DNA from: Pleomorphomonas carboxyditropha
GTDB taxonomy: Bacteria > Pseudomonadota > Alphaproteobacteria > Rhizobiales > Pleomorphomonadaceae
Assembly: GCF_002770725.1 (NCBI RefSeq)
Contig: NZ_NQVN01000020.1
Location: forward strand, 1 to 64,000
Direction: 5' to 3'
DNA length: 64,000 nt
In this document: positions 1-64,000 of the stretch, piece by piece
Layout of the letters: each line of letters opens with the position of its first letter
Position numbering within the stretch: the first letter of the stretch is position 1
Notes under the pieces: model-generated
The model's database searches: none
What the model saw: only the letters and a program-made list of their open reading frames with translations
Told to the model about the DNA's origin: nothing
Program-made: the position numbers and the translations under genes

Positions 1-1
1 C

Positions 2-406
2 CGGGGCGAGCCGATCGACGTCTACGGCGAAGGCCACATGCGGCGCGACTTCACCTATGTCGACGACCTCATCGAGGCGATCGTCCGGCTGGTGCCCGTC
101 GCCCCGGGCGAGGACAACCGCGTCACCACCGAGGGCGTCACCGACACGCTGTCGCGCCAGGCGCCGTTCCGTGTCGTCAACATCGGCGGCGGCCAGCCGG
201 TGGGGCTGCTCGACTTCATCGCGGCGATCGAGGCGGCGCTCGGCAAGCCGGCGGTCCGCAACCTGCTGCCGATGCAGAAGGGCGACGTGCCGCAGACCTA
301 TGCCGCCCCCGCCCTCCTCGAGGCCCTCACCGGCTACGTGCCCCAAACCGACGTGCCGACAGGCGTTAAAAACTTCGTCGAATGGTACAGGACCTGGAAG
401 GACTGA
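2..406 (+). CDS. NAD-dependent sugar-nucleotide epimerase, C-terminal part (partial)
   Basis: Only the last 134 residues are present; the gene enters from the left edge. The residues [20 protein letters not shown] are the well-known stretch of UDP-glucuronate 4-epimerase-type extended SDRs, where the RDFTYVDD segment lies in the substrate-binding half. Such enzymes interconvert UDP-glucuronate and UDP-galacturonate, or act on related nucleotide sugars, in the cytoplasm and feed polysaccharide synthesis. That fits the glycosyltransferase and flippase genes that follow. Base composition is GC-rich like the rest of the chromosome, unlike the next five genes, so this gene lies outside the AT-rich block. 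The catalytic YxxxK and the Rossmann motif are beyond the window, so exact substrate specificity cannot be judged. Confidence 0.85.
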
Positions 407-412
407 AGGACG

Positions 413-447
413 ACGGGCAAGCGACCCGAAACGTGTCGCTTGCCCGT
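413..447 (+). terminator. Perfect 13-bp hairpin after the epimerase gene
   Basis: Arms ACGGGCAAGCGAC (413-425) and GTCGCTTGCCCGT (435-447) are exact reverse complements around a 9-nt loop, starting 6 nt after the epimerase stop codon. No T-run follows, so it may end transcription with help or protect the 3' end of the mRNA. It sits just before the switch to AT-rich sequence. Confidence 0.6.
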
Positions 448-579
448 GAGTCGAGCCACCAATTCAGCCGGTCTCCAGCCTACTCGGCCATGTCTCAGGC
501 GCGCTGGTAGATATCCACTCAAGCCTGCAATCAATTTGGCAGGAATGATGTAAATGTTTTCTGCTTGGATGATTATATC

Positions 580-1725
580 ATGAAGGTTGCCATTGTACAT
601 TACTGGTTAGTCGGCATGCGGGGCGGCGAGCGTGTACTTGAAGTACTCGGCGATCTATATCCACAGGCGGTGATCATTACCCATGTTGTCGATCGAGAAA
701 ATCTGTCAGAAAGGATTTTGCGACATGAAATCCGGGAGACTTTTATATCCCGTCTCCCCGGAGCTAAAAAACATTATCAGAAGTATCTTCCGTTAATGCC
801 TTTGGCACTTGAAATGATGGATATGCAGGAGTTCGACTTAGTGATTTCTAGCGAATCTGGACCTGCTAAAGGAATTATCCCGCGTCCGGATGCCCTGCAT
901 GTTTGCTACTGTCATTCGCCAATGCGCTACATCTGGGATCACTTCCATGTCTATCGCAATCGGGCGGGACTATTGACGCGCCTAATAATGCCGCTAATAG
1001 CACATTTACTACGCATTTGGGATGTGAGTAGTGCCGCTCGAGTTGATGCCTTTATCGCTAATTCTAATTTCGTTGCACAACGTATCAAGACCTATTATCG
1101 ACGTGAAGCCCAAGTGATCGCTCCTCCCGTTGCCGTGCAAGAGTTTCTACCTATTCCGGTAGTAGAGGTAGGCGATCACTATTTGCTAGCAGGTGAACTG
1201 GTTAGCTATAAGCGTCCGGATTTAGCGATTTTAGCATTTACTCGTTCAGGACGTGAACTGCGGGTAATTGGAGATGGCGACCAACGCAAAGAGTTAGAAG
1301 CCATGGCCGGACCTAATGTGAAATTTTTAGGCAAACTGTCTTTTGAGCATCTCAGAGCTGAGTTTGCTCATGCTAAAGCACTAATTTTCCCCGGGGAGGA
1401 GGATTTTGGCATCATACCCGTTGAGGTCATGGCTGCTGGTCGGCCAGTAATTGCTTACGGCCGTGGCGGGATTCTCGATAGCGTGCTGCCGCAAGTCACA
1501 GGTCTCTTCTTTCACGAGCAAACTCCTGAGGCGTTGGAAGCAGCGGTAAAAGAGCTCGAAATTGATCTTCTACCTCGACTTAATGGAGTAAAACTCCGTG
1601 TCCATGCCGAGGGTTTCTCTCCGCAAATATTTGCAGAGAGGATGAAAGCTGCAGTTGAGGCTGCATGGAAGAATAGCGGCAAGTTTCGAGTAGTACAGCC
1701 CACCCTTGACGGACAAGAGGGCTAA
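580..1725 (+). CDS. Glycosyltransferase family 4 (mannosyltransferase-like)
   Basis: A 381-residue GT-B fold glycosyltransferase that would transfer a sugar from a nucleotide donor to a lipid-linked glycan on the cytoplasmic face of the inner membrane. The N-terminal glycine-rich loop appears as GMRGGERVLE, and the C-terminal donor-site E-x7-E motif as EDFGIIPVE inside PGEEDFGIIPVEVMAAGRP. CYCHSPMRYIWD in the N-terminal half resembles WbaZ/WbdC-type mannosyltransferases. I start at ATG 580 because MKVAIVHYWL is the typical N-terminus; a TTG at 565 would add five residues. The gene is clearly AT-richer than its left neighbour and begins a run of five codirectional polysaccharide genes, which suggests acquisition as a block. 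The acceptor and donor sugars are not predictable. Confidence 0.85.
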   Translation: MKVAIVHYWLVGMRGGERVLEVLGDLYPQAVIITHVVDRENLSERILRHEIRETFISRLPGAKKHYQKYLPLMPLALEMMDMQEFDLVISSESGPAKGIIPRPDALHVCYCHSPMRYIWDHFHVYRNRAGLLTRLIMPLIAHLLRIWDVSSAARVDAFIANSNFVAQRIKTYYRREAQVIAPPVAVQEFLPIPVVEVGDHYLLAGELVSYKRPDLAILAFTRSGRELRVIGDGDQRKELEAMAGPNVKFLGKLSFEHLRAEFAHAKALIFPGEEDFGIIPVEVMAAGRPVIAYGRGGILDSVLPQVTGLFFHEQTPEALEAAVKELEIDLLPRLNGVKLRVHAEGFSPQIFAERMKAAVEAAWKNSGKFRVVQPTLDGQEG

Positions 1726-1728
1726 GTT

Positions 1729-2826
1729 ATGAGTAAAATTGCATTCGTGACAACCGAATACATACCTTATCCTGGTGGGGTGGCTACCTATGTTTTTAAT
1801 GCCGCAAAAGCATTGCGTATACTTGGCCATGATGCGCAGGTTTACGTATTTGGGAGTCAAGGACCGGGAGAAGATCACAACTCCGAAGTGCCGTGCCATC
1901 AGTTAAGTCTACGAAAATATTCACCTAAAATGCTTCCGATTATGGCGCTAGAATTATTCAGGCTTATGGTACGCGAACAAATAGATCTATGGATCGCAGC
2001 TGATGTCCGTTGTGCCACTGTCATGGGACTGTTGCCTTCACATGCAAAAAAGGCGGCGATCCTTCACGGAACGGATGTAGTGGGTCGGCTCTTAGAAGGG
2101 CTAGATCGATTGTGGATCTATCGACCTTTGCGTCATTTCGATCTGCTAATCGCAAATTCGGAATTCACCAAGCGTCTTGCGATAGATAACCATCCCTATT
2201 TAGTAGGGCGGAATATTAGAACCTCACTGCTGGGCGTCAAAGAACAAAGGCTTCCTTGCAGATCCCGCCCACTAGGAGGAATGGTTTCAATCATTTCGGT
2301 TGGCCGGAAGGAGCCTCGCAAGGGATTGGAGTATGCAATCGCCGCAATGGATCTTCTCCCGGATAATTTACGAACGCGTGTAACCTATAGGATTATTGGT
2401 CGAACTGTGGATAAGGACTACTCCGATCTACTTGAACGTATGGCCGCCACTTCGAAGGCACGAGTTGAGATTATGGGTGCAGTTTCTGAGGCGGACTTAT
2501 CCGCACTCTATGACACGGCTGATATTTTTCTTCACCCGTCAGTTCCAACGCCCCGTGCAATTGAAGGTTTTGGCCTCGTACTGCTAGAGGCGTCTGCGGC
2601 GGGGCTGACGGTGATTAGCACTTTAACGGATGCCATACCCGAGGTAGTCGCACATGGAAAGACCGGGCTTCTTGTCCCTCCGGCGGACCCTGAGGCTATT
2701 GCGGCTGCGTTGACCAATCTTCTTAACGACTCCAATTTAATGCGAAACATGGCTGCGGCTGGTGTCGAGCATGCATCCTGTTTTACGTGGGAAAACCACG
2801 TGCGTCCTCTCTTGGAGCTTCTATAG
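1729..2826 (+). CDS. Glycosyltransferase family 4
   Basis: A 365-residue retaining GT4 enzyme. It begins MSKIAFVTTEYIPYPGGVAT, where the GGVATYV loop is the acceptor-side phosphate-binding region of GT-B enzymes, and carries the C-terminal E-x7-E motif as EGFGLVLLE followed by ASAAGLTVIS. Predicted role is adding one residue to the repeat unit of a surface polysaccharide. It starts 3 nt after the preceding stop, and its own stop overlaps the next start, so the genes are very likely cotranscribed and translationally coupled. No signal peptide or membrane helix is visible, in keeping with a cytoplasmic, membrane-associated enzyme. Low GC matches the rest of the cluster. Confidence 0.85.
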   Translation: MSKIAFVTTEYIPYPGGVATYVFNAAKALRILGHDAQVYVFGSQGPGEDHNSEVPCHQLSLRKYSPKMLPIMALELFRLMVREQIDLWIAADVRCATVMGLLPSHAKKAAILHGTDVVGRLLEGLDRLWIYRPLRHFDLLIANSEFTKRLAIDNHPYLVGRNIRTSLLGVKEQRLPCRSRPLGGMVSIISVGRKEPRKGLEYAIAAMDLLPDNLRTRVTYRIIGRTVDKDYSDLLERMAATSKARVEIMGAVSEADLSALYDTADIFLHPSVPTPRAIEGFGLVLLEASAAGLTVISTLTDAIPEVVAHGKTGLLVPPADPEAIAAALTNLLNDSNLMRNMAAAGVEHASCFTWENHVRPLLELL

Positions 2827-3884
2827 TGCGTGTTCTACATGTCATTCCGGACGGAACCTTGGGTGGAGGTAACGTAAATGTGGCTCGGCTAGCTAGCGTG
2901 CTGCCAGATAGTATCGAAAACCATTTCTTGATCCCCTCTGATAGTACTGAGGCGGTAAGAACGTTGTTTCCTTCAGAATTTATCCACGTAGGCGCCTATA
3001 ATAGCCGAGGTAACCCATTAGCTATCGCTCGTGCAATAAGAGTTGAAGGAGCGGATCGGTTCCAACTAATCCACGCTCACGGTACGAGAGCGGCAACCGG
3101 CACGATGCTGGCAAGATATCTGGGAGTGAAAGCCTCGATCCTTTACACGGTAAGAGGGTACCACGGACTCTATAATCCTGGGTGCTTTGGGTTGAGGATT
3201 TATCTCGAGAGTTTACTCAGCCAGTACTTCGATATGGTTATCTTTGTTTCCGAGGCCGATCGAGCGATCGGTGAGGTGCGCCGGCTAAAATATCGTCAGA
3301 CACGATTAATTCCCAACGGCATAAATCTAGGTGAAATCACTTCGAATTTGAGAGACATAGATGTGATTTTTGTTGGACGGCTGGTCTATCAGAAGAATCC
3401 AGAAGCTTTTATTGAGTCCGTTGCCATACTGGGTCCCATGAGTACGGTTCATCTGGTTGGCGATGGCGAGCTAGAGGAGCAGGTCGAGGCGCTGATTGAG
3501 GCAAAAGCATTGAGAGTTACTCGGCATGGTCAGCTTTCCCACCATGATACCATTGCTTTGATGGCACGAGCCCGAGTTTTGGTAATGACCTCACGTTGGG
3601 AGGGATTACCGACCACAGCGATAGAGGCGCCTTTGGCGGGGGCAGCTGTCGTGGGATTTGATATTCCTTCACTACGGGAAGTTTTGGGCGAGACGGCGAA
3701 TGAGAGTCTAGTGCCGGGACGAGATACTGCAGCATTGGGTGAAAAAATTGCAAAACTGCTAAAAGGCCAGTTTGCTGAAAGGTTGGGAGAACTACAGAAA
3801 AAACGTATGGCCCAGGAATATAATCCCCGCCTGATGGCGGATCGATATGAAGATGCTTATATCACTTTAGCGGGCCAAGTATAG
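2826..3884 (+). CDS. Glycosyltransferase family 4
   Basis: A GT4 glycosyltransferase of about 352 residues. I choose the GTG at 2826, whose G is shared with the TAG stop of the previous gene, because it gives VRVLHVIPDGTLGGGNVNVA, the standard N-terminus with its GGG loop. An upstream start at 2787 would add 13 unconvincing residues inside the preceding gene. The C-terminal E-x7-E motif reads EGLPTTAIE within TSRWEGLPTTAIEAPLAG. The enzyme would act at the cytoplasmic membrane on the same lipid-linked intermediate as its neighbours. Three GT4 genes plus the priming enzyme expected elsewhere would suit a repeat unit of about four sugars, which is inference only. Confidence 0.85.
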   Translation: MRVLHVIPDGTLGGGNVNVARLASVLPDSIENHFLIPSDSTEAVRTLFPSEFIHVGAYNSRGNPLAIARAIRVEGADRFQLIHAHGTRAATGTMLARYLGVKASILYTVRGYHGLYNPGCFGLRIYLESLLSQYFDMVIFVSEADRAIGEVRRLKYRQTRLIPNGINLGEITSNLRDIDVIFVGRLVYQKNPEAFIESVAILGPMSTVHLVGDGELEEQVEALIEAKALRVTRHGQLSHHDTIALMARARVLVMTSRWEGLPTTAIEAPLAGAAVVGFDIPSLREVLGETANESLVPGRDTAALGEKIAKLLKGQFAERLGELQKKRMAQEYNPRLMADRYEDAYITLAGQV

Positions 3885-3885
3885 A

Positions 3886-5157
3886 ATGAGCCTTTTACGT
3901 CATTCCAGCTATGCGGCGATAGGGTCTCTGATTTTCGGGCTGTCGCAATGGGTAATCACATTGATCATTGGACGAATACTTGGAGTTGAGGCGCTTGGAC
4001 AATATGCTTATGCTATGGCAATTGTAATACCAACCTTTACTTTTGCTATGCTTGGCCTTCGGCCAATGTACATTAGCGAGAAAAAGGTTAATTTTGGTTC
4101 CTATTTCTCAGCTCGACTTTGGCTTATGCTGCTAGCACTGATGGGCGTGGCTATTTACGCCTTTTTTTTGGCTGACAGAAAAGCTATTTTCATGACTATC
4201 GTCGCGGCAGGTCTGGTTAAGCTAGTGGACGGTTTATCTGATGTAGTTTACGGTGGACAACAGCGCAGATTTGAATTTGGTTGGATCTTGTCGTCGCAAG
4301 TTACGCGCTCAGGGTTAATACTAATTGCAACTTTGTTTACAGCTCTTTTCGCCCCGAGCCTTCCAGTGGTGGTTTGGATCCAGGCTGGGGCCTCTTTCCT
4401 CGGATTTTTGCTGATTGATCGCTGCACACCTTCGATGCGTCTGGCTGGAGAGCCAGCTGGAAGCAGTTTAATTTGTCTCCCTAGTCGGAATACGGCATCG
4501 TTGATCCTGCAATCTCTGCCGCTCGGAATGTCGGCTGCCCTGATTGCGTTGATTGCATCCATTCCACGTCTATTTGCCTCGAATGCAGAGAAGGAACTTG
4601 GGGTTTTCTCCGCTGTCATTTATATCATACAAATCGGGGGGCTTATTGTCTTGAGTGTCGGGCAGGCTTTAAACCCGAGATTGGCAGAAGCTTGGCGCGA
4701 AGACCGCGCCGCGAAGTTTCTTAAGTTGATGGGTCAAGGCCTTGCGGTGGCTCTGGTAGTTGGGCTCGTCGCATGTTTTCTATGTGCATTGGCAGGTCCG
4801 CAGTTGCTAATGTTGCTTTACGGCGATGAATTTATTGTGGAGCGCGGGGTACTAATGCTTTTAGTTATCGGAGGCGGGGTATCTTATGTCAGCTATATTT
4901 TAGGTTACGCACTCACAAGCACGCAAATATATAAGCCGCAAGTGCCGCTCTTTGCCCTAATAGTACTAGCGACGCTTTTCTTGTCTTGGCTTTGGATTGG
5001 TCTTGCGGGTAAAATTCTGGTTATCTCATTGGCTTGGGTCTATTTAGCGTCAAATATCCTAACACTACTCCTTTCGGCAGCAACGCTGCTGTTTTTACGC
5101 GGAAAATGGCTGCGTTTAGAAGCTTTGCGCTACACAACACCAAGAGATGACAAGTAA
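3886..5157 (+). CDS. Wzx-like polysaccharide flippase (MOP superfamily)
   Basis: A 423-residue integral membrane protein with about a dozen hydrophobic segments and the N-terminal layout of lipid-III flippases: MSLLRHSSYAAIGSLIFGLS, then WVITLIIGRILGVEALGQYA, where the GxEALGQYA pattern recurs in this family. It would move the undecaprenyl-linked repeat unit across the inner membrane. The start codon lies 1 nt after the previous stop, and the Wzy-like gene follows without a gap, a classic Wzx/Wzy pairing. The sequence is AT-rich and probably horizontally acquired. Family assignment is firm; the transported glycan is unknown. Confidence 0.85.
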   Translation: MSLLRHSSYAAIGSLIFGLSQWVITLIIGRILGVEALGQYAYAMAIVIPTFTFAMLGLRPMYISEKKVNFGSYFSARLWLMLLALMGVAIYAFFLADRKAIFMTIVAAGLVKLVDGLSDVVYGGQQRRFEFGWILSSQVTRSGLILIATLFTALFAPSLPVVVWIQAGASFLGFLLIDRCTPSMRLAGEPAGSSLICLPSRNTASLILQSLPLGMSAALIALIASIPRLFASNAEKELGVFSAVIYIIQIGGLIVLSVGQALNPRLAEAWREDRAAKFLKLMGQGLAVALVVGLVACFLCALAGPQLLMLLYGDEFIVERGVLMLLVIGGGVSYVSYILGYALTSTQIYKPQVPLFALIVLATLFLSWLWIGLAGKILVISLAWVYLASNILTLLLSAATLLFLRGKWLRLEALRYTTPRDDK

Positions 5158-6489
5158 ATGCAAACAAAAAGCCGCAACTCAAAATTTTTTATATATACAC
5201 TCATAACAATGAGTGTATATCAAATTTATATATTGAATATTGGTGATTATACACTTTCTGTATATCTGATACTATCGTTATTTTCTTTGATGTTGGCTGT
5301 TTCGATGGTGGACGTAAGGAATGTTCCTGCTACCGGTGTTCTTATTCCCTTCATCGTCATTATTATTATGAATGTGGTGTATATATTTCTCTCTCCAGAC
5401 GTGGCGGAGGGGGGGAGGTCTTTAGTTTTCTCGCTTCCATTTGGTGCTATTTTTTATATCTCATATGTTTACATGAGTAAAAATCCAAATTTAATTGAAA
5501 ACTTATTTACTTTTTATGCCTTGATGAGCGTGGTGCAGTCCATACTTACAATTTTATTTATAATTTCTCCAGATTTGGAAATGAAGTTTCTCTATTCCCA
5601 GATGGCCGGTATTTTTGTCAATCCAAATACACTTGCCCACCTCGCACTGACCGGATCCGGCAACGTGCTAGATGTTTATAAGGCGGGTGGATTTTTTGAC
5701 AACGGAAATTTAGCCGCTGTTTATAATGAGATATCTGCCAGCACTGCAATTTGTGCGATGGCTATGGCGAGGAATAGAGGAAAGAAATTGAGGTCAACGC
5801 TTTTATTTATTCTTTTTCTTGTCCACTACGTATCCATATTTGCTACCGGTTCAAAATCTGGAGCGGTCATGGCGGTTAGTATGCCGTTTATGTGGATGAT
5901 CGTAAGGTTCTTTATTCGAAATCAAAGACGGTTAGATAAGTTAGCGCTCGCAAGTTTGGCTCTATTTCTATTTTGTTTTGTAGTATATTATTTCTCTTCA
6001 GAAATTCTTACGAATGAAATTATAGATAATGGAGAAAGAAATGCTGCTAGGCGAATCGTTATATGGGACGCAGCACTAAAACTTTTCTTACAAAACCCGA
6101 TCTCTGGTCTTGGTTATGGTGGATGGTATGAGAATTTTAAGGACTACGGAGCCAGCTTCTCATATATGCAGGTTTATGGGGATATGCCCGCGCATAATAT
6201 GTTGATAATTATCTGGGCAGAAACAGGTCTTATACCTGCACTCATGATTCTTCTGTTGATGAAAGCCGTATTTACATACTCGAAAAAATTCGCGCAGATA
6301 GGGCGCGTTGAACTATTTATGGCTTCTGTGATCAGTTCAGTTTTTATTTGTATTTTCCTTCACTCGATGATCGATAACTTTATATTTTATCGGGAGGCTC
6401 GCTTACAGTTACCAAGCGCACTTCTTATCGCCTGGATGGCTTCATGGCAGTCAAGGCACATTTTTCTTAAAGCCGAGAAAGGTAACTAG
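5158..6489 (+). CDS. Wzy/O-antigen-ligase-like membrane protein
   Basis: A 443-residue protein with roughly 10-12 hydrophobic segments and a large loop in its last third. ISGLGYGGWYENF followed by PAHNMLIIIWAETGLIP is the Wzy_C/WaaL signature; the loop histidine in AHNM is the conserved residue of ligases and polymerases. It would polymerise the repeat unit on the periplasmic face, or ligate the glycan to an acceptor. Its ATG directly abuts the flippase stop, so coupling is likely. It is the most AT-rich gene of the window, with many ATA and TTA codons that are rare elsewhere here, a strong sign of recent transfer. Polymerase and ligase cannot be told apart by reading alone; the Wzx neighbour favours polymerase. 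Confidence 0.8.
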   Translation: MQTKSRNSKFFIYTLITMSVYQIYILNIGDYTLSVYLILSLFSLMLAVSMVDVRNVPATGVLIPFIVIIIMNVVYIFLSPDVAEGGRSLVFSLPFGAIFYISYVYMSKNPNLIENLFTFYALMSVVQSILTILFIISPDLEMKFLYSQMAGIFVNPNTLAHLALTGSGNVLDVYKAGGFFDNGNLAAVYNEISASTAICAMAMARNRGKKLRSTLLFILFLVHYVSIFATGSKSGAVMAVSMPFMWMIVRFFIRNQRRLDKLALASLALFLFCFVVYYFSSEILTNEIIDNGERNAARRIVIWDAALKLFLQNPISGLGYGGWYENFKDYGASFSYMQVYGDMPAHNMLIIIWAETGLIPALMILLLMKAVFTYSKKFAQIGRVELFMASVISSVFICIFLHSMIDNFIFYREARLQLPSALLIAWMASWQSRHIFLKAEKGN

Positions 6490-6939
6490 AGTCGTCTTTT
6501 TTATCGAGTTCATATCCTGCGCTTGCGAAGTAGTTGGCGCATTCTTCGGACTGAAGAGCGGAATGGTGGCTCAGACGGCGTCTCACAGCGCCGTGCTGAC
6601 GGTTCGTTCCAACTTACCCACCCCGCAGGGACTGCCTTCAGCTTGGCGAAGGCCTCTCCCTACGGGACTGAAGTCCGGGCGCAGTAGGGCGGCAAGTGGT
6701 GCAACTCGGGGCGGCGCTAGCTGTTCAATGGCCAGGCGGACACCTTCGGCTTTGTGAGCGAGCAGATTGTCCATCACGACGAGGTCGTTGGACGATTGTG
6801 TCAGAACGAGTAGTACTCGCTCGACGTAGGCAGGGCGATTTATGGTGCCATCAAGAAACCAGTGAGTGCCCGGGACGAACCGAGCTGTACTATCCGATTG
6901 TTTAGATAAGCGAGGTTGGTTCTGTCCGATCAGCTGCAA
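6490..6939 (-). pseudogene. IS630-type transposase remnant
   Basis: Reading the minus strand gives fragments of the DDE domain of IS630-family transposases: THWFLDGTINRPAYVERVLL, then NDLVVMDNLLAHKAEGVRLA, where the D of VMDN is the second catalytic aspartate. A shifted frame then gives EAFAKLKAV and GKLERTVSTAL, and EECANYFASAGYEL near 6500-6550 is the family's C-terminus. The N-terminal half is missing, there is an in-frame TGA after VSTAL, and frame changes separate the pieces, so it is dead. No clean terminal inverted repeats are seen. It lies at the right edge of the AT-rich polysaccharide block, suggesting a role in past insertion or rearrangement there. Confidence 0.75.
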
Positions 6940-7040
6940 AGCACGGTGCTATTACATATTTTAAAATCTACTATGATAGGATGAGCCTAGTAAATCTATA
7001 GAATCCGACAACGCGTATGTATCGCCATTCAGTTTTAATT

Positions 7041-7070
7041 TGGGCCGACGCTAATGATGGCGCCGGCCCA
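7041..7070 (-). terminator. Hairpin downstream of the Sel1-repeat gene
   Basis: TGGGCCGACGC (7041-7051) and GCGCCGGCCCA (7060-7070) pair over 11 bp with one wobble around an 8-nt loop. It lies about 60 nt beyond the stop of the minus-strand Sel1-repeat gene and is flanked by AT-rich sequence on both sides, so it may serve as a terminator. No long T-run is present. Confidence 0.5.
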
Positions 7071-7131
7071 ATCCATTTGCTAACCGAACTCTTCCCGAGA
7101 TAGAAGAGTCAAATTTCACCAGATAAAATTT

Positions 7132-9843
7132 TCACATACCTGCCGCTTGGATCGAAAGTACTCTAACCGCCGCTCCGTTTAGTGGACCTAGTCTGCAGCG
7201 ATCACTAGCTGGTCCTTGATTGCAAAGAGCGGCTAGGGATCTAATAGTTGCAGAAGTTAGCAAGCCATTGAGCGGCCCTTTGTACAGGCCCGCAGCTTTC
7301 ATTTTGTCTTGGAGTGCGTAAACGAACGCATTTTCATTAGCTGAGCGCATTCCAGTTAATAGACCAAACTGCAGCGAAACTGGAGCTTCCCATAAAAGTT
7401 TTGATACTCTGTGATAGTTTGCCGGGGTAGTTGCTGCGGAAGCCTCGATCAGAATCCTCTCCTGCAATAAGCTATTGGGATCGTAAAAAGCAGAATAGCG
7501 CTCCAGTAAGCGGGCAGCTATCGCGGGTGATTTTCGGATTAAATCGCCGCGCCCGCTCCGATAAATTGCAACCAAGGTTTGGGCCGCTTGACGATTTCCA
7601 GATTCTGCGGCGTCTTTTAAAATCTTAACGCCCTTTTGGGGAGCTTTCTCAAGTCCTCCTCGGCCGTAAATGTAAACATTAGCGAGAGCTGGCGCCGCTC
7701 CTTCGATTCCAAGTGTTTCAGCTTTGCGGAGCGATACTAGGCCGAGCTTCGCGTTGGACGCCGAGCCAAACCTCCCACTAAGATGTCCATCCGCCAAGGC
7801 TAGCAGGCTTTGGCCATGACCAGCTTTGGAGTTTTGCTCAAGCAGTGTAATGGCTTGTTTGGGATTCTTCGCAATTCCCTGCCCGCCGTCACGATATATC
7901 AAAGCCAATCGATAGCGCGCCGTTGTGTTCCCCTGATCGGCAGCTTGTTGATAAAGCTGCAACGCGCGTTTCGGATCAGTTTCTACATATTCTCCATTGT
8001 AAAGAACATCGGCGAGCTTCAGGATCGCCCCCATGTCTCCATGGGCTACGCCACTCTCCAACAGCGCTATAGCTTTGCTGGTATCCCGCGGTTGACCGAT
8101 TCCTTGAAACGCTGCATCTGCAAGATTGACTAATGATGCCTTTGATCCCGCATCGGCTGCCTTCTGAAAATAGTTGGCCGCCTTTACGCCGTCGGCGGGC
8201 ACCACTGCGCCGTCGCGATAAAGCTCTCCGAGACGAATATAGGCCGTCGCATTGCCGGCGTCGGCTGACTTCTGGAGGAGATCGACCGCCTTTGGTCCAT
8301 CGATCGGAACCGGACCGCCACGGGTATAAAGATCACCCAGTTGATAAAGCGCATTGGCGTTACCGGTATCGGCGATCTGCTGAACGAAGGAGAGACCCTT
8401 CTCTACATCGGCAGAAATTCCCTGACCTTTTGCCAGCAACAAACCAAGGCTGAGCTTGCCTGATGGATTACCCGCATCGGCTGCCTTCTGAAAATAGTTG
8501 GCCGCCTTTACGCCGTCGGCGGGCACCACTGCGCCGTCGCGATAAAGCTCTCCGAGACGAATATAGGCCGTCGCATTGCCGGCGTCGGCTGACTTCTGGA
8601 GGAGATCGACCGCCTTTGGTCCATCGATCGGAACCGGACCGCCACGGGTATAGAGATCACCCAGTTGATAAAGCGCATTGGCGTTACCGGTATCGGCGAT
8701 CTGCTGAACGAGGGAGAGACCCTTCTCTACATCGGCAGGGACGCCCTGACTTTTTGCCAGCAACAAACCGAGGCTGAGCTTGCCTGATGGATTACCCGCA
8801 TCGGCTGCCTTCTGAAAATAGTCGGCCGCCTTTACGCCGTCGGCGGTCACCACTGCGCCGTCGCGATAAAGCTCTCCGAGACGAATATAGGCCGTCGCAT
8901 TGCCGGCATCAGCTGACTTCTGGAGGAGATCGACCGCCTTTGGTCCATCGATCGGAACCGGACCGCCACGGGTATAGAGATCACCCAGTTGATAAAGCGC
9001 ATTGGCGTTACCGGTATCGGCGATCTGCTGAACGAGGGAGAGACCCTTCTCTACATCGGCAGGGACACCCTGACCCCTAATCAACATTAGGCCCAGATTG
9101 AGCTTGCCAGATGTTTGTCCCGCATCGGCCGCCTTCTGAAAATAGTCGGCCGCCTTTACGCTATCGCCGGGCACCACTGCGCCATCGCGATAGAGTTCTC
9201 CGAGACGATTGAGTGCCCAAGCATTGCCGGCATCAGCTGACTTCTGGAGGAGATCGACCGCCTTTGGTCCATCGATCGGAACCGGACCGCCACGGGTATA
9301 GAGATCACCCAGTTGATAAAGCGCACTGGCGTCACCGGTATCGGCGATCTGCTGAACGAGGGAGAGGCCCTTCTCTACATCGGCAGGGACACCCTGACCC
9401 CTAATCAACATTAGGCCCAGATTGAGCTTGCCAGATGTTTGTCCCACATCGGCCGCCTTCTGAAAATAGTCGGCCGCCTTTACGCTATCGCCGGGCACTA
9501 TTGCGCCATCGCGATAAAGCTCTCCAAGACGATTGAGTGCCCAAGCATTGCCGGCGTCGGCCGACTTCTGGAGGAGATCGACCGCCTTTGGTCCATCGAT
9601 CGGAACCGGACCGCCACGGGTATAGAGATCACCTAGTTGATAAAGCGCATTGGTGTCACCACTATTGGCCGCTTGCTCAAGCTGTTGTAACGCGGCCTTC
9701 GCGTCTGGCGACGCTGGAGAAGCCTTTATCGCATCAGTTAAGGATCTGACGTCAATCTTGGCCGGGGAGCTAGCGCTTTCCTGCGCCAATCCGCTCGTTG
9801 CGAAAACAAGAGACGATACAAGGAGAATTCCAAAGCTGCGCAT
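7132..9843 (-). CDS. Secreted Sel1-like-repeat (SLR) protein with internal tandem duplications
   Basis: A 903-residue protein. I start at ATG 9843 because it is preceded by a strong GGAGGTGAC ribosome site and gives a signal peptide, MRSFGILLVSSLVFATSGLA; an earlier start at 9873 adds ten residues without such support. The body is made of about 36-residue Sel1/TPR-type helical repeats (ALYQLGDLYTRGG, AAYxxLGELYRDGA, KLNLGLMLIRGQG), which form a superhelical scaffold for protein-protein contacts. The C-terminal 80 residues (YALQDKMKAAGLYKGPLNG and on) look like a degenerate peptidoglycan-binding-type fold. The central part is nearly identical 108-residue blocks. SLR proteins often sit in the periplasm and help exopolysaccharide assembly (AlgK) or signalling (ExoR); the polysaccharide genes next door make this plausible but unproven. 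Confidence 0.8.
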   Translation of the reverse strand: MRSFGILLVSSLVFATSGLAQESASSPAKIDVRSLTDAIKASPASPDAKAALQQLEQAANSGDTNALYQLGDLYTRGGPVPIDGPKAVDLLQKSADAGNAWALNRLGELYRDGAIVPGDSVKAADYFQKAADVGQTSGKLNLGLMLIRGQGVPADVEKGLSLVQQIADTGDASALYQLGDLYTRGGPVPIDGPKAVDLLQKSADAGNAWALNRLGELYRDGAVVPGDSVKAADYFQKAADAGQTSGKLNLGLMLIRGQGVPADVEKGLSLVQQIADTGNANALYQLGDLYTRGGPVPIDGPKAVDLLQKSADAGNATAYIRLGELYRDGAVVTADGVKAADYFQKAADAGNPSGKLSLGLLLAKSQGVPADVEKGLSLVQQIADTGNANALYQLGDLYTRGGPVPIDGPKAVDLLQKSADAGNATAYIRLGELYRDGAVVPADGVKAANYFQKAADAGNPSGKLSLGLLLAKGQGISADVEKGLSFVQQIADTGNANALYQLGDLYTRGGPVPIDGPKAVDLLQKSADAGNATAYIRLGELYRDGAVVPADGVKAANYFQKAADAGSKASLVNLADAAFQGIGQPRDTSKAIALLESGVAHGDMGAILKLADVLYNGEYVETDPKRALQLYQQAADQGNTTARYRLALIYRDGGQGIAKNPKQAITLLEQNSKAGHGQSLLALADGHLSGRFGSASNAKLGLVSLRKAETLGIEGAAPALANVYIYGRGGLEKAPQKGVKILKDAAESGNRQAAQTLVAIYRSGRGDLIRKSPAIAARLLERYSAFYDPNSLLQERILIEASAATTPANYHRVSKLLWEAPVSLQFGLLTGMRSANENAFVYALQDKMKAAGLYKGPLNGLLTSATIRSLAALCNQGPASDRCRLGPLNGAAVRVLSIQAAGM
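8150..9665 (-). repeat. 324-bp tandem repeat inside the SLR gene, about 4.7 copies
   Basis: The same stretch (for example TTTGGTCCATCGATCGG) starts at 8291, 8615, 8939, 9263 and 9587, an exact 324-bp period. That equals 108 codons, or three Sel1 repeats. Copies differ only by scattered substitutions, and the two N-terminal copies share variants (CTAATCAACATTAGGCCC) absent from the others. The pattern fits recent expansion by unequal recombination, with the reading frame always kept. Confidence 0.95.
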
Positions 9844-9903
9844 GTCACCTCCAAATGCAAATTTTACAAGCACATTGCTCCAAAAGGTATATAGCTAGAC
9901 ATA

Positions 9904-10281
9904 TTATTTCGAGGGTCTTGGGCCATACCTAAAAGTGAAATTTGATCCAAACTTTCGATACAAATATAGTCGACGCCCATTATCAAAGACTGCACTATAG
10001 ATATACCCACTCGCCTGTCCAGTCATAAGCCGAGTAACTTTATGACCGTTATATTCATTGGGGCATTCTGTCTTAGATCCAATGAGAACAGCTTTTGATG
10101 GCTCGCTTTTAAAGGGTTCTAATATTGGCTGCCCATTTTTTGCATCCAGCAATATCTGGCACTGCCCGTTCCCAACTGGAGCGTAGGCAAACCCGCCCCC
10201 TATATCGGTCAGTGCAGCGGCAGATAGGGTGCCGGTGGCGCCGAGGGTAAAAAGAGCTGCGACGAGAATGGCCTTCATCAT
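9904..10281 (-). CDS. Small secreted protein of unknown function
   Basis: A 125-residue protein from ATG 10281 (a second ATG at 10278 is equally possible; GGAGTAAC lies just upstream). The N-terminus MMKAILVAALFTLGATGTLS is a signal peptide, cleaved probably near SAAA. The mature part is about 100 residues with two cysteines (GQCQILLD and KTECPNEY) that could form a disulfide in the periplasm, followed by a beta-rich tail ending RKFGSNFTFRYGPRPSK. I do not recognise a family. It lies about 60 nt downstream, in transcription sense upstream, of the SLR gene on the same strand, so both may be expressed together, and its composition resembles that gene. A longer frame reaching 10419 exists but lacks a start with ribosome-site support. 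Confidence 0.6.
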   Translation of the reverse strand: MMKAILVAALFTLGATGTLSAAALTDIGGGFAYAPVGNGQCQILLDAKNGQPILEPFKSEPSKAVLIGSKTECPNEYNGHKVTRLMTGQASGYIYSAVFDNGRRLYLYRKFGSNFTFRYGPRPSK

Positions 10282-10808
10282 GTTACTCCGGGCGTTGCTG
10301 TGTCTTTGCAGGGCACCTGAGCGGCCTCTGCCGTCAGGCGCCGGCTGGAAAATAGCCCCGCGACAAAACGGAATTGCCCCGCTCGACCATTCGTTGGAAG
10401 GCCCTGGGGGCGTCGGCAAAATGCCGACATCCGGCGCGGACGATGTGAAGGCAGAACACTCTGCCCTTCATCCGGAGCGGCGCTTTCGAAACAACACTGC
10501 CACACCCTTTCCAACCTGCGTCCGATGTGTCGCTCGCCCCAGTATGCGTAAAAACCGTAACACATCAAACGCACCGATGCGACCCTGGAAGTCCGTCAAC
10601 TTTGGCTGATCGACGGGCAGTCGCGCCTTTTGGCGGGAAAAGCGCCGCCTGCCGGGCTGTCGGCGTGGGAAAAAGGGGCGCGTATCGCTGGGCGTCCGCC
10701 GGGTTCGCGCCGGTCGGCCCGTTGACGATCGCCAGGGCTGCGGCGCGATCTGGCGTAAAAAACAGCAGCCAAAGCCCCACCGCCGCTCGAATCAAGGCGT
10801 CCTCCATC
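10282..10808. other. Intergenic stretch without a supported gene
   Basis: Several frames of 80-126 codons cross this GC-rich stretch on both strands, but none has a ribosome site, a recognisable family motif or consistent codon use, and they overlap one another. I see no RNA gene either. It separates the minus-strand SLR pair from the plus-strand amide operon. Confidence 0.5.
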
Positions 10809-10838
10809 TTGACAGGAGCAAAACAGCTCAGTTAGCAT
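10809..10838 (+). promoter_or_regulatory. Candidate sigma70 promoter of the amide operon
   Basis: TTGACA at 10809-10814 is a perfect -35 hexamer. TAGCAT at 10833-10838 (18-bp spacer) is an acceptable -10. Transcription would start near 10845, giving a leader of about 150 nt that contains the terminator at 10909-10965. An imperfect inverted repeat, GTTAGCAT/ATGCCTAAC at 10831-10849, overlaps the -10 and could be an operator or leader stem. Confidence 0.45.
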
Positions 10839-10908
10839 TCATGCCTAACAAATGAGCGCCTAGGCGGGGCGTTCGAAATAGGGCTCTTCCAGAGCAGCGG
10901 GCAGCGTG

Positions 10909-10965
10909 GCCCCATGACCTTCCGGCGATCGTGCGATCGGGCCGGACTGTGTCGTGGGGCTTTTT
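10909..10965 (+). terminator. Leader terminator upstream of amiC, candidate AmiR antitermination target
   Basis: GCCCCATGAC (10909-10918) pairs with GTCGTGGGGC (10951-10960) over 10 bp with one wobble and is followed immediately by TTTTTG. An inner stem (CCGGC 10922-10926 with GCCGG 10941-10945, plus a GATC/GATC helix) makes it very stable. This is a textbook intrinsic terminator lying 28 nt before the amiC start, where it would block the operon unless overcome. The operon itself encodes an ANTAR-type antiterminator, so control by antitermination is the natural reading. Confidence 0.75.
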
Positions 10966-10993
10966 GCGTTTGCCGCCGCATCGAGGGTTTGCG

Positions 10994-12136
10994 ATGGCCG
11001 ACACCGTCAAGGTCGGGGTTCTGTTCTCCTGCACCGGCCCCTATGCCGCCATCGGGCGCGACTGCCGCGACGGCGCGGCGCTCGCCTTCGAGGAGGCCGC
11101 CCGGGGGGACGGCGGCGCGGTGTCCTTCGTGCCGGTCCACGCCGATCCCGAGGGAGAGCCGCGCGCCTATCTGGAGCAGGCGCGCGCCATGCTGCGCGAG
11201 GCGGGCTGCCGCCACATCATCGGCACCATCACCTCGCTCGCCCGCAAGGAAGTCATCCCGCTGGTCGAAAAGCACGACGGCCTGCTCTGGTACATCTGCC
11301 CCTACGAGGGCTTCGAGGCCAACGAGAACGTCATCTACACCGGCCCCTGCCCCAACCAGCACCTGATGCCGCTGTTCGACCATCTGCTGCCGCGCCAGGG
11401 GCGGCGGGTCTATCTCATCGGCGCCAACTACGTCTGGGGCTGGGAGATGAACCGCATCGCCCGCGATCTGCTGCGCGACGCCGGCGGCGAGGTGGTGGGC
11501 GAGCGCTACCTGCCCATCGACGAGACCGACGTCGGCCGGCTGATCGCCGACATTCGCCACCACCGGCCCGACTTCATCCTCAACAACCTGATCGGCCCGT
11601 CGAGCCACGCCTTCCTGCGCGCCTACAGGGCGCTCGGCGACGCCGACCCCGCCTTCCGGCCGGAGGTGCGGCCGGTGGTGAGCTGCGATCTCACCGAGGC
11701 GGAGATCGGCGAGATCGGCCTCGGCCTCTCCACCGGCCACCTGGCGGCGGCGAGCTATTTCGGCACGCTGGCGACGCCGGAGAACGAGCGCTTCCGCGCC
11801 CGCGCCGCCGCCGCCTTCGGGCCGGACCACCGGCTCTCCGCCTTCGTCGAGGGCGCCTATGTCGCCGTCCACATGCTGATGGACGCCGTGCGGTCCGCCG
11901 GCTCCGACGAACCGGCCGCCGTGCGCGCGGCGGTTCACGCCCGCCTGTTCGAAACGCCGCACGGCCCGATGCGCATCGATCCGCGCACCAATCACGCCGC
12001 TCTGCCGTTCCATCTCGGCCGCATCCGCGACGACGGCAATTTCGACATCATCGCCAGCCGCCCCGCCATCGCCGCCGATCCCTACATGACGGCGCCGCGC
12101 GACGGCGGCCGCTCCAGCCTGAGGGTGGTGTCATGA
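10994..12136 (+). CDS. AmiC-like amide-binding sensor (periplasmic-binding-protein fold)
   Basis: A 380-residue protein of the AmiC/LivJ type-I binding-protein fold. VKVGVLFSCTGPYAAIGRDC at the N-terminus and LLWYICPYEGFEANENVIYT around residue 95-115 match the amide sensor AmiC and the urea/short-amide binding proteins (FmdD/UrtA). There is no signal peptide, so it should stay in the cytoplasm, as AmiC does in Pseudomonas, where it sequesters AmiR until an amide binds. ATG 10994 is chosen because MADTVKVG is the fold's start; a frame from 10931 adds implausible residues. Its stop overlaps the amiR-like start (ATGA), which fits a stoichiometric AmiC-AmiR complex. The ligand is unknown; the amidase downstream suggests formamide, acetamide or a similar short amide. 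Confidence 0.85.
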   Translation: MADTVKVGVLFSCTGPYAAIGRDCRDGAALAFEEAARGDGGAVSFVPVHADPEGEPRAYLEQARAMLREAGCRHIIGTITSLARKEVIPLVEKHDGLLWYICPYEGFEANENVIYTGPCPNQHLMPLFDHLLPRQGRRVYLIGANYVWGWEMNRIARDLLRDAGGEVVGERYLPIDETDVGRLIADIRHHRPDFILNNLIGPSSHAFLRAYRALGDADPAFRPEVRPVVSCDLTEAEIGEIGLGLSTGHLAAASYFGTLATPENERFRARAAAAFGPDHRLSAFVEGAYVAVHMLMDAVRSAGSDEPAAVRAAVHARLFETPHGPMRIDPRTNHAALPFHLGRIRDDGNFDIIASRPAIAADPYMTAPRDGGRSSLRVVS

Positions 12137-12717
12137 CGGCGATCCCCGATCTCGTCGGCCGCCGGGCCGTCATCCTCCACCGCCCCGACGACGGCACGCA
12201 GCGCCTCGTCCGCCAGCTCGGCCTGCTCGGCCTTAACGCCCACGTGCAATGGGCACCGCTCGACCTTCAGGCGACGCCGGCCGACATCGTGCTGGTCGAT
12301 GCCGATCAGGGCTGGCCGGGGCTGCTGCCCTGGTCGGGCCGGCCGGCCTCCGTGCCGCTGGTGGCGCTGCTGCAATCGGAAGCGCCGGGCCGCGTTGCCT
12401 GGGCCATTGCCGAGGGCGCGCTCGCCATCCTGCCCAAGCCGGTGGCGCCCTCGGCGGTCTATCCGGCGCTGGTGCTCGCCGTCACCGCCCATGCCCGCGC
12501 CGTCGAGACGGCCGTGCGCATGGAGCGCCTCGAGGAGCGGCTTCGCATGCGGCCGCTGGTGCATGCCGCCGTCCGCGCCATCGAGAGGGCCGCGCGCTGC
12601 GACGAGGAGGCCGCCTACGCCGCGCTGCGCCGGGCGGCCATGAAGCGCCGCATCACCATCGAGCAGACCGCCGCCGAAATGCTGGCCGGCGTCATCCCGC
12701 TGTCGGAGGCCGGCTGA
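12133..12717 (+). CDS. AmiR-like ANTAR transcription antiterminator
   Basis: A 194-residue protein with a pseudo-receiver domain (residues about 8-125, lacking a normal phosphoacceptor arrangement, VLVDADQGWP in place) and a coiled-coil leading into an RNA-binding ANTAR domain at the C-terminus (LRRAAMKRRITIEQTAAEML). This is the architecture of AmiR, which binds nascent leader RNA and prevents terminator formation. It overlaps the amiC-like stop by 4 nt and shares TGATG with the permease gene, so the whole operon is probably one transcript. The likely target is the terminator at 10909-10965. In Pseudomonas amiR lies after the amidase; here it is at the head of the operon, giving autoregulation. 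Confidence 0.8.
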   Translation: MTAIPDLVGRRAVILHRPDDGTQRLVRQLGLLGLNAHVQWAPLDLQATPADIVLVDADQGWPGLLPWSGRPASVPLVALLQSEAPGRVAWAIAEGALAILPKPVAPSAVYPALVLAVTAHARAVETAVRMERLEERLRMRPLVHAAVRAIERAARCDEEAAYAALRRAAMKRRITIEQTAAEMLAGVIPLSEAG

Positions 12718-13565
12718 TGCGCATCGTCCACGAGTTCCTGCGCCGGCCCACCGCCGTCTTCGGCCTTGCCGTGGTGCTGCTGGTGTTGATCGGCGCGCTG
12801 GCGGCGCCGCTGGTCGCGCCCTATGCGCCCGACGAGCAACTGTTCGACGGCCTCACCCTGGAAGGCGCGCCGATCGGCCCCAATGGCGCCTTCCTGCTCG
12901 GCACCGACACGCTCGGCCGCGATCTCCTGACCCGGCTGCTGTTCGGCGCCCGCACCTCGCTGATCATCGGCGTGGTCGCCAACGGCACCGCCGTCGCCAT
13001 CGGCCTCGGCGTCGGCATGCTGGCCGGTTACCTGCGCGGCCCGGCCGGCAACGCGCTGATGCGCTTCACCGACCTGATGATGGCCTTCCCGGCGCTGCTG
13101 CTCGCCATCGTGCTGGCGGCGCTGTTCCACCCGAGCCTCTGGATCGTCGCCATGGTGATCGCCATGGTCAACTGGGTGCAGGTGGCGCGCATCGTCTACA
13201 CCGAGACGCGCGGCCTGGTGGAGCGCGACTTCATCCTGGCCGAGCGCTCGCTTGGCGCCGGCCACGGCCGCATCGTCTTCCGCCACATCCTGCCGCACCT
13301 GATGCCGACGGCCATCGTCTGGGGCACGCTCGGCATCGCCACCACCGTGCTGCTCGAGGCGACGCTGTCCTTCCTCGGCGTCGGCGTGCAGCCGCCCGAG
13401 CCTTCCTGGGGCAACATCATCTTCGAAAGCCAGAGCTTTTTCACCTCGGCGCCCTGGCTGGTGGTCTTCCCCGGGATCGCCATCCTGCTGACGGCGCTGT
13501 CCTTCAACCTGGTCGGCGACGCGCTGCGCGACATCCTCGACCCCACCCAGCGCGGGAGGATGTGA
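12717..13565 (+). CDS. DppC-like ABC transporter permease
   Basis: A 282-residue inner-membrane permease of the dipeptide/nickel/oligopeptide family. It has the DppC N-terminal segment (LAAPLVAPYAPDEQL), the GTDTLGRDLLTRLLFGARTS loop and the EAA contact loop (AERSLGAGHGRIVFRHILPH) that docks on the ATPase. It pairs with the next gene to form the membrane channel. The start ATG overlaps the amiR-like stop (TGATG), and an upstream in-frame extension is only a shadow of amiR. Context says it imports an amide or amide-bearing compound rather than peptides. About six membrane segments are visible. Confidence 0.9.
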   Translation: MRIVHEFLRRPTAVFGLAVVLLVLIGALAAPLVAPYAPDEQLFDGLTLEGAPIGPNGAFLLGTDTLGRDLLTRLLFGARTSLIIGVVANGTAVAIGLGVGMLAGYLRGPAGNALMRFTDLMMAFPALLLAIVLAALFHPSLWIVAMVIAMVNWVQVARIVYTETRGLVERDFILAERSLGAGHGRIVFRHILPHLMPTAIVWGTLGIATTVLLEATLSFLGVGVQPPEPSWGNIIFESQSFFTSAPWLVVFPGIAILLTALSFNLVGDALRDILDPTQRGRM

Positions 13566-13566
13566 G

Positions 13567-14487
13567 ATGATCGAGCTGATCCTGCGCCGGCTCGGCGGCG
13601 CGCTGATGATCCTGTTCGGCGTCGCGGCCATCACCTTCGTGCTGCTCTATGCATTGCCGGCCGATCCGGCCGTGCAGCTCGCCGGCCGCTCCGCCACCGC
13701 CCAGACGGTCGCCAACATCCGTCACGAGCTCGGCCTCGACCAGCCGCTCATCGTCCAGTTCGTCCACTATCTCGGCAACCTCGTGCAGGGCGACCTCGGC
13801 CGCTCCTACACCCAGAAGACCGAGGTGATGACGCTGATCCTCGCCCGGCTGCCGGCGACGCTGATCCTGATGGTCTCCGGCATCCTGGTCGAGGTGGCGA
13901 TCGGCCTGACGCTCGGCACCATCGCCGCGTTGAGCCGCGGCGGCGCCGTCGACCGGCTGGTGATGACGGCGTCCTTCGTCGGCGTGTCGGCGCCGCAGTT
14001 CGTCGTCGCCCTGCTGCTGCTCTACGTCTTCGCGGCGACGCTGCAATGGTTCCCGATGTCCGGCTTCGGCACCGTCAGCCACGTCGTGCTGCCGGCGCTG
14101 ACCCTCGGCGTGCTCGGCGCCGGCTGGTACGCCCGCATGGTCCGCTCGGCGATGATCGACGTCCTCAATCAGGACTATATCCGCACCGCCCGCGCCAAGG
14201 GCGTCGCCGAGCGCACCGTCGTGCTGCGCCACGCCGTGCCCAACGCGCTGTTGCCGATCGTCGCCATGATCGGCATCGACATCGGCCAGTTCATGGGCGG
14301 CGTCGTGGTGGTCGAAGCGGTCTACGGCTGGCCGGGTATCGGCCAGCTCGCCTGGCAGGCCATCCAGCAGGTCGACATACCCATCATCATGGGCGTCACG
14401 CTGATCTCCTCGCTCGCCATCGTCGTCGGCAACCTTATCGCCGATCTCGTCGCTCCGCTGATCGATCCCAGAATCCGGGCGCGGTAG
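13567..14487 (+). CDS. DppB-like ABC transporter permease
   Basis: A 306-residue DppB-type permease: MIELILRRLGGALMILFGVA is the canonical first helix, followed by VANIRHELGLDQPLIVQFVH and the C-terminal EAA loop ARAKGVAERTVVLRHAVPNA. It forms the heterodimeric channel with the DppC-like partner, whose stop lies 1 nt upstream. In many peptide operons the B gene precedes C; here the order is C then B, a minor rearrangement. A 7-bp stem (GGCCCGG 14487-14493 with CCGGGCC 14505-14511) begins at its stop codon and may dampen read-through or stabilise the binding-protein mRNA that follows. Confidence 0.9.
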   Translation: MIELILRRLGGALMILFGVAAITFVLLYALPADPAVQLAGRSATAQTVANIRHELGLDQPLIVQFVHYLGNLVQGDLGRSYTQKTEVMTLILARLPATLILMVSGILVEVAIGLTLGTIAALSRGGAVDRLVMTASFVGVSAPQFVVALLLLYVFAATLQWFPMSGFGTVSHVVLPALTLGVLGAGWYARMVRSAMIDVLNQDYIRTARAKGVAERTVVLRHAVPNALLPIVAMIGIDIGQFMGGVVVVEAVYGWPGIGQLAWQAIQQVDIPIIMGVTLISSLAIVVGNLIADLVAPLIDPRIRAR

Positions 14488-14591
14488 GCCCGGGAAAAAA
14501 GAATCCGGGCCCGCTGACGGCCCCGATGACGCCGGGCTTTCGGGCTCGGCCAACGACAACAACAACCGTTCGAACGAAAAGGGGAACCCGC

Positions 14592-16208
14592 ATGACACAT
14601 TGGCTGCAAAGAACCGCGCTGGCCGGCCTGATCACGCTGACGCCGCTCGCCGCACTCGCTGAGGAGACGCCGGCCAAGGGCGCCAACATCGTCGTCACCT
14701 ACAAGGACGACATCGCCACCCTCGATCCGGCCATCGGCTACGACTGGCAGAACTGGTCGATGATCAAGAGCCTGTTCTCCCGCCTGATGGAATACACCCC
14801 CGGCACGGCCGATCTGGTGCCGTCGCTGGCCGAGAGCTTCGAGATCACGTCGGACGGCCTCGCCTACACCTTCAAGCTGCGCAAGGGCGTCAAGTTCTCC
14901 AACGGCCGCGAGGTGGTGGCCTCCGACGTCAAGTATTCCATCGAGCGCGCCGTCAACCCGAAGACGCAGGGCCCCGGCGCCGGCTTCTTCGGTGCCATCG
15001 TCGGCTTCGACGATCTTTCGGGCGGCAAGGCCGAGGGCCTTTCCGGCATCGAGACGCCCGACGACCATACCGTCGTCTTCAAGCTCGGCCGGCCCGACGC
15101 CACCTTCCTGCACGTGCTCGCCATCAACTTCGCCTCGATCGTGCCGAAGGAAGTCGTCGAGGCGGAAGGCCAGGACTTCGGCAAGAAGCCGGTCGGCTCC
15201 GGCGCCTTCGTTTTGAAGGACTGGGTGATCGGCCAGAAGCTGGTGTTCGAGAAGAACCCCAACTTCTACGTTGCCGACACGCCGAAGATCGACGGCTTCA
15301 CCGTCGAGGTCGGCCAGGAGCCGCTGGTGGCGCTCCTGCGCCTGCAGCAGGGCGAGGTGGACATCGCCGGCGACGGCATCCCGCCATCGAAGTTCCTGGA
15401 GATCAAGAACGGCCCGGATGCCGCCGACATCATCGTCGACGGCGAGCAGCTCCAGACCGGCTACGTGGCGATCAACACCCGCGTCAAGCCGCTCGACGAC
15501 GTCAAGGTGCGCCAGGCCCTCAACATGGCCGTCAACAAGGAGCGCATCACCCGCATCGTCAACGGCCGCGCCACGCCGGCCAACCAGCCGCTGCCGCCGC
15601 TGATGCCAGGCTACGACAAGGACTTCAAGGGCTACGCCTACGACATCGACAAGGCCAAGGCGCTGCTCGCCGAGGCCGGCTATCCCGACGGCTTCGAGAC
15701 GGCGCTCTACGCCTCCTCGACCGATCCCAACCCGCGCATCGCCCAGGCGCTGCAGCAGGACTTCGCCGCCATCGGCGTCAAGGCGGAGATCAAGGCGCTG
15801 GCCAACGCCAACGTCATCGCCGCCGGCGGCACCGAGGGCGAGGCGCCGATGATCTGGTCGGGCGGCATGGCCTGGATCGCCGACTTCCCCGATCCCTCCA
15901 ACTTCTACGGACCGATCCTCGGCTGCGCCGGCGCCGTCCAGGGCGGCTGGAACTGGGCCTGGTATTGCAACAAGGACCTCGACGCCCGCGCCATCGAGGC
16001 CGATTCGATGTCCGATCCGGCCAGGAAGGACGAGCGCGCCAAGCTCTGGGGTTCGGTGTTCACCGACCTGATGGCCGACGCGCCGTGGATCCCGGTGTTC
16101 AACGAGCGCCGCGTCGTCGCCAAGTCCAAGCGCATGGGCGGGCCGGGCAACATCTACATCGATCCGACCCGCGTCATCAACTACGACGCCGTCTACGTAA
16201 AGCAATAA
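14592..16208 (+). CDS. Periplasmic substrate-binding protein of the DppA/OppA family (SBP_bac_5)
   Basis: A 538-residue exported binding protein. ATG 14592 has the purine-rich GGGGAAC upstream and gives a signal peptide MTHWLQRTALAGLITLTPLA with cleavage near ALAEE. The mature protein shows the family pattern: IATLDPAIGYDW, LVPSLAESFEITSDGLAYTF, LRKGVKFSNGREVVASDVKY and, near the C-terminus, NFYGPILGC. It would capture the substrate in the periplasm and hand it to the two permeases. Length is normal for this large-ligand type-II fold. A longer frame starting at 14046 only overlaps the permease in another phase and is not real. Confidence 0.9.
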   Translation: MTHWLQRTALAGLITLTPLAALAEETPAKGANIVVTYKDDIATLDPAIGYDWQNWSMIKSLFSRLMEYTPGTADLVPSLAESFEITSDGLAYTFKLRKGVKFSNGREVVASDVKYSIERAVNPKTQGPGAGFFGAIVGFDDLSGGKAEGLSGIETPDDHTVVFKLGRPDATFLHVLAINFASIVPKEVVEAEGQDFGKKPVGSGAFVLKDWVIGQKLVFEKNPNFYVADTPKIDGFTVEVGQEPLVALLRLQQGEVDIAGDGIPPSKFLEIKNGPDAADIIVDGEQLQTGYVAINTRVKPLDDVKVRQALNMAVNKERITRIVNGRATPANQPLPPLMPGYDKDFKGYAYDIDKAKALLAEAGYPDGFETALYASSTDPNPRIAQALQQDFAAIGVKAEIKALANANVIAAGGTEGEAPMIWSGGMAWIADFPDPSNFYGPILGCAGAVQGGWNWAWYCNKDLDARAIEADSMSDPARKDERAKLWGSVFTDLMADAPWIPVFNERRVVAKSKRMGGPGNIYIDPTRVINYDAVYVKQ

Positions 16209-16239
16209 CAAGGGCTTGACCGCAAGTCCGCGCCAGCGC

Positions 16240-16261
16240 GGGGGAGGGGAAATCCTCCCCC
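16240..16261 (+). other. Intercistronic hairpin between binding protein and amidase genes
   Basis: GGGGGAGG (16240-16247) and CCTCCCCC (16254-16261) pair perfectly over 8 bp with a 6-nt loop. There is no T-run. Such stems after binding-protein genes often protect the upstream mRNA so that the binding protein is made in excess over the other products. Confidence 0.5.
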
Positions 16262-16290
16262 GTCCAACGGCGACAGGGAGATGAACCGCC

Positions 16291-17235
16291 ATGTGCCTTG
16301 CCTGCGACTACACCATCCATCGCCGCGACCATCACTACGGCTGGAGCCGCGACTTCGCGCCCGCCGCGGTGGCCAAATCCGGCTCGACCATCCATTTCGA
16401 ATGCCTCGACAGCTCCGGCGGCCAGCTCGGCACGGGGTCGACGGTGGCCGACGTCGTCGCCCTCGATTTCGCCAGGGTCAATCCGGTCACCGGTCCGGTC
16501 TATGTGGAGGGCGCCGAACCGGGCGACGTGCTGAAGGTCGAGATCCGCGAATTCGTGCCGTCGGGCATCGGGTGGACGGCGGTGATCCCCGGCTTCGGCC
16601 TGCTCGCCGACCAGTTCGCCGACCCGGCGCTGCATATCTGGACATATGACAAGAACACGCTGGCACCGTCGCTGTTCGGCCCGGGCGGCAGCGTGCCGCT
16701 GAAGCCTTTCGCCGGCACCATCGGCGTCGCGCCGGCCGAGCCGGGCGTCCATTCGGTCGTGCCGCCGCGCCGGGTCGGCGGCAATCTCGACATCCGCGAC
16801 CTCGCGGCCGGCGTCACGCTCTACCTGCCGATCGAGGTGGAAGGCGCGCTGTTCTCGGTGGGCGACACCCACGCCGCCCAGGGGGACGGCGAAGTCTGTG
16901 GCACCGCCATCGAAAGCGCCATGAACGTGACGCTGAAGCTGGACGTGCTGAAGGGGCAGACGCTCGAAAGCCCGCGCTTCACGACGCCCGGTCCGGTGAC
17001 GCGCCATCTCGACGCCGCCGGCTACGAGGTGACCACCGGCGTCGGGCCCGATCTGATGACGGCGGCGCGCGAAGCGCTCAGCCGGATGATCGACCTGCTC
17101 GCCGCCGCGCACGGCTACAGCCCGGCCGACGCCTACATGCTGTGCTCGGTCGCCGGCGATCTCCGCATTTCCGAAATCGTCGACATGCCCAACGTGGTGG
17201 TGAGCTTCTACTTCCCGAGGATCGTGCTGTCGTGA
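16291..17235 (+). CDS. Acetamidase/formamidase family hydrolase (FmdA/AmdA)
   Basis: A 314-residue metal-type amidase of the FmdA_AmdA family, which hydrolyses formamide or acetamide to ammonia and the acid in the cytoplasm. The family-defining stretch is FSVGDTHAAQGDGEVCGTAI at about residue 190, and the C-terminal SVAGDLRISEIVDMPNVVVS is also typical. It is followed by the ATPase gene, whose GTG start overlaps its TGA. Together with the AmiC/AmiR pair and the transporter this makes a complete sense-import-hydrolyse unit for a short amide used as nitrogen source. Related proteins can act on other small amides, so the exact substrate stays open. Confidence 0.85.
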   Translation: MCLACDYTIHRRDHHYGWSRDFAPAAVAKSGSTIHFECLDSSGGQLGTGSTVADVVALDFARVNPVTGPVYVEGAEPGDVLKVEIREFVPSGIGWTAVIPGFGLLADQFADPALHIWTYDKNTLAPSLFGPGGSVPLKPFAGTIGVAPAEPGVHSVVPPRRVGGNLDIRDLAAGVTLYLPIEVEGALFSVGDTHAAQGDGEVCGTAIESAMNVTLKLDVLKGQTLESPRFTTPGPVTRHLDAAGYEVTTGVGPDLMTAAREALSRMIDLLAAAHGYSPADAYMLCSVAGDLRISEIVDMPNVVVSFYFPRIVLS

Positions 17236-18938
17236 CCGATGCGAGCGGAGACTTCGGGAGGACGGATGCGCCGGTGCTCAGCGTCGACGGGCTCACCGTC
17301 GATGCGTTGACAGAGCGCGGCGCGAAACGGGTGCTCGACGCCGTCAGCTTCGATCTCGGGGCGGGGGAGACGCTCTGCCTTGCCGGCGAGAGCGGCTCCG
17401 GCAAGTCGGTGACCTCGCTGTCGGTGATGCGCCTCCTGCCGCGTGCCTCGCTGCGCATCGTCTCCGGCTCGATCCGGCTCGGCGATCGCGATCTCACCGG
17501 CCTGAGCGAGCGGACGATGCGCGAGGTGCGCGGCCGCGACGTCGCCATGATCTTCCAGGAGCCGATGACCTCGCTCAATCCGGTGATGACCGTCGGCAAG
17601 CAGCTTCTGGAGCCGATCCTGATCCATCAGGGCGGCGACGAGGCCTCCGCCCGCGCCCAGGCGCTCCGCATGCTGGAGGCAGTGCAGATCACCGAGCCGG
17701 TCCGGCGGCTCGGCCAATATCCGCACGAGCTGTCGGGCGGCATGCGCCAGCGGGTGATGATCGCCATGGCGCTGTCCTGCCGGCCGAAGGTGCTGATCGC
17801 CGACGAGCCGACCACCGCCCTCGACGTCACCGTGCAGGCGCAGATCCTGAAATTGATGCGCGAGCTGAAGGGCGAATTCGGCACCTCGATCATCCTGATC
17901 ACCCACGACATGGGCGTCGTCGCCGAGATGGCCGACCGCGTCGCGGTCATGAAGGACGGCCGCCTCGTCGAAATCGGCTCGGCGGTCGACGTGTTCGAGC
18001 GGCCGGCCCAGAGCTACACGCGCGAGCTGATCGCCGCCGTGCCGCGCATCGGCGCCCGCGCCGGCACCGACGGCCCGCCGGTCGTCACGGCGGCGGCGAA
18101 GGCGGCGCCGGCGGCCGAAAAATCGCTGGAGCCGGTGCTGGCGGTTCAGAACCTCACCGTCGCCTACGGCGCTCGCGCCGGCTTGTTCGGTCGCAAGGCC
18201 GGGCAGACCGCGGTCGACGGCGTTTCCTTCGAGCTTCGGGCCGGCCGCACCCTCGGCCTCGTCGGCGAGAGCGGCTCGGGCAAGTCGACCACCGGCAAGG
18301 CCGTCCTCGGCCTCATCCCCTACCAGGGCTATGTCGCCATCGGCGGCGAGGAGCTGATGGATTTCTCGGTCAAGGCGATGAGGCCGGTGCGCCGCCTCGC
18401 CCAGATGATCTTCCAGGACCCCTATGCCTCGCTCGACAGCCGCATGACGGTCGGCGCCGCCATCGCCGAGCCGATGGCGATCCACGGCATCGGCGACCGG
18501 GTGGATCGCGCCGACCGGGTCGCCGAGCTGCTGCGCCGCGTCGGCCTGACGCCGGACGTGGCGAGCCGCTACCCGCACGAGTTCTCCGGCGGCCAGCGGC
18601 AGCGCATCTGCATTGCCCGCGCCCTGTCGCTGAAGCCGAAGCTGATCGTCGCCGACGAGAGCGTCGCCGCCCTCGACGTGTCGGTGCGCGCCAAGGTGCT
18701 CGATCTGATGTTGGAGCTGCAGGAGACCGAAGGGCTCGCCTATCTGTTCATCTCGCACGACATGGCGGTCATCGAGCGCATGTCGCACGATGTGGCGGTG
18801 ATGAACGGCGGCAGGATCGTCGAATACGGCTCGCGGCGCGCCGTCTTCGAAAATTCCGAACAGGACTATACCCGCCGGCTGATCGCCGCCGTGCCGATCC
18901 CCGACCCGACCCGGCGACGCCTCGCCATGGCGGGCTGA
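17232..18938 (+). CDS. Fused DppD-DppF type ABC transporter ATPase
   Basis: A 568-residue protein carrying two complete nucleotide-binding domains that are separate DppD and DppF proteins elsewhere. First half: Walker A GESGSGKSVTSL, signature LSGGMRQRV, Walker B LIADEPTTALDV. Second half, after a linker near residues 280-305: GESGSGKSTTGK, FSGGQRQRI and IVADESVAALDVS, where the usual proline after DE is serine. Both keep Q-loops (MIFQEPMTSL and MIFQDPYASL). GTG 17232 overlaps the amidase stop; the longer frame back to 17142 runs inside the amidase gene. It energises the DppC/DppB channel and closes the amide operon. Confidence 0.9.
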   Translation: MTDASGDFGRTDAPVLSVDGLTVDALTERGAKRVLDAVSFDLGAGETLCLAGESGSGKSVTSLSVMRLLPRASLRIVSGSIRLGDRDLTGLSERTMREVRGRDVAMIFQEPMTSLNPVMTVGKQLLEPILIHQGGDEASARAQALRMLEAVQITEPVRRLGQYPHELSGGMRQRVMIAMALSCRPKVLIADEPTTALDVTVQAQILKLMRELKGEFGTSIILITHDMGVVAEMADRVAVMKDGRLVEIGSAVDVFERPAQSYTRELIAAVPRIGARAGTDGPPVVTAAAKAAPAAEKSLEPVLAVQNLTVAYGARAGLFGRKAGQTAVDGVSFELRAGRTLGLVGESGSGKSTTGKAVLGLIPYQGYVAIGGEELMDFSVKAMRPVRRLAQMIFQDPYASLDSRMTVGAAIAEPMAIHGIGDRVDRADRVAELLRRVGLTPDVASRYPHEFSGGQRQRICIARALSLKPKLIVADESVAALDVSVRAKVLDLMLELQETEGLAYLFISHDMAVIERMSHDVAVMNGGRIVEYGSRRAVFENSEQDYTRRLIAAVPIPDPTRRRLAMAG

Positions 18939-18971
18939 GGGCGGGCGCCCTCCGGGCCTTGCCGAGATGAG

Positions 18972-19841
18972 TCAGATGCGGTCCTCGTTGAAGGCGTCGT
19001 CGATGCGCACCGATGTCGAGCGCATGTCGGGCCGGCGGGCCGCGAGACACTCGAAGGCGACCTGGGCAAGGGCGATGGCGACGATGCGATCGAGCACTTC
19101 GGTGCTGCCGGGCAGCGGGCCGGTCGGCAGTTGCAGAAACAGGTCGGCCTTGCGGGCCAGCGGCGAGTTGGCGATGCCGCCGATCACCGCCAGGCGCGCG
19201 CCGTTGGCCTTGGCGATCGTGGCCGCCCGAATGATCGACTTGGTGCCGCCGGAATGCGATATGGCGATCGCCACATCCTGCGGCCCCATCAGCGAGGCGC
19301 GCGTCACCTGGGTGTGATACTCGGGGGTGAACAGGATCGGCAGGCCGAGCCGGACAAGGCGCGCCTCGAAGGCGGCGCAGACCACGGCCGACTCGCCGGC
19401 GCCGAACATGTGGATCGCCCGCGCGGTCGTAAGCCATTCGATCATCTGGTCGAAGGTATGCGATTCGGCGATCAGCCTGACCATCACCTCGCTGTGCGTC
19501 GACAAGGCCGCCATGACGCGGCGGGCGATATCCTCGGCCGAATTGCCCCGGCTTTCTCCGGAGGACGACGGTTCGTCCCGCTCCGCCTGCTCGAGCAGCA
19601 GCGATCGGCGCATGTCCTTGAGGCCCTGATAGCCGAGCTTGCGCGACAGGCGGTCGATGCTCGACCGGCTGGCTCCCGATTTTTCCGACAGGTCGGACGA
19701 GGTCATGGCCCCGAGCTCATAGCTCGGGATGGCCAGCAACTGTTCGACGATCCGCCGTTCGGTCGGAAAGAGGCTGACGGTCGTCGCCCTCAGCCGCAGC
19801 GGGCGATGGTCGTCGGATGTGCCACCGATGTCAGCTACCAT
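18972..19841 (-). CDS. MurR/RpiR-family transcriptional regulator
   Basis: A 289-residue regulator with an N-terminal RpiR-type helix-turn-helix (residues about 20-90: FPTERRIVEQLLAIPSYELG, then SGASRSSIDRLSRKLGYQG) and a C-terminal SIS sugar-phosphate-binding domain (about 120-255: IHMFGAGESAVVCAAFEARL and VAIAISHSGGTKSIIRAATI). Such proteins sense a phosphorylated sugar intermediate. It is transcribed away from the kinase-aldolase-ABC operon starting at 19997, so it is the likely local regulator, and an inverted repeat in the shared gap could be its operator. Its stop lies only about 30 nt from the end of the convergent amide operon. Confidence 0.85.
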   Translation of the reverse strand: MVADIGGTSDDHRPLRLRATTVSLFPTERRIVEQLLAIPSYELGAMTSSDLSEKSGASRSSIDRLSRKLGYQGLKDMRRSLLLEQAERDEPSSSGESRGNSAEDIARRVMAALSTHSEVMVRLIAESHTFDQMIEWLTTARAIHMFGAGESAVVCAAFEARLVRLGLPILFTPEYHTQVTRASLMGPQDVAIAISHSGGTKSIIRAATIAKANGARLAVIGGIANSPLARKADLFLQLPTGPLPGSTEVLDRIVAIALAQVAFECLAARRPDMRSTSVRIDDAFNEDRI

Positions 19842-19852
19842 GATGCATCCTG

Positions 19853-19882
19853 TTTCTCATGACACGAAATACGTCATGGAAA
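19853..19882. promoter_or_regulatory. Inverted repeat in the RpiR/ABC intergenic region, candidate operator
   Basis: TTTCTCATGAC (19853-19863) and GTCATGGAAA (19873-19882) form an inverted repeat with perfect CATGAC/GTCATG cores around 9 nt. It lies 11 nt upstream of the rpiR-type start and about 115 nt before the binding-protein start. Position and symmetry fit binding by the dimeric RpiR-family protein; this is inference. Confidence 0.45.
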
Positions 19883-19996
19883 AAAGAAAAAAGACCTGCT
19901 TGCGCTACATTATGTCCCGTAGTATGGGTTGTCCGTCGACGAAATGGCCATCCGACCACACCCATAAGGCCACGACATATTGGAGGAAACATCACC

Positions 19997-20935
19997 ATGA
20001 AACGTTTTGTGTCAAGCCTTTTAGCTTGCGGCGTCGCGTTGTCGCTGGCTCCGGCCGTGGCCACCGCCAAGGATCTCAAGCTGGTCGGCGTCACGGTCGT
20101 CGACCTCGGCAACCCGTTCTTCGGCGCCATTGCCAAGAGCATCGAGGCAAAGGTCAAGGAAGTCGGCGGTGCCGACGCCAGGACTTTGGTGATGTCGGGC
20201 GACTATGACCTCGGCAAGCAGTCGACCCAGTTCGACAACTTCATCCAGGCCGGTGTCGATCTGATCGTCGTGTCGGCGGTCGATTCCAAGGCGGTGGGCG
20301 CCGCCGTCAAGCGGGCCCAGGCGGCCGGCATTCCGGTCGTCGCCATCGACAATACCGCCGATAATGCCCAGGCCACGATCACCACCGACAACGTCACGGC
20401 CGGCAAGCAGGCCTGCCAGTACATCGCCGACAAGCTGGGCGGCAAGGGCAACCTGATCATCGTCAACGGACCGCCGGTCTCCGGCGTGATCGACCGGGTC
20501 AACGGCTGCAAGCAGGTGATGGCCGACCATCCGGACATCAAGATCCTGTCCGACAACCAGAACGGCATCGGCACGCGCGAGGGCGGCCTCAACGTCACCA
20601 CCGCGCTGCTTACCGCCCACGATGACGTCGATGCCATCTTCACCATCAACGATCCGTCGGCCATCGGCGCCGATCTCGCCGCCAAGCAGTTGAGGCGCAC
20701 GGGCATCGTCATCACCACCGTGGACGGCTCGCCGGACATCGAGGCGGCCCTCAAGGAGAAGACGCAGATCGAGGCGTCTTCCGCCCAGTTGCCGTCGGAA
20801 CTGGCAAATGCCGCCATCGACGCCGGTGCAAAGCTTCTCAATGGCGAAACGCTCGCCGAGCCGTCGATCCTCGTCGCCCCGTCCCTGATCACCCGCGACA
20901 ATGTCGGCGACTACAAGGGCTGGAACGCCCAGTAA
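19997..20935 (+). CDS. Ribose-type sugar ABC transporter substrate-binding protein
   Basis: A 312-residue type-I periplasmic binding protein. ATG 19997 follows TGGAGGAAAC, a strong ribosome site, and gives the signal peptide MKRFVSSLLACGVALSLAPA. The mature protein has the RbsB-like start KLVGVTVVDLGNPFFGAIAK and the hinge-region motif TTDNVTAGKQACQYIADKLG. It would bind a pentose, polyol or similar sugar in the periplasm. It heads an operon with a class II aldolase, an FGGY kinase, an ATPase and a permease, so the imported compound is presumably phosphorylated and then cleaved. A longer frame from 19859 has no ribosome-site support. Confidence 0.9.
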   Translation: MKRFVSSLLACGVALSLAPAVATAKDLKLVGVTVVDLGNPFFGAIAKSIEAKVKEVGGADARTLVMSGDYDLGKQSTQFDNFIQAGVDLIVVSAVDSKAVGAAVKRAQAAGIPVVAIDNTADNAQATITTDNVTAGKQACQYIADKLGGKGNLIIVNGPPVSGVIDRVNGCKQVMADHPDIKILSDNQNGIGTREGGLNVTTALLTAHDDVDAIFTINDPSAIGADLAAKQLRRTGIVITTVDGSPDIEAALKEKTQIEASSAQLPSELANAAIDAGAKLLNGETLAEPSILVAPSLITRDNVGDYKGWNAQ

Positions 20936-21063
20936 GGCGCCGGGCCAACAACAAACAGGCAAATGAGCCAGCAATGAAGATCGCCCCGGTCAGTCATCGG
21001 GACGATCCCACCCGGCCGCTCGCGGATGCGTTCCGCGCCCCCGGCGGGTTCGTGCGACGCACC

Positions 21064-21085
21064 GGCTGCCGTCTTCCCGGCAGCC
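21064..21085 (+). other. Intercistronic hairpin between binding protein and aldolase genes
   Basis: GGCTGCCG (21064-21071) pairs perfectly with CGGCAGCC (21078-21085) around a 6-nt loop in the 237-bp gap after the binding-protein gene. A pyrimidine-rich tract follows but no T-run, so it probably attenuates or stabilises the mRNA rather than ending it. Confidence 0.45.
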
Positions 21086-21172
21086 TGCCTTCCTCCCATG
21101 TCGCACGGACGCTCCGCGAGCGTGCCGCCTCGCCCCTTTCAAGCCTTCACATCTCCCACCAAGGAAAGCGTC

Positions 21173-22063
21173 ATGCCGATCGTCCCGCTATCGAAACTCC
21201 TCAAGCACGCCTCTGACAACCACTACGCGGTCGGCGCCTTCCTATCGATGAACGTCGAGGTGATGCAGGCGACCATCGCCGCCGCCGAGGCCAAGCGCTC
21301 GCCGGTGGTGATCCGCATCCATCCGACCGTCCGGGCCGCCACCCGCTTCGACACGCTCGGCACCGTCGCCCGCCATCTCGCCGCCGAGGCCACCGTGCCG
21401 GTCGGCCTCAGCCTCGACCACGGCGAGACGCTCGGCGACACCATCGACGCGATCCGCGCCGGCTGCACCGCCGTCATGCTCGACGGCGCCGAAATGTCGC
21501 TCGACGACAACATCCGCGCCGTGCGCGAGGTGGTGACGGCCGCCGCGCCGCTCGGCGTGATGGTCGAGGCGGCGATCGGCAACATGGAACACGGCGCCGT
21601 GCAGACCGAGGACGATCTCGCCAATGTCGCCGATTCGGTGCGCCTCATCCGCGAGAGCGGCGCCACCATTCTCGCCCCGGCCATCGGCAACGTGCACGGC
21701 GTTGCCCATGGCGGCGGCGCCAAGGCCAAGCCCAATCTCGCCATCGAGCGGATCGCCGAACTCCGCAAGGCCACCGGCGTGCCGATCTGCATGCACGGTG
21801 GCTCGGGCACCCCGCCCGAGCAGATGAAGGCGGCAACGCGGGCCGGCGTGGCCATGGTCATCATGTTCACCGACATCGTCACCGCCTTCAACCGGGCGCT
21901 CAAGGCGGTCCTCAACGCCAACGCCGACGGCATCGACATCATCAATGCGCTGGTGCCGGCCCAGAAGGCGGCGCAGGCGGTGATCGAAGGCAAGATGGAA
22001 GATCTCGGCTCGGCCGGGCAATCCGACTCCTTCCTCGACTGGTACAACGGAAAGACGTCATGA
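21173..22063 (+). CDS. Class II fructose-bisphosphate-aldolase family protein
   Basis: A 296-residue zinc-dependent aldolase of the FbaA/GatY/KbaY family, which cleaves ketose phosphates to a triose phosphate and an aldehyde. GLSLDHGETLGDTIDAIRAG near residue 80 contains the catalytic aspartate and a zinc histidine, IGNVHGVAHGG supplies a second histidine, and MHGGSGTPPEQMK is the phosphate/metal loop. ATG 21173 is preceded by AAGGAAAG and gives the normal family start MPIVPLSKLLKHA. Its stop overlaps the kinase start (ATGA). With the FGGY kinase it forms a phosphorylation-cleavage pair; tagatose-, sorbose- or another ketose-phosphate could be the substrate. Exact specificity is not readable. 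Confidence 0.85.
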   Translation: MPIVPLSKLLKHASDNHYAVGAFLSMNVEVMQATIAAAEAKRSPVVIRIHPTVRAATRFDTLGTVARHLAAEATVPVGLSLDHGETLGDTIDAIRAGCTAVMLDGAEMSLDDNIRAVREVVTAAAPLGVMVEAAIGNMEHGAVQTEDDLANVADSVRLIRESGATILAPAIGNVHGVAHGGGAKAKPNLAIERIAELRKATGVPICMHGGSGTPPEQMKAATRAGVAMVIMFTDIVTAFNRALKAVLNANADGIDIINALVPAQKAAQAVIEGKMEDLGSAGQSDSFLDWYNGKTS

Positions 22064-23577
22064 TATCCGCCTCCGGCCCGGTGCTGATCGGTGTCGACAT
22101 CGGCACCACCAACCTGAAGGTCGTCGCCATCCGGCCCGACGGGACGACCCTTTCCGTCGTCCGCCGCGGCATGCGGATCGATCATCCCGGACCGGGGGCA
22201 GCGGAATTCGACCTCGATCAATTGGAGACCGATCTGGTCTCTTCCTTGGGCGAGACGGTCGAGCGGCTCGCTTCGGCCGGTCACACGGCGGCGGATATTT
22301 CGGCGATCGGCATCTGCAGCATCGGCGAAAGCTTTGTTGGCCTCGACGCCGAAGGCCGGCGCGTGACGCCCTGTCCGACCTGGTTCGACCGGCGAACCGC
22401 CAATCTCCGGTCGGACTGGGGTCTATCGGCGCATGACTGGTACGACCGTACCGGCATGGTCGACGATGACATCTACACGGTGCATCGCCTCGGATACGCG
22501 CGGCGGACCGGGGCCGACTGGTTCGGCCGGGCCAGCCGCTGGGCCATGGTGGCCGATTACGCCATGTGGTGTCTTACCGGCAGGCTGGCGTCCAACCCGT
22601 CGCTGGCCGCCCGCAGCGGCCTCGCCGACCGTCGATCCGGCGCCTGGGATGCCGAGCTCGTCCGCACCACCGGCCTCGATCCGGCCGTTCTGCCCGAGCT
22701 CAGGCCCCAGGGCGAAGGACGGGCGGCGCTTACCGCCGCCGTCGCCTCGCTCACCGGACTTGCCGCCGGCACGCCGGTGGTCAATGCCGGACATGATCAT
22801 CCCTGCGCCGGCCTTGCCTGCCGGATGACCGACCCGGGGCCGGTGATCGATTCCACCGGCACCTCGGAGGCGCTGAAGACGGTGGTCGACCGTCCCCTCG
22901 GTTACGACGAGGTGGGCGGCGGACTCTACGATTGCTATCCTTACGTCATCCCTGGCCGCTTCATCCTGTCCGGCCACATTCCGGCCTCCGGCGCGCTGCT
23001 CGACTGGCTCGAGCGGCTGCTCGCCGGCCCGGACGGCGGCCGGCCGGCCATCGACCGGCTGTGGCAGGCGGCGGCGGAAGCGCCGGCCGGCGCCGACGGC
23101 GTGCGCGTGCTGCCCTACCTGCGGGGCACCGGCGCGCCCTGGAACCAGCGCGGGCGGCGGGCCGAAATCATCGGTCTCGGCGAGGAAGCGTCGGCCGGAA
23201 CGCTGTTGCGGGCCGCCGTCGAGGGCCTGGCCGCCTGGCTGCTGCTCAATCTCGACCGCTTCGCCGCCATCACCGGCGACAGGCCGGCGGAACTGATCCT
23301 CGCCGGTGGCGGCGCCCGCAATGCGTTCGTCGACGCCGTCAAGGCCGCATTCATCGATCGGCCGCTGGTGATGCCGATGGTGGACGAGGCGGCCGGCATC
23401 GGCGCGGCATTGGTCGGCGGGCTGGCGGTCGGCGTGTTCGGCGACGCCGCCGAGGCCGTCCGCCTCGGCGCGATCGGCACCGCCCGGATCGACGTCGATC
23501 CCGCGTTGGCCGCCACCTACGCGCCGCTGGTGCCCGAATTGGTCGGCCGCCTAGAACGCGCCGGGGGTCCGTCATGA
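22060..23577 (+). CDS. FGGY-family carbohydrate kinase
   Basis: A 505-residue sugar kinase with the two actin-like FGGY domains. [18 protein letters not shown] at the N-terminus is the first phosphate loop, GHDHPCAG near residue 245 belongs to the hinge, and [20 protein letters not shown] is the C-terminal adenosine-binding segment. It would use ATP to phosphorylate an imported ketose or polyol in the cytoplasm. It is coupled by ATGA overlaps to the aldolase upstream and the transporter ATPase downstream. Sequence alone does not tell xylulose, ribulose, fuculose or other substrates apart; the FBA-type aldolase next to it makes a ketose whose phosphate is an aldolase substrate the better guess. 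Confidence 0.85.
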
Positions 23578-25103
23578 GCGCGGCCGCTCCCCTTCTCGAG
23601 ATGCGCGGCATCAGCAAGACCTTCGGCGCGGTGCGGGCGCTCCGGGGCGTCGATCTGACGGTCTGGCCGGGCGAGATCCACGCGCTGATGGGCGAGAACG
23701 GCGCCGGCAAGTCGACGCTGATGAAGATCCTGTCCGGCGCCTATCACGCCGATCCCGGTGGCCGCCTGATGGTCGACGGCCGCGAGGTCTCGATCGCCTC
23801 GCCGCTCGATGCCCTGCAGCTCGGCGTTGCCATCATCTACCAGGAGCTGTCGCTGGCGCCCAATCTTTCGGTGCAGCAGAACGTCTGCCTCGGTCGCGAG
23901 GCGGCGCGCGCCGGCATTCTCGACAAGGCGGCGATGCGCCGGCAGTGCGCCGACATCCTGAAGAGGCTCGGCGCCGACTTCCGGCCGGATACCCGGGTAT
24001 CGCGGCTGTCGCTGGCCCAGCAGCAGATGGTGGAGATCGCCCGGGCGCTGTCGGTCGACGCCCGCATCCTGGTGATGGACGAGCCCACCGCCTCGCTGTC
24101 GTCGCGCGAGACCGACAAGCTGTTCGGCCTGATCCGCGCGCTGCGCGCCGACGGCCTCGCCATCATCTACATCTCCCACCGGATGGCCGAGGTCTATGAG
24201 CTGGCCGACCGCTGCTCGGTGCTGCGCGACGGCGCCTATGTCGGCACGCTCAAGCGCGAGGACCTCGGCGAAGCCCGGCTCATCCAGATGATGGTCGGCC
24301 GCGATCTCTCGGACTTCTACAAGAAGGACCAGGGCGAGGGACGCAGCTTCGGAGCCCAGGTGCTGAAGGTCGAGGACCTGACGGACGGCCGCCGCATCGG
24401 GCCGGCCAGCCTCGACGTCCGGGCCGGCGAGGTGGTCGGCCTGTCCGGCCTGGTGGGAGCCGGCCGCACCGAGCTTGCCCGGATGATCTTCGGCGCCGAG
24501 CCGGCGCGCGGCGGCCGCATCCTGCTTGACGGCCAACCGCTGGCCGCGCGCCATCCGGCCGAGGCGATCGCCGCCGGCATCGTCTACCTTTCGGAGGATC
24601 GCAAGGGGCTCGGGTTGTTCTTCGACATGACCATCGAGGACAACGTCAACCTGGCGGTGGCCGCCCGGGACGCCTATCCGTTCGGCATCCGGCGGCTGGC
24701 CCTCGCGGCCCGCCGCGGCGTGGATGCCCTGAAGCGCCTGTCGATCCGGGCCAGATCGGCCCAGTCGACCGTTCGCGCGCTATCGGGCGGCAATCAGCAG
24801 AAGGTGCTGTTCGCCCGCCTGCTGGCCACCGCGCCCAAGCTCCTGATCCTCGACGAACCGACGCGCGGCGTCGACATCGGCGCCAAGTCCGACATCTACA
24901 AGCTGATCGACAAGCTGGCCCGGTCCGGCGCGGCGATCCTGATCATCTCCAGCGAGTTGCCGGAGGTCATCGGCATCGCCGACCGGGTTTTCGTCATGCG
25001 CGATGGCCAGATCGCCGGCGTCGTGACCGGCGCCGATATCACGCAGGAACGGATCATGGCCATTGCCACTGCGAACAACGACAAGCCCGTGGGAGAGCAC
25101 TGA
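23574..25103 (+). CDS. Ribose-type sugar ABC transporter ATPase (RbsA/XylG-like)
   Basis: A 509-residue tandem ATPase typical of CUT2 sugar importers. The N-terminal domain has Walker [15 protein letters not shown], signature [12 protein letters not shown] and Walker [11 protein letters not shown]. The C-terminal domain has the degenerate P-loop [14 protein letters not shown], signature [12 protein letters not shown] and [18 protein letters not shown] 23574 overlaps the kinase stop, and TGATG joins it to the permease. It powers import of the compound recognised by the binding protein at 19997. Confidence 0.92.
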
Positions 25104-26110
25104 TGTCCGGAACACCCAGCAATGCGTCGCAGGTCGACGATCTGTCCCTGAGCGTCGGCCGGGCCGAGGCCACGCGATCGCTTGTCCGGGCGCTCGGCAT
25201 GCTGCCGGTGCTGTTGCTGCTCTGCATCGCCTTCTCGCTTGCCACCGGCAAGTTCGCCACCGTGCAGAACCTGATCATCATCGTTCAGCAGGCCTCGATC
25301 AACCTGGTGCTGGCGAGCGGCATGACCTTCGTCATCCTGACCGGCGGCATCGACCTGTCGATCGGTTCGGTATTGGCGGCCGCTGCCATGGCGGCGCTGA
25401 TCGTGTCGCTCGACCCGACCTGGGCCGTGATGGCCATTCCGGTGGCGCTGCTGGTCGGTGTCGCTTTCGGAACCCTCAACGGCAGCCTGATCGCCTTGGT
25501 GCCGCTGCCGCCGTTCATCGTCACCCTCGGCGCGCTGACGGCCATTCGCGGCAGCGCCCGCCTGCTCGGCAACGACACCACGGTGTTCAACTCCGATCTC
25601 GGCTATGCCGTCATCGGCGAAGGGGATCTGTTCGGCATTCCCTGGCTAACGGTGATCGCGCTCGGCGTGGTGGTGATCTCCTGGTTCGTGCTGACCAAGA
25701 CGGTGCTCGGCCTCTACATATACGCCATCGGCGGCAATCCCGATGCCGCCCGGCTCACCGGCATCAAGGTCAAGCGCGTGCTGATCCTCGTCTATGCGCT
25801 GTCCGGCCTGACCGCCGGCCTCGGCGGTGTCATGGCCTCCGCCCGGCTTTATGCCGCCAACGGTCTCCAGCTCGGCCAGGCCTACGAACTCGATGCCATC
25901 GCGGCGGTCATCCTCGGCGGCACGTCGTTCCTCGGCGGCATCGGCTCGGTCTGGGGCACCGTGGTCGGAGCGCTGATGATCGCCGTCCTGTCGAATGGCC
26001 TGATCCTGACCGGCGTGCCGGACGTCTGGCAGTCGATCGTCAAGGGCTTGATCATCATCGGCGCCGTCGCCCTCGATCGCTTCAGGACCGGCGCCGAGAA
26101 GGCGTCATGA
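25103..26110 (+). CDS. Ribose-type sugar ABC transporter permease (RbsC-like)
   Basis: A 335-residue inner-membrane permease of the CUT2 class with about ten hydrophobic segments. ASGMTFVILTGGIDLSIGSV is the family hallmark, and AVILGGTSFLGGIGSVWGTV near the C-terminus is the conserved region that contacts the ATPase. It forms a homodimeric channel with the ATPase encoded just upstream (TGATG overlap) and ends the RpiR-controlled operon. No isomerase or dehydrogenase gene follows. Confidence 0.92.
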   Translation: MSGTPSNASQVDDLSLSVGRAEATRSLVRALGMLPVLLLLCIAFSLATGKFATVQNLIIIVQQASINLVLASGMTFVILTGGIDLSIGSVLAAAAMAALIVSLDPTWAVMAIPVALLVGVAFGTLNGSLIALVPLPPFIVTLGALTAIRGSARLLGNDTTVFNSDLGYAVIGEGDLFGIPWLTVIALGVVVISWFVLTKTVLGLYIYAIGGNPDAARLTGIKVKRVLILVYALSGLTAGLGGVMASARLYAANGLQLGQAYELDAIAAVILGGTSFLGGIGSVWGTVVGALMIAVLSNGLILTGVPDVWQSIVKGLIIIGAVALDRFRTGAEKAS

Positions 26111-26487
26111 CCAGAGCGGCTTCGCGGCCTCCCTTTGTCTCGAGGACAACTTCGGCCGGCGATCGGCGGGCGTGAGCTCGTCGAAGCCGTCGCCTTGACG
26201 CCGCGGCGCATCGGTCGGCTGCCCCGATCCCCACATCTGCCCGGCCGCCTGACCCTCGCGGATAACGCGGGGGCATCCGCTGTCGCGCGCTATGGCCCCA
26301 GCGACGGATGAACCATTCGTTGACAAAGAGACGGCAATAATACCTTCGCGCGCCTTGAGGGACGGCCGATGTTTTCTCGGCATGGGATCGGCCGTTGGAA
26401 GTCCGAGGCGGACGCGCGCGATGCATCACGGCGGCAAAGTCGCGCGGGAATGATGCTTTCTCACGGATACGCTCGGGAGCGGGGTCT
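26111..26487. other. Intergenic stretch before the GGDEF-EAL gene
   Basis: The 377 bp between the permease and the GGDEF-EAL gene contain no frame with a ribosome site and no RNA gene that I can recognise. A TTGACA occurs at 26320, but the AT-rich hexamers behind it are too close for a normal promoter spacer, so I do not call one. Confidence 0.4.
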
Positions 26488-28371
26488 ATGAAGTGTCCTC
26501 CGGTATTGCCGACAGAAGTGGAACGACTGAAAGCGCTATCGGAATACGGGCTGGCCGATGAACGGCCGCTGCCCAGCCTGGACTCGGTGGTCCGGATCGC
26601 GGCGCGCATGTTCGACATGCCCGTCGCCGCGGTGAACATGATCGGCAACGATCATGTCTTCTTCGCCGCCAGCACCGGTGTCGGCGAAGTCGACATGAGC
26701 CGCGATGTGTCCTTCTGCGCGCACGCCATTACCCAGGACGGCGTGATGGTCGTCCCGGACGCCACCACGGACGAGCGTTTCCACGACAATCCCCTGGTCA
26801 CCGGCTCGGCCGGCCTGCGGTTCTACGCCGGCGTTCCGCTGCTGTCCGCCAACGGCTTGCCTTTGGGCGCGCTCTGCGTGATCGACCACAAGCCGCACGA
26901 GGATTTCTCCCAGGACGACAGGAGCCGCCTGCGGGAATTGGCCAACATGGCGGCGGACCGGCTGGAGCTGCGGCGCATCGAGGTCTCGGCCGAGCGGGCC
27001 GTCCGGCTGGACGTCTCGCAGGATGTGGCGGCCTGTCAGGACGAGGCCAAGGAACTCTACAGGCTGGCCAATTTCGACATTCTCACCGGGCTTGCCAATC
27101 GCGGCCGGTTCTTCCGTCAGGTGGAGGAAGCCCTGGCGCGGCCCCTCCCCGTTGCGGCCGTCATGATCGATCTCGAGAGCTTCAAGGACGTCAACGATAC
27201 CCTCGGGCACGCGGTGGGCGACTACATCCTGCAAGAGGTGGCCCATCGGCTGGAGACGTCCGTCAGGGACACCGGCATCGCGGCGAGGATCGGCGGCGAC
27301 GAGTTTGCCATATTGCTCTACGACGTCACCGATCCGCAGCGGGCATCGGAAATTTCCAACGCGGTGAACGACGCCATCGCCAGGCCGATCATCATCGATG
27401 ATCAGGAGATCCGGATCGCGGCAAGCTGCGGCGTCGCGCTTGCCCCTCTTCATACCGGCAATCCCGTCGAACTGCTCGGCAATGCCGATCTCGCCCTGTT
27501 CCGGGCCAAGACGAACGGACGCGGCCGGTCGCTCGTCTTCGAGCCGTCGCTGCGCATGGAGGCCGCGGCGCGACGGCTCTATGGCATGGAAATCCACCGG
27601 GCGGTCAAGGAGGGCGAGTTCCTGCTCGTCTATCAGCCGCAGATTCGCCTGAGCGACGGGGCGCTGACCGGCGCCGAGGCCTTGATCCGCTGGCGGCATC
27701 CGATCCGCGGGCTGTTGACCCCGGCGGCCTTTCTGCCGGCCCTCGAACGCGGTCCCCTGGCCGCCACCGTCGGATCGTGGGTGCTCGACGAAGCCTGTGC
27801 CCAGGCGGCCCTCTGGCGGCGCAACGGCATGGAAACCTTCCGCATGGGGGTCAATCTGTTCGCCGCCCAGCTCCGGGGCAGCGACTTTGCCACGGAGGTG
27901 ATCGACACCCTCGAAAAGCACGGGCTGCCCCCGAGCTCTCTCGAACTCGAGATCACCGAAAACATCGTGCTCGATCACGACGACGTCGTGCTGGAGAAAT
28001 TGCGCGACCTCAGGGCGTATGGCATCGGCATCGCCTTCGACGATTTCGGCACCGGTTACGCGTCGCTCAGCCTGCTGAAGCGCTACCCGCTCACCCGCAT
28101 CAAGATCGACCGCTCCTTCGTCGACGGCATGCTGGTGTCCGAGAAGGACGCCTCGGTGGTCCGGGCCATTCTCGACATCGCCAGGGCCTTCGATCTGGAG
28201 ACGATCGCCGAGGGCATAGAGAGGGAGCCGCAGCGCGACGGCCTGTTGCACCAGGGCTGTACCGAAGGCCAGGGCTACCTGATCGGCAAGCCGATGCTGG
28301 CGCCGCACTTCGCCGAGGCCTTCGATATCGCCCCGCCCCTGCCGATGAAGCGGGCCGTCATGACCGGTTGA
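26488..28371 (+). CDS. GAF-GGDEF-EAL cyclic-di-GMP turnover protein
   Basis: A 627-residue cytoplasmic signalling protein. Residues about 25-140 form a GAF sensor domain (AARMFDMPVAAVNMIGND, VSFCAHAI, FYAGVPLLSANGLPLGALC). A diguanylate cyclase domain follows with an intact active site (ARIGGDEFAILLYD), then an EAL phosphodiesterase domain whose motifs are also kept (GAEALIRWRHP, ELEITENIVLDH, AFDDFGTGYASL, KIDRSFV). Both enzymatic activities are therefore possible, with the GAF domain likely choosing between synthesis and hydrolysis of c-di-GMP. ATG 26488 (MKCPPVLPTEVERLKAL) is preferred over the longer frame from 26395, because this is where GAF proteins of this type begin. It stands alone between two sugar ABC loci. 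There is no transmembrane segment. Confidence 0.9.
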   Translation: MKCPPVLPTEVERLKALSEYGLADERPLPSLDSVVRIAARMFDMPVAAVNMIGNDHVFFAASTGVGEVDMSRDVSFCAHAITQDGVMVVPDATTDERFHDNPLVTGSAGLRFYAGVPLLSANGLPLGALCVIDHKPHEDFSQDDRSRLRELANMAADRLELRRIEVSAERAVRLDVSQDVAACQDEAKELYRLANFDILTGLANRGRFFRQVEEALARPLPVAAVMIDLESFKDVNDTLGHAVGDYILQEVAHRLETSVRDTGIAARIGGDEFAILLYDVTDPQRASEISNAVNDAIARPIIIDDQEIRIAASCGVALAPLHTGNPVELLGNADLALFRAKTNGRGRSLVFEPSLRMEAAARRLYGMEIHRAVKEGEFLLVYQPQIRLSDGALTGAEALIRWRHPIRGLLTPAAFLPALERGPLAATVGSWVLDEACAQAALWRRNGMETFRMGVNLFAAQLRGSDFATEVIDTLEKHGLPPSSLELEITENIVLDHDDVVLEKLRDLRAYGIGIAFDDFGTGYASLSLLKRYPLTRIKIDRSFVDGMLVSEKDASVVRAILDIARAFDLETIAEGIEREPQRDGLLHQGCTEGQGYLIGKPMLAPHFAEAFDIAPPLPMKRAVMTG

Positions 28372-28424
28372 GACGTGAAGGCGCCGCCGCGTCGCTGGGT
28401 TGGCGCCGCTGCCCGACCCCCCGG

Positions 28425-29430
28425 TCAGCGCGACTCGAGGTTACGCAGCAGGCGGTTGCGGTAGGTGTCGAGCACCACGGCGAGGACGATCACCGTGCCG
28501 ATGACGATCGGCTTGACGTTGTCCTCGGCGCCGAGCAGTTGCAGGCCCGTCGCCAGGACCTGAAGGATGCAGGCGCCGACCAGCGTGCCGATGATCGAGC
28601 CCTTGCCGCCGGACAGCGACGTGCCGCCGATGATCACCGCCGCGATGGCATTCAGCTCGTAGCCGATACCGGCGATCGGGCTGCCGACGTTGAGACGCAG
28701 CAGGAACACCATGGCGGCAATGCCGGCGGTCAGCCCGCTCAGCGTGAATACGGCGATCTTGAAGATGCGCGGGTTATGGCCTGAAAGGCGCACCGCCTCC
28801 TCGTTGGTGCCGATGGCGAACACGAAGCGGCCGAACACGGTGAAGCGCAGGATGAACCAGCCGATCAGGATGACGACGATCGCGATCAGGAAGATCGAGG
28901 GAAAGACGCCGAAATAGATCTGGTTGCCGAAGTCGACGAACGGCTGCGGCAGGCCGGTGATGGTCGAGTTGTCGGAAACCACCCGGGCGAGACCGCTCGC
29001 CACGTTGAGCATGCCGAGGGTGACGATGAAGGACGGCAGCTTCCATTTCTCGCAGACCCAGCCGTTGATGGCGCCGCAGGCCGCGCCGGTCGCCATGCAG
29101 GCGACAAGCGCCAACGGGATCGACATCCAGGGCGACAGATCCTCATTGACCATGATGGTGGCGCCGACCACCGTGCACAGCGCCAGAACCGAGCCGACCG
29201 ACAGGTCGATGCCGCCGGTCAGGATGACGAAGGTCATGCCGGCGGCCAGCACCGTGTTGATGGCGATCTGCACGAAGATCTTCAGGAAATTCTCGGGCGT
29301 CGCGAAATAGGGCGCGGTCGCCGAGAAGAACAGCACGATGATCACCAGCGCAATGGCGACGCCCGCCTCGCGCATCGAGACGCGCAGGAAATTGTCCCAT
29401 ACGGAGCCGGCCTTGCGTTCGCCGGCGCGT

Positions 29431-29453
<23 letters not shown>
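28425..29453 (-). CDS. Ribose-type sugar ABC transporter permease (RbsC-like)
   Basis: A CUT2 permease of about 342 residues with the hallmark LAAGMTFVILTGGIDLSVGS and the C-terminal AAVIIGGTSLSGGKGSIIGT. I take ATG 29453, which has GAGGAG directly upstream, although the spacing is short; ATG 29462 or TTG 29468 would add three or five residues. The gene overlaps the end of the ATPase gene by about 20 nt, showing tight coupling. It is the last gene of the LacI-controlled operon and would form the channel for a pentose- or hexose-like solute. Confidence 0.88.
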
Positions 29454-31011
<1,558 letters not shown>

Positions 31012-31046
31012 GGAAGAATTACCCTGAATGCGCGGCAGGGGCAGAT

Positions 31047-31076
31047 GATCCGGCGCGGGTTGCCCCGTGCCGGATC
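31047..31076 (-). other. Strong intercistronic hairpin between binding protein and ATPase genes
   Basis: GATCCGGCGCGGG (31047-31059) and CCCGTGCCGGATC (31064-31076) pair over 13 bp with one wobble and a 4-nt loop, just downstream of the binding-protein stop on the minus strand. With no T-run it is best read as an mRNA-stabilising or attenuating stem that favours the binding protein. Confidence 0.6.
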
Positions 31077-31100
31077 GAGGGTCGAGACGACGGCGGCCGG

Positions 31101-32081
31101 TCAGAGATCGGCGGCGGTGATCAGCTTGATGTCGGTCTTCACCCAGCCGGTGAACGTCTCGCCGGCCATTTGGCGCAGGCCGTACTCGATGCCCATGGCG
31201 GCCATTTGCGCGCCATACTGCTCGACGGTGGCCAGCATCTTGTCGGCCTTGATCAGCGGTTGCACGGCCGGGATGTTGTCGAAGCCGACCACCTTGATCT
31301 TGCCGGAGAGACCGGCGCTGTCGAGCGCCTTGACGACGCCGAGGGCCATGGAGTCGTTGGCCGCCATCACGCCCTGGATGTCATTGTACTTGGTCAGGAA
31401 GTTGGTCATCAGCGTGTTGGCTTCCTCGGTTTCCCAATGGGCCGTCTTGCTGTCGAGCAACTGAAGCTTGCCGGCCGCGACGGCGTCGTCGAAGCCCTTC
31501 TTGCGCTGCTGGGCGTTGTCGGCCTCCGGGTTGCCCTCGAGGATGACCACCTTGCCGCCTTCGCCGAGCGCCTTGGCCAGCGCGTCGCCGGCAAGGCGGG
31601 CGCCTTCGCGGTTGTCGGGGCCGAAGAAGGCGAGGTCGATGCCGGCCTTCTTCTTGGTTTCCTGGTCGAGCTCGACGTCGATGTTGATGACGGCGACGCC
31701 GGCCTTCACCGCCTTGGTGAGCGGGGTGACCATGGCCTTGGAATCGGCCGGGGCGACGACGATGATGTCATACTTCTGCGTGACGAAATTCTCGACCGCG
31801 TCGACCTGGGCGGCAAAGTCGCGCTCGTCCTTCATGCCGACGGCCTTGAAGTCGAACTTGTCCTTGTTTTCCTCCGCGTATTTCTCGGCGCCGGCCTGCA
31901 TCTGCTTGAAGAACTCGTTGGCGAGCGACTTCATGACCAAGCCGACCTTGGGCTTCTTGTCCGCGGCGAACACCGGGGCGACGCCCGAGACCACAACCAG
32001 CGAACCGGCGGCGCCGGCCAACAGCAGTTGGCGGCGGCTTATGCCGGACGCAATCCGACCGTCCGAAGAAAATGAAGTCAT
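31101..32081 (-). CDS. Sugar ABC transporter substrate-binding protein with twin-arginine-like signal
   Basis: A 326-residue type-I periplasmic binding protein of the RbsB family. The N-terminus has SRRQLLLAGAAGSLVVVSGV, resembling a Tat signal (S-R-R-x-L-L) with cleavage near VFAAD. The mature part starts KPKVGLVMKSLANEFFKQMQ and has YDIIVVAPADSKAMVTPL near residue 110, the typical ligand-site loop. It supplies substrate to the ATPase/permease encoded downstream. A LacI-type operator lies about 55 nt upstream of its start. The ligand is unknown, and no catabolic enzymes accompany the transporter. Confidence 0.88.
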   Translation of the reverse strand: MTSFSSDGRIASGISRRQLLLAGAAGSLVVVSGVAPVFAADKKPKVGLVMKSLANEFFKQMQAGAEKYAEENKDKFDFKAVGMKDERDFAAQVDAVENFVTQKYDIIVVAPADSKAMVTPLTKAVKAGVAVINIDVELDQETKKKAGIDLAFFGPDNREGARLAGDALAKALGEGGKVVILEGNPEADNAQQRKKGFDDAVAAGKLQLLDSKTAHWETEEANTLMTNFLTKYNDIQGVMAANDSMALGVVKALDSAGLSGKIKVVGFDNIPAVQPLIKADKMLATVEQYGAQMAAMGIEYGLRQMAGETFTGWVKTDIKLITAADL

Positions 32082-32135
32082 TATGCCCTCCCAAGCGAAC
32101 GTTTTCTTTGAGCCGGACCCGATGTACCGGCCCGA

Positions 32136-32147
32136 TGAAACGTTTCC
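32136..32147. promoter_or_regulatory. LacI-family operator upstream of the sugar ABC operon
   Basis: TGAAACGTTTCC contains the perfect palindrome GAAACGTTTC with a central CpG, the classic operator shape of LacI/GalR regulators. A weaker half-matching GAACGTTTTC lies 40 nt nearer the gene (32097-32106). Both sit between the lacI-type gene and the binding-protein gene, so they are likely targets of that regulator. Confidence 0.65.
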
Positions 32148-32285
32148 AAATGACGCTATCAGTATAGCATAGCCGCTTCAAGGCGAGAGACCGCATTCCG
32201 ACCAAAGTTGGGGGGTGGTCAAAAATACGAAGTATTTACAAGGGGGTGATTGGTCAAGCGGCCTGGCCGAGAGCTGATGACCGCC

Positions 32286-33287
32286 TCAAAGCGGCGGTGC
32301 GCACGTCTCGCGCAGCACCATCGCGCAGGGAAAGATGTGGCTCGCCGCGGCGTCGAGCGGCTCGCCGCCGATCAGCAGGTCGGTGGCGCAATTGGCGATC
32401 GCGGCGAGAGGCTGGGCGGCGGTTGTCAGGCGCGGTGCCACCAGATCGGAAATCAGGATGTCGTCGAAGCCGACGACCGACAGCCGATCCGGTACGGTGA
32501 TGCGGCGGTCAAAGGCGGTTCGCAACACGCCGATCGCCTGCTGGTCCGAGCAGGCGAACACCGCCGTCGGTCTCGGGCCGTCGTCGGCGAGCAGCGCCTT
32601 GGCCGCCTCGCGTCCGCCTTCATAGTCGAAGGGCGCGGAGATTATGCAGGAGGCGGGATCGAGGCCGGCTTCGGCGAGGCGGGGCGCCATCACGTCCATG
32701 AAGCCGGCGAGGCGCTCGCGGGCGACGAAGGAATTCTCCGGGCCGGACAGGCAGGCGATGCGCCGGTGACCGAGCGATACCAGGTATTCCGCGGCCATCC
32801 GCGCCCCGGCCCGGTGGTCGGCGGCGACGAACGGGTGGCCGGCAATGCGGCGGTCGACGACGACCAGGCGTACGCCGTCGGGATTGGCGATCCTTTCGGC
32901 GCGGTTGCTCGGCACTAGGACCACGCCCTCGACCTTGCGGCGCGCGAGGTTGGCGATCAGCTCCGCCTCGCTATCGGCCTGTTCGTCGGAGCTGGCGAAC
33001 AACACGCTGTAGCCGCGCTCCTTGGCGCGCAGCTCGATGTGTTGCATCAGTTCGGCGAAGAATGGATTGCGCAGGTCGGGGATGACCACGCCGAGCGTGC
33101 GATTGGTGCCTCGCCGCAAGCTCTGCGCGGCGGCGTCCGGCCGGAAACCCAGTTCGGCGATGACTTGCAGGACGGCGCGCTTCTTGGCCTCGGTAACCGA
33201 TGGATGGCCGTTGACGACCCGTGACACCGTCCCAACGGACACGCCGGCTTTCCTGGCAACGTCGCGGATTGTCGTGCGCGGTTTCAC
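32286..33287 (-). CDS. LacI-family transcriptional regulator
   Basis: A 333-residue repressor. The helix-turn-helix and hinge are complete (TTIRDVARKAGVSVGTVSRV, then LGFRPDAAAQSLRRGTNRTL), followed by a periplasmic-binding-protein-like effector domain (GVVIPDLRNPFFAELMQHIE, VAADHRAGARMAAEYLVSLG, LSVVGFDDILISDLVAPRLT). It is codirectional with and immediately upstream of the sugar ABC operon, and the palindrome GAAACGTTTC lies in the gap between them. It should repress the transporter until its sugar ligand is present. Confidence 0.92.
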   Translation of the reverse strand: MKPRTTIRDVARKAGVSVGTVSRVVNGHPSVTEAKKRAVLQVIAELGFRPDAAAQSLRRGTNRTLGVVIPDLRNPFFAELMQHIELRAKERGYSVLFASSDEQADSEAELIANLARRKVEGVVLVPSNRAERIANPDGVRLVVVDRRIAGHPFVAADHRAGARMAAEYLVSLGHRRIACLSGPENSFVARERLAGFMDVMAPRLAEAGLDPASCIISAPFDYEGGREAAKALLADDGPRPTAVFACSDQQAIGVLRTAFDRRITVPDRLSVVGFDDILISDLVAPRLTTAAQPLAAIANCATDLLIGGEPLDAAASHIFPCAMVLRETCAPPL

Positions 33288-33414
33288 GTTGGGCTCGGGG
33301 TTCGATTGCGCCGCTTATGCATAGCCCGACGGCCGGTGAATTCAACGGGATTTTCTCGGGAAAGGCCAAACGGAGCAAGGGGAGTTGCTTCCGGCGGGAA
33401 AGCCGGTGGAGGCG

Positions 33415-36400
33415 TCAGAACAGGTTGAGCTGCTGCGCCTGTTTACGTTTTCGTCCGGCGCCGGCGTCGCTGGCCATAAGGTCCGCGCCGATTTCCTTCA
33501 GGAAGGGCGAAGCCGGCAGCGCGCGCACTGCGCCGCGCCAGAACCGCTCCATGGCGCGGGTCAGGAACAGCCTGTCCTTGGCGCGGGTCATGGCGACGTA
33601 GAACAGCCGCCGCTCCTCGGCTTGCGTCGCCTCTTCCTCCGGCGTCGCGGCGCCCCATGAAAACGGCACCAGTCCCGCCTCCATGCCCACCACGAACACC
33701 ACCGGAAATTCCAGGCCCTTGGCCGCGTGCATGGTCATGAGCGAGACGCGGTCGGCGCGCATATCGCGGAAATCGGCCTCGGTGGCCAGGGCCGCCGCCT
33801 CGGCGAGCCGGGCCGGATCGCCGGCCACCTGGTCCGATCCGGCGAGAACGGCCAGCCAGCCTCGCGCCTCGGCGAGCGAGGCCGCGTCGGTCCTTTCCGC
33901 CCGGCGGGCGTCTTCCGCCGCTTGCCCGACGCGTGCGGCAAGGTCCGGCCCCGCCGCCGTGCCCAGCCCTTCGAGGATCGCAATCACCCCGGGATGGCCG
34001 GCGATGGGAGCGGGCGAGCTTTTCATGAACGGGATGCCGGCGCGGTCGAAGGCGGTCCTGAGCGCCGCCGCCTGCGCGTCGGTGCGGTAGAGCACGGCGC
34101 AATCGGCAAAGCCGAGCGGCCGGCCGGCCGGCGCCTCACCACCCTTTCGATTGGCCGCGAGCATGTCGTGGCCGCCGAGCAGGTTCTCGATGGTCGCCGC
34201 GACGAAGTCCGCCTCCGCCGCCTCGCTTGCCGCCGCATGGGTCATGATCGGTTCGCCCATGGGGCGGGTCGGGGCTGCCGGGGGCGCGCCGATGAAGCCC
34301 GAGGCCGCCGTCACGATGGTGCCGGTCGAGCGGTAGTTGCGCGCGAGCCGAAGGGTCGCGGCGGCGGGAAAGTCGCGGCCGAAGCGCGTAAAGCAGGCGG
34401 CGTCGGCGCCGCGGAAGCCGTAGATCGCCTGGTCGGGATCGCCGATGACGCAGAAATTGCCGCTTTCTCCGGTCAGCAGCCGCAGCAGGCGATACTGCTG
34501 CTCGTCCACGTCCTGAAACTCGTCGGCGACGATATGCGGAAAGCGCGTCTGCCATGCGGCGGCGATTTCCGCGTCCTTGTCGAGAAGATCGGCCGACAAC
34601 AGGACGAGATCGTCGAAATCGACCCATCCCTGCGCCCGCCCGATCCGGTCGAGCACGGCGCGGGCCGCCGCTTCCTCGTCCGTGCCTTGTGCGCCGCTGC
34701 GCTTGAGCACCGACACGGCCTTGAGCAGGCGGCCGGCGCGCGCGTCGCTGACGCCGAGCGCCTCGGCCAGTGCCGTCGTGCGCTCCGCCTCGTTGGCGAT
34801 GCGGAAGTCCGCGGCGAGACCGGCGCGGTCGGCATGCGCGTGCAGGATGGCAAGGCCCAGCGAATGGAAGCTGTGCACCGCCACGGCGCCCGCCGTCTCG
34901 CCGAGAAGTCCGGCGAGCCGGGCGCGCAATTCCTCCGTCGCCTTGCGCGTGAAGGTGACGGCGAGGCAGGCGCCGGCCGGCACGCCGCGCTCCAGCACCA
35001 GATGGGCGATGCGGTGGGTGAGCATGCGCGTCTTGCCGGAGCCGGGCCCGGCGATCACCAGGAGCGGCCCGTCGACGGCCTCGGCGGCGCGCGCCTGGTC
35101 GGAGTCGAGCCCGGCGAGAACGCCGCTGCGGCCCGATGGCTGGATCGCGGCAGGGGCTTCAGGGGAGGCCGGCGCTTGCCCCGGCGCCTCGCCCTTCGCG
35201 GCCGGTTTCGCCTGGCGGGCGCGGCTGAGGAGCGGCGCCTCGAACAGGAGCTGGCTTCCGGCGAGGCGGTCCAGTTCCCCGTCCTCGAACAGCCGGATGA
35301 CGCCATATTCGCCGTCGTAGCCGGCTTGCCGGATGACCTCGCCGGAGCGCAGCCGCGTCACGGCCTCGCCGAGCAGCGGATGCACCTTCGCCACATCCTC
35401 GGCCGGTAGCTCCTCCAGCAGGGCAAGCTCCGGCCCGAGCGCGGCAATCGTCCGGTCGTAGGTGTGGGACACGGCTTTCGAGGCGACGCCGCTGCCGACG
35501 ATCTCCGACAGGGGCACCAGGCTCGCCACGGCGCCCGCCGTTGCCGGCGGCACCACTTCGGCCTCGCTGCGGTCGGCGAGCGCCTCGATGCGATGGGCCA
35601 CGCCAATGGTGAGGGGCCGCCCGCAGACCGGGCAGCGGCCGCCCATCGCGATGGTTTCCCTGGGGTCGAGCCGCACACCGCAGGCGCGGTGGCCGTCCAT
35701 ATGGTACTTGCCCTCTTCGGGGAAGAATTCGACCGTGCCGACATAGCCCTCGCCGGTCTCCAGCGCGCGGCGGATGGCGAAATAGTCCGGCTCGCAGGAA
35801 AAGCGCGTCGCTTCGCGGCCGAGCTTGCCGGGCGAATGGGCGTCGGAATTGGAGATGAGGCGGAAGCGGTCGAGCGAGGAAATACGCCAGTTCATGGCCG
35901 GATCGGACGACAGTCCCGTCTCCACCGCGAAAATATGCCCGGCGAGGTCGCCATAGCACTCATCGATCGAGTCGAAGCCCGATTGCGAGCCGAGCGCCGC
36001 GAACCATGGCGTCCAGATATGGGCGGGGACGAGATAGGACTCCGGTCCCGATTCCAGCGCGATCTCCAGAAGGTCGCGCGAGTCGAGGCCGAGGATCGGG
36101 CGGCCGTCCGAGGCGATGTTGCCGATGCGCGCCAGGCTCGCCGCCAGCCGGTCGGCGGCGTCGAGATCGGCGGCATAGATCAGATGGTGGATCTTCCGGG
36201 TTTTGTCGCCTTTCTTGTAGATGGTCGAGATCTCGGTGCACAGCATGAAGGAGACCGGCCGCCGGCAGGCGGGCGGCAGCGTTTCCCACAGCGCCGCTTC
36301 GATTTCCGGCCTGAGGCGAAACAGCCCGTTGCCCTCGGGCACCAGCTTGTCCTTGATCTCGGCGAGCCAGACCGGGTGTACGCAGTCGCCGGTGCCGACC

Positions 36401-36510
36401 ACCCGCACGCCCTTGCGCGCCGCCCACCAGAACAGACGCTCTAGATCGAGATCCCGGCTCGTCGCCCGGGAATATTTCGAGTGGATATGCAGATCGGCGT
36501 GGAAAGTCAT
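33415..36510 (-). CDS. EndoQ-like PHP nuclease fused to UvrD-type helicase
   Basis: A 1031-residue two-part DNA-repair protein. Residues 1-260 are a PHP metal-dependent phosphoesterase: HADLHIHSKYSR (H8, H10), GTGDCVHP (39-46), CTEIS (91-95), and NSDAHSPGKLGRE (221-233). Residues 268-310 (KYHMDGHRACG, GGRCPVCGRPLTIGVAHRIE; C277, C293, C296) match the zinc region of endonuclease Q, the enzyme that nicks 5' of deaminated bases. A linker near 430-465 leads to an SF1 helicase: AGPGSGKT (487-494), FTRKATEEL, VADEFQDVDEQQ, GDPDQAIYGFRGA, LARNYRST, MTMHAAKGLEF, FYVAMTRAKDR. The last six residues, QQLNLF, resemble a beta-clamp-binding peptide. There is one continuous frame with no frameshift, so the fusion is genuine. 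The coupled nick-and-unwind role is inference. Confidence 0.88.
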   Translation of the reverse strand: MTFHADLHIHSKYSRATSRDLDLERLFWWAARKGVRVVGTGDCVHPVWLAEIKDKLVPEGNGLFRLRPEIEAALWETLPPACRRPVSFMLCTEISTIYKKGDKTRKIHHLIYAADLDAADRLAASLARIGNIASDGRPILGLDSRDLLEIALESGPESYLVPAHIWTPWFAALGSQSGFDSIDECYGDLAGHIFAVETGLSSDPAMNWRISSLDRFRLISNSDAHSPGKLGREATRFSCEPDYFAIRRALETGEGYVGTVEFFPEEGKYHMDGHRACGVRLDPRETIAMGGRCPVCGRPLTIGVAHRIEALADRSEAEVVPPATAGAVASLVPLSEIVGSGVASKAVSHTYDRTIAALGPELALLEELPAEDVAKVHPLLGEAVTRLRSGEVIRQAGYDGEYGVIRLFEDGELDRLAGSQLLFEAPLLSRARQAKPAAKGEAPGQAPASPEAPAAIQPSGRSGVLAGLDSDQARAAEAVDGPLLVIAGPGSGKTRMLTHRIAHLVLERGVPAGACLAVTFTRKATEELRARLAGLLGETAGAVAVHSFHSLGLAILHAHADRAGLAADFRIANEAERTTALAEALGVSDARAGRLLKAVSVLKRSGAQGTDEEAAARAVLDRIGRAQGWVDFDDLVLLSADLLDKDAEIAAAWQTRFPHIVADEFQDVDEQQYRLLRLLTGESGNFCVIGDPDQAIYGFRGADAACFTRFGRDFPAAATLRLARNYRSTGTIVTAASGFIGAPPAAPTRPMGEPIMTHAAASEAAEADFVAATIENLLGGHDMLAANRKGGEAPAGRPLGFADCAVLYRTDAQAAALRTAFDRAGIPFMKSSPAPIAGHPGVIAILEGLGTAAGPDLAARVGQAAEDARRAERTDAASLAEARGWLAVLAGSDQVAGDPARLAEAAALATEADFRDMRADRVSLMTMHAAKGLEFPVVFVVGMEAGLVPFSWGAATPEEEATQAEERRLFYVAMTRAKDRLFLTRAMERFWRGAVRALPASPFLKEIGADLMASDAGAGRKRKQAQQLNLF

Positions 36511-36790
36511 GGGGCAGCGTCATTCATCTTGCGAAGGGCGGGAACAAATCCACGTCATGAAGAACGTTGCCACGGTGCATCCCTCCTCCTGACGACTCGG
36601 AATGAATAATGCACCATTGCAGGCCATCGACAACCCGCTCGCCACGAAGTCGGTCCCAAGCGTCCAGGCTGGGCGGGACCATTATGCGGGCCGAGAACGA
36701 CTCGGAGAGCTGCGTTTGGGCCGTAGCCTTACGAAATGACGCCTGAAATCGGCCGAAACTTCATGAAATTACAACGAGGCGGGTCCCGTC

Positions 36791-37243
36791 ATGAAAAAGA
36801 AAACCATCGAGGAAACTCCAAGAGGCGAGCTCTCCGCCGACCAGCCGCTCGATGCGGCGATCAAGAGGCACGCCGATTGGCGTGGCGCGACGCTCGCCAA
36901 AATCCGCAGCCTCATCAGGGAGGCCGACCCCGAGGTGGTCGAGGATGTGAAGTGGCGCAAGCCGTCGAACGACATGCGTGGCGTTCCGGTGTGGGAGCAC
37001 GACGGCCTCGTCTGCACCGGCGAGACCTACAAGACGGCGGTGAAACTGACCTTCGCCAGAGGGGCGGCGCTCGACGACCCGTCCCGCCTGTTCAACGCCG
37101 GTCTCGATGGCGGCACGCGCCGCGCCATCGACATCCATGAGGGCGAGGAGATCGACGAGGCGGCGTTCAAGGCGCTGATCCGCGCCGCGGTGGCGGAGAA
37201 CAAGGAAGTTGGCGCTCGCAAGAAGTCGAAGGCAAAGCGATGA
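36791..37243 (+). CDS. DUF1801 domain protein
   Basis: A 150-residue cytoplasmic protein of the DUF1801/YdhG-like group: LAKIRSLIREADPEVVEDVK followed by WRKPSNDMRGVPVWEHDGLV and TYKTAVKLTFARG is the family pattern (the W-x-xP-x-W segment with an aromatic pocket). Function is not established; members are often encoded next to SRPBCC/AHSA1 proteins, as here. ATG 36791 has GAGGCGGG upstream. Its TGA overlaps the start of the broken SRPBCC gene (ATGA), implying the two were once a coupled pair. The C-terminus is lysine-rich (KKSKAKR). Confidence 0.75.
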   Translation: MKKKTIEETPRGELSADQPLDAAIKRHADWRGATLAKIRSLIREADPEVVEDVKWRKPSNDMRGVPVWEHDGLVCTGETYKTAVKLTFARGAALDDPSRLFNAGLDGGTRRAIDIHEGEEIDEAAFKALIRAAVAENKEVGARKKSKAKR

Positions 37244-37666
37244 GCGACGGTGAAATCCGCTCCGTCGTCGTCGACGCGACATCCCGCATCCGCCGGAAAA
37301 GGTCTGGCGCGCGCTCACCCAGCCGCACTTGATCGCCGAGTGGCTGATGGACAACGACTTCGTGCTCGCCGTCGGCCACCGCTTCAACCTGCGGGGCGAA
37401 TGGGGCGGCGTGCTGGACTGCGAGGCTCTCGCCGTCGGGCCGCCCGGGACGCTGTCCTACACCTGGAACCACGCGCACAGCGACCCGGCTTTCGGCCTAA
37501 CCAGCGTGGTGACCTTCACGCTCACGCTGACACGCACCGGCACGCACCTGCGCATGGAGCAAAAGGGATTTTCCGCCCCGATCAGCGCCAAGCCTTTGGT
37601 TGGGCCAGGCAGGGCTGGCAGGCCTTTCTCGGCAAGTTGGAGCAGGTTGCTTCGCAGCTCGACTAA
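37240..37666 (+). pseudogene. Frameshifted SRPBCC/AHSA1-family gene
   Basis: Three frames together rebuild one AHSA1-like START-domain protein. From 37240, MSDGEIRSVVVDA; after a one-base loss near 37277, DIPHPPEKVWRALTQPHLIA, then EWLMDNDFVLAVGHRFNLRG and on to MEQKGF; after a second loss near 37570, FRPDQRQAFGWARQGWQAFL, ending at a TAA at 37664-37666. Both ends fit the family, and each break needs only one missing base. Either the gene is freshly inactivated or there are two assembly errors. It overlaps the DUF1801 gene by 4 nt. Confidence 0.75.
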
Positions 37667-38085
37667 GGCGCGTTGCGGTGTGCAATCAGCGGTTTATGGC
37701 GGGCTGAAGACGAGGAATCGGAGAACTGCATCTCCGCTATAGCCCTCCAGAATTGAGGCAAGGGCGAATAGCTTCCATTGATGGGAAGCTGTCGGTCTGC
37801 TCCCGGCCCTAAGCTGCCGATCGTATCAAGCGGCAGCTAAGGTCCGGAGGCAAGCCTATAGCGGGCAACCCCCTGTAACTTTAGGTCAAGGCTGCCACCC
37901 GCTACGCATGACGCAGAAATCTCTTTTGAAACCAGCTTGTTGATCTATGCTTCAGCGCCTACCTTCGGCCGCGTTCCGCGCCTTCATTGACTTTTTCAAG
38001 GCACGCGCAGGGGCTGAGGCTGCGCAAAGGATGGCATGAGGGACCGATGCATCTCCACTGGACACTTTGCGCATGAGGGGTGCGA
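37667..38085. other. Intergenic stretch with one small hairpin
   Basis: No coding frame with support is seen in these 419 bp between the broken SRPBCC gene and the convergent AraC gene. AGCTGCCG (37812-37819) and CGGCAGCT (37831-37838) form a perfect 8-bp stem around 11 nt, without a T-run. The composition is somewhat lower in GC than the flanks. Confidence 0.4.
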
Positions 38086-39048
38086 CTACGCTTCATCTAG
38101 ATGAGGTTCAACATCGCTTTCGGCGAAGGTCTGACGGATGGCCACGCGATAGCGTTTAGGTGCCCTTCCCGTCACACGCTTGAACGCGGCACTGAATGCA
38201 TTCTCCGAGGTATAGCCTACAGACGAGGCAACCGCCGCGAGCGGCTTGTTGCTTTCCTTGAGCGCGCGTTCGGCCAGTCGCATCCGCCATTCCGTCAGAT
38301 AGGTCAGCGGCGGGACGCCGGCGACAGACTTGAAATAGACCGCGAACACCGTCCGCGACATGCCCGCCGCCTTCGCCAGCTCGGCCAGGTGCCAATCTCG
38401 GCGAGGGTCGCCGTGGATCAGTTTGATGGCCGGGGCAATGCGGGGATCACAGATGGCCCGCAGCCGGCCAACCGCCATTTCGTCCTTTCCCCCAACATAG
38501 ACGCGCAGGATTTCGAGGAACATGAGCTGCGCCAGTTGCGCCGTGGCGAAGTGCGCGCCGAGCCGTCCCTGTTGATGTTCCCTCACAAGCTGCTCTATCA
38601 GCCATTCCAGCGTGCCAGCTTCGGGCATGTTGGCGGGAAGGTGGACTGTAGGCGGCAAGCTGTCGAGCAGAAGCCGCCCGGCCTCATTGTCGATCAGCAC
38701 ATGCCCGCCCAAGAACAGGAAATCATCGCCATCGGCTATGTTGATGATTTCGCATGTCCCGCTCGCGAAAACCTGTTCGGCATCGAGCATGGGAGCAGAC
38801 AGGTCGCTTGCGAGCACGAACGGCCGTTGGGTGGCGAGCAGGAACACATCACCCTGTCGTAGCCGGATAGGCTCGCCCATGCCGTCGATCACCAGCCAAC
38901 ATTCACCCTTGGCGGGAATGAAAAACTTGATCTTGTCTGGACGCGGAAAGCGGATCGCCCATTTGCCGCCAGCGGTGAAGCCACCCGAGGTGGCGGAGCG
39001 GACGCGCACGAGGGATAGAATGCTCGAGAAAGGATCGTCTTCGCTCAT
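38086..39048 (-). CDS. AraC-family regulator with N-terminal cupin
   Basis: A 320-residue activator: residues about 30-200 form an RCS1-type cupin (KWAIRFPRPDKIKFFIPAKG, ECWLVIDGMGEPIRLRQGDV), followed by two AraC helix-turn-helix motifs (WHLAELAKAAGMSRTVFAVY and PLAAVASSVGYTSENAFSAA, then FKRVTGRAPKRYR). It is transcribed away from two tandem SDR genes with only 95 bp between start codons, the usual arrangement for a regulator and its target. The inducer is unknown. The neighbourhood (SDRs, recombinase remnant, tRNA) suggests acquired DNA. Confidence 0.88.
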   Translation of the reverse strand: MSEDDPFSSILSLVRVRSATSGGFTAGGKWAIRFPRPDKIKFFIPAKGECWLVIDGMGEPIRLRQGDVFLLATQRPFVLASDLSAPMLDAEQVFASGTCEIINIADGDDFLFLGGHVLIDNEAGRLLLDSLPPTVHLPANMPEAGTLEWLIEQLVREHQQGRLGAHFATAQLAQLMFLEILRVYVGGKDEMAVGRLRAICDPRIAPAIKLIHGDPRRDWHLAELAKAAGMSRTVFAVYFKSVAGVPPLTYLTEWRMRLAERALKESNKPLAAVASSVGYTSENAFSAAFKRVTGRAPKRYRVAIRQTFAESDVEPHLDEA

Positions 39049-39143
39049 TTTCGAACTATCGCGTTGCTATTGCGGACGGTCAAGCATTCTCCGTTCGTAC
39101 TCGCAAGGCTATCTCCGTCCGAAACGGCCACAGGAGATAGACT

Positions 39144-40148
39144 ATGAGCCAGCAGAAGCCGCTCGGAACCGGATTCGGCCGAGCATCCACGACCGCCGAT
39201 GTTATCAAGGGCATCGACCTTTCCGGAAAAACCATCATCGTGACCGGCGCGAACGCCGGTCTCGGCCAGCAAACAGCGAGGACGCTGGCCGGCGCTGGCG
39301 CGCATGTGGTCGCCGTCGCGCGGAACCCGGACAAGGCGTGCGCCGCGCTGGAAGGTGTCGCCAATGTTGAGTTCGACACGCTCGACCTATCGGACTCGGC
39401 ATCGATACACGCATTTGCCGACCGCTTTCTCGCCTCGGGGCGACCGCTGCATGTGCTCATCAACAACGCCGGCATCTTCTGCCGCCCGTTCGCGCTCGAC
39501 GGACGCGGGATCGAATCCCACTTCGCGATCAATCATCTTGGGCATTATGAGCTGACCGTGCGCCTCTGGCCGGCTCTTAAAAAGGCCGGCGGCGCGCGCG
39601 TCGTCACGGTCAGCTCGCTCGCGCACCGCATTACAGGCGTGGACTTTGAAGACATTAATTTCGAGAAGCGCGAGTATCAGCCGATCCTAGGCTATGCGCA
39701 GTCGAAGACGGCCAATGTTCTGTTCGCCGTCGAACTGGACCGGCTCGGCCAATCCGACAATATCCGTTCCTTCGCCATTCATCCCGGCGTGGTCGTTCAG
39801 ACGGACATCATCAATCACTTCAGCGAGGAAGAACGCCGGGGCGTCGGGGAATGGACCGAGGACGGCCGCCCGGTGGTCAATGCGGAACAGGGCTACAAGT
39901 CGATCCCGCAAGGTGCCGCAACATCGGTTTGGGCGGCCACGAGTCCGCAGCTCCACGGCTTGGGCGGCGTCTATTGCGAAAGTTCCGATATAACTCCGGT
40001 CCTGACGCCCGAACAGGTCGCAAGCTGGGGCGGCATTGCCGCCGATCCCTCCCACCCTGCCGGGGTGATGGATTTCGCGATTGATCCCGAGGCCGCAGGG
40101 CGCTTGTGGGCACTCAGCGAGAACCTGACTGGCACCCGCCTTTCCTAA
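39144..40148 (+). CDS. Short-chain dehydrogenase/reductase (first of a tandem pair)
   Basis: A 334-residue SDR resembling retinol-dehydrogenase/WW-domain-type oxidoreductases. TIIVTGANAGLGQQTARTLA is the TGxxxGxG cofactor loop, INNAGIFCRP the NAG motif, and GYAQSKTANVLF holds the YxxxK catalytic pair (Y-A-Q-S-K) with an upstream VSSLA serine. It would oxidise or reduce a carbonyl or alcohol with NAD(P). It starts 95 bp from the divergent AraC gene and is followed after 68 nt by a close paralogue. The C-terminal 60 residues extend past the core SDR fold and are shared with the paralogue. Confidence 0.88.
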   Translation: MSQQKPLGTGFGRASTTADVIKGIDLSGKTIIVTGANAGLGQQTARTLAGAGAHVVAVARNPDKACAALEGVANVEFDTLDLSDSASIHAFADRFLASGRPLHVLINNAGIFCRPFALDGRGIESHFAINHLGHYELTVRLWPALKKAGGARVVTVSSLAHRITGVDFEDINFEKREYQPILGYAQSKTANVLFAVELDRLGQSDNIRSFAIHPGVVVQTDIINHFSEEERRGVGEWTEDGRPVVNAEQGYKSIPQGAATSVWAATSPQLHGLGGVYCESSDITPVLTPEQVASWGGIAADPSHPAGVMDFAIDPEAAGRLWALSENLTGTRLS

Positions 40149-40216
40149 CGCAGCATCTTGGCCGCCCGAAGCTGGAGGCCAATCACCTATTCGCAACCCG
40201 GAACGGAGACCTAGAC

Positions 40217-41230
40217 ATGACCACTCCCCAAACCCCAATCAATTCCGGCTTCACGGCATGGTCCACAACCTCGCACGTCATCAAGGGCATCGACCTCGTT
40301 GGCAAGGTGGCGATCGTCACTGGCGGCTATTCCGGACTCGGCCGCGAAGCCGCTCGCACCTTCCTGTCGGCCGGTGCGCGCGTCATCGTGCCGGCGCGTG
40401 ACGTAGAGCGCGCCCGCAAGGCGCTCGACGGCCTACCCGGCGTCGAGATCGAGGAAATGGACCTGCTCGACCCCGCCTCGATAGACGCTTTCGCCAAGCG
40501 GTTCCTCGATTCCGGCCTGCCTCTCGACATGCTGGTCAACAGCGCCGGCATCATGGCGCTTCCCGAACGCACGCTCGACGCGCGCGGCTACGAGCTGCAA
40601 TTCGCCACCAACCATCTCGGCCATTTCCAGCTTACCGCCCGGCTCTGGCCGGCGCTGAAGGCCACGCCGGGCGCTCGCGTCGTGTCGGTGTCCTCAATGG
40701 GGCATCGGTTCTCGCCGGTCATCTTCGACGATCTCACTTTCGAGAACCGCCCCTATGAGCCGTGGTCGGGCTACGGCCAGTCGAAAACCGCCAACATTCT
40801 GTTCGCGGTCGAGCTGGACGCGCGCGGCCAGACCGACGATGTGCGGGCCTTCTCCCTGCATCCGGGCGGCATCCCCGGAACCGGCCTCGAAAAGCATGTG
40901 CCGCGCGCCGACCTGATCGCCGCAGGCGTCATTGACGAGAACGGCGTCCCTCAGATCAACCCGGCCAAAGACCTCAAATCGTTCCCGCAGGGCGCGGCCA
41001 CCCATGTCTGGTGCGCGACCAGCCCGCAGCTCGACGGCAAGGGCGGCGTGTTCTGCGTCGATTCTGAAATTGCGCCGCTGATGGATGCCGCTCCCGAGAA
41101 CTTCTCTATGGCAGAGAGCCAGTCCGGGCACCGAGATAACGGCGTCGCCCCGTATGCCGTCGATCGCGAGGCCGCAAAGCGGCTTTGGGAAGTCAGCGAG
41201 CAGTTGACCGGCGTGCAGTTCGCGATTTGA
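40217..41230 (+). CDS. Short-chain dehydrogenase/reductase (second of a tandem pair)
   Basis: A 337-residue SDR paralogous to the preceding gene. Both begin with a T-x-H/D-VIKGIDL segment, then share the cofactor loop (AIVTGGYSGLGREAARTFLS here), GYGQSKTANILFAVELD with the catalytic tyrosine and lysine, and LHPGGIPGTGLEKH. The shared C-terminal extension (DREAAKRLWEVSEQLTG against DPEAAGRLWALSENLTG) argues for tandem duplication. ATG 40217 is supported by AACGGAGACC upstream; the longer frame from 40106 overlaps the first SDR. The two enzymes may use related substrates or successive intermediates. Confidence 0.88.
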   Translation: MTTPQTPINSGFTAWSTTSHVIKGIDLVGKVAIVTGGYSGLGREAARTFLSAGARVIVPARDVERARKALDGLPGVEIEEMDLLDPASIDAFAKRFLDSGLPLDMLVNSAGIMALPERTLDARGYELQFATNHLGHFQLTARLWPALKATPGARVVSVSSMGHRFSPVIFDDLTFENRPYEPWSGYGQSKTANILFAVELDARGQTDDVRAFSLHPGGIPGTGLEKHVPRADLIAAGVIDENGVPQINPAKDLKSFPQGAATHVWCATSPQLDGKGGVFCVDSEIAPLMDAAPENFSMAESQSGHRDNGVAPYAVDREAAKRLWEVSEQLTGVQFAI

Positions 41231-41426
41231 TCGCTCGGCTGACTCCGACTGCTGGCCGGGGTGCCGCCAGCGCATAGACGCAAATGCGGCACGCTACAGA
41301 CCGCCGACTGCCCTCCATGGTTCGCTTAATTCCGGGGCCTTGAGTGCCCCGGAATCCACCCGAACCACGGAGGATTCCATGTGTGCGGCGCCGACGAATC
41401 CACGCCAGACGGCCGGGAACGCCGCA

Positions 41427-41905
41427 GGTCGCCGCACCTATATCGGCGAGCATCGATTCAATCGCCGCTCCAACAAGAGTGAGGTGAAGCCCGAGGAAGA
41501 AGTCGTCACCGTCGCGGTGCCGCCGCTGATCGACCTTGAGACCTTCGCTCGCCTCGCTACTGGCTCGTCGGCAGGAGAGCATCGAGCGGCGCAGCCAGCA
41601 CATCGCCGAATTGAACCAGCGCGCGACCGAGGCCGACAACCGCCTCAAGTGGCTCTACGACGCGATTGAGGCCGGTTCGCTCGGACCGGCGGAATCCGCC
41701 CTCGGCGAGCGGATCGCGGACCTTACCGCGTTACGGGATCAGGCGCGGGCAGACGCGGCAAGGACCGAGGCCATGCTGAAAAGCTCGGTCCATCAGGGCC
41801 TCACAGGGGCGGCCGTGCGGGAACTGACGAGCGTCGAGGTCGCGGACGACGCGATCTACATCAAAGGCAGCAAAAGCACCCTGTTGAGGACGCTGATAGC
41901 CACTA
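41427..41905 (+). pseudogene. Serine-recombinase C-terminal remnant
   Basis: GRRTYIGEHRFNRRSNKSEV followed by [13 protein letters not shown] matches the region before the zinc ribbon of large serine recombinases. The text then jumps, in another frame, to [20 protein letters not shown] and [20 protein letters not shown], their C-terminal coiled coil. The zinc-ribbon part is deleted and the frame changes at the join (about 41555); the catalytic N-terminal domain is absent altogether. The open frame then runs into the tRNA gene. It is a dead piece of an integrase that probably brought in DNA at this tRNA-Ser locus. Confidence 0.75.
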
Positions 41906-41951
41906 ATGGAGGGAAATCGGCGGGAACGGCGTTCCCGGTTTTATATCAAAG

Positions 41952-42041
41952 TGGCGGAGAAGGAGGGATTCGAACCCTCGATAGGGTTGCCCCTATACAC
42001 GCGTTCCAGGCGTGCGCCTTAAACCACTCGGCCACCTCTCC
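41952..42041 (-). tRNA. tRNA-Ser (anticodon GGA)
   Basis: On the minus strand the gene starts GGAGAGGTGGCCGAGTGG at 42041 and ends with the T-arm GAGGGTTCGAATCCCTC and CTTCTCCG. The acceptor stem GGAGAGG/CTTCTCC pairs with one G-T. The anticodon loop CTGGAAC between CACGC and GCGTG gives anticodon GGA, reading UCC/UCU serine codons. A long variable arm (TATAGGGGCAACCCTA), typical of class II tRNA-Ser, is present. The CCA end is encoded (TGG at 41952-41954 on the plus strand). A recombinase remnant abuts its 3' side. Confidence 0.97.
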
Positions 42042-42072
42042 GTACGGCCGGCGCCCCGGCTCGTGGCCGCGC

Positions 42073-42100
42073 ACTATAGCGATGTTCGTTGGGAGCGCAA
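42073..42100 (-). promoter_or_regulatory. Promoter of tRNA-Ser
   Basis: Reading the minus strand, TTGCGC (42100-42095), a 16-bp spacer and TATAGT (42078-42073) form a good sigma70-type promoter. Transcription would begin near 42066, about 25 nt before the mature tRNA 5' end. Confidence 0.6.
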
Positions 42101-42275
42101 GAGGGGGAAGCCGCTCTTGGAAAAACTTCGCCCGGCAAGGTGGAGATTCAGTGCCAACTCTTTGTTTTTATAAGCTCACTTGCGCCGGAAAGGAGGGTCG
42201 AAAAGCCGCCGCCCATCACTTGGAGGGACGTGTCGGCCGGTCCCCAAGCGCTGCGGCACCGGCCCGGCCGGGCCT

Positions 42276-42806
42276 TTATGCCCAAAGCCGCGAAGCCGGC
42301 GGATTCTCGCCGTCGATCGCCTGCCGCACGCTGTCGATGCGCCGCATCAGCTCGCCGGATATGCGCGTCTGCAGGGCGTTGAGCACGGTCTCGGCGACGG
42401 CGCGGCGATCGGCCTTCCGCTCGATCAGCGCCGGGTCGCGCAGCGGCCAGCGCAGCGTCACGTATTCGGCGAGGCGAGCGCAGTCGGACTCGGTCCAGGT
42501 GACGGTGGCGAGGTCGACGACGATATGCGGCCGCAGCCCGCCCGGCAGGGCGAAGATCGTCCACGACTTCGGCTCGAGGCCATCGGTGGGAATGGCGCGC
42601 TGGGTGAGCGCCTGCGCGGCTTCCGGCAGCAGGGCGGCGGCCGGCCGGCTGCCGGCGCTGAAGGCGCGGATGCGCGTGTCGCCGCGCTGATTGAGCAACG
42701 CCTCGGCCATCAAGCTGGTCGCGCTGTTGGTTTCGCACAGAAACAGCACATCGACGGTTTGCATCCTGAACAAGCCCCTGACGCTCGAAGGTGTCGCCAA
42801 AGCCAT
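42276..42806 (-). CDS. Low-molecular-weight phosphatase/ArsC-like protein with altered P-loop
   Basis: A 176-residue protein of the LMW tyrosine-phosphatase/thioredoxin-type arsenate reductase fold: [20 protein letters not shown] is the P-loop region, and [20 protein letters not shown] follows as in the family. The signature C-x5-R normally reads CTGNSARS; here it reads CETNSATS, so the cysteine is kept but the arginine that holds the phosphate or arsenate is threonine. Catalysis by the usual mechanism is therefore doubtful; it could be a binding protein or regulator. I choose ATG 42806 (GAGGCGGG upstream); a start at 42764 (MQTVDVLF) would give the bare domain. Residues after about 130 form a helical C-terminal extension. 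It lies between tRNA-Ser and the sdh operon with no obvious partner. Confidence 0.65.
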
Positions 42807-43202
42807 CGTCCCGCCTCTCTTCGTCACGCCCTGCGAGGGCGCCACCAACCCGTTCGGGCGGCGGTGCCCCAAGCACTCCTCTGCGCCTTGCCGATGGAGT
42901 CTCCATGACGTTTCCGAGACAGGCCGATGACGCGCCTCTCGGAAAACGCAAATGCATAAAGCGCGCCACCAAGCCGCATTTTTCGGACAAGCGGCCTAGA
43001 CTAAAGTCCAAGCCATTCATCTTTAAAGCGGAATCGGCGCGACACCGGCTGGCGAAAGGGGAGGTATTATCTCCGGAGGGCGGCTTCAAGCCCGCCGAAG
43101 GGCGAAGTGCGTCTGTCGCTTCGCCCGGCCTGGCGCCGTTGCCGGCGATATATCGCCGCCACCTTTGATGGCTTTCTGGGCAACGGGTGGCCGCAAAGGC
43201 GG
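42807..43202. other. Intergenic stretch without a supported gene
   Basis: Nearly 400 bp with only overlapping frames of poor quality on both strands. An AT-richer portion near 42955-43035 could hold a promoter for the phosphatase-like gene on the minus strand, but no clear -35/-10 pair is seen. Confidence 0.4.
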
Positions 43203-43355
43203 TCAGGAGGCCGGCATTTCCAAAGCCGAGGCCACGGTTCCCACCGTCGTCGTCGCGGCGGCATTTTCCACAGCGGCATGCTCGGCAAGGGCGGCGAGAG
43301 CCTCGGCGAAGAGGGCGGCGAAGACCAGGCTGACGAAAAGTTTACGAACGAACAT
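43203..43355 (-). CDS. Possible 50-residue membrane or exported peptide
   Basis: A short frame from ATG 43355 encodes MFVRKLFVSLVFAALFAEAL followed by an alanine-rich tail ending SALEMPAS. A basic start (R4, K5), a hydrophobic helix of about 16 residues and a small polar tail are what an exported peptide or single-pass membrane peptide looks like. The ribosome site is weak (GGAAT right before ATG). It lies about 185 bp downstream of sdhB on the same strand. I do not recognise a family, and it may be noise in GC-rich sequence. Confidence 0.3.
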   Translation of the reverse strand: MFVRKLFVSLVFAALFAEALAALAEHAAVENAAATTTVGTVASALEMPAS

Positions 43356-43539
43356 ATTCCAGGCTTCCAGGGCCGCCGGACAATCCGGCGGTGATGGTCT
43401 TCAGACCATGGGAAGCCGCCGCCAATGCGGTGGAAAGGGGACGGAAGCAGGTCGCGGACAAGGTGTTGTCGCGGCGACGGCAAAAAGGCGGCGCCGGCAT
43501 GGGCCGGGCCGCCTTTCAGGCCATAGGGTGAGCCGAGGG

Positions 43540-44319
43540 TCAGATCTGCCGCTCGACCAGCATCTTCTTGATCTCGGCGATGGCCTTCGCCGGATTGAGT
43601 CCCTTGGGGCAGGTCTGGGTACAGTTCATGATGGTGTGGCAGCGATAGAGGCGGAACGGGTCCTCGAGATTGTCGAGACGTTCGCCGGTCGCCTCGTCGC
43701 GGCTGTCGATCAGCCAGCGATAGGCCTGCAGCAGGATGGCCGGGCCGAGATAGCGGTCGCCGTTCCACCAGTAGCTCGGGCAGGAGGTGGAGCAGCAGGC
43801 GCAGAGAATGCACTCGTAGAGGCCGTCGAGCTTCTGCCGGTCGTCATGGCTCTGCAGCCATTCGGTCTCCGGCGTCGGCGACGAGGTGTGCAGCCACGGC
43901 TCGATCGACTTGTGCTGGGCATAGAAATGGGTGAGATCGGGCACCAGGTCCTTCACCACGTTCATGTGCGGCAGCGGGTAGACCTTGATCGGCCCGGAAA
44001 TCTCGTCCATGCCCTTGGTGCAGGCGAGCGTGTTCATGCCGTCGATGTTCATGGCGCAGGAGCCGCAGATGCCCTCGCGGCAGGACCGGCGGAGCGCCAG
44101 CGTCGGATCGATCTTGTTCTTGATCCAGAGCAGCGCGTCGAGCACCATCGGGCCGCAGTCGTCGAGATCGACGAAGAAGGTGTCGAGCCGCGGGTTGCGG
44201 CCGTCCTCCGGGTCCCAGCGGTAGATGCGGAACTCGCGGACGTGCGTCGCACCCTCCGGCTTCGGCCAGACCTTGCCGGCCTTGATCTTCGAGTTCTTCG
44301 GCAGCGTGAGCTGAACCAT
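43540..44319 (-). CDS. sdhB: Succinate dehydrogenase iron-sulfur subunit
   Basis: A 259-residue SdhB. It carries all three cluster motifs: [15 protein letters not shown] for the 2Fe-2S centre, [13 protein letters not shown] for 4Fe-4S, and [17 protein letters not shown] for 3Fe-4S and the remaining ligands. It passes electrons from SdhA to ubiquinone at the SdhC/SdhD membrane anchor. ATG 44319 ([12 protein letters not shown]) has AGGATG upstream; the frame from 44352 adds 11 residues. In this operon sdhB is not directly after sdhA: two lipoprotein genes lie between them. Confidence 0.96.
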
Positions 44320-44360
44320 GGGATCATCCTGCGTTCTTGGGTCTGTGGTCAACGTAAAAT

Positions 44361-44894
44361 CTAGAAATTTTTCCCCATCTCTAGATAATACTTGTCGGAT
44401 GGATCTCGGATCAGAAAGGTTGTTGTTTTTTCTTTATCATCATTCAAGAAGTACATGATTTTTATTTTGTCTTTTGAGATAAAGAAAAGATCGAAATCCT
44501 GTTTGCCCCATGCGACGTCGTATTGGTCTAACTTGAGAGCGCCCTTGCGAGGAACGCTGTATCTTCCCCCGCCGTCTAGACCTTCATCGCCATACCATAC
44601 AACGTGCAAGAAGCGCCCTTCGCCATCGAAACAAACCTTATCGCCATAAGGACGCTGGACCCCTTCGCCAGGCTCAGCAATCAGCGCCCCGCCAAAGTCG
44701 CCGTAGTAGATATTCGTCCAGCACCCCACCAGATGGGCCTTATTGGCTTGGCTGACAGGAATTCCAGGAACATCCGCATCGGCTTTTGCCGCGGCGGGTA
44801 GAGGTGAGGGCTGGTTTGGCGTGGTGCAGCCAGCAGTCGCGATTGTCGCCGACAGCATGCATACAGTTCCGAAACTCAGCCTCGCCCTTGGCAT
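44361..44894 (-). CDS. Predicted lipoprotein of unknown function within the sdh operon
   Basis: A 177-residue protein whose signal sequence ends in a lipobox (SATIATAGC, lipidated Cys about residue 23), so it should be anchored in a membrane facing the periplasm. The mature part has [20 protein letters not shown] near residue 54 and a beta-rich C-terminal half ([40 protein letters not shown]) that looks like a small lipocalin-type barrel; I do not recognise a family. Its 3' half is markedly AT-richer than sdhA and sdhB. It lies 41 nt upstream of sdhB and 55 nt downstream of another lipoprotein gene, in the same direction, so the two appear inserted into the sdh operon. Confidence 0.75.
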
Positions 44895-44949
44895 TTGAAC
44901 TTTCCAATCGCCCGGCCATCAATCTCACAGGTGCACGTCGCCGAGCATC

Positions 44950-45294
44950 TCAATCCTTCGATAGGAACTCTGCCTTTACGTATCCGCTACAGCTAACGGC
45001 CAAGCCGCCGTAAACGTCGACCTCGGCGATATCTCCTTGCCGCCCAACAACTCGCACCTTTGCGCCTGGCTTGGCGAGGCAGTTAACGTGCTGCCAGTCT
45101 TCGGTGGAAGCTGTACCCATGGACGATTCGGCGTGCCGCGCAAACTGGGGCGTTTCCCAAACGCCAACCTCGTTGAGCATCCGTGTCAAATGGTCGCCGG
45201 GCGACCGAAGACGGAACTCTTCGCCGGGGCGGTTGGCACAGGAAGCGAGCAGTAGGCTAACTAAGCCGAGAGCGATGAGAGCGATCTTTGTCAT
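44950..45294 (-). CDS. Small predicted lipoprotein with SH3-like domain, overlapping sdhA
   Basis: A 114-residue protein with signal [19 protein letters not shown], an unmistakable lipobox (LLASC). The C-terminal half (CLAKPGAKVRVVGRQGDIAE, VDVYGGLAVSCSGYVKAEFL) has the alternation and glycines of a bacterial SH3-type domain, with two cysteines that may bond. ATG 45294 overlaps the TGA of sdhA (ATGA), so its translation is coupled to sdhA; the longer frame from 45423 runs inside sdhA. Function is unknown. Being translationally coupled to a respiratory enzyme gene yet exported is unusual. Confidence 0.75.
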   Translation of the reverse strand: MTKIALIALGLVSLLLASCANRPGEEFRLRSPGDHLTRMLNEVGVWETPQFARHAESSMGTASTEDWQHVNCLAKPGAKVRVVGRQGDIAEVDVYGGLAVSCSGYVKAEFLSKD

Positions 45295-47135
45295 CAGTAC
45301 ACGCGCGCCTTCGGCTTGATGTAGTCGATCTCGGAGGTCATCGTGTAGGCGTGCACCGGTCGGTAATCGAGGCCGACGGTCCTCGCGCCGACATCGATCG
45401 AGGCCAGCGTGTGCTTCATCCACTCGCCGTCGTCGCGGTTGGGATAGTCCTCGCGGGCGTGGGCGCCACGGCTTTCCTTGCGGTTGAGCGCGCCTTCCAT
45501 GGTGACGACGGCCTGGACGATCAGGTTTTCGTATTCCAGCGCCTCGGTCAGGTCGGTGTTCCAGATCAGCGAGCGGTCGGTGGTCTTGAGATCGTCGCCG
45601 GCCGCCCAGCAGCCGTGGATCAGCTTGACGCCTTCCTCCAGCACCTCGCCGGTGCGGAACACGGCACAGTTCGACTGCATGGTCTTCTGCATCGACAGCC
45701 GGAGCTCGGCGGTCGGCGTCGAGCCTGAGGCGTGGCGCACGCGGTCGAGCCGCTCGAGGGCATTGAGCCCGGCGTCCTTCGGCAGGTCGGCGATGCGGCC
45801 GCCCTTGTCGATCGTCTCGGCGCAGCGGTGGCCGACGGCGCGGCCGAACACCACGAGGTCGATCAGCGAGTTGGAGCCGAGGCGGTTGGCGCCGTGCACC
45901 GACACGCAGGCCGCCTCGCCGACCGCCATCAGGCCCGGCACGATTCGGTCCGGGTCACCGTCCACCTTGGCCAGCACCTCGCCGTGATAGTTCGTCGGGA
46001 TGCCGCCCATGTTGTAGTGAACGGTCGGCAGCACCGGGATCGGCTCGCGCGTCACGTCGACGCCGGCGAAGATCTTGGCGCTCTCCGAGATGCCCGGCAG
46101 GCGCTCGGCCAGGATCGCCGGGTCGAGATGGTCGAGGTGCAGGTAGATGTGGTCCTTGAGCTTGCCGACGCCGCGTCCCTCGCGGATCTCCATGGTCATC
46201 GACCGCGAGACGACGTCGCGGCTGGCAAGGTCCTTGGCCGACGGCGCATAGCGCTCCATGAAGCGCTCGCCCTCGGAATTGGTCAGATAGCCGCCTTCGC
46301 CGCGCGAGCCCTCGGTGATCAGGCAGCCGGCGCCGTAGATGCCGGTCGGGTGGAACTGCACGAATTCCATGTCCTGCAGGGCCAGCCCGGCGCGCAGCAC
46401 CATGGCGTTGCCGTCGCCGGTGCAGGTATGGGCCGAGGTGCAGGAGAAATAGGCGCGGCCGTAGCCGCCGGTCGCCAGCACCGTCTGGTGGGCGCGGAAG
46501 CGGTGGATCGCGCCGGTTTCCATGTCGAGGGCGACCACGCCGCGGCAGGCGCCGTTCTCCATGATCAGGTCGATGGCGAAATACTCGATGAAGAACTCGG
46601 CCGAATGCCGGAGCGCCTGGCCGTACATGGTGTGCAGCATGGCGTGGCCGGTGCGGTCGGCGGCGGCGCAGGTGCGCTGGGCGATGCCCTCGCCGAAGTT
46701 GGTGGTCATGCCGCCGAACGGCCGCTGGTAGATCTTGCCTTCCTCGGTGCGCGAGAAGGGCACGCCCCAATGCTCCAGCTCGTAGACGGCGGCCGGCGCG
46801 TTGCGCACCAGATACTCGATGGCATCCTGGTCGCCCAGCCAGTCGGAGCCCTTGACGGTGTCGTACATGTGCCAGCGCCAGTCGTCCGGCCCCATGTTGC
46901 CGAGCGAGGCGGCGACGCCGCCCTGGGCGGCCACGGTGTGCGAGCGGGTGGGGAACACCTTGGTGATGCAGGCGGTGGAAAGGCCCGCCTCCGAGGCGCC
47001 GACCACCGCCCGGAGGCCGGCGCCGCCGGCGCCGACCACCACCACGTCGAAGGTATGGTCGATGAACTGATAGGCGCGGCCGCCGACGTTGAAGGCGGTC
47101 TGCTTGCCGCCGGCATTCTCTGAGGCAACGGCCAT
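45294..47135 (-). CDS. sdhA: Succinate dehydrogenase flavoprotein subunit
   Basis: A 613-residue Sdh[21 protein letters not shown] is the FAD-binding loop, and [10 protein letters not shown] holds the histidine (H66) that bonds FAD covalently. [20 protein letters not shown] and [20 protein letters not shown] are active-site segments including the catalytic arginine region; [20 protein letters not shown] is the second FAD motif. It oxidises succinate to fumarate in the citric acid cycle at the inner membrane. ATG 47135 lies 2 nt after the sdhD stop; the longer frame to 47573 is a shadow of sdhD. Length and motifs are normal. Confidence 0.97.
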
Positions 47136-47137
47136 GG

Positions 47138-47530
47138 TCAGGCTCCGAAGGTGATCTTGATGAGCGCCACGGCCGAGGCGATGCCGACCAGCGCCGAGAA
47201 GAAGGAATTGGCCATCAGCGCCAGGACCCGCAGCAGCGGTTGGTTGACGTAGTCCTCGATGATCACCTGCATGCCGATCTTCATGTGCCAGACGCTGACG
47301 CCCAGGAAGGCGAGCATCAGCACGGCGACGAAGGGATTGCCGAGCGTGGCGATCACCGCGCCGTAGTCGTCGCCCTGCAGCTTGACGAGCAGCACGACGT
47401 AGACGAGCGCCAGCAGCAGCGCGGCGACGCCGGTCACCCGCTGCTGCCAGAAATGCCCGGTGCCGGACTTGCCCGAGCCGAAGCCGCGGGCGTGCTTCAG
47501 CGACGTCTGGAAGCGGAAGGACTTGCTCAT
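47138..47530 (-). CDS. sdhD: Succinate dehydrogenase membrane anchor subunit
   Basis: A 130-residue SdhD with three hydrophobic helices. Its conserved histidine region reads [20 protein letters not shown], the alphaproteobacterial form that takes part in haem b and quinone binding. The N-terminus [20 protein letters not shown] is also typical. ATG 47530 is 8 nt after the sdhC stop, and sdhA follows after 2 nt. Confidence 0.93.
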
Positions 47531-47538
47531 GGCGGACC

Positions 47539-47937
47539 TCAGGCGAAGATGAAGGCGGCGACGGCGACGACACCCGTCAGCAGAAGGCCGGCCACGAGGT
47601 TGAACAGGGCCATGCGGTCGGCGGTCTTCTTGTCGAAGCCGTAGCCGAGGTCCCAGATGAAATGGCGGACGCCGCCGATGGCGTGATGGATCAGCGACCA
47701 AACGAGCCCCAGCAGGATCAGGCGGCCGAGCCAGCTCTGATAAAGGCCGTCGACGCGGGCGAACCACTCCGGCCCGCTCGCCGCCGCCACCAGCCAGACG
47801 GCGACGAACACCGTGCCGACGTAGAGGAAGCCGCCGGTCATGCGGTGGACGATCGACATCGCCATGGTCAGGATGAAGCGGAAGACCTGGAGATGCGGCG
47901 AGAGCGGGCGGGAAGCCGCCAGGCGGGCGTCGGCCAT
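47539..47937 (-). CDS. sdhC: Succinate dehydrogenase cytochrome b556 subunit
   Basis: A 132-residue Sdh[21 protein letters not shown] followed by [12 protein letters not shown] is the family signature, and [20 protein letters not shown] carries the haem-ligand histidine. It has three membrane helices and builds the quinone site with SdhD. I prefer ATG 47937 (MADARL), preceded by AGGGAA; ATG 47955 would add six residues. It is the first gene of the operon sdhC-sdhD-sdhA-two lipoproteins-sdhB. Confidence 0.94.
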
Positions 47938-48196
47938 CGGATGATGTTCCCTCATGAGACGGGAGACGGACGCTCCCTTGGCGCGGCCTCCTGACGCTAA
48001 CGTCAACGTCAAGAGGCAGCAAAGGCCTGAGTCGTAAGTACCTTCTCGGAGGGGAGGCGTCAAAGCCAAATCGCCGGCCCGCCGATGCAAAACGATAAAG
48101 TCCGGGCCGTTTCCGGCGAGCCCGCCCGGCGGCTTTGCCGAAATCGCGGCAGAATGATCAATCAGCGTGTTTCGGCTGTTTGTCAAAAAGCGAAAT

Positions 48197-48230
48197 GTCC
48201 TAGGTGTAAATACGACTATATGCCTAGGAC
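48197..48230. promoter_or_regulatory. Inverted repeat GTCCTAGG/CCTAGGAC upstream of sdhC
   Basis: GTCCTAGG (48197-48204) and CCTAGGAC (48223-48230) are exact inverted copies separated by 18 nt of AT-rich sequence, in the 330-bp gap between the hydrolase stop and sdhC. CTAG is rare in GC-rich bacterial genomes, so two CCTAGG words this close are unlikely by chance. It could be an operator for the sdh operon or a terminator stem of the hydrolase transcript. The rest of the gap shows no gene. Confidence 0.45.
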
Positions 48231-48267
48231 TGTTCGCCATTCCGGCACGCCGGCCGGATCGAAAGTT

Positions 48268-49056
48268 CTAGACGGAAGGCGCCGGGTTCCCGGCCGCGGC
48301 GTCGAGCCGGTCGATGGTGTCGACAAGCTCGGTCCGGTAGTCGCCGCCCTCCAGGCAGTGCGAGGCTTCCGGCAGCAGGCGATAGAGCGGTGGCGACGGC
48401 AGCCGCTCGACGAATTCCCGGACGTTCTCCGGCGGCGCCACGATGTCCCTGGCGCCGGCGAACACGGCGACCGGCAGCGCCAGCCGATCGATCACCGTGA
48501 AGATGTCGTGGCGGGGCCATTCGTCGAGGGCGCGCGGCACCTCGCGCCGGAGGTTGGCGATGCCGTCCGGATGGTATTTTGCGCGCGCCTCGATCTGGCG
48601 GGCGCCGGAGGTGAAGGGCGAGACCAGCAGCAGGTGAGCGACCCGCCCGGCATATTCCCCGGCGGCGAGACGGGCGACGGCATAGGCGCCCATCGAATGG
48701 CCGCAGAGGGCGAGGTGGGCGCCGCTCCAGCCCAAAGTGGCGGCATTGGCGAGAGCCCAGTCGATGGTGCGGCGCACGTCGCGCACATGGTTTTCCAGGA
48801 AGAAATCGGCCTCGCCGCCGGCGCTGCCGTTCCAGGCCGAGGCGCAGCAGTCGGGCGACACGACGATGTAGCCGCGCGTCCGGTAGGCGTCGATCAGCTT
48901 CTGCATGTGCGGCGCCTGCGCCGCGCCGTTGCGGCCGTGGGCGGTGATCGCCAGGCGGGGAGAGGGCGCGTCGGCGCGCCACAGTTCGAGGCTCATGCGG
49001 GCGTCGGCGGCGTCGGGGTCATCCGACGCACCGAGCGGAACGATGTCCGGCGTCAT
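48268..49056 (-). CDS. Alpha/beta hydrolase (dienelactone-hydrolase/esterase-like)
   Basis: A 262-residue cytoplasmic alpha/beta-hydrolase. ALCGHSMGAYAVARLAAGEY holds the nucleophile elbow G-H-S-M-G, VAVFAGARDIVAPPENV supplies the acid, and LPEASHCLEGGDY the catalytic histidine. RLAITAHGRNGAAQAPHMQK near the start is the oxyanion region. It would cleave an ester, thioester or lactone. Its ATG overlaps the stop of the glycoamylase-family gene, so the two are coupled, as are the glycoamylase and GH3 genes. An attractive guess is removal of an ester substituent, such as succinyl on glucan, from the oligosaccharide that the glycosidases degrade, but nothing in the sequence proves this. Confidence 0.8.
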   Translation of the reverse strand: MTPDIVPLGASDDPDAADARMSLELWRADAPSPRLAITAHGRNGAAQAPHMQKLIDAYRTRGYIVVSPDCCASAWNGSAGGEADFFLENHVRDVRRTIDWALANAATLGWSGAHLALCGHSMGAYAVARLAAGEYAGRVAHLLLVSPFTSGARQIEARAKYHPDGIANLRREVPRALDEWPRHDIFTVIDRLALPVAVFAGARDIVAPPENVREFVERLPSPPLYRLLPEASHCLEGGDYRTELVDTIDRLDAAAGNPAPSV

Positions 49057-50321
49057 GCGACGGCGGCCTTGTCGATGTGCGGGCTCGCGAAGCCGAGCCG
49101 CGCCAGGCCGGCCAGCACTTCCGGCGCCGACATGAACAGCGTCCAGATGAGCGCGGACCGGTGGTTCTCGATCATCACCACGATCGGTCCCTGGTCGATG
49201 GCGAGATGGCTCGCCGCCACCCAGTTCCGGCCGGGCGAGAAGGCGTCGGCAAAGCCGCGCGGCCCGAACAGCCGTCCGTCCATGGCCGTCAGGAATCCCC
49301 GCAGCGCCGCCATCGCCTCCCTGGGCACGTAAGGGACGGAAGCGAGGGCCGCCGTCGGCGTGATCACGCCGGTGTCGTTGGTCGGCGAATGGGCGTTGTA
49401 GCCGTCGAACGTGTCCGACGCCGTCAGCCCCCAGCAGTCCGGGCCATAGCCTTCGAAGCCGCCGGGATTGGTGATGCAATGGGCGCGATTGACCAGTGCA
49501 TGCGCCGTATTCTGGGCGAAATAATCGGCATAGGCGTCGGAAAGGCCGCGCGGATCGAGGCCCAGGAAGGAATAGTGGGCGAAGAACAGCGGCCCGCCGT
49601 AGTCGGGACCAAGTGGTAATGTGACGCCGCCGTAGTTGCGGCCGTTCAGGAAGTCGCGTCCCTTGGCCCAGGACTGGTGATAGGTGGAGACCGGCACCGG
49701 ATGCGTCGGCGAGGCGGCGGCCAGCAGATGGGTGATCAGGCACTCGTTCCAGCCGGTGATCGGATGGTTCATGGCAAAGCCATGGACGGGGCTCCAGTGC
49801 CAGAGCAGGGCGCCGTCGGCCCGGAGGTGATGGCTCCATTGCACGCCGCGCCACAGCCGGTCGATGCGGGCGGCCAGGTCGGGCCGCGTCGGGATCAGCC
49901 ACTGGCGCGCCGTCAGGAGGCCGGCCATCAGGAAGGACGTTTCGACGAGATCGCCGCCGTCGTCCCTTTCGCCGAAAGGAATGGCCTTGCCGGTTTCCCC
50001 GTTCATGAAATGCGGGAAGACGCCGTGGAACCGGTCCGCCCCGTCGAGGAAATCGACGATCCTGCCAATGCGCCCGACGACCTCCTCCCGGACGAGAAAG
50101 CCGCGCTCGGTGCCGGCGATCAATGCCATGACGCCGAAGCCGGTGCCGCCGGTGGTGACCGTGTTGTCGGGGGAATAGCCGAAGGCGTCGTTGTCGCGCT
50201 CGCGCGCCATGCCGCTGACGGGATGGCCGTACTCCCAGAAATAGCTCAGCGTTGCCTGCTGCACGAGGTCCATCAGGGCGTCGTCGCTCATCGCCGCGAC
50301 GCTAGCGGGCGAGTGGGTCAT
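49053..50321 (-). CDS. Glycoamylase-family (GH144-like) glucan hydrolase
   Basis: A 422-residue alpha/alpha-barrel protein of the glycoamylase family (PF10091), which includes GH144 endo-beta-1,2-glucanases. Typical parts are LSYFWEYGHPVSGMARERDN, VTTGGTGFGVMALIAGTERG, GDLVETSFLMAGLLTARQWL, GWNECLITHLLAAASPTHPV, PLFFAHYSFLGLDPRGLSDA and CWGLTASDTFDGY. There is no signal peptide, so the enzyme should be cytoplasmic and act on imported oligosaccharides. It overlaps both neighbours by 4 nt. With the GH3 gene this is the gene pair expected for breakdown of beta-1,2-glucan to glucose, a polymer common in rhizobia, though PF10091 specificity is variable. Confidence 0.82.
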   Translation of the reverse strand: MTHSPASVAAMSDDALMDLVQQATLSYFWEYGHPVSGMARERDNDAFGYSPDNTVTTGGTGFGVMALIAGTERGFLVREEVVGRIGRIVDFLDGADRFHGVFPHFMNGETGKAIPFGERDDGGDLVETSFLMAGLLTARQWLIPTRPDLAARIDRLWRGVQWSHHLRADGALLWHWSPVHGFAMNHPITGWNECLITHLLAAASPTHPVPVSTYHQSWAKGRDFLNGRNYGGVTLPLGPDYGGPLFFAHYSFLGLDPRGLSDAYADYFAQNTAHALVNRAHCITNPGGFEGYGPDCWGLTASDTFDGYNAHSPTNDTGVITPTAALASVPYVPREAMAALRGFLTAMDGRLFGPRGFADAFSPGRNWVAASHLAIDQGPIVVMIENHRSALIWTLFMSAPEVLAGLARLGFASPHIDKAAVA

Positions 50322-52603
50322 GACCGTCTTCCCCCGGACTGTGGCCGGTCCCAGGTGACGCGCACCGCCTGGGTCTCGCGGGAATTGGGGCCGACGTGGA
50401 TATCGAAGGCGCCGCTCTCCGAGCGCCGGCGCGTATCGGTGACCGTCTCGGCCACCGAGAAATCGAGATCGTCGGCGGTGACGGTGAAGCCGACCGTCTC
50501 GGCGGCGCGGGCGGCGAGCGCTATCTTGCGGAACGCCTTCAGCTCTTTGACCGGCCGGCTGAGGCTTGCCACGGGATCGCCGATGTAGAGCTGCACCGTC
50601 TCCAGCGTCGGGCGATCGCCGAGGTTGGTGACGGTGAGCGTCACGGCGAGCCGGTCGTCGCCGGTGAGCTGCGTCCGGTCGGCGCGCGGCGCGCCATAGG
50701 CCACCTTGCCGTAGCCGAGGCCGAAGCCGAACGGGTAGAGCCCGTCGTTCTGCGCCACGTCGTCGGGCAGGTCGACATAGCCGGAGGTGAACTTCTGGAA
50801 GCGGCCGGGCGTCGGCCGGCCGGTCGGCCGGTGGGCGTAGGTGACCGGCACCTGGCCGACGGAGTAGGGAAAGGTCGCCGGCAGGCGGCCGGACGGTTCG
50901 GTCTTGCCGAACAGCACGTCGGCGAGGCCATGGCCGACCTCGGTGCCGCCGAACCAGGCGACGAGCAGCGCATCGGCGAGCAGCGCCTCCTCGGCGAGCG
51001 CCAGCGGCCGGCCGGTCATGACGACGACGATGAGCGGCTTGCCCGTCGCCTTCAGGGCCCGCAGCAGCTTCTTCTGCGGCTCGGGGATGGAAAGGTCGGT
51101 GCGCGAGGAGGATTCGCCGGAATACTCCCGCGCCTCGCCGACCACGGCCACCGTGACGTCGGCCTCCGAAGCGACGGCGACCGCCTCGGCGATCATCGCC
51201 TCGGGTGACCGAACGTCGACGACGACCGACAGATCCTTCCAGTCGTGGACGTTGAGGCGGCTGGCGAGCCAGGGCTCGTCGACGATGTTGGCGCCCTTGG
51301 CGGTCCTGATGCTGACCGCGTCGCCCGCCGCCTCGCGCAGCCCGTCGGCGATGGGAACGACGGTGTTGGGCGAGCCGGCGACCGCCCAGGTGCCGTTCAT
51401 GTTGACGCGGTCGAGGGCGAAGGGGCCGATCAGGGCGATGGCGCCGATCCTGCCGCTCTCTGGCGCCGGCAGCGGCAGAAGGTCGCCGTCGTTCTTGAGG
51501 ACGACCGTGGCGGCGGCCACCGCCGCGCGGGCGAGCTGCCGGTTGCCGGCGGTCAGGATGGGTTGCGAGGCGCGGCCCCAGTCGAGCCGGTGGTAGGGAT
51601 CGTCGAACAGGCCGAGCTTCAGCTTGGCTTCGAGCACGCGGCGGCAGGCGGCCGTTATCTCGCTCTCCTCGATCAGCTCGGCCCTGACGCTGTCCTCCAG
51701 CGTTTCGAGATAGGTCTCCGACACCATGTCCATGTCGACGCCGGCCGAAAGACCGAGGCGGGCGGCGTCGGCCCGGTCGGCCGCGACGCCGTGGGCGATC
51801 AGCTCGAGGATGCCGGTATAGTCGGCGACGACCAGGCCGCCATAGCCGAGCTGGTGGCGGAACAGCTCGGTGATGACGGCGCGGTTGGCGTGCATCGGCA
51901 TGCCGTTCAGCGTGTTGAAGGAGGCCATGACCGAGCCGGCGCCGGCCCGCATGCCGGCGATGAAGGGCGGCAGCACCACGTCGTGCAGCGCGGCGGGGGA
52001 GAGGTCGACCGCGTCGTAATCCCGGCCGCCCATGCCGCCGCCATAGCCGCAGAAATGCTTGAGGCAGGCCATCACCGCATCGGGGCGCGAAAGATCGTCG
52101 CCCTGGTACCCCTCGACCATCGCCTCGGCGAAGCGGCTGGCGAGGAACGGGTCTTCGCCGGGGCTTTCGGCAATCCGCCCCCAGCGGGGATCGCGGCAGA
52201 CGTCGACCATCGGCGAATAGACCTGGTCGATGCCGATCGACGCCGCCTCCCGGGCGGCGACGCGGGCGGTGGCGCGGACGAGATCCATGTCCCAACTGGC
52301 GGCGAGCGCCAGCGGCAGCGGGAATATGGTTTTCTGGCCGTGGATCACGTCCTCGGCGAACATCAGCGGGATCTTCAGGCGCGTTTCCTGCGCGAGATCC
52401 TGGAACACGCGCACCGCCTCGGCCGATTTCACGCCGAAGATGCCGCCGATGCGTCCCGTTCTGATCTTCTCGGCGACGTCGGTGTTGACGACGGTGCCGG
52501 TCAGCGTCTCGCCGCCGGGAGTGACGAGGTTGAGCTGACCGATCTTTTCCGAAAGGGTCATCCGGCCGAGCAGGCCGTCGATGAAATCCTTGTCCTTTTT
52601 CAT
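50318..52603 (-). CDS. Glycoside hydrolase family 3 beta-glucosidase (BglX-like)
   Basis: A 761-residue GH3 enzyme. Residues 1-330 form the barrel, with VYSPMVDVCRDPRWGRIAES and CLKHFCGYGGGMGGRDYDAV as substrate loops and the nucleophile Asp261 in LVVADYTG. The second domain (to about 600) carries the acid-base region, and the last 100 residues form an Fn3-like domain (LTVTNLGDRPTLETVQLYIG). It starts MKKDKDFIDGLLGRM without a signal peptide, unlike periplasmic BglX, implying a cytoplasmic role. It would release glucose from the non-reducing end of beta-linked oligosaccharides. It is coupled by 4-nt overlap to the glycoamylase-family gene and follows the SbmA-like ABC gene by 37 nt. Confidence 0.92.
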   Translation of the reverse strand: MKKDKDFIDGLLGRMTLSEKIGQLNLVTPGGETLTGTVVNTDVAEKIRTGRIGGIFGVKSAEAVRVFQDLAQETRLKIPLMFAEDVIHGQKTIFPLPLALAASWDMDLVRATARVAAREAASIGIDQVYSPMVDVCRDPRWGRIAESPGEDPFLASRFAEAMVEGYQGDDLSRPDAVMACLKHFCGYGGGMGGRDYDAVDLSPAALHDVVLPPFIAGMRAGAGSVMASFNTLNGMPMHANRAVITELFRHQLGYGGLVVADYTGILELIAHGVAADRADAARLGLSAGVDMDMVSETYLETLEDSVRAELIEESEITAACRRVLEAKLKLGLFDDPYHRLDWGRASQPILTAGNRQLARAAVAAATVVLKNDGDLLPLPAPESGRIGAIALIGPFALDRVNMNGTWAVAGSPNTVVPIADGLREAAGDAVSIRTAKGANIVDEPWLASRLNVHDWKDLSVVVDVRSPEAMIAEAVAVASEADVTVAVVGEAREYSGESSSRTDLSIPEPQKKLLRALKATGKPLIVVVMTGRPLALAEEALLADALLVAWFGGTEVGHGLADVLFGKTEPSGRLPATFPYSVGQVPVTYAHRPTGRPTPGRFQKFTSGYVDLPDDVAQNDGLYPFGFGLGYGKVAYGAPRADRTQLTGDDRLAVTLTVTNLGDRPTLETVQLYIGDPVASLSRPVKELKAFRKIALAARAAETVGFTVTADDLDFSVAETVTDTRRRSESGAFDIHVGPNSRETQAVRVTWDRPQSGGRRS

Positions 52604-52640
52604 GTCCGGATGTCCGCGTTTGGTCCCCGTCCCTCCGGGG

Positions 52641-54563
52641 TCATGGGCGATGGCGCATCACCGACAGCATGGAACGAAGGCCGCCGCGCGTGTCGCGGAC
52701 CGGCGGTGGCGCTGGCACCACCACCGGCTCGAGGCCGGCGCGTCCGTTCTCGATGTTGAGGATGGCATGGTAGAAGGGGCGGCCGAGGCTGTCGGTGGGC
52801 GGCGTCTGCTCGTGCATCACCGACAGCACCGTCGCCTTCGGGCAATATTGCCGGACGAGGCGGTGGAACTCGGTGCGCGCCTCGGGGTCGAGGGCGGCGG
52901 TCGCCTCGTCGAGGAACAGCACGTCCGGCGTATGCAGCAGGATGCGGGCGAGCACCACCTTCTGCTTCTGGCCGCCGGACAGCACGTCGTCCCAGCGCCG
53001 GCCGCGATAATAGGGGTTGCCCATCGAGGGAATGAAGTCGCCGAGCCCGACCGCGCTCATGATCGCCGCCACCTCGAGGTCGCGGTGCTCGTGCTCGTCC
53101 TCGGGCATGGCGATCAGTTGCTTGAGGCTGGCCTGCGGCAGGCGCGTATCCTGGCAGGCGTAGAGCGCCTTCATGCCCTCGGGCATGATCACCCGGCCGC
53201 GCCCGTAGGGCCACAAGCCGTTGAGCGCCTTGACGAGGCAGGATTTTCCCGAGCCCGAGGGGCCGCGCACGAAGATCCACTGGCCCGGCTTGATCGACAG
53301 GCGGGCGACGCGCAGGAAGGGTTGCGCCTCCTTGCCGGCGAACATCAGCTCGAGGCCCTGAACGGAGAGGCCGCGCTCCGGCGCCTGCTGCTCGTAGCGG
53401 AACTCCGAGATGCCGGTTTCGCGGTAGAAGGCCTGGGCATCCTGCACGCGCTCGATGGCGTCGGCCAGCTCGACCACGCGATTGACGTTGGCGCGGAGGT
53501 TGGCGATGTCCGGCATCACCTGGATCACCCACGAGCAATCGCTGATCAGCTCGCTGGCCAGCTCCGAGCCGGTGACGTAGGTGCGGAAGGAGATGCCGCC
53601 CTGCATATAGGCGGGCATGTTCGGCAGGTAGGCCACCACCTTCTGGGTGATGTAGGTGTAGCTGCCGTTGAAGGCGAGGAAGATGGCCGAAATCTTGTTC
53701 TGAACGCTCCAGGTGCGGTCGATCGCTTGATATTGCCGGCGATGGATCGATGCCTGCACCTGTTCGCCGCGGGCGGCGGCGATCGGCAGCACGCGGCGCA
53801 CCAGCATCGACAGCTCGGCGCGATAGCTGCCCTCGTAGCGCAGCATGGCCACGTTGAGCGCCTCGATGGCGCGGCCGATCCTGAGGGCGATCGCCGTCGA
53901 CACCGGCACGTAGGTGACGGCGAGGGCGAATACCAGCACCGCGCTGGCATAGGACCCCAGGAAGTCGAGGCCGTGGATGGCGACCGAGGTCGACAGCAGC
54001 ATTTCGCCGACGAAATAGACCGACGTCACCACCGAAATGAGGCCCATGGCCATGCCGAGCGCGTTGCCGGTCATCGCCTTGATCGATTCCTGGATGCGCT
54101 GGTCGATGTTGTCGGGGACGTTGGATCCCTCGTCGGAGGAGCCCATCACCAGAAGATGGTAATAGGGCCGGTGGTCGGACAGCAGCGCCGCGTTGAAGCG
54201 GCCGTCGAGCCACTGGCGCCACTTGCGGTGCAGCGTGGTCGAGAAATAGTGGCGGAAGCCGAGGAACACCGCGAATTTCAACAAGGCGAGGCCGACCAGA
54301 ACGCCGGCCGCCGTCAGCACGTCGGCGATGGCCGAGGCGCCCAGGTCGTGAAAGGAGGCGATGGTGGCGATGAAGGTGCCGGAGGCCTGCGCCAGCCAGA
54401 CGCCGCTTTTGCTGGCCGCCGCCGACAGCAGCGCCACGGCGATGGTCAGCGCCCAGGCCTCGCGCCATTTCTCCGAGACCCAATAGGCCCCGAGCAGCCC
54501 CCAGAAGCTTCGCATGGAGGAAACAGGGGTAGCCAGCGCTTTCACTCCCGCGTCGGCCGCCAA
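52641..54563 (-). CDS. SbmA/BacA-type ABC transporter with fused ATPase (YddA-like)
   Basis: A 640-residue half-transporter. The first 340 residues contain the SbmA/BacA-like membrane domain (FRHYFSTTLHRKWRQWLDGR, NVPDNIDQRIQESIKAMTGN, and EGSYRAELSMLVRR). The rest is an ABC ATPase: Walker A GPSGSGKSCLVKALNGLWPY, signature LSGGQKQKVVLARIL, Walker B VLFLDEATAALD, H-loop VMHEQ. The family handles very-long-chain lipids, peptides or cobalamin-like molecules, and BacA relatives matter in rhizobial symbiosis. It is upstream of and codirectional with GH3, so it may belong to that transcript, though a link between glucan breakdown and this transporter class is not established. ATG 54563 is used; Met17 is an alternative. 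Confidence 0.85.
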   Translation of the reverse strand: MAADAGVKALATPVSSMRSFWGLLGAYWVSEKWREAWALTIAVALLSAAASKSGVWLAQASGTFIATIASFHDLGASAIADVLTAAGVLVGLALLKFAVFLGFRHYFSTTLHRKWRQWLDGRFNAALLSDHRPYYHLLVMGSSDEGSNVPDNIDQRIQESIKAMTGNALGMAMGLISVVTSVYFVGEMLLSTSVAIHGLDFLGSYASAVLVFALAVTYVPVSTAIALRIGRAIEALNVAMLRYEGSYRAELSMLVRRVLPIAAARGEQVQASIHRRQYQAIDRTWSVQNKISAIFLAFNGSYTYITQKVVAYLPNMPAYMQGGISFRTYVTGSELASELISDCSWVIQVMPDIANLRANVNRVVELADAIERVQDAQAFYRETGISEFRYEQQAPERGLSVQGLELMFAGKEAQPFLRVARLSIKPGQWIFVRGPSGSGKSCLVKALNGLWPYGRGRVIMPEGMKALYACQDTRLPQASLKQLIAMPEDEHEHRDLEVAAIMSAVGLGDFIPSMGNPYYRGRRWDDVLSGGQKQKVVLARILLHTPDVLFLDEATAALDPEARTEFHRLVRQYCPKATVLSVMHEQTPPTDSLGRPFYHAILNIENGRAGLEPVVVPAPPPVRDTRGGLRSMLSVMRHRP

Positions 54564-54767
54564 GGCGGACCGGACCTTCCGATGATCAAAACCTGCCTCT
54601 CAAACTTTAACGCTCCTTTAAGCCTGTCGGCCAGCGCAATCACCAAAAGGAATGCCGGAGGGAACGAGGGACAAAAGCGTACCCGGGCGGCACCGCCTTG
54701 CCTTGACAAGCCCGCGGCGGACGGAGCTATTCCGGGCGATCCGCTCGTTCCTCAAGGATGACATCCG

Positions 54768-54974
54768 ATGAAACTCTATCGTTTCCTGACCGGTCCTGAC
54801 GACGCGACCTTTTGCCATCGCGTCACCGAGGCGCTCAACAAGGGCTGGCAGCTCGCCGGCTCGCCGGCGCTCACCTTCGATGCCGTGCAGGGACGCGTCA
54901 TTTGCGGCCAGCCGGTGGTCAAGGAGGTCGACGGCGTCGACTATACGCCCGACATCAAGCTCGGCGAGTGGTGA
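54768..54974 (+). CDS. DUF1737 domain protein
   Basis: A 68-residue protein, MKLYRFLTGPDDATFCHRVT, then EALNKGWQLAGSPALTFDAV, the complete DUF1737 domain of unknown function. Members are small cytoplasmic proteins, sometimes fused to other domains. AAGGATG precedes the start. It is followed after 1 nt by the YbaK-type gene, so both share a transcript that diverges from the SbmA-like gene. Confidence 0.8.
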   Translation: MKLYRFLTGPDDATFCHRVTEALNKGWQLAGSPALTFDAVQGRVICGQPVVKEVDGVDYTPDIKLGEW

Positions 54975-54975
54975 G

Positions 54976-55434
54976 ATGAGTCTTGCCAGCGTCAAGGCCT
55001 TCTTCGCCGAGAAGGCGCCCGATATCGCGGTGATCGAGACGGACGCGTCGTCGGCCACCGTCGCCGAGGCCGCCGCCGCCCATGGCGTCGATCCGGCCGA
55101 GATCGCCAAGACCATCTGTCTCAGGGTCGGCGACCAGGCCATGCTGCTGGTGGCCGGCGGCACCGCCCGGCTCGACAACCGCAAGGCCCGGGAGGCCTTC
55201 GGCGGCAAGGCGCGCATGCTCGGCCTCGACGAGGTGGTGGAACTGACCGGCCACCCGATCGGCGGCGTCTGTCCCTTCGGCCTGAAATCGCCGCTGCCGG
55301 TCTACTGCGACCTGTCGCTCCGCCGCTTTGCCGAGGTGCTGCCGGCCGCCGGCGCCACCAACGCGGCGGTGCGCATCGGCACCGAGCGCCTGGCCGAACT
55401 CATCGGCGCCACCTGGGTCGACGTCTGCCAATAG
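54976..55434 (+). CDS. YbaK/EbsC-type aminoacyl-tRNA deacylase
   Basis: A 152-residue YbaK-family protein: AEIAKTICLRVGDQAMLLVA carries the conserved lysine used in deacylation, and GHPIGGVCPFGLKSPLPVYC is the GGVxPFG substrate loop. These proteins hydrolyse mischarged tRNA (Cys-, Ala-tRNA-Pro or similar) in trans to protect translation. ATG 54976 is chosen as the family start; the longer frame to 54880 overlaps the DUF1737 gene. It converges on fhuB with only 20 bp between the stop codons. Confidence 0.88.
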   Translation: MSLASVKAFFAEKAPDIAVIETDASSATVAEAAAAHGVDPAEIAKTICLRVGDQAMLLVAGGTARLDNRKAREAFGGKARMLGLDEVVELTGHPIGGVCPFGLKSPLPVYCDLSLRRFAEVLPAAGATNAAVRIGTERLAELIGATWVDVCQ

Positions 55435-55454
55435 AGGCAGACACATTGAAGCCT

Positions 55455-57407
55455 TCATGCGCCGCCGCGCGCGCCACGGGCGAAGCGGACGGCCAGATAG
55501 CCGCCGCCGATCAGCGCCGCGAACAAACCGAGCGGCAATTGGTAGGGGAAGGCGATCATGCGCGCCAGCCAGTCGGCGGCGATGGTGAGCGCCGCGCCGG
55601 CCAGCATGGCGCCGGCGAGATGGGCGAGCGGCCGCCCGAGGCCGAGCGAGCGGGCAAGATGCGGCGCGATCAGGCCGATGAACGACATCGGGCCGATGGA
55701 CAGCGTCGAGGCGGCGGTGGCGGCGCCGGCGATCAGCACCAGGCCGGCGCGCGTCCGGGCGGTGGCGAGGCCGAGCGAGCGGGCCGCCGTCTCGCCGAGC
55801 GGCAGGATGGCGAGCGCCCTGGCATTGAGGATGACGAGCGGCGTCAGGCCGGCCAGGATGGCCGCGGTGCCGGTGGCCATGCTCCAGGATGGCTCGATCA
55901 GCGCGCCGCTGACCCAGCCGAGCAGCAGGAATCCGGCCGGGCTGCCGGTGGCGATCACCGAGGTCAGCACCGACGACAGCAGCGCGCCGAGGGCGATGCC
56001 GGCGATCAGCAGCCGCTCGGCGCCGAAGCCGTGTCGGCGGACGAAGGCGAGAAGGGCAAACAGCGTCAGAACCGCGCCGGCCAGCATGCCGGCCGCCTGC
56101 ATGCCCAGGCCGGCAACGGGAACGGCGACGAGCACGGCCGCCAGACCGGCGCCCGCTCCGACGCCGACGCCCAGCACCTCGGGACTGGCCATCGGATTGC
56201 CGGTCAGCCGCTGAACCACCGTTCCGGCCATGCCGACCAGGGCGCCGGCGGCGGCGAGCAGGCCGACGCGGGCGAGCCGCCAGTCGGCGTTGGCGGCATC
56301 GACGTGCCAGCCGTCGACGCCTCGGCCCGCCGTCAGCGCCAGAGCGACGGTGGCGACAAGGACGACGGCGAGGGCGGCGAGCACCGGACCGGCCGGCCGG
56401 CGCGACAGGAAGGCGGCGGCCGGCAGCACGTCGGGGCGGGTCAGATTGACGATGCGCGGCACCAGCGCGAGGATCAGCGGTCCGCCGATCAGTGCCGTCG
56501 CGGCGCCGGTCGGGATGCGCAGGCCGGTGAGATGGCCGGTCAGTTGCACCGCGCCGTCGGCGAGCGACAGCAGCAGCGCGCCGGCCAACGGCGCCGCCAC
56601 CAGCCGGCCGGTCGATGAGCGGACGCCGATCAGCCGGGCAATCAGCGGCGCCGCAAGGCCGATGAAGCCGACGATGCCGATTTCCGCCGTGGTGGCGGCG
56701 GCCAGCCAGACCGCCAGCGCGATGACGGCGAGCCGGAGCGTGCCGGTCGCCAGCCCGGCGGCCTTCGCCTCGGCGTCGCCGAGCGTCAGCAGGGCCAGCG
56801 GCCGCAGCGCCAGGAGGGTGCCGCAGCCGGCGGCGACCAAGATGGCGGCGAGCCGCAGCGTCGGCGTCCAGCCGTCCTGGGTGAGGTCGCCGCCGCCCCA
56901 GATGAACAGTCCGGTCATGTAGTCGCCGCTCGCCAGGATGACGGCGGCGGCGCCGGCGGTGGCGGTGAGCGACACCATCATGCCCGTCAGGATCACCGAC
57001 AGCGGCTCGAAGCGGCGCCGGGCGGTGGCCGCCAGCACGAGGACGGCCGCGGCGGCGGCGCCGGCGAAGGCAACGGCCGTCGGATAGGCCATGGCCGCCG
57101 GCAGCACGACGGTGGCGGCGACCATGGCAAGCTGGGCGCCGGCCGAAAGGCCGAGCGTCGCCGGCTCGGCGAGAGGGTTGCGCAGCACGCGCTGCAACAG
57201 GGCGGAGGACAGGCCCAGGGCGGCGCCGGCCACCAGCGCCATGGCGAGGCGGGGCAGCTCGGCGCGGACGACGAAGACGGCGGCGAACGCCCGATTGCCG
57301 GCCTCGGTCGACACGGCGTCGAGCAGCAGGGCGTGGTTGACGACGGCGAGGGCGACGACGACGGCAACGATTGCCATAACAAGCCAGAAACGCGGGAATG
57401 GCTTCAT
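55455..57407 (-). CDS. fhuB: Ferric-hydroxamate ABC permease, double-length
   Basis: A 650-residue FhuB: two FecCD-type permease halves in one chain, about twenty hydrophobic segments. Each half has the conserved RLPR-like start region (VVRAELPRLAMALVAGAALG in the first) and the GxxxQxxxRNPLAxP-type loop (LLQRVLRNPLAEPATLGLSA; TVVQRLTGNPMASPEVLGVG). GIVGFIGLAAPLIARLIG and SFIGLIAPHLARSLGLG are the paired ATPase-contact loops. The double length is diagnostic of FhuB. It overlaps fhuD by 4 nt and completes the siderophore importer encoded by the AraC-TonB-FhuCDB cluster. Confidence 0.93.
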   Translation of the reverse strand: MKPFPRFWLVMAIVAVVVALAVVNHALLLDAVSTEAGNRAFAAVFVVRAELPRLAMALVAGAALGLSSALLQRVLRNPLAEPATLGLSAGAQLAMVAATVVLPAAMAYPTAVAFAGAAAAAVLVLAATARRRFEPLSVILTGMMVSLTATAGAAAVILASGDYMTGLFIWGGGDLTQDGWTPTLRLAAILVAAGCGTLLALRPLALLTLGDAEAKAAGLATGTLRLAVIALAVWLAAATTAEIGIVGFIGLAAPLIARLIGVRSSTGRLVAAPLAGALLLSLADGAVQLTGHLTGLRIPTGAATALIGGPLILALVPRIVNLTRPDVLPAAAFLSRRPAGPVLAALAVVLVATVALALTAGRGVDGWHVDAANADWRLARVGLLAAAGALVGMAGTVVQRLTGNPMASPEVLGVGVGAGAGLAAVLVAVPVAGLGMQAAGMLAGAVLTLFALLAFVRRHGFGAERLLIAGIALGALLSSVLTSVIATGSPAGFLLLGWVSGALIEPSWSMATGTAAILAGLTPLVILNARALAILPLGETAARSLGLATARTRAGLVLIAGAATAASTLSIGPMSFIGLIAPHLARSLGLGRPLAHLAGAMLAGAALTIAADWLARMIAFPYQLPLGLFAALIGGGYLAVRFARGARGGA

Positions 57408-58252
57408 CGGGCCGGCACCCCCTCGGCGATCAGCGCGGCGAAGCGCGTCGCCGTCGGCAGGCCGCCGAAATGGTCGAGCGCCGGCATGAGCCGGACGCGG
57501 CCCGCCGTCACCTGCGGCAGCGCCTGCCAGAGGGCGTTGCCGGCCAGCGCCTCGGTGCCTCCCGGTGGCAGCGGCCCGATCACGAACAGCTCGGCTTCCG
57601 CCTCGCGCGCCAGCGCCTCGATGCCGGCCGGCGCCGTCATGGAATAGCGGGTGTCGGCAAAGGCGTTGCGGTAGCCGGCCGCCGTCAGCACGCCGCCGAA
57701 CAACGTGTCGTCGCCGAACAACCGGACATGCCGCCGATCGCCGAGGTTGACCGCCATGGCCGGCCGGCCGTCGGGGTGCCGGATCCGCCGCACCGCTTCG
57801 ATGCCGGCTTCGAGCGCGCCGACGAGATCCTCCGCCCGGCGAGGCTGCCCGAGGCGGCGGCCAAGCTCCAGCGTCGAACGGCGCAGCAGCGGCAGGCAGG
57901 GCTCGCCGGCGAGATAGACCGGCAGGGACAGCACCTCGGCGATCCGCTCGAAGGCAGCGCGGCGGTATTCGTAGAAGTTGGAGATGACGATCAGCCCGGG
58001 CGCGAGGCTCGACAGCAGTTCGAGGTTGGGATTGCCGCGCAGGCCGATGTCGACCACGCCCGGCGGCACCGCCGGCTCGCCGACCACCCGGGCATATTGC
58101 CGGAGCTCGGCCGCCGCCGCCGGCACGACGCCGAGGGCGAGCATCGTTTCGAGGAGCGCCCAGTCGATCACGGCGATACCGCCGGCGGCGCGCGCGGGGC
58201 GGGCGGCAAGCAGGGCGGTCAGCGCGAGAAACTGGCGGCGGTTCGGCTGCAT
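57404..58252 (-). CDS. Iron-siderophore substrate-binding protein (FhuD-like), Tat signal
   Basis: A 282-residue type-III binding protein. NRRQFLALTALLAARPARAA is a twin-arginine signal. The mature part starts AVIDWALLETMLALGVVPAA, the pattern of FhuD/FepB relatives, and has NLELLSSLAPGLIVISNFYE as the siderophore-contact segment. It delivers the ferric siderophore from the periplasm to FhuB. The start lies 7 nt after fhuC, and it overlaps fhuB. Order fhuC-fhuD-fhuB matches enterobacterial fhu operons. Confidence 0.88.
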   Translation of the reverse strand: MQPNRRQFLALTALLAARPARAAGGIAVIDWALLETMLALGVVPAAAAELRQYARVVGEPAVPPGVVDIGLRGNPNLELLSSLAPGLIVISNFYEYRRAAFERIAEVLSLPVYLAGEPCLPLLRRSTLELGRRLGQPRRAEDLVGALEAGIEAVRRIRHPDGRPAMAVNLGDRRHVRLFGDDTLFGGVLTAAGYRNAFADTRYSMTAPAGIEALAREAEAELFVIGPLPPGGTEALAGNALWQALPQVTAGRVRLMPALDHFGGLPTATRFAALIAEGVPAR

Positions 58253-58259
58253 CCGGGCC

Positions 58260-59045
58260 TCAGCGCAGATAGGCGAGGGCGGGGTGCGGCCCCTCGGCGG
58301 GCAGCACGTCGACGCGCGGGCCGAACAGCGGCTTCAGCACCTCCGGCCGCATGACGTCGGCCGGGTCGCCGCGGAAGACGAGATTGCCGCCGTCGAGCGC
58401 CAGGATTTCGTCGGCGACGCGGGCGGCCATGTTGATGTCGTGCAGCACGGCGACCACGCCGACGCCGCGTTCGCGGGTCAGCGCGGCGATCAGATCGAGG
58501 ATATCCGCCTGATGGCCGACGTCGAGCGCCGAGGTCGCCTCGTCGAGCAGCAGCCAGCGGCTCTCCTGGGCCAGCATCATGGCGATCCAGGCGCGCTGGC
58601 GTTCGCCGCCGGACAGCTCGTCGACCGACCGCCGGGCGAAGGCGACGAGGTCGCAACGCTCGATCGCCGCCTCCACCGCCGCCCGGTCGCGCGGCGAGCT
58701 GCGCCCCAGCGCGCCGTGCCAGGCGAAACGGCCGAGCGCCACCAGCTCCTTCACCGTCATGCCGTCGGTCGCCGGCGTGAATTGCGGCATGAAAGCCACC
58801 TCGCGGGCGAAGGCGCGCGATCCGAAGTCCGGGAGAGGACGGTCGCCGAGCCGGATGGCGCCGGCGTCGGGCAGGAGCTGGCGGGCGAGAAGCTTCAGGA
58901 AGGTGCTCTTGCCCGAGCCGTTGGGACCGACCAGGGCATGGAGGCGGCCGGCCGCAAGGCGGAGGCTCAGCCGGCGAAGGATCGGCCGGCCGCCGGCCGA
59001 GAAGCCGGCGCCATCGAGAGCGAAGTCCGGTCCGTTGTCATCCAC
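58260..59045 (-). CDS. Iron-siderophore ABC transporter ATPase (FhuC-like)
   Basis: An ATPase of about 261 residues: Walker A GPNGSGKSTFLKLLARQL, Q-loop MPQF, signature LSGGERQRAWIAMMLAQE, Walker B LLLDEATSALD, H-loop VLHDIN. I prefer the GTG at 59045 (VDDNGPDFAL), because the only upstream ATG (59108) lies beside the long hairpin at 59074-59105 and would add 21 residues unlike the family. It powers FhuB; the three transporter genes are packed within a few nucleotides of each other. Confidence 0.85.
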   Translation of the reverse strand: MDDNGPDFALDGAGFSAGGRPILRRLSLRLAAGRLHALVGPNGSGKSTFLKLLARQLLPDAGAIRLGDRPLPDFGSRAFAREVAFMPQFTPATDGMTVKELVALGRFAWHGALGRSSPRDRAAVEAAIERCDLVAFARRSVDELSGGERQRAWIAMMLAQESRWLLLDEATSALDVGHQADILDLIAALTRERGVGVVAVLHDINMAARVADEILALDGGNLVFRGDPADVMRPEVLKPLFGPRVDVLPAEGPHPALAYLR

Positions 59046-59073
59046 GCCCGATCGCCTTTCGTGCAATGCATCG

Positions 59074-59105
59074 CCCGCAGACCCCGGCTGGCCGGGATCT
59101 GCGGG
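59074..59105 (-). terminator. Long hairpin between the TonB receptor and fhuC genes
   Basis: CCCGCAGACCCCGG (59074-59087) and CCGGGATCTGCGGG (59092-59105) pair over 14 bp with one mismatch and a 4-nt loop. No T-run follows on either strand, so it is more an attenuator or processing stem than a full terminator. It would let the receptor be expressed more strongly than the importer. Confidence 0.5.
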
Positions 59106-59137
59106 CATCTGTCGCCGGTCCGGTCAGGGACCCTGAT

Positions 59138-61273
59138 TCACCAGCTGAAGTGGCCGGTGAGCTTGATCACCCGCCCCTCGCCGTAGCCGCAGGAATAGGC
59201 GGTCTGGCAGGAGGCGACGTAATCGGTGTCGAAGATGTTGTTGACGTTGAGGTCGACGCCCCAGTTGTCGCGGCTGTAGCCGATCCTGGCGTCGGCCAGC
59301 AAGACGTCGGGCACTTTCAGCGTATTTTCGTTGTCGGCCCAGGCCGAGCCGACGTACCGCAGGCCGCCGCCCACCACGAAGCCCTCGAAGGTGCCGGTGG
59401 AGAAGGTGTAGTCGAGCCAGGCCGAGGCCATCGTCTCGGGGATGACGTAGGGCGTCTTGCCGACGATGGCGGCGTCGGCGTCCTTGGTGATGTCGACGTC
59501 CATGAAGGTGGCCGACGCGGTGAGCTTCCAGTTCTCGGTGAGGTTGACCTTGGCCTCGAGCTCGACGCCCTGCGAGTTGACCTCGCCGAGCTGGGTCTGG
59601 GCGTAGGACGGACCGGTCAGCACGTTCTGCTTGGTCAGGTCGAACACCGAGAGGGTAAACAGGCCATCGATCCAGTCGGGCCGGTACTTGAGGCCGGCCT
59701 CGTACTGCTGGCCGGTCTCCGGCACGAACACGCCGCTGCCGTTGGCGCCGAGCACCGGGTTGAAGAAGGTCGAGACGCTGGCATAGGGCGTCAGGCCGTT
59801 GTCGAACTCGTAGGCGAGGCCGGCGCGGCCGCTCCATTCGCCGTCGTCGCCGGAATAGGCGGGCGTGCCGACGGCGTCGGTCCAGACGTGGTCGTAGCGG
59901 CCGTTCAGCGTGGCCAGCCAGCCGCCGCCGAAGGCGATCTGGTCCTGGACGTAGGCGCCGAGCTGATGCTGCCGCAGCGTCTGGTCGATGTAGGCGCTCG
60001 GCGTGGTCTGGGGTGAACCGTAGACCGGGTTGGTGGCCGAGATGTCGGTGCCGGAGGAGGACGCCTGTACCTGGTCGAGATCGAACAGGCGGTAATCGAT
60101 GCCGAACAACAGCTTGTGGGCGAGCGGCCCGGTGTTCACCTCGCCCTCGATCCGGTTGTCGGTGTTGATGGCGAAGGTCTTGCTGTGGTGGGCGAAGTTG
60201 ATTCGGGTGAGCGTGTCGGTGCCGGCGGCCGGCGAGGTCGCCCAGCCGGTATAGCCGTAAGGGTAAAGCGAGCTTTCTTCGACGTCACTGTAGGCGACCC
60301 GCGTCGCCTGCGTCGCCTTCCAGCCGTTGCCGAAGTTGTGCTTCAGCTCGTAGCCGAGCGATCCCTGCTCGCGCTCGTAATCGTCGATATCCGGCTCGGT
60401 GAAGTTGGCCTCCCGGTCGATGTAGCCGAACGGGGCGGCCACCACGGTACCGACGTAAGGCAGGAAGGCGCCGCCGTTGTGCACGCCGTCGAGGTGGGTG
60501 TAGTTGGCGAGCACCGTCAGTTCGGTGGTGTCGCTGAGGTCGATCTTGATCGACGGCGACACCGTGCCGCGGAAGTTTTCCTCGAAGTCGGTATAGCCGT
60601 CGCCGCCGGCGATGCGGCCGCTGACGCGGGCCGCCACGGTGTCGCTGAGCTTGTCGCCGATGTCGAAGCCGAACGAGGCGTAGCCGTTGTTGTCGATGCC
60701 GGTCTCGATCTTGCGGATGCGCTCGCCGGTCGGCCGCTTGGACACCAGGTTGACGAGGCCGCCTGGGTTGCTGCCGCCGTAGAGCACCGAGGAGGCGCCG
60801 CGCAGCGTCTCGATGCGTTCGAGATCGTTGCTGTCGATCAGGAAGCCGCCGAAGGCGTAGCTGTAGCTCTGCAGCCCGTCGAGATAGATGCCGCTCTGCG
60901 TCGCCTGGAAGCCGCGGATATACAGCCAGTTGGTGTCGCCGTCCGGCCCGAAGGGCTGTGCGAAGACGCCGGGCGTGTAGCGCAGCGCCTCGTCGACCTT
61001 GTCGGCGGCGCGGGCGTCGATCTCCTCGCGGCCCATCACCGACACCGACTGCGGCACCTTCTCGATCGGCGTATCGGTCTTGGCGCCGGTCGTGGTGGCC
61101 TTGGCGACGTAGCCCTTCACCGGCGCCGTGCCCGAGCCGCCTTCGCCCTGCACGACGATCTCGTCGAGCGTGACGGTCGGAGTCGTCGATTGAGCGTGGG
61201 CCGCGCCGGTGAGCGGCAGGGCGGCGAGCGTCAGCGTCAGGGCGCGGATGAGGGCAGTGCTGTCGGGCGGCAT
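59138..61273 (-). CDS. TonB-dependent siderophore receptor
   Basis: A 711-residue outer-membrane receptor. ATG 61273 has GGAG nine bases upstream and gives the signal peptide MPPDSTALIRALTLTLAALP (cleavage near AHAQS). The TonB box region is TLDEIVVQG. The plug domain follows (KVPQSVSVMGREEIDARAAD, RGFQATQSGIYLDGLQ, LRGASSVLYGGSNPGGLVNL), then a 22-strand-type barrel ending in the aromatic residue of LTGHFSW, as outer-membrane proteins do. The plug motifs place it with ferric-hydroxamate or catecholate receptors; the FhuB partner favours hydroxamates. Upstream is the AraC gene, downstream fhuCDB. Confidence 0.93.
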   Translation of the reverse strand: MPPDSTALIRALTLTLAALPLTGAAHAQSTTPTVTLDEIVVQGEGGSGTAPVKGYVAKATTTGAKTDTPIEKVPQSVSVMGREEIDARAADKVDEALRYTPGVFAQPFGPDGDTNWLYIRGFQATQSGIYLDGLQSYSYAFGGFLIDSNDLERIETLRGASSVLYGGSNPGGLVNLVSKRPTGERIRKIETGIDNNGYASFGFDIGDKLSDTVAARVSGRIAGGDGYTDFEENFRGTVSPSIKIDLSDTTELTVLANYTHLDGVHNGGAFLPYVGTVVAAPFGYIDREANFTEPDIDDYEREQGSLGYELKHNFGNGWKATQATRVAYSDVEESSLYPYGYTGWATSPAAGTDTLTRINFAHHSKTFAINTDNRIEGEVNTGPLAHKLLFGIDYRLFDLDQVQASSSGTDISATNPVYGSPQTTPSAYIDQTLRQHQLGAYVQDQIAFGGGWLATLNGRYDHVWTDAVGTPAYSGDDGEWSGRAGLAYEFDNGLTPYASVSTFFNPVLGANGSGVFVPETGQQYEAGLKYRPDWIDGLFTLSVFDLTKQNVLTGPSYAQTQLGEVNSQGVELEAKVNLTENWKLTASATFMDVDITKDADAAIVGKTPYVIPETMASAWLDYTFSTGTFEGFVVGGGLRYVGSAWADNENTLKVPDVLLADARIGYSRDNWGVDLNVNNIFDTDYVASCQTAYSCGYGEGRVIKLTGHFSW

Positions 61274-61362
61274 CGATCGGGTCTCCGGTGACGTCGACCG
61301 CAGCGCATGCTTCACCGGTCCGGCAAAAGGCGCCACGGTCGTTCCTGAGCCGACTCGATAGG

Positions 61363-62346
61363 TCAAGTCGCGATTTGCCGATTGAACGAAGCCGGGGCGT
61401 TTGGAATGAAAGCGGGATGAAGTGTCGCTCTTTCCACCAATGCCGCGTGAGCGAGGGCGTGCTGGATGCGCTGCTCGCGCCGCCAGAGAGCCGGCGTCTG
61501 GCCGGTCAGCCGGCGAAACACCCGCGTGAAATGCGCCTGGTCGGAAAAGCCGGTGTCGACGGCAATCGCCGACAGGGTGGCCTGTTCCCGGATCAGCATG
61601 TCCTTTGCCATTTCGACGCGGCAATGGAGCAGGAACTGATGCGGCGTCTTGCCGACCGCCGTCCGGAAGGCGACGCCAAAATGGTCCGGCGACAATCCCA
61701 CCAGCGACGCCAGCTCGGCCAGCGACACGTTGCGGACGATGTTGGCCCGCACGTAGTCGACGACGCGATTCATCTGCCAGCGCGACAGGCCGGCGTCCGG
61801 CTGCGGCCCGGCGACCTGACGCAGGTCCAGCAGCTCGACCAGCAGCGCCAGCACCAGGCTTTCCCCGTAGAGGTCGTCGCGCCGCCCCTCGGCGCAGTCG
61901 TCGGCGATCAGCGAGGCGAGCGGCGATAGCCCGGGCGCCGAGAAGCCGATCCGGGGCGACAGGAACTGACAGGGATGGATGCGCCCGCCGGACTGGGCGG
62001 CCAGCGTGGCGATATCGAAATGCAGGTCGAGATGCCTGAGCTCGTCGAGCCGGTCGACGAAGCTCTCGATCGGGTAGCCGGCCGGCACGAAGCAGAACCG
62101 CCGGTCGCCGTCGAGCCGGTGCTGCCGGCCCGCCGCGTCCCGGATGTCGAGGCCGCCTTCGCCGACATCGCCGAGCAGGACGAACAGGCGCGGGGTCCGC
62201 GACACGTAGGCGCCGCGGGCGCCCGCCTCGCAGCTGACGTCCCAGAGGTCGGCAACGCAGCCGTTCCAGGCCCGCCAGCGGAGATCGTCCCGCACGGTGA
62301 TGCCGGAAATGCTGCTGGTCATCTGTGGCCGAAAGTCGGTCGCCAT
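61363..62346 (-). CDS. AraC-family regulator of the siderophore cluster
   Basis: A 327-residue AraC-type activator: an N-terminal effector domain of about 210 residues (PRLFVLLGDVGEGGLDIRDA, HLDLHFDIATLAAQSGGRIH) and two helix-turn-helix motifs at about 225-310 (VSLAELASLVGLSPDHFGVA and LSAIAVDTGFSDQAHFTRVF, then RRLTGQTPALWRRE). It lies 90 bp upstream of and codirectional with the TonB receptor, the arrangement of siderophore-sensing activators such as PchR or RhrA. An inverted CCGGTG/CACCGG pair (61284-61321) in the gap may be its target. I infer induction by the ferric siderophore it helps to import. Confidence 0.88.
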   Translation of the reverse strand: MATDFRPQMTSSISGITVRDDLRWRAWNGCVADLWDVSCEAGARGAYVSRTPRLFVLLGDVGEGGLDIRDAAGRQHRLDGDRRFCFVPAGYPIESFVDRLDELRHLDLHFDIATLAAQSGGRIHPCQFLSPRIGFSAPGLSPLASLIADDCAEGRRDDLYGESLVLALLVELLDLRQVAGPQPDAGLSRWQMNRVVDYVRANIVRNVSLAELASLVGLSPDHFGVAFRTAVGKTPHQFLLHCRVEMAKDMLIREQATLSAIAVDTGFSDQAHFTRVFRRLTGQTPALWRREQRIQHALAHAALVERATLHPAFIPNAPASFNRQIAT

Positions 62347-62494
62347 GGCCTCTTCCCATTCGATAGTTGCCTGTCGACCAGACGCTAAAAAAGCTGAGTA
62401 ACTAAATCAAGTTTATAAGTTCGAATACCTACGCGAATGAAACTTTCTGACATTGAGAGGCGCTTGCAATAAATGCGGCGCGGCAAGGCTGTCT

Positions 62495-62508
62495 TTGATG
62501 CAGATCAA
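62495..62508 (+). promoter_or_regulatory. FNR/NnrR-type box upstream of pseudoazurin
   Basis: TTGAT-GCAG-ATCAA is a perfect TTGAT-N4-ATCAA site, the consensus for FNR, FixK, Dnr and NnrR regulators in alphaproteobacteria. It lies in the 331-bp gap between the divergent AraC and pseudoazurin genes, 170 bp before the pseudoazurin ATG. For class II activation the start would be near 62543, giving a leader of about 135 nt. Another promoter-like TATATT lies at 62640-62645. No gene is seen in the gap. Confidence 0.7.
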
Positions 62509-62677
62509 TCGGATAGCCATGCCAGGGGGCTCGGATGGCATCGCCGGGCAGGGATCGCCCGCGCCGGGCGGGCCTGTTCGGAAGGCGGAAGTCGATACAG
62601 GAGTTTGCGTTTTCGCAACGTACGAAGCGTACTACCCCTTATATTGAGCAACAGAATCCACATAACGAGGTTGAAGA

Positions 62678-63106
62678 ATGAAGACGATCCTCCTGGCTGC
62701 CGCTGCCCTCGCGGTTGCCATTCTTCCTGCTACCGCCGCCGATTATCAGGTCAAGATGCTCAATAAAGGCGCCAAGGGTGTCATGGTATTCGAACCCGAT
62801 CTGGTGAAGATCCAGCCGGGCGACACGGTTACCTTCGTCTCCACCGATGCCGGCCACGACGCCATGAGCATCCCCGGCATGCTGCCCGACGGGGCCCAGC
62901 CCTTCGAAGGCAAGATCGGCAAGGACGTCACCGTCACCTTCACCCAGCCGGGCGTCTACGGCGTCAAGTGCAAGCCGCACTACGTGATGGGCATGGTGGC
63001 CCTGGTGGTGGTCGGCGACCCGTCGTCCAACCTCGAAGCCGCCAAGAAGGTGAAGAATCCCGGCAAGGCCGGCAAGCTGTTCACCGAACTGCTGGGTAGC
63101 CTCTGA
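62678..63106 (+). CDS. Pseudoazurin (blue copper electron carrier)
   Basis: A 142-residue cupredoxin with signal peptide MKTILLAAAALAVAILPATA. The type-1 copper ligands are all present: His60 (STDAGHDAM), Cys98 and His101 (GVKCKPHYVMGM) and Met106, in the spacing of pseudoazurin. GMVALVVVGDPSSNLEAAKK near the C-terminus is typical. It carries electrons in the periplasm from the bc1 complex to copper nitrite reductase (NirK) or nitrous oxide reductase. CGAGG lies upstream of the ATG. It is followed after 1 nt by nnrS, and the FNR-type box upstream points to induction under low oxygen with nitrogen oxides. Confidence 0.94.
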   Translation: MKTILLAAAALAVAILPATAADYQVKMLNKGAKGVMVFEPDLVKIQPGDTVTFVSTDAGHDAMSIPGMLPDGAQPFEGKIGKDVTVTFTQPGVYGVKCKPHYVMGMVALVVVGDPSSNLEAAKKVKNPGKAGKLFTELLGSL

Positions 63107-63107
63107 C

Positions 63108-64000
63108 ATGACCGGCATCGCGGGGTGGCGACGCCTGCTTTCGGGCGCCTTCCGGCCGTTCTTCCTGCTGGCCGCGTTCTGGATGGCCGGTTCGATCCTC
63201 GTCTGGGTGCCCCTTTACATGGGACACGCCGCGTTGCCCACCGCCTTCGCTCCGCGCGATTGGCACATCCACGCCATGCTGTTCGGCGGCGTGCCGGCGA
63301 TCATTGCCGGCTTCACGCTGACCGCCGTTTCCAGTTGGACCGGCCGGCCGACCATTACCGGCCGGCCGCTGGCGGTCCTGGCGCTGATCTGGCTCGCCGG
63401 CCGGATCGCCGTTTCCGTGTCGGCGCTGACCGGGCCGGTCGCCGCCGCCCTCATCGACCTCGCCTTTCCCATCGCACTCGCCGTCATGCTCGGCCGCGAA
63501 GTGATGCTGGCCGGCAACTGGCGCAACCTGCGCGTCGTCGGCCTCGTTCTGCTTCTGGCGCTGGCCGATGCCGGCTTTCACGCCGAAGCGATGGAGAACG
63601 GGCTGGCCGACATCTCCGTCCGGGCCGCGCTGTCGGCGGTGCTGATGCTCATCCTGCTGATGGGCGGACGCATCACGCCCGCCTTTACCCGCAACTGGCT
63701 GAAGGCGCGCGGTGAAAGCCGTCTGCCGGCGCCCTTCGACCGTTTCGACGCCGTGGCCATGATCGCCGCGGGACTCGCCTTTATCGCCTGGACCGTGTCG
63801 CCGGCCTGGGTCGGCACGGCGGCGCTTCTCGGGCTCGCCGGCTTGCTGACGGCGGCCCGCCTGACGCGTTGGCGCGGCCTCGCCGCCCGAAGCGAGCCGC
63901 TCCTTCTCGTGCTGCATGTCGCCATCGCCACGGTTGCCGCCGGCTTCCTCGTCGAAGCGCTGGCCATCCTTTGGCCGGCCGGCGTCGACCCGGCCGCGGC
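63108..64000 (+). CDS. nnrS: NnrS family protein (partial, runs off the right edge)
   Basis: The first 297 residues of a multi-helix membrane protein. WRRLLSGAFRPFFLLAAFWM at the start, PRDWHIHAMLFGGVPAIIAG with conserved histidines, and MGGRITPAFTRNWLKARGES are the hallmarks of NnrS, a haem-copper membrane protein tied to nitric-oxide tolerance and denitrification. ATG 63108 is 1 nt after the pseudoazurin stop, so both are cotranscribed, probably under the FNR/NnrR-type box. The frame is open to the end of the window; family length is about 400 residues, so roughly 100 are missing. Confidence 0.9.
   Translation, partial: MTGIAGWRRLLSGAFRPFFLLAAFWMAGSILVWVPLYMGHAALPTAFAPRDWHIHAMLFGGVPAIIAGFTLTAVSSWTGRPTITGRPLAVLALIWLAGRIAVSVSALTGPVAAALIDLAFPIALAVMLGREVMLAGNWRNLRVVGLVLLLALADAGFHAEAMENGLADISVRAALSAVLMLILLMGGRITPAFTRNWLKARGESRLPAPFDRFDAVAMIAAGLAFIAWTVSPAWVGTAALLGLAGLLTAARLTRWRGLAARSEPLLLVLHVAIATVAAGFLVEALAILWPAGVDPAA

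Follow-up and report, generated by a model that had tools for sequence, protein, structure and literature searches.

A natural fusion of an EndoQ-like nuclease, a 2B-reduced UvrD-like helicase and a putative clamp-binding tail as a candidate single-chain excision-repair enzyme

The window analyzed here, 64,000 nucleotides of contig NZ_NQVN01000020.1 from Pleomorphomonas carboxyditropha, contains one gene (ORF 33415-36510, minus strand) that raises the question of what a repair-type nuclease and a helicase might accomplish together on one polypeptide. Reading the frame confirmed that it is unbroken, as the original prediction had claimed: it starts with ATG, encodes 1031 amino acids without an internal stop, and carries in order an EndoQ homologue, a disordered linker, a UvrD-like SF1A helicase and a QLNLF end (Table 1). 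We found no description of an EndoQ-helicase fusion in the open-licence literature, and the literature likewise yielded no biochemistry on the fusion or its fused relatives.

Table 1. Positions in the window of the gene and of its recognizable parts.
Feature	Position	Strand	Basis
Whole gene, 1031 codons plus stop	33415..36510	minus	ORF listing; homologous frames in 80 loci
EndoQ-like PHP endonuclease domain, residues 1-418	35257..36510	minus	phmmer, TIGR00375, Foldseek
Metal motif H8/H10, together with D6	36481..36489	minus	Pfu H8/H10; H8 66/68, H10 68/68
E93 (Pfu E76), essential metal ligand	36232..36234	minus	kept 68/68
H108 (Pfu H84), essential metal ligand	36187..36189	minus	kept 68/68
H164 (Pfu H139), metal ligand with a part in base discrimination	36019..36021	minus	kept 68/68
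G199-L-S201 (Pfu G169/S171)	35908..35916	minus	G199 68/68, S201 68/68
D223-A-H225 (Pfu D193/H195)	35836..35844	minus	D223 68/68, H225 68/68
Putative zinc site H274, C277, C293, C296	35623..35691	minus	His 67/68; three Cys 68/68
Linker, residues 419-462, mostly disordered	35125..35256	minus	model pLDDT and conservation
UvrD-like SF1A helicase, residues 463-1017	33460..35124	minus	PF00580, PF13361, Foldseek
Walker A AGPGSGKT, residues 487-494	35029..35052	minus	sequence; positions invariant or nearly so
Reduced 2B region, about residues 832-919	33754..34017	minus	motif IV-V distance
QLNLF, putative beta-clamp-binding motif, residues 1027-1031	33418..33432	minus	C-terminal count and controls

The nuclease half resembles EndoQ of Pyrococcus furiosus and Thermococcus kodakarensis (5zb8, 7k30) in sequence and fold along the whole domain. 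In a phmmer search, residues 3-410 matched residues 3-385 of PfuEndoQ (5zb8_A) with an E-value of 1.2e-48 and 131 identical residues among 371 aligned, and Foldseek placed the predicted fold on the same structure with a TM-score of 0.85 by target length (rmsd 3.2, 420 alignment columns, 31% identity), so that the proposed EndoQ fold was not refuted. The match to the NCBIfam model TIGR00375 (151.6 bits, E 3.8e-44) did not reach the curated cut-off of 326.6; the domain is homologous yet lies outside that equivalog model. The metal motifs named in the original prediction, H8/H10 and NSDAHS, are both present, the latter at residues 221-226. The E76A and H84A variants of EndoQ are reported to be inactive, H139 is described as a metal ligand that also takes part in base discrimination, and G169 and S171 are described as sterically excluding T and A (PMC8307549). 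The equivalents of the three residues on which activity depends (E93, H108 and H164) and of the two that exclude normal bases (G199 and S201) were invariant in all 68 sequences, and conservation of the catalytic residues among homologues thus held together with that of the selectivity residues. The predicted EndoQ-type zinc region was found only in part: Cys277, Cys293 and Cys296 are kept, but the first ligand has changed from Cys249 in Pfu to His274, with histidine at this position in 67 of the 68 sequences, so that the four-cysteine site of Pfu is replaced by a His-Cys3 site, which could still bind zinc. Because of this replacement, we regard the protein as an EndoQ homologue that would work like EndoQ and not as a strict member of that family. 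The archaeal enzymes also differ in being stand-alone proteins of about 424 amino acids without a helicase.

The nuclease is followed by a poorly conserved linker (conservation of 0.23 at residues 421-440 and 0.18 at residues 441-460), whose residues 419-449 have pLDDT values below 50 in the structure model. The pTM of this model is 0.59, and the placement of the nuclease and helicase domains relative to each other is therefore uncertain. Beyond the linker, PF00580 (residues 469-715, E 5e-62, 210.5 bits against a gathering cut-off of 23) and PF13361 (residues 902-985, E 1.9e-34, 120.1 bits against 25.6) identify the helicase, and its fold matched UvrD/PcrA with TM-scores by target of up to 0.74 among the matches listed. 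The motor core, all motifs, including MTRAKDR, and the overall fold are shared with UvrD, PcrA and Rep. However, the scores are far under the NCBIfam cut-offs for PcrA (TIGR01073, 353.2 versus 911.2 bits), UvrD (TIGR01075, 290 versus 1144.45 bits) and Rep (TIGR01074, 289.9 versus 951.45 bits), and the fusion family departs from these helicases in its fused nuclease, in a strongly shortened 2B region and, for many members, in a GGH-type insert ahead of motif IV.

The 2B domain falls between motifs IV and V, and the segment separating the two is 121 residues long in this protein. This distance was 105-150 residues in 61 of the 62 family members that could be scored among 68 (the exception, L023, has 261, either real or a mis-hit), versus 194-214 in 16 of 20 UvrD-type helicases of the carrier genomes, these 20 being the ones that passed the motif filter among 30 loci fetched; two of the other four gave no value and the remaining two gave 274 and 92. 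The full-length 2B domain of PcrA, UvrD and Rep is therefore not present, and the earlier description of a complete SF1 helicase holds for the motifs but not for the fold. The 2B domain autoinhibits UvrD and Rep monomers. Its deletion is reported to activate the Rep monomer (PMC13238157).

The helicase half is less conserved and evolves faster than the nuclease half, and this, together with the lack of a tail in relatives without a helicase, would suit a protein whose nuclease is active and whose helicase serves as no more than a scaffold for the clamp motif. We consider such a role very improbable, since Walker A, DExx and motifs III, V and VI vary hardly or not at all across the family alignment, and a scaffold would need no intact ATPase.

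The last five residues are exactly QLNLF, in accordance with the clamp-like tail of the original prediction, and present a QL-x-L-F peptide at an accessible terminus, as expected of a clamp client; the tail region has pLDDT values below 50 in the model and is probably disordered. The strict clamp pattern was found at the C-terminus of 58 of 67 long homologues, whereas it occurred once in 67,529 other positions, and shuffling gave it at no more than 1 of 66. Among the nine remaining homologues, eight have variants near the end and one has the motif in another frame. The count leaves aside 13 of the 80 loci, of which five are cut by contig ends and eight are short: two split genes (L054, L057), one frame-broken gene (L027), and five loci (L010, L012, L039, L043, L071) with no helicase match in the 2.5-5 kb of flank downstream. 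Close as well as remote relatives retain the tail, among them a second carrier in the same genus that ends in RQLSLF, so that the loss from close relatives that would have refuted the original prediction was not seen. In the split or frame-broken genes it stays with the helicase piece; none of the 20 scored UvrD-type helicases of the carrier genomes and none of the 12 helicase-less relatives has it. QLNLF is reported as the clamp-binding motif of DNA polymerase V (PMC11139829), an unrelated enzyme with which the short motif alone is in common. PCNA is reported to stimulate archaeal EndoQ through a motif that, as here, stands at the very C-terminus but is a PIP box, and a beta-clamp motif has been reported for bacterial EndoQ homologues (PMC4858679). 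The stand-alone EndoQ of Bacillus pumilus and B. subtilis, for which activity is reported, has no helicase, and the helicase-less relatives of the present set differ from such reported homologues in having no tail. Judged from the sequence, QLNLF probably hooks the protein to the replication clamp.

The fusion was found in ten phylum-level groups, which indicates that evolution joined nuclease, helicase and clamp motif, and it is patchily distributed, with 7 carriers among 249 genomes sampled within the order. In a tree built from 41 of the 68 long fused proteins collected first (among them the one in the window), 10 of 18 additional fused loci, 12 helicase-less and two split forms, and Pfu, the helicase-less forms are nested among the fused ones. 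One of the 18 additional loci (L145) repeats L031; L139 and L144 run off their contigs and were left out, and the helicase-less L140 came without a wider flank; the structure alignment comprised 55 of the 68 proteins.

The fusion, its predicted fold, the conserved catalytic residues, the shortened 2B region and the conserved tail are directly supported, and they suggest, with moderate confidence on our part, a repair enzyme that both nicks and unwinds with a single chain. Its EndoQ domain would flip a deaminated base (uracil or hypoxanthine) or an abasic site out of the DNA and cut the phosphodiester bond 5' of the lesion, leaving a 3'-OH. The SF1A motor would then load at the nick on the intact strand, run 3' to 5', and raise the strand with the lesion from its 5' end, an ATP-driven displacement that proceeds in the same direction as a polymerase filling from the 3'-OH. 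With 2B largely gone, the motor may act as a monomer without MutL-type activators, while the QLNLF tether to the beta clamp would place the protein on newly replicated DNA, couple its activities there, and allow the gap to be handed to a clamp-bound polymerase and ligase. This reading draws on the EndoQ homology and fold along the whole domain, on the invariance of the active-site residues, D223 and H225 among them, on the helicase motifs combined with a short 2B region of the kind whose deletion activates Rep, on a tail that follows the helicase, and on the nesting of helicase-less forms among fused ones. It also agrees with published EndoQ models, in which a helicase step after the nick is proposed (PMC4357722, PMC8438529), and with the PCNA stimulation of the archaeal enzyme. 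Counted against it are the helicase-less relatives, in which the EndoQ domain persists without a motor, the repair genes that carriers already possess, the low confidence of the tail and of the domain placement, and the one divergent zinc ligand.

The motor could also act before the cut, scanning or opening DNA or clearing proteins for EndoQ, with excision left to Pol I and exonucleases. UvrD-family monomers are reported to translocate on single-stranded DNA (PMC13238157), EndoQ to act on both duplex and single-stranded DNA (PMC8307549), and the Rep 2B domain has been linked to protein displacement; a helicase less conserved than the nuclease would fit as well. We nevertheless judge this order of events unlikely, as the shortened 2B region speaks against Rep-like protein displacement and the published EndoQ models put the helicase after the nick. 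An alternative excision repair module of the nick-and-unwind kind, in which the protein would nick, unwind and bind the clamp, is our best hypothesis, and with the fusion the post-nick step could be tested directly on a single purified protein. More tentatively, the family may represent a previously undescribed and widespread bacterial excision-repair machine made of one protein. It would nick at the lesion, unwind as a monomer with a 2B-reduced motor that escapes autoinhibition, and dock on the clamp, clearing deaminated or misincorporated bases from newly replicated DNA with no need of a glycosylase.

The repair genes of carriers were examined in 51 genomes: that of the window, G008, and the genomes from which 49 of the 80 loci come. 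Four of the 51 have a helicase-less EndoQ (L010, L012, L039, L043), and in three the gene is split or frame-broken (L054, L027, L046). A UDG-superfamily gene was found in 50 of the 51, which rules out replacement of a missing UDG; the fusion adds to UDG. Replacement of a missing MutS was not supported either, since MutS is present in 43 of the 51 (40 over the cut-off), the eight that lacked a match being the set's Actinomycetota. EndoV turned up in 12 of the 51, five as weak matches, in a count made on carriers alone.

The neighbors of the gene in the window encode a LacI-type regulator and a DUF1801 protein, and the gene adjoins a region without synteny to congeners. No conserved operon partner was seen across related loci: the largest common flanking cluster occurred at 4 of 80, and the commonest Pfam family matched 5 of 136 flanking ORFs. 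These ORFs were picked by a fixed rule, the nearest one of 150-900 amino acids on either side, so that some may be spurious, and number 136 after removal from 138 of the split-off helicases of L054 and L057.

The best PADLOC matches of the protein were RTasHel (E 4e-71) and the GajB helicase (E 8e-71), which raises the prospect of an accessory anti-phage nuclease-helicase, of the GajB kind or of an EndoQ kind directed against uracil-containing phage. The patchy distribution and the place of the gene beside the non-syntenic region would suit such a role, and a review suggests an antiviral role of bacterial EndoQ (PMC8307549). However, the PADLOC matches listed are confined to the UvrD-like helicase, and a gene so strongly conserved between phyla and ending in a clamp tail suits repair better, so that we regard defence as improbable. 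GajB has a similar helicase core, but it is a separate subunit that works with GajA and is not fused to a PHP nuclease. A GajA partner was seen neither beside the gene in the window nor among the eight PADLOC families that matched the 136 flanking ORFs at E-values up to 1e-10, each in one to three ORFs, and no other partner recurred. Carriage on mobile elements was also rejected: relatives of the EndoQ half were absent from 50,697 phage records and 72,556 plasmid records, and none was present among 30 matches to two short patterns scanned in viral contigs. The helicase half alone matched six phage and five plasmid records, all at less than 60% identity and each covering less than 80% of the query.

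An EndoQ-like nuclease and a helicase had been predicted to share one uninterrupted 1031-codon frame, and this was borne out by a stop-free ORF whose two halves were recovered by phmmer and by the PF00580 and PF13361 models. Endonuclease Q of Pyrococcus furiosus (PfuEndoQ) aligned by phmmer to residues 3-410 (E 1.2e-48), with identity at 131 of 371 aligned positions. Because the protein scored 151.6 bits with TIGR00375, under the curated cut-off of 326.6, and likewise fell under the curated cut-offs of the UvrD, PcrA and Rep equivalog models, it lies outside these named groups. Judged from its sequence, it is homologous to all of them and a member of none.

Features of the fusion gene and its product
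Feature	Position	Strand	Basis
Fusion gene	33415-36510	minus	1031 codons, stop-free frame
EndoQ homologue domain	residues 1-418	minus-strand ORF	phmmer to PfuEndoQ
UvrD-like helicase	residues 463-1017	minus-strand ORF	PF00580 E 5e-62, PF13361 E 1.9e-34
C-terminal end of fusion protein	QLNLF		last five letters of 1031-aa sequence

The AlphaFold2 model, built on an alignment of 55 sequences, had a mean pLDDT of 85.7, with values below 50 over most of the linker (residues 419-449) and the final 14 residues; its pTM of 0.59 is low, and therefore the mutual placement of the nuclease and helicase halves is not fixed by the model. In Foldseek, the predicted nuclease part superposed on the EndoQ structure as anticipated (PfuEndoQ 5zb8_A, TM 0.85 by target length, rmsd 3.2, 420 columns; dU-bound 7k30_A, TM 0.82), and UvrD/PcrA structures reached a TM of up to 0.74 among the 50 matches listed. 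According to the review PMC8307549, EndoQ activity is abolished by E76A, H84A and H139A, and H139, G169 and S171 keep out T and A. The equivalents of those residues, E93, H108, H164, G199 and S201, were identical in 68/68 sequences, so that the expected conservation of the catalytic residues among homologues held; D6, H10, D223 and H225 were likewise identical in all 68, and the H8 position was His in 66. The zinc site is H274-C277-C293-C296, whereas PfuEndoQ has Cys249 at the position of His274. The conserved residues are strong evidence for an active EndoQ-type nuclease, although they fall short of proving its substrate.

The original prediction of a complete SF1 helicase stood with respect to the motifs, since I to VI were all found with key positions invariant or nearly invariant, but not with respect to length: motifs IV and V are only 121 residues apart, versus 194-214 in 16 of 20 scored UvrD-type controls (best UvrD-model matches in carrier genomes). 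The short distance is a family trait, with a median of 118 and 61 of the 62 scored members (of 68) between 105 and 150; the remaining member, L023, had 261. In the alignment to PcrA, the unaligned gap between the two aligned pieces was 35 residues in the fusion protein and 113 in PcrA, and a TG/GG-IG motif within positions 780-980 occurred in one of 68 sequences. The 2B domain is described as autoinhibitory in the review PMC13238157, and its deletion activates the Rep monomer; given the short 2B stretch, the fused motor may therefore be active as a monomer. An insert precedes motif IV at residues 774-795 (window about 34126-34191), with no counterpart in the PcrA alignment; many homologues carry a GGH(S/N)FFSxDSGR-type motif there, and in 49/68 the residue after GG is H, R, Q or T. 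Separately, phrog_1967, a phage DNA helicase family, matched residues 467-1014 without a break, over the same length on its own side (152-699 of 776), and so may have the same short 2B layout.

The C-terminus was surveyed in the best 80 loci of at least 584 relatives (among at least 591 pattern matches listed), 67 of which had a complete frame longer than 900 aa. Among these 67 proteins, 58 carried Q[LM]xL[FL] within their final 12 residues; elsewhere in the same proteins the motif occurred once in 67,529 other positions, and shuffled sequences gave a mean of 0.07 and a maximum of 1/66 (L046 left out). Eight of the nine misses are, in our judgement and not by the strict pattern, near-end variants (QDSLF, QFSLF, QLTLI, QLTLF plus nine more residues, QLTLSLD, QRTLFEIE, QMSFDF and QETLFEL), and the ninth, L046, has RQLKLF in a different frame. 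Two fused proteins outside this count, L158 and L159, end in EQLSLFGDEDV and DQVQKSLFDF. The tail is also kept, as RQLSLF, in the other carrier belonging to the window's genus. In the split or frame-broken genes L054, L057 and L027 it stays on the helicase piece. The motif was found in none of 20 scored UvrD-type helicases of carriers (30 loci fetched) and in none of 12 helicase-less relatives, final 25 residues included. QLNLF is given as the clamp motif of Pol V (PMC11139829), and archaeal EndoQ is reported to be stimulated by PCNA, which it binds with a C-terminal motif of its own; clamp motifs were also noted in bacterial homologues (PMC4858679).

The fusion would unite EndoQ nick, helicase and clamp interaction in a single chain. 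SF1A motors move 3' to 5'. Given this polarity, the motor would load on the intact strand at the nick and travel 3' to 5', staying in front of any polymerase that extends the 3'-OH and peeling away the lesion-bearing strand from its 5' end. The EndoQ cut leaves a 3'-OH and a 5'-phosphate (PMC4357722), and PMC4357722 and PMC8438529 both propose a helicase step after the nick; PMC7690668 suggests, from the PCNA interaction of EndoQ, a possible localisation of the enzyme to newly synthesised DNA. No EndoQ-helicase fusion appears in the available portions of PMC4357722, PMC4858679, PMC6202378, PMC11354406, PMC8307549, PMC8438529 or PMC7690668, and searches of open-licence PMC papers showed none, which does not prove the fusion unpublished. 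UDG was present in 50 of 51 carriers (the genomes with a family gene), so the pathway would run parallel to UDG and not replace it. EndoV was detected in only 12 of the 51, five weakly; this figure covers carriers alone and is no more than a lead towards some connection with hypoxanthine repair.

Carriage, scored as a TIGR00375-type match in samples that each include their centre genome, was sparse: 2/20 genomes in the family; 7/249 in the order, every one with an open frame of at least 1034 aa; 18/299 in the phylum, ten in frames of at least 1018 aa and eight in frames of 410-514 (one cut by a contig end); and 5/198 in Actinomycetota (three frames of at least 1088 aa, one cut by a contig end and one weak partial match). 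Fused forms in the tree, many from MAGs, spanned ten phylum-level groups (Pseudomonadota, Melainabacteria, Elusimicrobiota, Myxococcota, Binatota, Planctomycetota, Verrucomicrobiota, Acidobacteriota, Poribacteria and Actinomycetota). Helicase-less forms were nested among them (quick search, 66 rows), with seven changes, at least four forced by well supported branches. The simplest reading of this tree would be an old fusion followed by repeated helicase loss and horizontal transfer, with the direction of change uncertain owing to the very long branch of the archaeal outgroup. Same-clade EndoQ proteins lacking helicase and clamp tail are encoded at L010, L012, L039, L043, L071, L127, L130, L133, L134, L137, L140 and L141; L010 and the fused L007 share a genus. 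In the Sorangium cellulosum homologue (L046, 4626-8147), the helicase and EndoQ halves lie in different frames, apparently through a frame break or an error in sequencing.

Around related loci we found no conserved neighbours and few defence-type genes, and searches of phage records, plasmid records and viral-contig pattern matches returned no relatives. Left of the fusion gene, the stretch with a transport protein and a LacI gene was matched along its length in 11/13 congeners (79-89%). The alignment stopped at 33342-33359 in nine of these 11, about 70 bases from the fusion-gene stop codon, and at about 33285 in the other two. Rightward of the breakpoint nothing aligned in five congeners followed for at least 7 kb further, and the right flank had only short congener matches, on other contigs. 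In the second carrier of the genus, the fusion gene and the LacI region are on separate contigs. In the window, the G+C content of the fusion gene is 70.3%, versus 65.6% and 63.0% alongside. Taken together, the breakpoint, the contig placement and the G+C contrast suggest, in these draft genomes, acquisition by lateral transfer. A tRNA-Ser (GGA) lies at 41952-42041. ORF 41536-42690 had no match in a Pfam search, and its opening stretch looks like the one that closes a serine recombinase. Congener synteny ends at about 33345, a short way past the fusion gene on its 3' side, and the stretch 33345-41900 is possibly the scar of a genomic island.
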